A stretch of 24,657 nucleotides of DNA, from the IMG/VR virus record IMGVR_UViG_3300013094_000268, positions 1 through 24,657 of that record; one strand, given 5' to 3'. Each line of letters starts with the position of its first letter. The first letter of the stretch is position 1. This document shows positions 1-24,657 of this stretch, one piece after another. Below the pieces are notes generated by a model that did no database searches, had not been told where the DNA came from, and saw nothing but the letters and a program-made list of their open reading frames with translations. The translations under genes and the position numbers were made by a program. The DNA comes from a virus.

Positions 1-1114
1 GTCCATTAGATATTGTTTGCCCACCGTACGTGTTAAGGAGAGTACCCGTTTGGTTAGGTAACGTGTTGGTGACACTGGTGCTCAAGCTTTGTGTAGTGAG
101 AGTGTTAGTAAAACCACCAGCGTATGCAATTACTAGGTTGCCTGTTGATGGTGTACCCCCTATGGTCACTCCACTTGCTGAAATGATGCTATTGCCCGCG
201 TTTAATGCACCATAAAATGTTGTATTGCCACTGTTATCTACGAGGAAAAGTGGTGCACTAAAAGCAGAGTTAACAATACTTAATCCACCATTGTTATATG
301 CTCTTAGATAAACTCCACTGCTACTAGTTACGTCTTGCAGCCTTAGAGTCTGAGCAGAGCTTCCACCATTATAAGTATAAACTTCTAACCCGCTAAGCGA
401 TGTATAACCATTCACATTCAAGCTGTTGTTTACTGTAGTGGCACCTTGCAAAGTAGTTGTGCCAGCGACGGTGAGAGTCCCGCTCGAGACGAGAGACCCT
501 AGAAATACACCATTAGTTCCAGTAATAGTGTACGAGTTTAATGCACCACCCACACCACTAATAGTTACATAACCAACAATGCCCGTACCACCTATACTTA
601 CGCTGAGGCCACCGAATGTTGATGTGCCACTTACGGTAAGACCAGAAGCAACCACAAGGTTACCGCTTACAGTACCACCTGATATTTGCAAAGATGTAGC
701 GGTTGCTGAATTGAATTGTAAATCATCTACTGCTGTTCTTACAGGGAAAACATTATAATTAGCGGAGGTACCGCTAGCATGCGCACTAATTGGCGTTCCA
801 TCATACCCACGGCCATTGTTCGTGCCATCATACCAAACAGTTATTGGTACATTCGTACCTATTGTTATCGCACCAGAACATAATACTTTTTCTTCAGTAA
901 CTGTTCCATAATCAACTACCAGTGTGAATACACCACTGGTGCCGAGGGGGTTAGAAGATAATGTGCCGCTAGAGCTTACTTCATACCAACCAATTGTACT
1001 AGCAGCAGTAATAGTCTGGCTAGTTGCGTAACCGCTAACTAATGCAGCAGATAAGTACGTTGGGGTAGCAGCACCAGGTATCGACCTGGGTATAACGTAT
1101 GTAGGATAAGCCAT
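1..1114 (-). CDS. Tail fibre / receptor-binding-like protein, 3' end cut off by the window
   Basis: The reading frame is open for 371 codons from an ATG at 1114 to the left edge, so the C-terminus is missing. A GGAG lies 9 nt before the start. The product begins MAYPTYVIPRSIPG. Around residues 40-110 it has a segment ending in GRGYDGTPISAHASG, which resembles the GRGxDGTxAxxH motif found in N-terminal attachment domains of phage tail proteins. The rest is Ser/Thr/Gly/Val-rich with short repeating strands such as SGTLTVAGTTTLQG and SGNLVVASGLTVSG, typical of trimeric beta-helical fibre shafts. The missing C-terminus could carry a chaperone or receptor-binding tip. It is the last gene of a run of virion genes. 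Fibre class is inferred from composition and repeats; the receptor is unknown. Confidence 0.75.
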   Translation of the reverse strand, partial: MAYPTYVIPRSIPGAATPTYLSAALVSGYATSQTITAASTIGWYEVSSSGTLSSNPLGTSGVFTLVVDYGTVTEEKVLCSGAITIGTNVPITVWYDGTNNGRGYDGTPISAHASGTSANYNVFPVRTAVDDLQFNSATATSLQISGGTVSGNLVVASGLTVSGTSTFGGLSVSIGGTGIVGYVTISGVGGALNSYTITGTNGVFLGSLVSSGTLTVAGTTTLQGATTVNNSLNVNGYTSLSGLEVYTYNGGSSAQTLRLQDVTSSSGVYLRAYNNGGLSIVNSAFSAPLFLVDNSGNTTFYGALNAGNSIISASGVTIGGTPSTGNLVIAYAGGFTNTLTTQSLSTSVTNTLPNQTGTLLNTYGGQTISNG

Positions 1115-1134
1115 CTAGACAGGCTCCAAAGAGA

Positions 1135-1668
1135 TTAGTAGGGGTAAGAAGCCATCTGCCATGTTGGTGTAACAGTTATGCTATCACCAGAGGCTAGGGT
1201 TACCGTACTAAGGTCAGAGAATGGAGCATACCAAATAACTGCACCAGCTGAGCTGTTGCTGTTGGTGACTGATCCAAGAGTAATGAAAATGCCATTCACA
1301 CCCGAGTATGTAGCTCCGGTATTGGTCCAGGTGAACCCACTTGATGTAGTTGTGTACTGAACAGGAATGTTTGTGCTTGTGTTAATTGTAATCGAGTTAG
1401 ATGCAGGAGCATTCCAAGTAGCAGCAGTAATTGGCTGACGTGTATAACCAGTCATACCGGATACTTCAAGGACAGTGTATGTACCAGAGTTCAATGTGAT
1501 TGGTTGATCAGAAGCAGCTACATATCCACTGATTGTGGACCATGCTGTACCAGTAAGGCCGATATATGTTGTACCAGAAGCAGTTGCGGCATTGCGTGGG
1601 AATACGTTCAGAAGGTAGTTAAGACCCTCTTGCGGGAAATAGAAACTGGAGTTAAAACTGCTAGCCAT
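1135..1668 (-). CDS. Putative tail/fibre-associated virion protein
   Basis: This 177-residue product starts MASSFNSSFYFPQEG, with AAGGAG 6 nt before the ATG. It has no signal peptide or membrane segment and is rich in Thr/Ser/Gly/Asn. The order of elements fits a family of small phage tail or fibre proteins: an early TTYIGLTG, a middle GYTRQPITAATWNAP, then a hydrophobic strand GVNGIFITLG, an AVIWYAPFSDLSTVTLASGD stretch and a last beta strand. In that family the pattern is 'YxGL ... GYxR ... W ... G-L-xx-P/G-D'. It lies between the fibre gene and another virion gene. Family assignment is by pattern recognition only. Confidence 0.6.
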   Translation of the reverse strand: MASSFNSSFYFPQEGLNYLLNVFPRNAATASGTTYIGLTGTAWSTISGYVAASDQPITLNSGTYTVLEVSGMTGYTRQPITAATWNAPASNSITINTSTNIPVQYTTTSSGFTWTNTGATYSGVNGIFITLGSVTNSNSSAGAVIWYAPFSDLSTVTLASGDSITVTPTWQMASYPY

Positions 1669-1677
1669 AAAAGCTCC

Positions 1678-2283
1678 TTATGCGAATTGAACGCTAATGT
1701 TAAATTCTATTGAATCGCCAAAATTTAAACTTATTCCAGCAAAGCTGCTTTTTATGAACAAGTTACCAGCTGGTCCAACAACTGGTGTAAAAGATGGAAT
1801 TATCGTTGTCAATATACTAGAGCCATTTGTACCCCTAATTACATCAAAAACATTTGAACCATTGCCAGAAACCACCGTCATGACCTCAGTAAGGACTTGA
1901 ACATAAAAGGGGTATGAGCTTGGGAACAGATCATAATTGCTGATGGAAAGGGTAGTTTGTCCTGGGTTTACTTGACTTGTTAATTGGCCTACAGCTGGAG
2001 TAGAATTATTATCAAAAAGACCGACGTTGGTTACCTCATAAAAACCGCTCGCAGTTAAAACAGTGTTGCAAAAAAAGGTATCACCACTAGTAGAAGTAGT
2101 TGTAGTACCATACGTTCCTAATACAGGACTTCCAACAGGATCGAAAAGAGCTACATCTGTAGCACTAGCATTCCCTGGTCCAATACCCCAAGCAGAATAC
2201 CTTGGTTCACTGGCAGAATACCCAGAACCTACTATGGCATTAACTAAATTAGACCTAGTTCTTGATGACAGTACTGTTTCCAT
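1678..2283 (-). CDS. Putative tail/fibre-associated virion protein with 'VxRGxxG' motif
   Basis: The gene begins with three consecutive ATG codons (2289, 2286, 2283). The SD AAAGGA abuts the first ATG, so the third, 6 nt further on, is best spaced; this gives 201 residues starting METVLSSRTRSN. The N-terminal half has AWGIGPGNASATDVALFDP and later FYEVTNVGLFDNNSTPAVGQ, a layout seen in small phage tail proteins ('W-G-x-G ... evTnvGlF'). A second segment, VMTVVSGNGSNVFDVIRGTN, resembles a degenerate copy of the motif in which E-x-M-x-V is followed by V-x-RG-x-x-G. The upstream end ILIKSSF-like strand and the final NFGDSIEFNISVQF fit a beta-sandwich. Structural role inferred. Confidence 0.6.
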   Translation of the reverse strand: METVLSSRTRSNLVNAIVGSGYSASEPRYSAWGIGPGNASATDVALFDPVGSPVLGTYGTTTTSTSGDTFFCNTVLTASGFYEVTNVGLFDNNSTPAVGQLTSQVNPGQTTLSISNYDLFPSSYPFYVQVLTEVMTVVSGNGSNVFDVIRGTNGSSILTTIIPSFTPVVGPAGNLFIKSSFAGISLNFGDSIEFNISVQFA

Positions 2284-2306
2284 CATCATCCTTTAAAGCA
2301 GTAGAA

Positions 2307-2340
2307 CCAATGGTGCCAAGATCTTCCTGGTCACCATTGG
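2307..2340 (-). repeat. Intercistronic hairpin, 9-bp perfect outer stem
   Basis: CCAATGGTG (2307-2315) and CACCATTGG (2332-2340) are perfect inverted repeats around a 16-nt loop that can add a CCA/TGG pair. They lie in the 99-nt gap between two virion genes. On the minus strand the stem is followed by TTCTACTGC, not a T-run, so this is not a standard intrinsic terminator. It could be an mRNA processing or stabilising hairpin. Confidence 0.55.
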
Positions 2341-2388
2341 CTATAATTATCACTGCATTAACCTTTATTTGAAAAGGTAAGTGTTCCA

Positions 2389-3093
2389 TTAGCTCTGCTG
2401 ACGGTACGTTCTCTTCTGACCAGTCTGGTACAGGTTACCGCTGTATGAGGCCTGGTAGCCAGCATACTGCTGTGTTTCGCTAAAGCTGGTTTGGATCTGA
2501 CGAACCTGCTGTTGGGTAACGAGGCCAACACCACTGAGTGTGGTGCTCTGGACTGCTTGACCGTTGAAGCCGACCTGCGTTGCGTGAACCGTTGCATCAT
2601 CTACCCATGTTGGCACAGCGTTGGGAACACCAACGTAGTTGGGGTATGTGAAACCTTCAGCACCTGTGCCACTAAAAGCGAAAGCAGTGATCGTAGGAAC
2701 ACCACCAGTACCACTGATGATAGTAAGCACTGCACCAGAAGGGACAATGATACTAGTCGTCGTGTTATACAGGTAATTAGCATTACCAGCATTGACGTAG
2801 AATGTCTGACCACTAAGAGGACCAGCAGCCAAAGCAGCGATGAGGCCACTGACCTGAGTACCAGTTGAAGTACCAGTGATCGTTGTGGAGTTACCACCGG
2901 CACCACTGATGGTGAAGGTAGTTACATTCGTGTTAACAGAAAGCTCGAGGATTCCACTGGTCGTGGAAGCAGCATTGACCATGATTGCAGGATCGATAGC
3001 CTCGTACCAAGGGTTAGCACCGCCACGGGTTACACCACGAAGGAGTAACTTATTTTGGGCTTCAGCAGAAGGGTTTGGAGTAATTGGAGCCAT
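2389..3093 (-). CDS. Putative virion structural protein, unknown family
   Basis: This 234-residue product starts MAPITPNPSAEAQNK. The ATG overlaps the stop of the preceding gene as TAATG, so it is probably translationally coupled. The N-terminal part contains LLLRGVTRGGANPWYEAIDP. The middle (residues ~45-155) is Thr/Ser/Gly-rich beta sequence. The C-terminal ~60 residues are Gln/Tyr/Ser-rich (LVTQQQVRQIQTSFSETQQY), which looks like a helix followed by a flexible tail. There are no cysteines or membrane segments. Its place between head genes and tail-fibre genes suggests a tail or connector role. I do not recognise the family. Confidence 0.55.
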   Translation of the reverse strand: MAPITPNPSAEAQNKLLLRGVTRGGANPWYEAIDPAIMVNAASTTSGILELSVNTNVTTFTISGAGGNSTTITGTSTGTQVSGLIAALAAGPLSGQTFYVNAGNANYLYNTTTSIIVPSGAVLTIISGTGGVPTITAFAFSGTGAEGFTYPNYVGVPNAVPTWVDDATVHATQVGFNGQAVQSTTLSGVGLVTQQQVRQIQTSFSETQQYAGYQASYSGNLYQTGQKRTYRQQS

Positions 3094-3275
3094 TATATAT
3101 CGCCTATTCTATTTAGGATTTGTCCAGTTTGGAACGTAGTGGAGTTAGTCGTTGACGCAGCATACGTCGTTGCTGCAGCTATAGTCGGGATAGCAACTCC
3201 TACAACAATAGTGGTGTTTGGTGATGCTTGGGTAGCGACAACAGTATTCTTTAAGGGGCTAATCTTAGCCGCCAT
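3093..3275 (-). CDS. Small virion-like protein, 60 residues
   Basis: The product starts MAAKISPLKNTVVATQASPN. An in-frame start further upstream at 3347 would run into the preceding gene; the ATG at 3275 forms a TAATG overlap with that gene's stop and is preferred. The sequence is Thr/Ala-rich with alternating hydrophobics (TTIVVGVAIPTIAAATTYAA), like a beta strand or coat-type segment. It also shares a TAATG with the next gene, so three genes (3538-2389) look coupled. Function unknown. Confidence 0.5.
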   Translation of the reverse strand: MAAKISPLKNTVVATQASPNTTIVVGVAIPTIAAATTYAASTTNSTTFQTGQILNRIGDI

Positions 3276-3538
3276 TAGTTGCCTCGAATTGTAGTGTTGT
3301 ACTGGTCGTTCTGGAAAACTAAACCAACGTTGTTCTGCCCAGACCATCCGTTACCACTAAGAGTAGGTTGTGCATAACCACCACTGACAGTACCAGGGAA
3401 CGTCTGAGGCAACCAGACACTGAACCATGGCTCACTGAAGATAGTCGTACCGCTCAATACAACGCCACTAGGGATTACTGCGCCCAGAGGCTCAGCAATG
3501 ACGGGGTTATTGACTGTGTTCTTGGTCTCGTCGCTCAT
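3275..3538 (-). CDS. Small virion-like protein, 87 residues
   Basis: It starts MSDETKNTVNNPVIAEPLG with AAGGAG about 6 nt upstream. The body is Gly/Ser/Thr/Pro-rich with aromatic residues (IFSEPWFSVWLPQTFPG), no cysteines and no membrane segment. Its stop overlaps the following start. Composition and context suggest a small structural or tail-assembly protein. I do not recognise the family. Confidence 0.5.
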   Translation of the reverse strand: MSDETKNTVNNPVIAEPLGAVIPSGVVLSGTTIFSEPWFSVWLPQTFPGTVSGGYAQPTLSGNGWSGQNNVGLVFQNDQYNTTIRGN

Positions 3539-3555
3539 TTAAGCTCCTTCTGTGA

Positions 3556-3576
3556 GGTGGAGCTTTGTAGTCCACC
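3556..3576 (-). repeat. Intercistronic hairpin before the SD of the 87-residue gene
   Basis: GGTGGA (3556-3561) and TCCACC (3571-3576) form a perfect 6-bp stem with a 9-nt loop. It lies between the stop at 3582 and the SD near 3546-3551, with no T-run after it. A processing or translation-modulating hairpin is more likely than a terminator. Confidence 0.45.
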
Positions 3577-3581
3577 GATTG

Positions 3582-4151
3582 TTATACGTTCTTTTGTTTT
3601 GCAGTACTGGTACTGCTAGACCAGATCTGCTCCCATGACTGCGATGGGCCCTTAGGCTCAGCTTCATCAGGAAGGGGAATCTTATACATGCCGTTGTTGT
3701 CGCTAGCTCCTGCAGCAAGGCTTTCACGGAGGTGATCCATGTGATTTTCGCTTGTGCTATTTTCATCTTGCAATTCAGCAATCTTTTCCATAGCTTCATC
3801 AGAAGTGATGAAGGCAATGCGTCCACGCTGTACAGCTCTCAATACGTAAGGATTCTGACGAATTTCTTCTGCGATTGGCTGGATGCTGTTGTGATAACCG
3901 GCACCATTTAGCTTAAAGCTGCCTTTTGCACTCGTAAAAACCGTTGCACCCGACATCAGATTCTCAATCCAGTCTGCAGTCTTTACGTCCTGCATACCTT
4001 TAAAGGCTGGTGGTACAGCAGCGATTGAACGAGCCGCTGCTCTATCTGCTGGGTCTGCGATGTGCTCTTCGTAGTGACCACCCAAGTCAACGACTGAAAC
4101 TGGGGTGCTTTCGCTGCTAACATCGCTTGATTTTGATACTGTTCTTGCCAT
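3582..4151 (-). CDS. Unknown protein downstream of the capsid gene
   Basis: This 189-residue product starts MARTVSKSSDVSSE, with AGGAG 7 nt before the ATG. It is soluble and mixed-charge. A Ser/Thr-rich leader (1-20) is followed by an Ala-rich acidic helix region (EEHIADPADRAAARSIAAVP), a GAGYHNSIQPIAEEIRQNPY segment, helical DEAMEKIAELQDENS, and a Pro/Ser-rich C-terminus. It is the next phage gene after the capsid gene once the homing endonuclease is discounted. A head-completion or head-tail connector role is possible from position only; no family motif is visible. Confidence 0.5.
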   Translation of the reverse strand: MARTVSKSSDVSSESTPVSVVDLGGHYEEHIADPADRAAARSIAAVPPAFKGMQDVKTADWIENLMSGATVFTSAKGSFKLNGAGYHNSIQPIAEEIRQNPYVLRAVQRGRIAFITSDEAMEKIAELQDENSTSENHMDHLRESLAAGASDNNGMYKIPLPDEAEPKGPSQSWEQIWSSSTSTAKQKNV

Positions 4152-4161
4152 TTTAATGCTC

Positions 4162-4191
4162 CTATTTTCAAGGGACTTTCGTCCTCAATAG
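4162..4191 (-). promoter_or_regulatory. Leader hairpin with GAAA tetraloop next to the SD
   Basis: On the minus strand, GGAC-GAAA-GTCC (4184-4173) is a 4-bp stem capped by a GNRA loop. It is enclosed by CTATT/AATAG (4191-4187 with 4166-4162). The 3' arm of the outer stem runs into the SD AGGAG (4163-4159) of the 189-residue gene, so folding could modulate ribosome access. Structure is read by eye; function is inferred. Confidence 0.4.
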
Positions 4192-4260
4192 ATACGAAAT
4201 ATTCATACCTAGTTGTTACGTCGAGGGTATTACATTTATTACTTTGAATCTTTAATACAA

Positions 4261-4296
4261 GCCGGGGAGCGATCTCAAGGACCCGGCCTCCCCGGC
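4261..4296 (-). repeat. Strong GC-rich hairpin in the post-capsid gap
   Basis: GCCGGGGAG (4261-4269) and CTCCCCGGC (4288-4296) are a perfect 9-bp, almost all G/C inverted repeat with an 18-nt loop. It stands out in AT-rich surroundings, inside the 185-nt gap (4152-4336) that otherwise holds only a short leader. On the minus strand it is followed by TTGTATTAAAG, which is not a strong U-tract. It may be a weak terminator, attenuator or RNA-processing element behind the capsid transcription unit. Confidence 0.5.
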
Positions 4297-4336
4297 CAGT
4301 ACTACTGTTAAGACTAAGCCTTAACAATCTTGCATT

Positions 4337-4960
4337 CTAATCTCTAATGCGATCAGTTTGATAAATTACATCAAAGGGTTTTCCATTAATGGTTCCATAT
4401 TCTTCAAACTCAACGAGTTCTTTCTTTGTTATTACTAGGTATTTATCACCCAGTAATCTTTGAGCAGTTTCGATTTTTACAACCGAATCAAAGTTCATGT
4501 AACCTTTAACTTCAACAATGCGTTCATCTCTGCCAGCAATGAAGTCTGGGCGATAAGTCCCTGCGGGAGTCTCAATGTCATCTCCGTCATATCTTCTCCA
4601 TGCGATTCCGTATCTCATGCAGCAAGCTGCAAAACGGATTTCCCATGTTGAGTGGAATACAACGGCGGCATCATTAAGTTCCATAACGAACTTGTCCCTA
4701 ATGCTCTTTTGTTCCTTGTGAGAACATTTGTTAGAGCAGTATTTCATTGCTGATCGATAGGTTTCAGGTCTAGTAAAAGATTCACCACAGCCTACACAAA
4801 TAGCCGATTTAGTTCTCGGCACTTGTTTTAAACCCTTTCTCCGTCCTTCATCTGCACAGCGTTTTGAGCAGTACATCGTCTTACGTGAATAAGCGAGATA
4901 ATCTTTCTCGCATACCATGCAGATGAAGGGTTCGGAGTAGGGAGTAGTTCTGTGAGCCAT
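4337..4960 (-). CDS. Free-standing homing endonuclease, zinc fingers plus PD-(D/E)xK nuclease
   Basis: The product has 207 residues. Two zinc fingers open the protein: C14/C17/C31/C35 and C55/C58/C75/C79. A nuclease domain follows, with STWEIRFAACCMRYGIAWRR (E107), then TYRPDF (D139), then RIVEVKGY (E150, K152). This is the D...ExK active site of the PD-(D/E)xK fold with the 'S-x-WE-x-R' helix usual in phage homing or very-short-patch-repair-like nucleases. Homing endonucleases cut alleles that lack them and spread by repair. It sits alone between the major capsid gene and the next virion gene, a typical insertion place. The SD AGG lies inside a palindrome (4966-4981), so translation may be restrained. 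Confidence 0.8.
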   Translation of the reverse strand: MAHRTTPYSEPFICMVCEKDYLAYSRKTMYCSKRCADEGRRKGLKQVPRTKSAICVGCGESFTRPETYRSAMKYCSNKCSHKEQKSIRDKFVMELNDAAVVFHSTWEIRFAACCMRYGIAWRRYDGDDIETPAGTYRPDFIAGRDERIVEVKGYMNFDSVVKIETAQRLLGDKYLVITKKELVEFEEYGTINGKPFDVIYQTDRIRD

Positions 4961-4965
4961 TTATG

Positions 4966-4981
4966 GTACCTGATCAGGTAC
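4966..4981. repeat. Perfect 16-bp palindrome at the capsid/homing endonuclease junction
   Basis: GTACCTGATCAGGTAC is fully self-complementary and overlaps the last base of the capsid stop codon. As RNA it can form a 6-bp stem with a GATC loop, hiding the AGG that is the only SD-like triplet 7 nt before the endonuclease ATG. It could equally be a protein-binding site, including for the endonuclease itself. Confidence 0.6.
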
Positions 4982-5994
4982 TATGCTTTGACTATTTTGC
5001 CTAGGCCACGTGGATTAAGCACTATCTCACTAACGAGCTCGTCCATGACCCAACCCTTGTGGAACTTCTCTGGGGTGTGGTTCTCTTCTACGTCGAGTGA
5101 GTACATAACTGGGAAGACACCGAGGAACTCGGGGCTTGGGGTCATGTAGACAGTACCCTGAGGTACTTCGATCGAACGCTGAACCTGGAAGCCACCGAAC
5201 TGAACGATACGCTCACCGGCAACAACACGGTCCTTGAAAGCCCAACCGGTCTGGTTGATGTCCCACTTGTAAAGGTCACGGTAGTCAATTGGGTTGAACA
5301 GCAAACGGCTGGCTTCCAACTGGTGAACTTCGATGAGGGCAACCAGGTCGTACATCGAGTCAGGGGTAATGTAACCCGAGAGCTCGTTAACGATGTGGTT
5401 AGGCGATACAACGTGGTTGGGGTCAACCGCATAGTTGTTGATGGCAGCTTCGAGGACCGTGATCAAACGGGCATCTTCCTGCATCATGATAGCCTGCTTG
5501 GACATGTCCTGAGCGTATTCAACGATGTTTACACGCAGGTACCAGAGGTCTTCCTTCTTAATCTGAGGGAAGGTGGCGATACGGAACAGACGGACTGGAA
5601 CCTTCTTGCCTTCGAACGGAGTGACACGAACTTCACCCTCGTTACCAGACAAGATGTAAGCCTGACCATACTCGTCAAGTACGTCGTACATGACAGGTAC
5701 ACCAGGGGTTAATGGGTCTTCCAGGAGAACGTTACGGGTCATACCTTGGTAACGAAGCTTCAGCTGGATAGGACCAATCATACCCTGACCCAGACGGACC
5801 ATGTAGTTGTCCTTGTCGGCCAGAATACCGGCCAGACGACGCTGCTTCTCTTCACGTGTGGCAATCTTACGACCAGCCGACTTCTCGAGACGGTCTTGCG
5901 CCTCTAAGATATTGGCGACATAGTCGTCCGACTTTTTGGCCGTACGCGGAGCGAGGTGCTCGGCAACTGCGCCATTGGGAAGGATAGTACTCAT
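4981..5994 (-). CDS. Major capsid protein (HK97-fold type)
   Basis: The product has 337 residues. The ATG at 5994 is chosen because AAGGA lies 9 nt upstream; an in-frame TTG at 6012 would include that SD. Residues 1-70 are charged and helical, like a delta/scaffolding domain (SDDYVANILEAQDRLEKSAG, then ATREEKQRRLAGIL). A strand-turn region (~85-140) containing LEDPLTPGVPVMYDVLDEYG could be the E-loop. A long helix (~155-190, EYAQDMSKQAIMMQEDARLI) matches the spine helix. Later segments (LLFNPIDYRDLYKW, VFPVMYSLDVEENHTPEKFH) fit the P and A domains. Codons are noticeably more G/C-ending than in flanking genes, as expected for a very highly expressed protein. The position after protease, core and decoration-like genes supports the call. 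Confidence 0.85.
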   Translation of the reverse strand: MSTILPNGAVAEHLAPRTAKKSDDYVANILEAQDRLEKSAGRKIATREEKQRRLAGILADKDNYMVRLGQGMIGPIQLKLRYQGMTRNVLLEDPLTPGVPVMYDVLDEYGQAYILSGNEGEVRVTPFEGKKVPVRLFRIATFPQIKKEDLWYLRVNIVEYAQDMSKQAIMMQEDARLITVLEAAINNYAVDPNHVVSPNHIVNELSGYITPDSMYDLVALIEVHQLEASRLLFNPIDYRDLYKWDINQTGWAFKDRVVAGERIVQFGGFQVQRSIEVPQGTVYMTPSPEFLGVFPVMYSLDVEENHTPEKFHKGWVMDELVSEIVLNPRGLGKIVKA

Positions 5995-6017
5995 TATTAT
6001 ATTTCCTTTCAAATACC

Positions 6018-6536
6018 TTAGGCTGTAGCGCCGAATGGGATGAGACGAACAACAACCTGTGTGGGGCTGATAACGTCGATAAGCTCAGCAACCGGGGTGG
6101 CGCTAAGAGTATTGGCGGAACCAGAAACCGAAGTGATCTGACCGTTAGCGTTGGTGTACAAGATTGTACGAGCGCCAGTGGTGCTGATCGAGTAACTCTG
6201 AGTGGTGTCAAAGGCAGGAGCAGTCAGGGTGAAGAAGGCGTTGCCTCCACCAATCCAGACAGCCCATGTGTTGACGCCAACCTGAGTAACATCATCGATG
6301 TTAGGGTTGCGGTCGAGAGCCGAAAGACCGAAGGGCTTGGCACCAGTAACCGTAGCGACTGTACCCGCATTAGCAACAGTATCTGGACCGGTACGGTACA
6401 TGACCATACCCGAGTAGATGTTTGTCGTGTCATTGGGGTCAAGGAACGTGTTGTATGGTGTAGCCTCGTACTTTTCGTACAGTGGGGTGCACGTACGGTG
6501 AACCCCAACGTTGGCTACGCTATTGAGTTGCAGCAT
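6018..6536 (-). CDS. Putative capsid decoration / head-stabilising protein
   Basis: The 172-residue product starts MLQLNSVANVGVHRTCTPLY, with AAGGAG about 9 nt before the ATG. It is beta-rich with no membrane segment. Motifs include NIYSGMVMYRTGPDTVANAG and KPFGLSALDRNPNIDDVTQ followed by GVNTWAVWIGGGNAFFTL, a 'phage capsid accessory' layout in which a short barrel faces the shell. It has the same GC-ending codon bias as the adjacent capsid gene, so it is probably also made in high copy. Gene order (just upstream of the capsid gene, 23 nt apart) fits a decoration protein. The assignment is from context and composition. Confidence 0.55.
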   Translation of the reverse strand: MLQLNSVANVGVHRTCTPLYEKYEATPYNTFLDPNDTTNIYSGMVMYRTGPDTVANAGTVATVTGAKPFGLSALDRNPNIDDVTQVGVNTWAVWIGGGNAFFTLTAPAFDTTQSYSISTTGARTILYTNANGQITSVSGSANTLSATPVAELIDVISPTQVVVRLIPFGATA

Positions 6537-6564
6537 TTTTCTTTCTCCTTAGTAGGGGATTTGG

Positions 6565-7884
6565 TTAAAGTGTCATCAGAAAATCGTCAGACATGATGTC
6601 CTGGCGAGTCGCTGTTGAGGCCGTTGTCATACGACCCATTTCTGGCATACGGTTATTACCGCTTGCCACTTTCTGGCTCCGAGGTTGACGTGCCCCAGAC
6701 TCTTCGAGCATCTCTAAGCTAGCTTTGAAACCAGCAAGCTTCGCATCAGACATTTGCTCAAACTTTGCAATGTGCTTGGCACGGTCATCGTGTTGGACCA
6801 TGCCCAGCTTCTCAAGGCGCTCAACGATTTGAAGACTCTCAAAGATCTTCTCGCGAGCAGCCTGTGTTACAGCAGCGGCCTTTTGGTAAGGCACAAAGGC
6901 AGGATTAGTACCATCGTATGGGAATGGGTTGCGGTCGTGATCTACTTGTGGAGTAAGACCAGTCTCAGCACCATCGTTATAGAAGGGTACGTAACCAGCG
7001 TCCTCACCATTTACCTCTTCAGGTACAAGCACGTTCGTGTTGTGGTCAGGTTGCATAACACGGTCACGGTCGAAAACGCCAGCTTGGTCATCAAGGTCAC
7101 GGACATCGATTACTTGGAGCGTTTCCTGGTTACCGTTAGTAGCTTTCTTCTTCAGCTTCTTGCCAGTGTTGTCACACTTCTTGCATCCATCGCCATCGCA
7201 CTTCTTGCAAGTCTTAGAAGAAGCAGTCTTCTCATCTGACTCTTCATCGGCGTCGTCATCTGAATCAGCGGTAGCAACCTTCTTAATATCCTCGAGAAGG
7301 CTCTCAAGCTGCTTAAGGTCGGCAGAAGCCTGACGGAAATCACCATTGTTCGAGAGGTCATTCTCGATGTCTACGACGATGCTAGCAATCGTACCAACGA
7401 CTTGCTTTACATCACTGTTGGTGCTTGCAAAACGAAATACAGTCGAAGCATCATTGGATGCTGTGACTAAGTTAGTAAAATCAAAATCAACTTGATCGTT
7501 GATTGCATCACGGATCTCACGACTAGCCTTGTAAACATTGTACAGGCTCTCATCTAAGGGGTTGATGCTAGCATACATGGGTTGACCTTCTGAATAAACG
7601 GCGCTAGAACCAGGTCCACCAACAATTTCACCAGGAGCATTGGTGGGTGGGTCAGCAGCATCAAGATCACGTACATCGAGCAAACGAGTAGCAGGCTGGT
7701 TAGCTTCCCAATCAGCAATTTCTTCTGCTGGAGCAGGAGCCTGGCTAGAAAGGCCGTAAGGACCATCTAAGTTAAGGTTTGATGTCTGATCATAATTAAG
7801 ACCAGGTGTAGTTGGCTCAGGTAAACCACGCTCTTGATAAGCATTTTCTGCCTGCTTGATTAGCTCGTCATCGAAACGGCTCAT
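6565..7884 (-). CDS. Acidic prohead core / scaffold-like protein with a DnaJ-like zinc knuckle
   Basis: This 439-residue product starts MSRFDDELIKQAENAYQERG, with GAGGAG before the ATG. Its ATG overlaps the preceding stop as ATGA. It is acidic and mostly disordered or helical: residues ~115-205 look like helices (YNVYKASREIRDAINDQVDF; KQLESLLEDIKKV). A very acidic stretch (208-219) follows, and then CKKCDGDGCKKC (C226, C229, C234, C237), a CxxCxGxG-type zinc site. A helical C-terminal part (337-395) precedes a Met/Thr-rich tail. The hexapeptide DVRDLD occurs twice, at 70-75 and 260-265, flanking the zinc site. Position between protease and capsid genes suggests a scaffold or core protein; the zinc site is not usual for scaffolds. 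Role inferred. Confidence 0.6.
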   Translation of the reverse strand: MSRFDDELIKQAENAYQERGLPEPTTPGLNYDQTSNLNLDGPYGLSSQAPAPAEEIADWEANQPATRLLDVRDLDAADPPTNAPGEIVGGPGSSAVYSEGQPMYASINPLDESLYNVYKASREIRDAINDQVDFDFTNLVTASNDASTVFRFASTNSDVKQVVGTIASIVVDIENDLSNNGDFRQASADLKQLESLLEDIKKVATADSDDDADEESDEKTASSKTCKKCDGDGCKKCDNTGKKLKKKATNGNQETLQVIDVRDLDDQAGVFDRDRVMQPDHNTNVLVPEEVNGEDAGYVPFYNDGAETGLTPQVDHDRNPFPYDGTNPAFVPYQKAAAVTQAAREKIFESLQIVERLEKLGMVQHDDRAKHIAKFEQMSDAKLAGFKASLEMLEESGARQPRSQKVASGNNRMPEMGRMTTASTATRQDIMSDDFLMTL

Positions 7885-8579
7885 GTTAGCTCCTCATTAT
7901 TTTTGGCGTTTTCGTCGTTTTTATTCTGTGCATCAACTTCGGCAGTGCCTTTAAGCAGTTCCCACATTCTTGTGGTGCCATCCATTGCTGCATTCATTGA
8001 ATCGTCTTGCATCGCACCTGGATCAAATTGTTCCTTGGCACTCTTTTTAAGCTTTTTTTTAGTATCTTCGATCTTTGTTGCAGCTGGGCTTAAAAAGTTG
8101 CGTTGTACTTTTTTTAGCATCCTAGGATCTATGCCCAGGAACTTAGGTCTTTTAAATCCTAAGGCACCAGCAATTTCTTTATTACATTTAGGATTATCGC
8201 AAGAACCCGATAATTCACCCTTTTTCATAGAATCGTTGTTGAAAGTCATCTCTCCACAATCAGGACATTTGACTTTAGATCTAGAAATATCGGGTAATAC
8301 ATCGACAAAAGATAAGCTACGATAAGCTGCTTTAGCTCTAGGATTTTGCTCAGCAAGACTCTGCTGCTGTTCCTTCATCGTTTGTTGAATACCCATTGCA
8401 TTTTGCCATTCAGCGATTGCCTCTTGAACTCGTGGATCAATGTAGCTGCAGTCTGGGCAAATACCATCTCTATAAGCGTTGCTTTGGCACTGAGGGCAAT
8501 TACCTAAAATAGAGATAGGCACCCTAGCGACTTCTAGGGCGATCTTCTTTATCTCGTTAGATAATTTAAGGATTGGCAT
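7881..8579 (-). CDS. Double zinc-ribbon protein of the prohead module
   Basis: The product has 232 residues. The ATG at 8579 overlaps the protease stop as TAATG and is preferred over an in-frame ATG at 8606 inside the protease gene. It begins MPILKLSNEIKKIALEVARV. Ribbon 1 uses C28/C31/C41/C44 (CPQCQSNAYRDGICPDC). Ribbon 2 uses C105/C108 (CPDCGEMTF) with C127 and C132. A basic stretch (KKKLKKSAKEQFDPG, ~174-188) and a charged Asn/Glu-rich tail follow. It lies between protease and scaffold-like gene, with ATGA overlap to the latter. A core component or assembly cofactor is possible; a nucleic-acid-binding role cannot be excluded. Confidence 0.55.
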   Translation of the reverse strand: MPILKLSNEIKKIALEVARVPISILGNCPQCQSNAYRDGICPDCSYIDPRVQEAIAEWQNAMGIQQTMKEQQQSLAEQNPRAKAAYRSLSFVDVLPDISRSKVKCPDCGEMTFNNDSMKKGELSGSCDNPKCNKEIAGALGFKRPKFLGIDPRMLKKVQRNFLSPAATKIEDTKKKLKKSAKEQFDPGAMQDDSMNAAMDGTTRMWELLKGTAEVDAQNKNDENAKNNEELT

Positions 8580-9238
8580 TAATAACGTTTCGTGTGAAGT
8601 AACCAAGCTGATTCATCAGCGGGTTCGAATACAAAGCTGAGCTCGAAGAAGTTTGGCTTGATGCAACTTTCAAAAACAAGGCTCTCGATACGTTTGCCTT
8701 CTTTATAAACAGTTACGTTTCTACCCTTCATACGAGGGATGTGTGTGCAATATTCGGAAGGCTTGCTGGCATACTTTCCGCATGCCGAGCATTGAGTACC
8801 CTCTACATCAGCTCCCATGCTGACTGCGTTGAGCTGGCCTTCCATGATTGAGCTAGCTAGCTTAGGAAATGTTTGTGCATCAACTTCCATGAGGCAGTAA
8901 ACGCTGGCATCAATTATACCACTAGCTAATTTGCTTTCACGGTAAACAGCATCGAGGATTACACCACGAGCACGATCAGGGTCACTATTATTGTGCTCTA
9001 CGTAGATTGGACGACCAACAAAAGTCTTATAGCTCTTTTTAATTTGATCTACAGGCCAACCATCATAGTTAGCATTCACTCTAGAGGAGATAGCTCTAGA
9101 AACAGCGTAAACATAACCAGGTTCAGGTTTAAAATTGAAGTCATCAAAATTAACGTTATGAAGCTCAATGTTTTGAGAGTTGCCAGCGAGGGTCTCTCTT
9201 CCCATTAAGGTTACAGTAGGTGCGCCAAATTTAATCAT
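8579..9238 (-). CDS. Prohead maturation protease with inserted zinc site
   Basis: Residues are numbered from the alternative ATG at 9244 (221 residues). The ATG at 9238 is better spaced (8 nt) from the only AGG and gives 219. The protein resembles herpes-assemblin-like phage prohead proteases: YVYAVSRAISSRVNANYDGW, then GRPIYVEHNNSDPDRARG with a likely catalytic His84, then LNAVSMGADVEG with a likely catalytic Ser142. Right after the serine comes CSACGKYASKPSEYCTHIP (C152, C155, C166, H168), a zinc-binding insertion seen in proteases of some large phages. The enzyme would cleave scaffold/core and capsid N-terminal segments during head maturation. It lies between portal-side genes and the capsid gene, as expected. 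Confidence 0.8.
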   Translation of the reverse strand: MIKFGAPTVTLMGRETLAGNSQNIELHNVNFDDFNFKPEPGYVYAVSRAISSRVNANYDGWPVDQIKKSYKTFVGRPIYVEHNNSDPDRARGVILDAVYRESKLASGIIDASVYCLMEVDAQTFPKLASSIMEGQLNAVSMGADVEGTQCSACGKYASKPSEYCTHIPRMKGRNVTVYKEGKRIESLVFESCIKPNFFELSFVFEPADESAWLLHTKRY

Positions 9239-9260
9239 CTTCATAACCTATTTTGTCTTA

Positions 9261-9281
9261 ACAACGCTTTTACATCGTTGT
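9261..9281 (-). repeat. Hairpin in the protease leader
   Basis: ACAACG (9261-9266) and CGTTGT (9276-9281) form a perfect 6-bp stem with a 9-nt loop. It lies in the short gap between the DUF1003 gene stop and the protease start. No T-run follows, so it may set protease expression relative to the genes before it rather than end transcription. Confidence 0.4.
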
Positions 9282-9296
9282 AATGTTTTGGAATTA

Positions 9297-9698
9297 TTAA
9301 TATTTTTCTTTTAATAATTTTGTAAGCTCTTCAAGCATGATTCTGTGATCTTCTAAATCTTTTTTGTGGTCTTCACTTACCTTTAGATGGTAAGAAGCCA
9401 GTTCAGAAGAGATACGGTCAGCTCTCTTTGCTGCTATCAAAAGTATCGCGCCTTGCAAACCTGCAAGAGTAGATAAAGCAAGATTAAGCAATATGAATGG
9501 ATAAGGATCAAACGGAGAACTATTACTACCGTTATAAGTCATCCATACAAACATTATTATCATGAACGAGAATACGAATGGCCAACTTCCCATACCATGA
9601 CGCATTGCATCTGCTGCTTTTTCGCCTAGAGTGCGTTCATCACCACTTCTTACATGAGGATGAAAATCCCAGTGGCTTACTTTTTTAAAAGTACGCAT
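9297..9698 (-). CDS. DUF1003-family membrane protein
   Basis: This 133-residue product starts MRTFKKVSHWDFHPHVRSGD. It matches the DUF1003 pattern: LGEKAADAMRHGMGSWPFV (24-42), then FDPYPFILLNLALSTLAGLQ (63-82) and AILLIAAKRADR. Two membrane segments are evident (~39-56 and ~66-90), followed by a charged coiled-coil-like tail (VSEDHKKDLEDHRIMLEELT). DUF1003 proteins are widespread in bacteria, with no established function that I know of. The ATG overlaps the previous stop as TAATG, tying it to a second small membrane protein. Inside a head operon it may act on the host membrane (holin-like or envelope role) or be a virion membrane-contact protein. That role is inferred. Confidence 0.8.
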   Translation of the reverse strand: MRTFKKVSHWDFHPHVRSGDERTLGEKAADAMRHGMGSWPFVFSFMIIMFVWMTYNGSNSSPFDPYPFILLNLALSTLAGLQGAILLIAAKRADRISSELASYHLKVSEDHKKDLEDHRIMLEELTKLLKEKY

Positions 9699-10075
9699 TA
9701 ATCTTCTCTATCTACGAGACCTTTGTGATAACCCTTGTGTTCAGCAAAATTTTGTTTAATTTCATCAACTTGGTTATGTAGCTCTTCTTGACCATATTTA
9801 ATGTCACGCACCATAGATTCCACACGGTTCCACTGGTCTTTACTCGTGCTCCCACCATTGGTCTCGTGTTGAGCAAGAAGTCGATCGAACTTATCGTCCA
9901 TATCTTCTTTGTACTCTTCGAACTGCTTAGTTAAAGTTTCCATCTTCTTAGAATTGTGTCTATTAAGCCACTTTTCTGTAAGTTTGATGGTAGTAAAAAT
10001 ACCACCTGCAGCGAAGAAGATGTTGGTTATATAACCGGACCAAGTATTGCTGGTATTGAAAAATGAAGCAAGCAT
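9698..10075 (-). CDS. Small membrane-anchored coiled-coil protein
   Basis: The 125-residue product starts MLASFFNTSNTWSGYITNIF. One membrane segment is visible at ~13-32 (GYITNIFFAAGGIFTTIKLT). Long charged heptad-like helices follow at ~45-70 (METLTKQFEEYKEDMDDKFD) and ~82-112. The C-terminus is hydrophilic. The layout (short N-terminal anchor plus coiled coil) resembles some holins and phage membrane accessory proteins. It overlaps both neighbours by TAATG, so it is probably made in fixed ratio with the DUF1003 protein. Function not recognised. Confidence 0.55.
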   Translation of the reverse strand: MLASFFNTSNTWSGYITNIFFAAGGIFTTIKLTEKWLNRHNSKKMETLTKQFEEYKEDMDDKFDRLLAQHETNGGSTSKDQWNRVESMVRDIKYGQEELHNQVDEIKQNFAEHKGYHKGLVDRED

Positions 10076-10266
10076 TACTCTTCATCAATCTTTTCATAGA
10101 TACTATTTGTTAGGTCCAACTTGTGAGAATTGCGGCACTTAAGTCCCTCGCCCTCTTTTATAATGTCAAGCTTAATTAAAGGACTAACAATTTCAAGAAA
10201 GCTTTTCTTATTAAAAGCTGACTTAGGAAGAATGCGAGGTGCCTCATTGTTGAAAAGAGTGCTCAT
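10075..10266 (-). CDS. Small protein of unknown function, 63 residues
   Basis: It starts MSTLFNNEAPRILPKSAFNK, with CAGGAG 6 nt before the ATG. The middle, SFLEIVSPLIKLDIIKEGEG, looks like a helix and strand of a small winged or barrel fold, followed by LKCRNSHKLDLTNSIYEKID. It has a single Cys and no membrane segment. It is the first gene after the portal gene, and its stop overlaps the next start. I do not recognise it. Confidence 0.45.
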   Translation of the reverse strand: MSTLFNNEAPRILPKSAFNKKSFLEIVSPLIKLDIIKEGEGLKCRNSHKLDLTNSIYEKIDEE

Positions 10267-10284
10267 TAAAACTCCTGATTAAAA

Positions 10285-10309
10285 ATGCATTATCTATTAA
10301 TTAATGCAT
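10285..10309. repeat. 8-bp inverted repeat between portal and the 63-residue gene
   Basis: ATGCATTA (10285-10292) and TAATGCAT (10302-10309) are perfect inverted repeats with a 9-nt AT-rich spacer. They occupy most of the 54-nt gap after the portal stop. It could be an RNA hairpin or an operator-like DNA site. There is no T-run to call a terminator. Confidence 0.45.
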
Positions 10310-10320
10310 AATTCATGTTG

Positions 10321-13300
10321 TTATAAATCGTTTGCTGGGAAAGGTTCTTCTACAGTAGGATCAATTTGCTTTCGTGCAGGCTGGTCCATGCCGCCTTCAC
10401 CACTACTGTGTTCATTCAAGTCTGTTGGTTCTGTGATCATTGGATCATCGATCAATGATGCAAGATTTTGTTTGAATTGATCTTCATCAAACTTCTCATA
10501 GCTATCATCAACAATAATCTTCATACCAGAAGCGAGCTTCATACGCTTACGCTTCTTCTGTTCAAAAGGCACTGCAAACTTCATACGATCACCGTATTCA
10601 ACTCGGCCTGTGAACTCATCGAACTCATCGTCTTCATCCCAGCCGGACACAGATGCAGTCTTCTTCTTAGGACCATTCTTTGGACCCTTTTTAGAAGGCT
10701 TAGGCTGATTTTTGCGCTGCTCATAGCTTTCTTCTGGGCGTTGACGCTGTTGAGCTTCTTGATTGATGCTAGGGTACACTTGAGCACCAGCTGCGGCATC
10801 ACTATTGCCTGCGGTATTGCCAGTCATGTTAGGAGCACTTGGAGGCGTTACAAGGCCAGCCATAGCTCCTGGAGCAAGCTGTGCACCAAGCGATGGGTCT
10901 TCAAGCATCGCAAGGTAGGCCTGGTATTCCTGCACATATTCTGGTGGTATTGGAAGCTGTAACGTGTACAAGCGGTCGAACAGTTCCTTCTTAAATTGTT
11001 GCTCAGCGACGACTGTCTTAATCTTCTCTTCTTTTCGTGCTGAAACTTCATCGTCGAAGTCAATTGGTATATTGACAGCAAGAGTGCTAAGAGAGATTGG
11101 GAACCCAGCTGCGCTCAATTGCTGCAAGAAACCACGTTCTACGGTCTCATCACGTAGGTTCATACTACGGAATCTAACTTCGGGGATTGCTAGTTTGGGT
11201 CGTTCTTCAACATATTCAGCACCAGTCTCTTCATCAACCATGAGGACAGTTTCCATAACAGGAACCATCTGACCGCCCACGTTACGCATTTCATAGTGAC
11301 CTTGTCTTTCTGCGACTGGTTCCATACGGCTACGAATAAACTTCTCAATCTTATGCTGGTAGGTGCTAAGCATTTGAGTAATAAGTTCACGGTTGAGAGC
11401 ACCACTGGCGTAAGTGCCGCCTTGACCGCCCTGAATGAGGTCTGAACCAATGCCGAATACACCCATGACATTAGTCTGAACTCTGAGGAAATCCTGGTCT
11501 AGTCGTGGCATACTTTCACGACCAAAAGCGTTTTGGATCTGCAAACCGTGGTGGTAGGTCATCAAGCGGAAGTCAGAGTTGATAGCCATGGAGAGGTCAT
11601 CTCTCAGGCTTTGAAGTTCCATGGCGTCTGGGATCCATGGACCGTCTTGGTCTACGTCAGGAAGACCCAGAGTAGCCAGAATAAGAGGAGAATACAGACG
11701 GTCGGCAATAGCATCTTGCGCGGCGTTAAGGGACTCCTCAAGCATAAGCATACGAAAAGCACGAAGAAGGATAGGAGTACCATGCTCGCTCCACGGGTTG
11801 GTATTGTGCGTTACAAGGCCAGCAGTAATGTGGGTATGGTGCTCATCAATTCCAATGGCCATTGTTTCTTCATCAATACCCATTTCAATTTTTACAATTT
11901 GATCATATGGGAATTTAGATGGGCGTGTATTTCTAATAGGCGTAGTGTTAGGAACTTGCTTTCTTGAACAAAGCGGTTGCACATAATGAGATAGCAAAGA
12001 CTTAGCCTCTTGCTTGCCAACAATTAGACGGTGACCATAACCAGAATCCGGTGCATAGTCATATTTAGGCACGTCATAGATTCTTGATTCTACTCCGAGG
12101 AATGACAACAATGTTTGACAATCTTCAAGCAGTGAACGGTTCATACTAGTCCATACAACCATGCCATTTGAGTCAACATGACCATCAGTATCTAGATAAC
12201 CAGCAAGAAAAGCTCCCCAAACTTCAGGCCCACCATCCCAAATACAAGACGGGACTCTCTTTGTATAAGTAGTTTGCCCCTTGATACCAGCATCTACGAT
12301 TAATTTCTTGATTAAATTAGGATTTTTTGTTTGTTCACCCTGTGAAATAACGAATGATATCTCACGGTCACCGGCTTGCGATAGTTTGCAACTATATCCG
12401 GCAACGAATTCATTCATCCAATTTAGTATTTCTTTGTCTTCATTGTGGAACATAATCGTTTTATGGCCATAGCTACCATCACCAACCATTAAACCAAAGA
12501 ATCTTGCTTCATCGGTCGATACATTGCTAATCATCTCAGGATTATACGAATGGCCGACCAACAAATTTGTTCCGATAGAAAGATCGGCAGCTTCTACCCA
12601 GCCATTATCAGTAAGGAATGGGTGCTCCGAGTTAACACCAATCTTTCGACCTTGCTTAGTTGTGATCCAATAGATTGGTTCTGGTTCATTAATACCTTGG
12701 TGACTAACGGTACTGCGAACAATCTTATTCGTAGTCTCATCCCATGCGAGCACTTCATCGCCAACAGCAAGGTCTCTTGCCTGGACAGGACCAGTTGGGG
12801 TCATTATATCAGTAGAACCAACAACGCACTTAAATTTAATCTGCTTCATAATTACATCTGAAACAGGAATCTCTTTATCTTGTCGTGCCCAGGCTACAAC
12901 ATCTGGGTAGAGTTGCATAAGCATTGCATACTCTTGCGGAGGATCACGACGTTCGATAAGGCGCTTAATTTCTTCAGGGACCTTAACATGATATTGATAA
13001 GTTCTGAGAGCACGATTTTTAGCGACGATAACATCATTGGGGTTGATGATCTCATCTTCTTCCCAAGCACCAATACCATCATGCCAAGAACCCATAGCGA
13101 ATACTTCACCAACAGTCCAGTGCTCACGGCCAAGGTCAAAAAGAAATTCTTGGTAGTCTAAGCTATCAAAGAATAGTTCATTATAGAAATCAGCGATCCG
13201 CTTATCTGGGTGAACCAATTCGATATCTAGGAGAGGGAATCTAGTATAGATATCAATTAAACTAGGTACAAGGTGGTGAGTAGAATAGAGTAATCTAGCC

Positions 13301-14883
13301 CAGTCACGAATCTTACGAGTTTGTTCATCAGGGTCCTCCATGTTGAACCACCATGTGTTTCTCGTGGCAATACCAGAAACACAGTATGAGTGGTCTTCTG
13401 TAATGGTCAGACTATAAATAGTACCTTTGTAATCCGATTCGATTACTTCTTCAACTGGAATCCATACACCTTCCGCAACGTGTTCGATTGGGTATTTGCG
13501 TCCACGCTTGACAATAACATCATCATCGATCTCATCAAAAATGTGGATGTCCATCCAGTTAAGGAATGCACTATTTTCTGTTCGGCTGAGTACTATATTC
13601 TTGCCGTCAATCTTCTTTGAGAATGACTTAGTTGTTCTGTGATACACAGAAGGGAAGAAACCATTTCTGGCCATCATTTGAAGAATTTGATCACGCAAAT
13701 GGTTAGAAGAAGTAAAACAAGAAGAGATATCTGGCTGGTAGCAGCCGTCTCCATCGAAGTACCCACGAAGAAGGGCTTTCTGCTTCTCTTCTGGCAAAAA
13801 TTGTGCCCACTCTGGGAAATGCTTGTTATATGAACCCTTACCACAAAGAATTGGTAGAGCACGAGACAATGGAAGATTCGCTAATTCAACAATTACAGAA
13901 TTATCACCATATTTTGTATGATCACGAATATCTGCTACTTTGCCAGTGAGTTTTTCAAGGACATTTACTGTTCTATTTATTAAATCTGTTTCTTTTGTGG
14001 ACAAAGCAATGTGAATTGTCTTATTGTCCGGTCCACCAGTAGATCCTTCAGCAATATATAGACCAAGAAACCATAGGAAATCATCAGTTAATTCAATCTC
14101 TACTGGCAATGAATTAATTGGTCGTCCTGGTTTCCCACGAAGACGCTTTGGTGCTGCACCATACTTTTCGCTTAACTTGCGAGTGAAATAACCATTCTCG
14201 ATAACCAAATCAGAATGATCAATTATTTCTGTAAGATTAATGAATTCTTTATCTTCGATACGGCGGTCTACTGGGAAAAGAATTTTGTCGTTTGGCTTTA
14301 AATCCTGGACATGAATAAATTGTCCACCATCTTCACGAAGTGTCCAAATGGGGTGGTCAGCGGTAACGTTGATAGCAGTACGGTAACGAGGCTTCAGTTG
14401 ATAAACTTTACCCTCATACTCTTGGTTGCCAAGATCAAGTACACGACGATATCTACCCATGTGGGTAAGAGCTCGATCACCGTAGGTAACGTCTTCAATC
14501 TTTTTTGGACCATCTAGGAGAGTAATTTCTTCCCCCGGTAAAACGCAACGCTCACGCCAGTATTCAAATGGATCATGCAGCTTAGGAAGCGCCCATTGGG
14601 CATCTGATCCAGTCGCTGCAGCTAATCTTCTATTAGGAGTGTTAGCAACACCCTCTAGATTAAAACCTTGCTTTAAGTTGTTTAGACGTTGGCGTCCTTC
14701 TGGCGGACCACCCAAAGCTGTAGCCATTGGACCAATTTCATTAAGCATTGATCCACTGGTCTTAGCCCTGTCAAGCATGTCTCGTGCGGCAACACGTCCA
14801 GCGATAGGGTTCTTTGGTAGCGTGATACCAGCTGTCTTCATACGGTTTAATTCCGTTGAAGCACTCCAGTCTTTTGATGCCAT
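10321..14883 (-). CDS. Portal protein interrupted by two inteins
   Basis: The precursor has 1520 residues. Splicing out residues 113-509 and 686-1027 would leave a portal of about 781 residues, within the range for large phages. Extein parts read smoothly across both junctions: ...HDPFEYWRER|TWWFNMEDPD... and ...SDVIMKQIKFK|TNPWSEHGTPILLR... The NPWSEHGTP-LLRAFR segment and the later FGIGSDLIQGGQGGTYASG match portal proteins of large myovirus-like phages. The portal forms the dodecameric ring at the head vertex through which DNA is packaged. The C-terminal ~150 residues are disordered and strongly charged, with a Lys-rich patch (1397-1408) and an acidic patch (WDEDDEFDEF). Terminase is not visible upstream. 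The ATG at 14883 has only a weak SD (AGAAAGA). Confidence 0.8.
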   Translation of the reverse strand: MASKDWSASTELNRMKTAGITLPKNPIAGRVAARDMLDRAKTSGSMLNEIGPMATALGGPPEGRQRLNNLKQGFNLEGVANTPNRRLAAATGSDAQWALPKLHDPFEYWRERCVLPGEEITLLDGPKKIEDVTYGDRALTHMGRYRRVLDLGNQEYEGKVYQLKPRYRTAINVTADHPIWTLREDGGQFIHVQDLKPNDKILFPVDRRIEDKEFINLTEIIDHSDLVIENGYFTRKLSEKYGAAPKRLRGKPGRPINSLPVEIELTDDFLWFLGLYIAEGSTGGPDNKTIHIALSTKETDLINRTVNVLEKLTGKVADIRDHTKYGDNSVIVELANLPLSRALPILCGKGSYNKHFPEWAQFLPEEKQKALLRGYFDGDGCYQPDISSCFTSSNHLRDQILQMMARNGFFPSVYHRTTKSFSKKIDGKNIVLSRTENSAFLNWMDIHIFDEIDDDVIVKRGRKYPIEHVAEGVWIPVEEVIESDYKGTIYSLTITEDHSYCVSGIATRNTWWFNMEDPDEQTRKIRDWARLLYSTHHLVPSLIDIYTRFPLLDIELVHPDKRIADFYNELFFDSLDYQEFLFDLGREHWTVGEVFAMGSWHDGIGAWEEDEIINPNDVIVAKNRALRTYQYHVKVPEEIKRLIERRDPPQEYAMLMQLYPDVVAWARQDKEIPVSDVIMKQIKFKCVVGSTDIMTPTGPVQARDLAVGDEVLAWDETTNKIVRSTVSHQGINEPEPIYWITTKQGRKIGVNSEHPFLTDNGWVEAADLSIGTNLLVGHSYNPEMISNVSTDEARFFGLMVGDGSYGHKTIMFHNEDKEILNWMNEFVAGYSCKLSQAGDREISFVISQGEQTKNPNLIKKLIVDAGIKGQTTYTKRVPSCIWDGGPEVWGAFLAGYLDTDGHVDSNGMVVWTSMNRSLLEDCQTLLSFLGVESRIYDVPKYDYAPDSGYGHRLIVGKQEAKSLLSHYVQPLCSRKQVPNTTPIRNTRPSKFPYDQIVKIEMGIDEETMAIGIDEHHTHITAGLVTHNTNPWSEHGTPILLRAFRMLMLEESLNAAQDAIADRLYSPLILATLGLPDVDQDGPWIPDAMELQSLRDDLSMAINSDFRLMTYHHGLQIQNAFGRESMPRLDQDFLRVQTNVMGVFGIGSDLIQGGQGGTYASGALNRELITQMLSTYQHKIEKFIRSRMEPVAERQGHYEMRNVGGQMVPVMETVLMVDEETGAEYVEERPKLAIPEVRFRSMNLRDETVERGFLQQLSAAGFPISLSTLAVNIPIDFDDEVSARKEEKIKTVVAEQQFKKELFDRLYTLQLPIPPEYVQEYQAYLAMLEDPSLGAQLAPGAMAGLVTPPSAPNMTGNTAGNSDAAAGAQVYPSINQEAQQRQRPEESYEQRKNQPKPSKKGPKNGPKKKTASVSGWDEDDEFDEFTGRVEYGDRMKFAVPFEQKKRKRMKLASGMKIIVDDSYEKFDEDQFKQNLASLIDDPMITEPTDLNEHSSGEGGMDQPARKQIDPTVEEPFPANDL
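11803..12828 (-). mobile_element. Intein 2 of the portal, LAGLIDADG type (342 residues)
   Basis: Boundaries: Cys686 (TGC, 12828-12826) to Asn1027 (AAT, 11805-11803), followed by extein Thr1028. Block A: CVVGSTDIMTPTGPVQARDL. Block B: GVNSEHPFLT, with Asn in place of the usual Thr of T-x-x-H and the His kept. Endonuclease blocks: ARFFGLMVGDGSYG (108-121 of the intein) and GAFLAGYLDTDGHV (205-218), each with the acidic residue needed for cutting. Block F/G: GIDEHHTHITAGLVTHN with the canonical His-Asn end. All splicing and homing parts are present, so it is probably active. It interrupts the portal in a conserved segment, the usual choice of inteins. Confidence 0.9.
13357..14547 (-). mobile_element. 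Intein 1 of the portal, LAGLIDADG type (397 residues)
   Basis: Boundaries: Cys113 (TGC, 14547-14545) to Asn509 (AAC, 13359-13357), followed by extein Thr510. Block A: CVLPGEEITLLDGPKKIEDV. Block B: NVTADHPIWTL with canonical T-x-x-H (T62, H65 of the intein). Endonuclease blocks: DDFLWFLGLYIAEG (155-168) and LLRGYFDGDGCY (259-270). Block F: YSLTITEDHSYCVSG. The end is ATRN, so the penultimate residue is Arg instead of the usual His. Splicing can still work in some inteins without this His, but may be slower. The two inteins differ in sequence and length, so they look like separate insertions rather than a duplication. Confidence 0.9.
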
Positions 14884-14895
14884 TAAAGGATCTTT

Positions 14896-15084
14896 CTAGT
14901 AAAGTGTGCAGCTACAGGCATTTACGCCTGGGATAGACTGGTGACCACATGGGTATTGATCTATGTTACCACTGAAGCGCACTACTCCGCCACCCTTGTT
15001 CTGGATGATTGGGTTACCATTGAAATCGAAGTTAGCACCAACTAGACGAATCTTGGCTGTTCTTATATTCTGTTCACGTTCCAT
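14896..15084 (-). CDS. Small protein with Cys-rich C-terminus, 62 residues
   Basis: It starts MEREQNIRTAKIRLVGANFD, with TAGGAA 5-6 nt before the ATG; the stop of the preceding gene lies just 7 nt upstream. It ends in QYPCGHQSIPGVNACSCTLY, which carries three Cys and one His that could bind a metal or form disulphides. It lies immediately before the portal gene, with its stop 12 nt before the portal start. Function unknown; possibly a small structural or assembly factor. Confidence 0.45.
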   Translation of the reverse strand: MEREQNIRTAKIRLVGANFDFNGNPIIQNKGGGVVRFSGNIDQYPCGHQSIPGVNACSCTLY

Positions 15085-15091
15085 GGTATTC

Positions 15092-15856
15092 CTATCCTAT
15101 GTAATCTTCGTTAGACTTTATGTTCGAATAAGCTACTGAGGACTTAGTTGAGCTGGTTACAGAACCACCAGACGCAGTGATGTTGCTATTACTAGCAATA
15201 TTGGGTTGACCAATACCACCATCGATCCAGTTCGCTTCTTGACCAACTTGCATAGCACTGAGGTCAGCAAACATACCAGGGATAGCCCAATCAATAATCC
15301 CTGTGCCACCTGAAGCTATAACTCTATAAGCGTTATAATAATAACCGCTTGTTGATGGAACTTTCATCAGTACAGGAGTATTCGCAGTCGTGATAGTACC
15401 AGTTACTATGGTTGCCCAGTTAGTGGATGAATAGCTTCCAGATAATGCTGCTGCATTCAAGAAATATGAGTTTGGTGTGAATCTATCATAGGTTCCTTGC
15501 AAAGCCAAGGAAGACGTACCAGACCAACTCGCTTCTGCATTAAGCACGACAGTTATAGCTTGTATGTCTGTTAAAGCTGTCTGGGCATCAGGAGCACAAA
15601 CAAAACTTACATCGACGCCACCATTGCCGTTGACGTTGAGGTTGAGTCCTGGGTTTAATGCACCTGGTTGAGCATAGCCAACGTTGCCGCTCGTAGTCGA
15701 GTAGCCAACACCACTAGCACTAAATGAGGTGGGGAATGGAACAATCGCTGGGTTTACCGCTCCTGGGGTGCTATCATTACCGTAGATAGTAACGAACTGG
15801 CCCAATGGCCAAGTCTTTTTTGTTTGCTTTGGGCCTTTACCTTCTGCGACGTTCAT
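15092..15856 (-). CDS. Putative virion structural protein, 254 residues
   Basis: It starts MNVAEGKGPKQTKKTWPLGQ, with AGGAG about 6 nt before the ATG. It is beta-rich, with Ser/Thr/Gly/Asn dominant. A jelly-roll-like stretch contains SWSGTSSLALQGTYDRF, then NWATIVTGTITTANTPVLMK, then YYYNAYRVIASGGTGIIDW, the order of strands seen in phage tail or decoration proteins that carry a lectin-like domain (W...I...YRV). The C-terminus is Ser/Asn-rich. A baseplate, tail or decoration role is possible; I cannot name the family. Confidence 0.5.
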   Translation of the reverse strand: MNVAEGKGPKQTKKTWPLGQFVTIYGNDSTPGAVNPAIVPFPTSFSASGVGYSTTSGNVGYAQPGALNPGLNLNVNGNGGVDVSFVCAPDAQTALTDIQAITVVLNAEASWSGTSSLALQGTYDRFTPNSYFLNAAALSGSYSSTNWATIVTGTITTANTPVLMKVPSTSGYYYNAYRVIASGGTGIIDWAIPGMFADLSAMQVGQEANWIDGGIGQPNIASNSNITASGGSVTSSTKSSVAYSNIKSNEDYIG

Positions 15857-15864
15857 AATCTCTC

Positions 15865-16497
15865 CTAGAGGCTCATGTAATCTATACCTAGGCCATCATC
15901 TTGTGAATTTTCTAAAAATCTCAACGCGTTAATACTGATATCATCGTCTGCGACATTGATAGCGGGTGCATCATGGTTCGATGATGCTTGAATAGTTTGT
16001 GGTCTTTGAACCTGTTGTGGTTGCTGCGTTCGCATTGGAGGCTGAATTGGAGTTGGCGTTGTTTTTGCAATCAATGCTTTATCCAACTTATTATCAATAT
16101 TCTTAAACGCATTTGATACTGGGACCAAAGCATCCTTGATTATCGATTCGATTTGTGGTCCGATGGGCTCTTTAGCTTTTGGCTTTTTAGCTTTTACAAA
16201 ATACTTCTGCAACACATCATCACAAAGATCCCAAGTTAACTTGTTGATCTCTACACCGATTAAACGCATTATACGTTTCGATTTATTATCCCATTGATAA
16301 TGATAAAGATTTTCGTCATAATCAATCAATGTACCATAATGGATGTCACCATTGTTGCTATCAACAGTCAAAAATTCTATATTGGCCACTTGTTGAGGAA
16401 GCACAACATTTTTTACTTCCTCAACAAATGGGTCTTCAACCTCAAGGACCTCTTCTACAGGGGTAGAAATGATCTTAGTTTTTTTAGTTCTAAACAT
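15865..16497 (-). CDS. Unknown protein with Gln/Pro-rich C-terminus
   Basis: The ATG at 16497 follows the preceding stop by 4 nt and gives 210 residues; an in-frame TTG at 16512 would add 5. Neither has a strong SD. It starts MFRTKKTKIISTPVEEVLEV, with an acidic leader (~15-30). A folded central region (~40-105) contains GDIHYGTLIDYDENLYHYQW and RIMRLIGVEINKLTWDLCDD. A Lys/Pro linker and a helix (PVSNAFKNIDNKLDKALI) come next, and then a Gln/Pro-rich stretch (QPPMRTQQPQQVQRPQ). The central region may be a small SH3-like barrel by its Y/W strand pattern. Function unknown. Confidence 0.5.
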   Translation of the reverse strand: MFRTKKTKIISTPVEEVLEVEDPFVEEVKNVVLPQQVANIEFLTVDSNNGDIHYGTLIDYDENLYHYQWDNKSKRIMRLIGVEINKLTWDLCDDVLQKYFVKAKKPKAKEPIGPQIESIIKDALVPVSNAFKNIDNKLDKALIAKTTPTPIQPPMRTQQPQQVQRPQTIQASSNHDAPAINVADDDISINALRFLENSQDDGLGIDYMSL

Positions 16498-16501
16498 GTC
16501 G

Positions 16502-17062
16502 TTATTCGGCAATTACCAATTCGAAATCGCTCTTGCGTTCTACAGAGGCAGTGCGGTCATCCCAAACAACAGCGAACTCACGGTCACCTACGGCAATAAC
16601 GGTTCCAGCAATCTTAGTAGTTGGTGTCTCAGCAACAACACGTGATTCTACAATCGTTCCCTTGTTCGTGTTAGCTACAACACCCATTGTAAAATCAGGT
16701 CGTGCTTGGCTATTACGAAAACCCTTAGATTGTGAAGCAATCTTGCTAGCAGCCTTAGTAGGCACATCTTGGAGATCACGACTGTTGACTAAAGCAGGAT
16801 TCTGTGACATAAGTACTGGGTCTGAAGCAGGGTTCGCGTCAGTGGCGTGCATGTGAGATTCATCAACGTAACGTTGGATCTGATCACCTAAGCCTTGACG
16901 CTGCTCTTCGTAAGCCTGCATGTTCTTATCGAAGTGGTTGCTGTCTTCGTCAATAAAGTCACCAATCCATTGCTGGCTTGGGTCTTGAAAGTTATTGTCT
17001 GGCGAAGCGTCAGCTTTCTTATCGAAAAGGCTAGCTACTTTGATGTTTAAACGAGGTTCCAT
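16502..17062 (-). CDS. Unknown protein, possibly head-related
   Basis: The ATG at 17062 is preceded by AGGAG at 5 nt, so the in-frame start at 17086 is rejected. The 186-residue product begins MEPRLNIKVASLFDKKADAS. Residues ~15-90 are polar and acidic. The C-terminal ~75 residues form a compact beta region (IVESRVVAETPTTKIAGTVI, then VGDREFAVVWDDRTASVERK), like a small barrel. The segment NSRDLQDVP echoes the DVRDLD repeat of the scaffold-like protein. A 58-nt gap upstream holds only the SD and AT-rich sequence. Function unknown. Confidence 0.5.
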   Translation of the reverse strand: MEPRLNIKVASLFDKKADASPDNNFQDPSQQWIGDFIDEDSNHFDKNMQAYEEQRQGLGDQIQRYVDESHMHATDANPASDPVLMSQNPALVNSRDLQDVPTKAASKIASQSKGFRNSQARPDFTMGVVANTNKGTIVESRVVAETPTTKIAGTVIAVGDREFAVVWDDRTASVERKSDFELVIAE

Positions 17063-17120
17063 GTTTTCTCCTATACGAGGATACACACTCTATGGTATGT
17101 ACTGTTATAAATTACATTAT

Positions 17121-17564
17121 TTAGTTGCTTGGAGGTATTGGAGCACCAGTACCATCGTCCGCGTATTCTTCTTTGGCGTCGGGTTGAACAGCTGGGTCAA
17201 CACCATCTATTTTGTTACCATTTGCAGTAAAAAAACGGTTTTTGTTAGCAAAAGCCCAGATATCTTCTTCTGAGCTAGCAGTCATTATTGGCTTTGGTGC
17301 AATACCATCTAAATTATTCGTTTTGTCACTCTTTAGATTGTTAGGCAATAAATTTTGCAGAGAGAAATCTTGATTATCTTGTTTTAATCCACCAGAATTC
17401 AACAGGCAATAGGCGTGTGAGAATAATGGCCTTTTCTTATCAACAGCTGTTCCATCAATAAAGACTGGTCCAAGCCCATCGGTGTTAGCAGGCATATCAC
17501 AGAATCTGCAAGGAACTCCAGCTGGAGCATCCTTTGGCTCTATATAACTTATCTTCTTATTCAT
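17121..17564 (-). CDS. Unknown protein with CxxC...HxxC zinc site
   Basis: The 147-residue product starts MNKKISYIEPKDAPAGVPCR. A likely zinc site is formed by C19/C22 (CRFC) and H50/C53 (HAYC) around a loop containing GLGPVFIDGTAVDKKRPLFS, a treble-clef-like spacing. The second half is disordered and acidic, ending in DDGTGAPIPPSN. Its ATG overlaps the stop of the large preceding gene as TAATG. It continues the run of zinc-motif proteins. Function unknown. Confidence 0.5.
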   Translation of the reverse strand: MNKKISYIEPKDAPAGVPCRFCDMPANTDGLGPVFIDGTAVDKKRPLFSHAYCLLNSGGLKQDNQDFSLQNLLPNNLKSDKTNNLDGIAPKPIMTASSEEDIWAFANKNRFFTANGNKIDGVDPAVQPDAKEEYADDGTGAPIPPSN

Positions 17565-19744
17565 TAATAATCCTCATCTTCGTCTACGCCCGAGGATTCT
17601 CCCAGGTTCTTTAGAGCACCGCGAATGCCACCTTGTTCAGTAAAACCTTCGATAGCAGTATTCATTTCTTTTTCACTCAGGTTCCTTCTGAGGTGCTTCC
17701 TCAAAGTGTCGTGCAAGTCTTTTTGACTTTCTTCAGATGACATAGAATCGACTTCGTCAGGCATATCTGGTATAGGCATGTCAATCTTAAACTTTGGAAG
17801 CTCCGTTTGGCTAAATTGCTTGCCACTTGGTTCTACTGGTTTTAATTCACGGTCAGTAGGCTTCTTAACGCTTGGGATAGAATCAGCACCAAGAACGTCG
17901 GGCAATAGGATTTCAGGATGACCAGGCTTTATATCGATTCCAAGTTTATCGAGCGCCTTATGAGCATCTTTACCCAAATATTTCATAGCTTTACGAGCAT
18001 AGTTACTGGGTGTAGTAATGGCACCTTCTCTAAACTCTTGCGCTGAAATACCCAAAGATCTTCTATAGATCGTCTTAGCTTTAATCTTTGAACTACCTTT
18101 ATAGCCATCGATTACTTTACTTTTGTCTATATTTTGCATAACATGCCCCGAAGTTGCTAACAGTGGTGCTGTAACATCGCTGATTCGAGCAACCTTATCG
18201 ATCGGAACGTTGCGCAAATAGATCCAATTGCCTCTATCCTCGGGTGACAGCTCGCCATGCATTGGCCTTAGATGATCGAACAAATTAGAAACATGCTGTT
18301 GGAATTTTGATCTCTTCAGATTATCTTCGGCGGAAGAATCACGATCGAATGATTGATTAATACCCTCACCAGCATCGAGGGCTATATTCCTATCTGGTCG
18401 ACCAAGTGTACGGGTACCGCGTTCTGACCGTATATTTTCTTGGTTATTGCCACGGACAAGAATATGGCACTTTGTACCTCTTCTATTAACGTGCGTGACC
18501 ACACCACACATCTGTTTGTCTTTATAACCACGTACAGACGATGAATCATCTCTTATCAGCTTTTGTTTAAAAATCGATTTAAACCAGTTTTCTGGTGTAT
18601 TATGCGATGGCATGATCCGAGATATTCCATGCTCATTCTTAGGAGTCCTAGGAACACCCGTGTATTGGTCTGCAGTTGATGTGTAATAAGTTTCAAAATT
18701 AGGTTGATGTTCACCTTCTCTTGTATCAGCATCTGGGTTAGACGTATCATGGTTTGTAAAAGTTATTGGTGTAAACTTTTGGATGGGGCTATCTTCCCTA
18801 CCACCCAACATATCCCATGCAGTAGCAATCGGTTTAAAGCCATCTACTACTGAGATCGGTGCAGTTACGCTAGCAACATCAGGATTAGACCCAGGTCTAC
18901 TGTGCGTCTGTTTTTCATCCAGCTTTTCTTCACCGCCAGAATTAATTGCTCGGGCACGGAACCTATCAATCATGCCTCTATTTTTGCAAGATTTACAATT
19001 ATCTTCTGGGTTTTCTTCTATATGCCCACATGGTTCAGCATAGTGTTTGCAGCTGCTATTGCATTGTGAATCAGTGTGACCACACAATGGGTGAGCGTTT
19101 AGAACACATCTTGTACCACAAGCTCTTTCTGTGCAATATTTCTCGTGGTAAGCTGCTGCTTTATTGTGATTTTTAGCATACTTCTTTAAATTAAAAACAT
19201 CTCTTAACGGATTTTTTAAAGAAGTACCAGTATTACCACAACTACAGAATTCTGGTGTTTGGTCACTTTCGGTGGGCACAATTGGCTTACCACCGTTTTT
19301 AGCACCATTACAATCGGTGCATGGATAAGCTTCTCTAGCTGTTCGATCGATCAAAGAGAGCACAGCTCTCTTCAAGTGCATATCACTTCTATTCTGACGT
19401 TGTCTGCTAGTTCTAGCGATAGATTCAGGATTCTTGTTTTCTAAAATCTTACGTTTTTTAGCTTCAAATTCCTCAGGATCAACCCGTGATACTTCGACTC
19501 GCTCTTCAGCAGATAAGTTTCGATCGGGTCTATAATTGATTATAGGGTCTCTTTGAAGAGGTTCTCTACTGACAGTACGCAGTTGCGAGAACTGTGGCCT
19601 ACCACCTGCCTCTTCTGAACTAGAAGTTTCTCGAGGCTTTGGTTCATGGACTTGCATGCCCATTGATTTTAATTCTTCAGTACTAAGACCCTCATACTCA
19701 CCGGCTGCTACAACGATCTTTGAATTAAATTTCTTCTTAGACAT
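17564..19744 (-). CDS. Large charged protein with a Cys/His cluster, unknown
   Basis: The ATG at 19744 gives 726 residues; it overlaps the preceding stop by 8 nt and has GAGG 9 nt upstream. The protein starts MSKKKFNSKIVVAAGEYEGL. Residues 142-253 carry about 15 Cys plus several His: PCTDCNGAKN, FCSCGNTGTS, YCTERACGTRCVLNAHPLCG, QCNSSCKHYAEPCGH and NCKSCKNRG, enough for three or four zinc centres. A middle Asp/Asn/Pro-rich region (290-400) looks disordered. A possible folded part follows (~475-620; LFDHLRPMHGELSPEDRGNW, YRRSLGISAQEFREG, KYLGKDAHKALDKLGIDI). The acidic, helical C-terminus ends DEDEDY. No enzyme motif is recognised. Confidence 0.55.
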   Translation of the reverse strand: MSKKKFNSKIVVAAGEYEGLSTEELKSMGMQVHEPKPRETSSSEEAGGRPQFSQLRTVSREPLQRDPIINYRPDRNLSAEERVEVSRVDPEEFEAKKRKILENKNPESIARTSRQRQNRSDMHLKRAVLSLIDRTAREAYPCTDCNGAKNGGKPIVPTESDQTPEFCSCGNTGTSLKNPLRDVFNLKKYAKNHNKAAAYHEKYCTERACGTRCVLNAHPLCGHTDSQCNSSCKHYAEPCGHIEENPEDNCKSCKNRGMIDRFRARAINSGGEEKLDEKQTHSRPGSNPDVASVTAPISVVDGFKPIATAWDMLGGREDSPIQKFTPITFTNHDTSNPDADTREGEHQPNFETYYTSTADQYTGVPRTPKNEHGISRIMPSHNTPENWFKSIFKQKLIRDDSSSVRGYKDKQMCGVVTHVNRRGTKCHILVRGNNQENIRSERGTRTLGRPDRNIALDAGEGINQSFDRDSSAEDNLKRSKFQQHVSNLFDHLRPMHGELSPEDRGNWIYLRNVPIDKVARISDVTAPLLATSGHVMQNIDKSKVIDGYKGSSKIKAKTIYRRSLGISAQEFREGAITTPSNYARKAMKYLGKDAHKALDKLGIDIKPGHPEILLPDVLGADSIPSVKKPTDRELKPVEPSGKQFSQTELPKFKIDMPIPDMPDEVDSMSSEESQKDLHDTLRKHLRRNLSEKEMNTAIEGFTEQGGIRGALKNLGESSGVDEDEDY

Positions 19745-21914
19745 TCTGAGTGGCCTCTTCGCTTTCTGTGGATGTTGCACCCTTAGGGCTCATTGAGGGG
19801 AAATTAGAGATTGATTCTTCGATAGATTTTCTTGAAGATTCTCCATGGCTTCTGCCAACTTCTGATAAAAGAGTCTGACTAAGTTTACGCCAGCGTGTCA
19901 TGTCTTCAACCTTATTGGGGTTGCTTGGGATAGCTGCTTTTGTTAAATGCTTGTGCATGGTATCAAGAAGATCATTATATTTACCAGTGGCAGAGTCGGA
20001 TAAGCTTCCTACAGCACTCTCTAGAGAACTTACAGGAGTTTTTATAGACTCTGGGAAGTCATCTTCGTTCACCCTAGTCTTACGCAACTTAAGCTTCAAT
20101 GGCTTACGTTCAGCAACGACATCAGGCCAACTCTTAATATCTTTAAGCTCTTCTTTCAAGTCAGCGAGGTCTGCGCTAGAAGCACAGTACTTTGCATTGG
20201 CACTAGACCAATTCTTTTTACTTTTCACATTCAATCTATCGATCACAGACTTAGGAACTCTTTTACCGTTTGAATAGACTCCAAGAAACATTCTTTGATC
20301 GATTGGTCGTTGTCCTTGACCGTACTCCTGTCGCGAACCAGTACCATATTGCTCAAATGGTGTTTTATTTGTTTCGGGGTCCTCAAGGTTAGGCATGTGA
20401 TGGATCTCATGTGGGCTAGACGCAAGATCACCGTCATAAGCATCGCTCATCGCTCGTAAATAATGAAAATCTGGGATATCTACATGCTCAGGGTGAATCA
20501 GTCTCATACCACTTGGTAAGGTGTCTGTATCTTCGAAACTTCCAATCCTACAGTTGCATGGTAGACCGTGCTCTGTCTGATGTTCGTCATCACCATGGCA
20601 ACGTGTACAATCTTTATCGCCATGGGCTTTCCAAGTGTCCACCCCAGTATTAGCAGGCATAGAACTTCTAAAAAGTGTAGCAAAACGTGGGTTACCCATG
20701 AAAGATTTTGCGAACTCATTGACTCTAGGCCTAGGCTTAATAGCTTTACCTTCGTTGAGAACATAACCTTCATTGCATTTAGGATTTGGGCACGTGTTAT
20801 CGGGCGTTAAAGGAATACTGCCTTTATCAGAATGGCAATTTGTACAAGAAAAAGCAGAAGTATCTTTACCAGAGCCAGAACAAGAAGAGCATTCTACTTG
20901 TGTTTCACCAGTTTTGTAGCTATTGGTCCTAGAACCCTTACCTTCGCAACTCTTGCAGGCTGGGGCATCTTCTTCATCGAAATACTTTTGCTTACCACCA
21001 CCGAGGCCAATCGTAAAAGGAACTCTTGTCTTTTTACCGTCAGCACCCACTTTGCTTCTAAGCGTTATTTTACCTTTTTCGCAATCACCGCATAATGTAC
21101 TATTATCTCGCTGGTTAGGCTCTTTTTTACCATTGAATCCACAGTAAATGCACTTAGATAATTTATTAGCATATTTTGTTAAAAAGTTCTGAGTTTGTTG
21201 ACCACGGCCTCTTTGTGCATCAGCCCAAGTTTCATAACGATTGAACTTTATACCTTTTGTACCAACACGCGTCATCGGGAGATAATCACCCTCAACGTCT
21301 TTAGAGTCAAACACTTTCGCGAAATCACTCTTTTCAGAACCATCTTCTTGCTTTACTGGTCGAAGCATATCAAGTAGTTTTGATTGGCTTGCTCTGAACT
21401 TGTTACCTGGTTGTCCACCAATTCTTTGTGGTGTAAACTCATGGATTTCTAAATGGTTATCTGGGTTACTAGTATTGAAAGAAGCAGCAGTCTCTCTATC
21501 GACATGCTTATCTCGTGTATTGCCACAAACACATAACCCATCGCCAACGGTATAAGGAATGTCTGATAATGAACCAATGATTTTATGCAAAGATTCTTTA
21601 CCACCATGAGTCTTAATCAGACTGGTAAAATCATCTGGCTCTAGGTCTTTACTCGTAGCGGTCTGACCAACATTTGTGCCTTTATTATCACGAATGTTAG
21701 ACTGATCAAGCAATCTAAGAACCGTTGACATAGATCTACTAATCGTTCTAGGTGTAGGTTTATTGATGATCGTTTCTGTCGGCGTATTACCCTTAGATGG
21801 CTTACGCAGAGCCTGAGCTTCTAGTTCTTTTTGTTCATTATCATGCTGTTGCATGTTAACAACGATTCTCTCACCAGCAGCGGTCTTTTTTTGTGCAAAA
21901 ATGAATTTAAACAT
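19737..21914 (-). CDS. Large protein with multiple DnaJ-like zinc motifs, unknown
   Basis: The 725-residue product starts MFKFIFAQKKTAAGERIVVN. Zinc-type pairs occur in series: C128/C130, CIYC (255/258), CGDC (275/278), CKSCEGKG (320-327), CSSCSGSG (342-349), CTNC (357/360), CPNPKC (375/380), CTRCHG (436/439) and CNC (453/455). The CxxCxGxG elements are the hallmark of the DnaJ cysteine-rich domain, but no J-domain HPD is present. Other segments include LLDMLRPVKQEDGSEKSDFA and PDFHYLRAMSDAYDGDLASS. The C-terminal 150 residues are charged and helical. The SD (TAGGTAG) is 10 nt from the ATG. It may be a chaperone-like assembly factor or virion internal protein; that is inference. Confidence 0.55.
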   Translation of the reverse strand: MFKFIFAQKKTAAGERIVVNMQQHDNEQKELEAQALRKPSKGNTPTETIINKPTPRTISRSMSTVLRLLDQSNIRDNKGTNVGQTATSKDLEPDDFTSLIKTHGGKESLHKIIGSLSDIPYTVGDGLCVCGNTRDKHVDRETAASFNTSNPDNHLEIHEFTPQRIGGQPGNKFRASQSKLLDMLRPVKQEDGSEKSDFAKVFDSKDVEGDYLPMTRVGTKGIKFNRYETWADAQRGRGQQTQNFLTKYANKLSKCIYCGFNGKKEPNQRDNSTLCGDCEKGKITLRSKVGADGKKTRVPFTIGLGGGKQKYFDEEDAPACKSCEGKGSRTNSYKTGETQVECSSCSGSGKDTSAFSCTNCHSDKGSIPLTPDNTCPNPKCNEGYVLNEGKAIKPRPRVNEFAKSFMGNPRFATLFRSSMPANTGVDTWKAHGDKDCTRCHGDDEHQTEHGLPCNCRIGSFEDTDTLPSGMRLIHPEHVDIPDFHYLRAMSDAYDGDLASSPHEIHHMPNLEDPETNKTPFEQYGTGSRQEYGQGQRPIDQRMFLGVYSNGKRVPKSVIDRLNVKSKKNWSSANAKYCASSADLADLKEELKDIKSWPDVVAERKPLKLKLRKTRVNEDDFPESIKTPVSSLESAVGSLSDSATGKYNDLLDTMHKHLTKAAIPSNPNKVEDMTRWRKLSQTLLSEVGRSHGESSRKSIEESISNFPSMSPKGATSTESEEATQNV

Positions 21915-21928
21915 AGTTTAGTATCTAC

Positions 21929-22609
21929 CTATTTATCCCAAAGTCTTGGTTTTGGTTTCTGAACAATATCTTCTTCTGGAACCGATGAGGGAGTAACAGC
22001 AACTTCTTGCTGCTCAGGAATTATATCTTTCTTAGGAGAAATTAATGGCTTTGGTGTAGGGACTTCATCTGGGACATCAATATCTGGTATTATATCATCG
22101 AAACCTATGATTGGGTCAGAACTCCAGTCATGCTCCGATGGATCAATGCTTAAACTCCTACTATTAAACTTTTCTTTAGTTTTTTGTTTAATAGAATTAT
22201 TATACCTTCTAAGAATCGATTCTTTTTCTATATCACCACGAGCACTGATTCGTCTCTGCATCTCTGGAGACTCGTCTTGGTTCAATGGCCTTAAAGAATT
22301 CATAACATTTTCCATAAAAACATGAGTTTTTCTTGTTGGATTAGCATGGTTATCACAGCAATGCACTACATCTGTTCCAGTACGTTGAAGCAAGATACGA
22401 CCTTTTGGCTTATCTCTTTTCAGGCTTTCTTCATAATCTGGGTCACCACGACGTTCGTTCCTTTGCGCTAAGAAATCAGGCGTCGTTCTATCCTGATCAT
22501 CACAGGGGCCCCAATCACCATAAAGTTTTTTAAACGTACGGCTAGGGAGCGTTTTCTTTAAGTCGTACAACCAACAATTAGCGTTTGGATCGTATTCAGC
22601 GTCCGACAT
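21929..22609 (-). CDS. Unknown charged protein, Pro-rich C-terminus
   Basis: The 226-residue product starts MSDAEYDPNANCWLYDLKKT. The ATG overlaps the preceding gene by 14 nt and has AAAGGGA about 6 nt upstream. The N-terminal ~125 residues look folded: RTFKKLYGDWGPCDDQDRTT, GRILLQRTGTDVVHCCDNHA, and VMNSLRPLNQDESPEMQRR. Scattered Cys/His (C12, C36, HCCDNH) could bind metal. The rest (~150-226) is disordered, Pro/Glu/Asp-rich (DIIPDIDVPDEVPTPKPLI). Segments of the LRP kind also occur in the two large zinc proteins next to it. Function unknown. Confidence 0.5.
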   Translation of the reverse strand: MSDAEYDPNANCWLYDLKKTLPSRTFKKLYGDWGPCDDQDRTTPDFLAQRNERRGDPDYEESLKRDKPKGRILLQRTGTDVVHCCDNHANPTRKTHVFMENVMNSLRPLNQDESPEMQRRISARGDIEKESILRRYNNSIKQKTKEKFNSRSLSIDPSEHDWSSDPIIGFDDIIPDIDVPDEVPTPKPLISPKKDIIPEQQEVAVTPSSVPEEDIVQKPKPRLWDK

Positions 22610-24053
22610 CAGTCATCCCTTTGCATGCGTACTGGTCTTCCATGAAATCGTTGAGTTTTTCTCTAGCTTCAGTTTTATCTGGCGTGCTTCTTCTGATCTC
22701 AGCGATGCCTTCTTTGTATTCATCACTTTTATTCACTTTAGCTATTTCATCATCTGGTAAGATTCCAGTGCCCTTGCAAAGTATGCAATCTTTTGGATGT
22801 TTCTTTGCACTAATCGATGGCTCTTCTACCTTGGGTACTTCTTCAGACTCTGAATCATCTAAATTTCTTTCCAACGATCGTGATTCAAATAGGTTAGAAA
22901 AAGCCGTGCTCGGTCTTGATGATTTTGAAGGTTTTTTAATCTTTTTTAAGCTCTTTAATTTATCCATGGCAGAAGAAACTGCTGGATTATTTTCATCATC
23001 AGGTAAAATTGGATCACTAAAATCTTCTGCGTTAGTATCATGTTTTACAGTGATCTCTTTTGGCTGAACACTGCCTTTGCCCTTTGGAGCCCCGCTTGTT
23101 TCGTCCTCGGTAGATTCATCATTTCTCTCAATGGAGTAAGCAACGTTTGGAGTGACTTCACCTTCATTGCCGCATGTTTTACAGACGTTTACTAGGTTGC
23201 CATCTTTGTCTTTGTTTGTCCACTCTTGACGTGATCTACCTTCGCATCCTTCAACATTCCCACATCCACGGCAATGAGGAGCTCTATTGCTCTTGTCTGA
23301 ACCACAGTCTTTAGTCTTGCATCCAGAGCAATGAGTGTCATTATAAACATGCTTTTCTAGCTTATTGATACTTGACATACCATCGCATGAAGGACAAACG
23401 ACTTTATCTTCGTCTATGCTCTCGTTGTCATCATCTGTGGCGCCTTCATCTTCATCTTCATGAAAACCATGTAGTTCATGGGTGGAATCTTCTGAAGTTT
23501 CTTCTGGGATTTTACAGCTATCGCATCCACGACCCTTACAATACTCGCAGCTTTCTGTTCTAAGCATTTGTTCTAAGCTATCATCATCGCCAAATCCGTC
23601 TGATTCTCTAGCATAATCGCCTATGAATCTATCATCAATACCTTGTTGATGCTCATAGTCATCTGGATCAAACTCTGAATTATAATCATGGAAATGGTCA
23701 TCATAGCTAGTAGAACTAATTCTTGGGTCTAAAGCCACTTTTATGTCTCTAGGCTCTTCTCTGAAATTTATTGGATACATTCCGGGGCTTGGCTGAAGTA
23801 CAGTAGCTTCCCCTTTTTCTATCTTTGTTTGTATCTCTTGCTTCTTATTTTCTCTTCGAAGCTTATCGTTCTTAATCTCACTTAATAAATACTGGTAAGC
23901 TTCGTCATCATTCTCGAAGAGCGGCATGGCACCGGGGTGCATTATTTTATTAGGATCTTGCGACCCAATCTCTGATGCAATAATTTTTCTATAGTTAAAG
24001 CGATCGCTATTAATAGCGTCAACAGCATTCTTAGAATTAAACTTATTATCCAT
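22596..24053 (-). CDS. Acidic zinc-motif protein, 485 residues, unknown
   Basis: It starts MDNKFNSKNAVDAINSDRFN, with an AGG 6 nt before the ATG. Residues 1-110 have a helical charged part (EAYQYLLSEIKNDKLRRENK) and a PGMYPINFREEPRDIKVALD segment. A strongly acidic, disordered stretch then alternates with cysteine motifs: CEYCKGRGCDSC (169-180, DnaJ-like), CPSC (220/223), HCSGCKTKDC (241-250), HCRGCGNVEGC (260-270), CKTC (291/294) and CILCKGTG (423-430). The final helix region (EAREKLNDFMEDQYACKG) runs into the next start. It is the first of the zinc-motif series in transcription order. I do not recognise a family. Confidence 0.55.
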   Translation of the reverse strand: MDNKFNSKNAVDAINSDRFNYRKIIASEIGSQDPNKIMHPGAMPLFENDDEAYQYLLSEIKNDKLRRENKKQEIQTKIEKGEATVLQPSPGMYPINFREEPRDIKVALDPRISSTSYDDHFHDYNSEFDPDDYEHQQGIDDRFIGDYARESDGFGDDDSLEQMLRTESCEYCKGRGCDSCKIPEETSEDSTHELHGFHEDEDEGATDDDNESIDEDKVVCPSCDGMSSINKLEKHVYNDTHCSGCKTKDCGSDKSNRAPHCRGCGNVEGCEGRSRQEWTNKDKDGNLVNVCKTCGNEGEVTPNVAYSIERNDESTEDETSGAPKGKGSVQPKEITVKHDTNAEDFSDPILPDDENNPAVSSAMDKLKSLKKIKKPSKSSRPSTAFSNLFESRSLERNLDDSESEEVPKVEEPSISAKKHPKDCILCKGTGILPDDEIAKVNKSDEYKEGIAEIRRSTPDKTEAREKLNDFMEDQYACKGMTDVGR

Positions 24054-24083
24054 ATTAACCTAACTTATAATAGTAGATTAATA

Positions 24084-24386
24084 CTACTTAACCTGCTTGA
24101 CGCAAGTTGTGCACTTGGCGTGACGTAGTTGCCATTCCTCATAGACAGCACGGACTAACTTAGCCTTAGAGTCACTGATATTAGCCATCTTACGATGAGC
24201 GGCCTTCTCAATATCTTCTTCAACCATACCCATACGGAGAGCAAGTTCACGATCACTGTGCGCTAGGAACAAAAAGTCACCAGTCTTAGTAAGTAGTTCA
24301 TGCTTGGCAATCACCAAATTCTTACCAGCAATCTTGGCATCAAAAGCTAAGTTTACTGTGTCATCATAGTCGAACATCGAAGTCAT
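24084..24386 (-). CDS. Small helical protein with C-terminal CxxC, 100 residues
   Basis: The ATG at 24386 is chosen because GAGGAG lies 7 nt upstream; the in-frame ATG at 24401 overlaps this SD. It starts MTSMFDYDDTVNLAFDAKIA. The sequence is helical and charged (AHSDRELALRMGMVEEDIEK, KLVRAVYEEWQLRHAKC) and ends CTTCVKQVK with a CxxC at 92/95. Function unknown. It is the first protein gene after the tRNA region. A 30-nt AT-rich gap separates it from the 485-residue gene. Confidence 0.5.
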   Translation of the reverse strand: MTSMFDYDDTVNLAFDAKIAGKNLVIAKHELLTKTGDFLFLAHSDRELALRMGMVEEDIEKAAHRKMANISDSKAKLVRAVYEEWQLRHAKCTTCVKQVK

Positions 24387-24404
24387 CGTGTTACTCCTCA
24401 TTAT

Positions 24405-24418
24405 GTTCCCATAGGAAC
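24405..24418 (-). repeat. Short hairpin in the leader behind the tRNA region
   Basis: GTTCC-CATA-GGAAC is a perfect 5-bp stem with a 4-nt loop, just upstream of the SD of the 100-residue gene. Possible processing or translation element. Confidence 0.3.
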
Positions 24419-24427
24419 GCTGGACAT

Positions 24428-24443
24428 TAGGCTTTATTGCCTA
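24428..24443 (-). repeat. Second short hairpin in the same leader
   Basis: TAGGC (24428-24432) and GCCTA (24439-24443) pair around a 6-nt AT loop. Together with the hairpin at 24405-24418 it forms a paired structure between the tRNA remnant and the first protein gene. No T-run follows. Confidence 0.3.
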
Positions 24444-24474
24444 TTATCTCTTATGAATCAAAGGTGGTTTTAAA

Positions 24475-24519
24475 TGGTCCGGGCAGTACGAATCGAACAT
24501 ACGTAGTCGAAGATCATTG
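24475..24519 (-). pseudogene. 3' half of a tRNA with encoded CCA
   Basis: On the minus strand a full T-arm, GTATG-TTCGATT-CGTAC (24502-24486), is followed by TGCCCGG, discriminator A and CCA (ending at 24475). The matching 5' acceptor strand CCGGGCA is absent from the sequence upstream. No anticodon arm with U33 can be folded before the T-arm. It therefore looks like a truncated tRNA directly behind the intact tRNA-Ile. A tRNA interrupted by an intron extending out of sight is excluded here, because its 5' half would have to lie in the tRNA-Ile. Confidence 0.6.
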
Positions 24520-24594
24520 TACGGGGGGTGGGAGTTGAACCCACTCAATCAGAAAGATATAAGCTTTCCCGCGTCACCGTCTGCGTCCCCCCGC
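24520..24594 (-). tRNA. tRNA-Ile (anticodon UAU)
   Basis: It is 75 nt long. Acceptor GCGGGGG pairs with CCCCCGT (one terminal G-U). The D-arm is CGC-AGACGGTGAC-GCG (3 bp). The anticodon arm is GAAAG-CTTATAT-CTTTC with U33 and anticodon TAT at 24561-24559, reading AUA. The variable loop is 7 nt, long for this class. The T-arm is GTGGG-TTCAACT-CCCAC. The discriminator is A and the 3' CCA is not encoded (CAA follows). Position 8 is G instead of the usual U. A phage tRNA for AUA would help translation of a codon that many hosts rarely use. Confidence 0.75.
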
Positions 24595-24657
24595 TTATTT
24601 ATAAATTTAAATACTTAAAAATGCTTTCCTTATTATTTTCTAACCAACCTAGCTTAA
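24595..24657. other. AT-rich stretch upstream of the tRNA, no gene seen
   Basis: This end piece is about 80% A/T. On the minus strand it contains TATAAATA (24603-24596), but that sits only 1 nt before the tRNA, so it would not serve as its promoter. I see no coding potential and no second tRNA. Confidence 0.4.

Follow-up and report, generated by a model that had tools for sequence, protein, structure and literature searches.

Genes at the locus

The window, i.e., the whole stretch of 24,657 nucleotides that was analysed (IMG/VR record IMGVR_UViG_3300013094_000268), belongs to a freshwater lineage of viruses that is kin to the myoviruses Bxz1, Myrna, E3, and phage G. The major capsid protein (MCP) is 62–64% identical to those of E3 and Myrna, the head genes have PHROG matches, and MCP, portal, and protease are homologous and ordered as in the head module of the Ceeclamvirinae/E3 type. 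The head genes of interest are listed below.

6565..7884, minus strand: 439 aa scaffold-like protein with CKKCDGDGCKKC
7881..8579, minus strand: 232 aa protein with three CxxC, at the position of the single protease-scaffold fusion of E3/Myrna
8579..9244, minus strand: prohead protease with the site CSAC..C..H (phrog_18299, head maturation protease, E=3e-25)
10321..14883, minus strand: portal protein with two inteins (phrog_2833, E=1.9e-148), the lineage anchor

The cysteine site of the protease is present in E3 gp77 and Myrna gp97 too and is thus a family feature, not special to the window phage. With the portal as query, 80 relatives were reached in IMG/VR, and a scan of bacterial genomes led to a single distant MAG contig (L161). 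When the 725 and 485 aa proteins listed next were themselves used as IMG/VR queries, they returned a near-identical contig only, and tblastn of the 725 aa protein against annotated phages gave no match.

17121..17564, minus strand: 147 aa predicted zinc protein, CxxC...HxxC (C19, C22, H50, C53; 27 sequences)
17564..19744, minus strand: 726 aa predicted zinc protein, Cys/His-rich at about residues 140–265 (invariant columns, AlphaFold2)
19737..21914, minus strand: 725 aa predicted zinc protein with 19 Cys, 6 CxxC, and 2 CxxCxGxG (Cys pattern, orthologs)
21929..22609, minus strand: 226 aa protein with a CCCH candidate zinc site C12/C36/C85/H88 (ortholog conservation)
22596..24053, minus strand: 485 aa predicted zinc protein with 17 Cys, 7 CxxC, and 2 CxxCxGxG (Cys pattern, orthologs)
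24084..24401, minus strand: 105 aa opening domain of the module (MTSMFDYDD...AKTAGK) with the C-terminus EEWQLRHAKCTTC (relatives, hhalign)

The length of 726 aa is counted from an ATG; if translation began at a GTG further upstream, the protein would have 738 residues. A preliminary description had pointed out a series of paired cysteines in the 485, 725, 726, and 147 aa proteins, which is borne out by a shuffle test and, decisively, by orthologs. Together, the four proteins hold 16 CxxC (shuffles: mean 1.3, maximum 6) and four CxxCxGxG elements (shuffle mean 0.007). At least four such elements had been claimed, and all four quoted were located: the 485 aa protein has CEYCKGRGC and CILCKGTGI, the 725 aa protein CKSCEGKG and CSSCSGSG. 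The observation on these four proteins holds; the 226 aa protein with its invariant C/C/C/H had been overlooked.

Conservation of the putative metal ligands

Orthologs were drawn from related IMG/VR contigs. Mean cysteine conservation is 0.90 in the 485 and 725 aa families, 0.75 in the 726 aa family, where it drops solely at two unpaired cysteines, and 1.00 in the 147 aa family, compared with 0.1–0.3 for most residues. Cysteines make up eight of the nine invariant columns in the 485 aa family (22% mean identity) and 8 of 15 in the 725 aa family. The ten invariant columns of the 726 aa family (24% mean identity) comprise five cysteines and one histidine (C167, C169, H200, C204, C209, C213), G173, and three residues of an N-terminal tag (F6, N7, K9). 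Likewise, C12, C36, C85, and H88 are four of the five columns conserved to at least 95% in the 226 aa family, and C19, C22, H50, and C53 are four of five in the 147 aa family, a type that also occurs within longer proteins in relatives. These alignments support the conserved Cys/His ligand sets of zinc type as genuine. The best explanation of the pattern would be purifying selection that is strong only at the metal ligands and N-termini of predicted multi-ribbon zinc proteins.

The disordered background ascribed to these proteins applies mainly to N-termini and linkers; elsewhere, AlphaFold2 reaches pLDDT of at least 70 for 465 of 725 residues in the 725 aa protein (overall pLDDT 72.6) and for 405 of 726 in the 726 aa protein (68.2, pTM 0.62).

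Counterparts in Myrna and E3

The 105 aa domain is 53–75% identical among relatives and is fused to a Cys-rich protein of the 485 aa type in five of them (L051, L055, L059, L067, L073). By hhalign, it matches the N-terminus of Myrna gp87/E3 gp68 over 82 columns (P=90.4%, E=1.4e-6), and these homologs lie at the equivalent site ahead of the portal. Additionally, E3 gp70, at the position of the zinc module, is annotated as a structural protein in a GenBank note. The gp87/gp68–gp70 proteins of Myrna, E3, and related phages (Ceeclamvirinae and related) thus resemble the window module in lying immediately upstream of the portal, in their homologous N-terminal domain, and in a charged low-complexity background with CxxC and CxC ribbons. 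However, their one or two proteins carry few ribbons and lack the N-terminal tag, whereas the window lineage has about six genes, many more cysteines, and DnaJ-type spacing. The proposed tie of zinc-type proteins to the head module is supported. The statement that such proteins were unknown in described phages is right only in part: Myrna gp87 and E3 gp70, described though unstudied, carry ribbons at this locus.

An N-terminal tag shared with unrelated proteins

The zinc proteins begin with a tag of the form [FW]-N-x-[KR]-x-A, and a similar motif occurs in the 105 aa protein.

19703..19729, minus strand: FNSKIVVAA tag of the 726 aa protein (orthologs KKFNSKYA-x-D)
21876..21911, minus strand: FxF..KKTAA at the N-terminus of the 725 aa protein (FxFNKxxA or FNSKxA in orthologs)
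24024..24041, minus strand: F-N-S-K-N-A tag of the 485 aa protein (residues 5–10, then V-D; tagged family 10)
24117..24134, minus strand: C-terminal W-x-[LI]-R-H-A motif of the 105 aa protein (6 sequences; fused orthologs)

In orthologs, the 485 aa tag reads YNSKNS or FNSRNA. F6 is invariant in the 725 aa family, and the modal fraction is 0.59 over the first 13 residues versus 0.36 for the remainder. The six sequences compared for the 105 aa protein all keep E, W, R, H, A, and C in and around the motif, and in fused orthologs the motif stands at the domain junction.

In its stricter version, N-[WF]-[NSK]-x-R-Y-A-x-[ED], the tag opens about 40 unrelated families that are patchily present in phages of the lineage, including SET, ParB-like, and exonuclease proteins. 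In 795 proteins, 22 of the 26 occurrences of [FW][NS]x[KR]YA fall within the first 30 residues, which make up about 11% of the sequence. An unbiased scan for gapped N-terminal motifs ranked W..RYA first in two contigs, with none elsewhere. Throughout IMG/VR, MNWNxRYA was found at 56 sites in 28 contigs (residue-swapped control: 0), of which 15 are portal-identified relatives and the others match the lineage by blastn. E or D stands at +2 of the tag in 53% of cases versus 18% (p ~6e-7), and the tag codons show synonymous variation across the approximately 40 families. Tagged genes frequently adjoin one another. Moreover, the tag is modular: internal copies lie at junctions of two fused domains, and the second half of a 385 aa protein in one relative (L144) is a standalone tagged ORF in another (L142). 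The tag was not found in E3, Myrna, the related stretches examined, or the lineage contig G006; thus, zinc proteins occur there without it.

By motif reading, a probable ADP-ribosyltransferase and a putative metallopeptidase are also among the bearers; the proteins in question have 385 aa (L144:503-1657) and 310 aa (L148:5050-5979). Pfam detected neither, and a search for further homologs of the ADP-ribosyltransferase-like protein found none.

Resemblance of the tag core to a head-protein motif

The tag core is similar to [KR][TVYI]A[ASG], which is enriched 5–7-fold among the head proteins in each of four distant phages, namely Myrna (15 versus 2.3), E3 (11 versus 2.0), the window phage (10 versus 1.6), and phage G (9 versus 1.3), the last being the only fresh case, as the class was picked after viewing the other three. 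Other genes show no enrichment in Myrna (2 versus 2.8) and E3 (2 versus 5.5); phage G control genes lean upward too (3 versus 0.94), and a further counterpoint comes from proteins outside the module (103 versus 71). Leucine was left out of the strict motif because the [KR]LA[GS] of the capsid protein falls within a segment conserved with phage G and may be helix. For a cleavage test, recourse was had to the solved structure of a capsid relative, phage G gp27 (6wkk), and its mature N-terminus, but gp27 has no N-terminal extension and was uninformative.

Alternative explanations

The zinc proteins might be non-virion scaffold or chaperone-like assembly factors, whose DnaJ-type knuckles would handle head and tail subunits while the tag docks to a phage or host partner. 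Their genes do adjoin those of the portal and scaffold, and the CxxCxGxG knuckles recall the Cys-rich domain of DnaJ/Hsp40 (PF00684). An ortholog of the 485 aa type (L050) matches this profile at E=8.9e-6, with 26.3 bits against a curated cutoff of 32.7 bits, and three of 14 members of the 725 aa family match it as well, likewise below the cutoff (E down to 3.2e-5); the window 725 aa protein itself gave no PF00684 match. The best Foldseek matches of the 725 aa model are local and fall on DnaJ Cys-rich domains at E>0.3. For the 726 aa model, the top Foldseek matches were long alignments to polymerases (E>0.2), which were discarded as meaningless. Profile searches of the window zinc proteins against Pfam and PHROGs gave no significant match, and the 485 and 725 aa proteins carry two CxxCxGxG repeats each versus four in the DnaJ zinc domain. 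The absence of a J-domain, stated at the outset, was confirmed: all six window proteins lack an HPD, and Pfam gave no DnaJ match. With neither an overall DnaJ fold nor a zinc domain above cutoff, membership of DnaJ/Hsp40 was rejected, and nothing beyond the local knuckles speaks for the chaperone-like character suggested earlier. Furthermore, a tag on SET, ParB-like, and exonuclease proteins would make no sense for subunit chaperones. This explanation is considered unlikely.

It is quite unlikely, too, that the tag directs post-infection proteins to an intracellular target such as RNA polymerase, the replication machinery, or a compartment, with the zinc proteins as nucleic-acid-binding members. 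Zinc ribbons often bind nucleic acids, and nucleic-acid enzymes (exonuclease, ParB-like) are among the tagged families, but both the likeness of the tag core to a head-enriched motif and the internal copies at domain junctions would be left unexplained. Local mosaic evolution, in which a recombining accessory region duplicates a shared, functionless gene start next to zinc proteins that have no relation to it, would suit the often adjacent and patchy tagged genes, but is very improbable given a tag kept across unrelated families with freely varying codons and constant residues, and F6, N7, and K9 invariant in the divergent 726 aa family.

A candidate capsid-targeting system

The reading favoured here is that the 105-485-226-725-726-147 aa genes form a portal-proximal head module of the Bxz1/E3/phage G-related myovirus lineage and that the N-terminal tag is a capsid-targeting sequence drawing its bearers into the assembling prohead. 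It is favoured owing to the cysteine conservation, the homologous head locus, the N-terminal bias and modularity of the tag, the enrichment of its core, and the precedent of T4; the degenerate tags of the window itself (FNSKNA, FNSKIVVAA, FAQKKTAA) and the absence of the tag from E3, Myrna, the related stretches examined, and contig G006 count against it. The prohead protease would probably trim the tag at a [KR]-x-A site, and the cargo may leave the head with the DNA and then act on the host. The large zinc proteins could be a resident core or cargo of the head compartment, and their ribbons might, speculatively, bind DNA or RNA or retain other cargo. That they are head-internal is the best reading, and the earlier suggestion that they are packed in the head and ejected with the DNA is indirectly supported by the gp87/gp68 homology, the GenBank note on E3 gp70, and a shared N-terminal tag with a core like the head motif. 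A portal-proximal zinc module with a T4-analogous targeting label, putatively packaged, cleaved, and ejected, is given about an even chance. Somewhat more tentative is the wider proposal of a virion import code of the lineage's own, NW[NS]xRYA-x-[ED], without relation to that of T4, that would load a large range of exchangeable host-directed enzymes together with zinc proteins, be cut by the protease, and allow effectors to be listed from sequence.

In T4, the first 10 residues of IPIII are enough to direct it to the head and are cut off by gp21, and Alt, an ejected ADP-ribosyltransferase, loses a propeptide of 7 residues (PMC9026906). As with T4 IPI–III, Alt, and gp21, a short N-terminal sequence is common to proteins that are unrelated and either dispensable or patchy, the head module includes a prohead protease, and a probable ADP-ribosyltransferase is among the bearers. 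Unlike in T4, the tag reads NW[NS]xRYA-x-[ED] and has many more candidate cargo families, whose packaging and cleavage are predicted. SPN3US and phiKZ likewise have many head-internal ejection proteins with N-terminal propeptides, and their AXE or SXE ([A/S]-x-E) cleavage sites recall the A-x-[ED] at the tag end; several of these propeptides exceed 100 aa, however, and the available part of the source reports no zinc ribbons (PMC5694885).

Should the tag prove to be a capsid-targeting sequence, it would be a second example besides that of T4, and a searchable one. Anonymous small genes of abundant lake phages would then become a catalogue of probable injected effectors, among them several whose enzyme domains can be recognised, and residence of the zinc proteins in the head would explain why only metal ligands and first residues are retained. 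Moreover, with [KR][TVYI]A[ASG] as a candidate motif, protease specificity in the Bxz1/E3/phage G group becomes testable in culturable phages.

Relatives of the window

Every gene of the 24.7 kb IMG/VR record lies on the minus strand. The major capsid protein shares 62–64% identity with gp79 of Rhodococcus phage E3 and gp99 of Mycobacterium phage Myrna, and the PHROGs for portal, head maturation protease and major head agree with this match. One near-identical record (G001) reaches 23.9 kb further upstream, and a scan with the portal as query identified 80 relatives in IMG/VR. Most relatives have a capsid and a protease about 80–97% identical to those of the window; their Cys-rich genes are only about 25–35% identical or beyond the reach of tblastn, and gene order is kept. 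The following features are referred to here.

4337–4960, minus strand: HNH-type/resolvase-like endonuclease directly after the capsid gene, with two CxxC (phrog_1271, E=5e-19); possibly a homing endonuclease
10321–14883, minus strand: portal gene with two inteins inside
24084–24401, minus strand: opening domain (105 aa), first gene of the Cys-rich module

The portal of several relatives is either intein-free (~780–790 aa) or a longer form of ~1170 aa.

Cysteine-rich proteins

The series of multi-cysteine zinc-motif proteins reported in the preliminary description is real and was even understated. In the four named proteins (485, 725, 726 and 147 aa), CxxC occurs 16 times; 2000 shuffles average 1.3 and reach 6 at most. 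CxxCxGxG occurs four times, compared with 0.007 in shuffles. The observation can be considered settled because cysteine conservation among orthologs is 0.75–1.00, as against 0.1–0.3 for most residues, and the zinc sites are almost certainly genuine. Cysteine forms nearly every invariant column of the 485 family and makes up half of the invariant columns of the 725 and of the 726 family. The 147 aa protein follows a CxxC...HxxC pattern, and the 226 aa protein encoded between the 485 and 725 aa proteins, previously overlooked, has a C/C/C/H set. The background was described as disordered, which is not simply the case, as AlphaFold2 assigns pLDDT of at least 70 to 465 of 725 and 405 of 726 residues in the two largest proteins.

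DnaJ-like elements accompanied by no J-domain had also been noted, and both parts were borne out: CxxCxGxG is present and the J-domain is absent. The accompanying interpretation is partly supported. Resemblance to DnaJ is confined to local knuckles that look like its Cys-rich domain. PF00684 matches ortholog L050 at E=8.9e-6, below the curated cutoff, and three of the 14 sequences in the 725 family, likewise below it where shown. Foldseek returned local matches to 2ctt (E 0.36) and 1exk (E 3.7) and no significant overall fold match. Since J-domain and significant overall fold are both lacking, identity as DnaJ proteins was rejected. A separate DnaJ-like protein, gp152, is annotated in the replication region of E3 (L160, 39850–40473).

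The opening domain is joined to a 485-type protein in contigs L051, L055, L059, L067 and L073; the L067 product (121–2175) is a 684 aa protein with 46 Cys and 20 CxxC. The 725 and 726 aa proteins form one fused protein in L047/L048 and L051. Because fusions occur in different combinations, they suggest that the module proteins act together. At its C-terminal end the opening domain has EW-x-[LI]-RHA, located at the junction with the Cys-rich part where the two are fused. The N-termini of Myrna gp87 and E3 gp68 are homologs of this domain (hhalign 90%, E=1.4e-6); both proteins are positioned just before the portal and, along with E3 gp70, noted as a structural protein in the GenBank record, carry a few ribbons. 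The same portal-proximal layout is seen in L161, a contig of a Gammaproteobacteria MAG, where the gp87-like protein has 797 aa and an ORF of 482 aa contains 19 Cys.

A shared N-terminal tag

The zinc proteins begin alike: KKFNSKYA-x-D in the 726 family, KFNSKNA or FNSRNA in the 485 family, and FxFNKxxA or FNSKxA in the 725 family. On whole contigs of relatives the same start, mostly M-N-W-N-x-R-Y-A, opens many unrelated proteins; blastp on their sequences stripped of the tag sorts them into about 40 families. [FW][NS]x[KR]YA occurs 26 times among 795 proteins, 22 times in residues 1–30. When N-termini were scanned with no preset pattern, W..RYA ranked top in two contigs and occurred nowhere else in those proteomes. 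Across 2.9 million IMG/VR contigs, the DNA pattern for MNWNxRYA gave 56 sites on 28 contigs, at most four per stretch; 15 of the 28 were already-known portal relatives, and every tested stretch from the remainder matches the lineage (E<1e-20). A residue-swapped control pattern matched no IMG/VR contig. Codon usage varies (Arg as AGA, CGT, CGC or CGA), so selection acts on the peptide. Moreover, E or D occupies position +2 after the tag in 53% of cases (background 18%), and A, S or G occupies +1 in 40% (background 20%). The tag is very probably a real peptide-level signal. It is absent from the examined stretches of E3, Myrna and related phages and from lineage contig G006; it is therefore a derived feature, and zinc proteins can exist without it.

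Two other recurrent starts were observed. MRK[VI]SRA... opens proteins with differing remainders in L089, L096, L122, L127, L132, L149 and L150; most run into N-[FY]-[RH]-T-A-[SA], and they often adjoin tagged genes. Additionally, five proteins of contig G005 (L116–L122) have R..YS.N.Y.GGA in common and are perhaps tail or fibre proteins.

Among the tagged proteins, six identities come from database matches and two from inspection by eye alone; for the latter two, Pfam gave no ADP-ribosyltransferase or metallopeptidase match.

Tagged proteins and the evidence for their identity
SET domain: 4e-8
RNase_T exonuclease: 4.5e-5; phrog_192, 8e-18
Cupin: 1e-6
ParB-like nuclease: 1.4e-4
DnaJ-type zinc: 1.5e-5
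phrog_2579 member (family of Myrna gp78): 3.4e-12
ADP-ribosyltransferase-like, R-STS-ExxE (L144:503-1657): by eye only
Metallopeptidase-like, HExxH (L148:5050-5979): by eye only

In several tagged proteins the tag recurs internally where two domains meet, and the portion of the L144 protein beyond its internal tag exists in L142 as a separate tagged ORF. Myrna (L005) gp78 and phrog_2579, the family of one tagged protein, are labelled 'ParB C-terminal domain'; judged by its sequence, gp78 reads more like an ADP-ribosyltransferase.

Possible role in head targeting

The tag core resembles a motif of head proteins, [KR][TVYI]A[ASG], which was fixed before phage G was looked at. This motif is enriched 5–7-fold in head-module proteins of Myrna, E3, the window and phage G. 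The remaining genes of Myrna and of E3 show no such excess, and control genes of phage G are mildly high too (3 vs 0.94). Across the lineage contigs, 79 copies (12 expected) lie in proteins homologous to the head module of the window and 103 (71 expected) in the remaining proteins; the four-phage comparison is fairer because these counts include homologs repeatedly.

Observation extends as far as a tag that exists, is modular and is head-motif-like; from there on, we infer. Precedent is provided by T4, in which head targeting of IPIII needs no more than ten N-terminal residues, gp21 removes propeptides, and the ADP-ribosyltransferase Alt is among the proteins that are ejected into the host (PMC9026906). 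By this analogy, the tag would direct its bearers to the prohead and be trimmed at [KR]-x-A or at A-x-[ED], and the tag-bearing zinc proteins would be head-internal. The mechanism as a whole is given an even chance of being correct. On the same analogy, the zinc proteins are filed as putative head-internal cargo with a targeting sequence rather than as DnaJ relatives.

A 236 aa protein, MNYENIELEAKTAAADTRWFNG (G001:13367-14077, G003:7672-8385, G005:10349-11059), has [KR][TYVIL]A[ASG] 3–6 times. No other protein is as strongly enriched, and this one is perhaps a head core protein.
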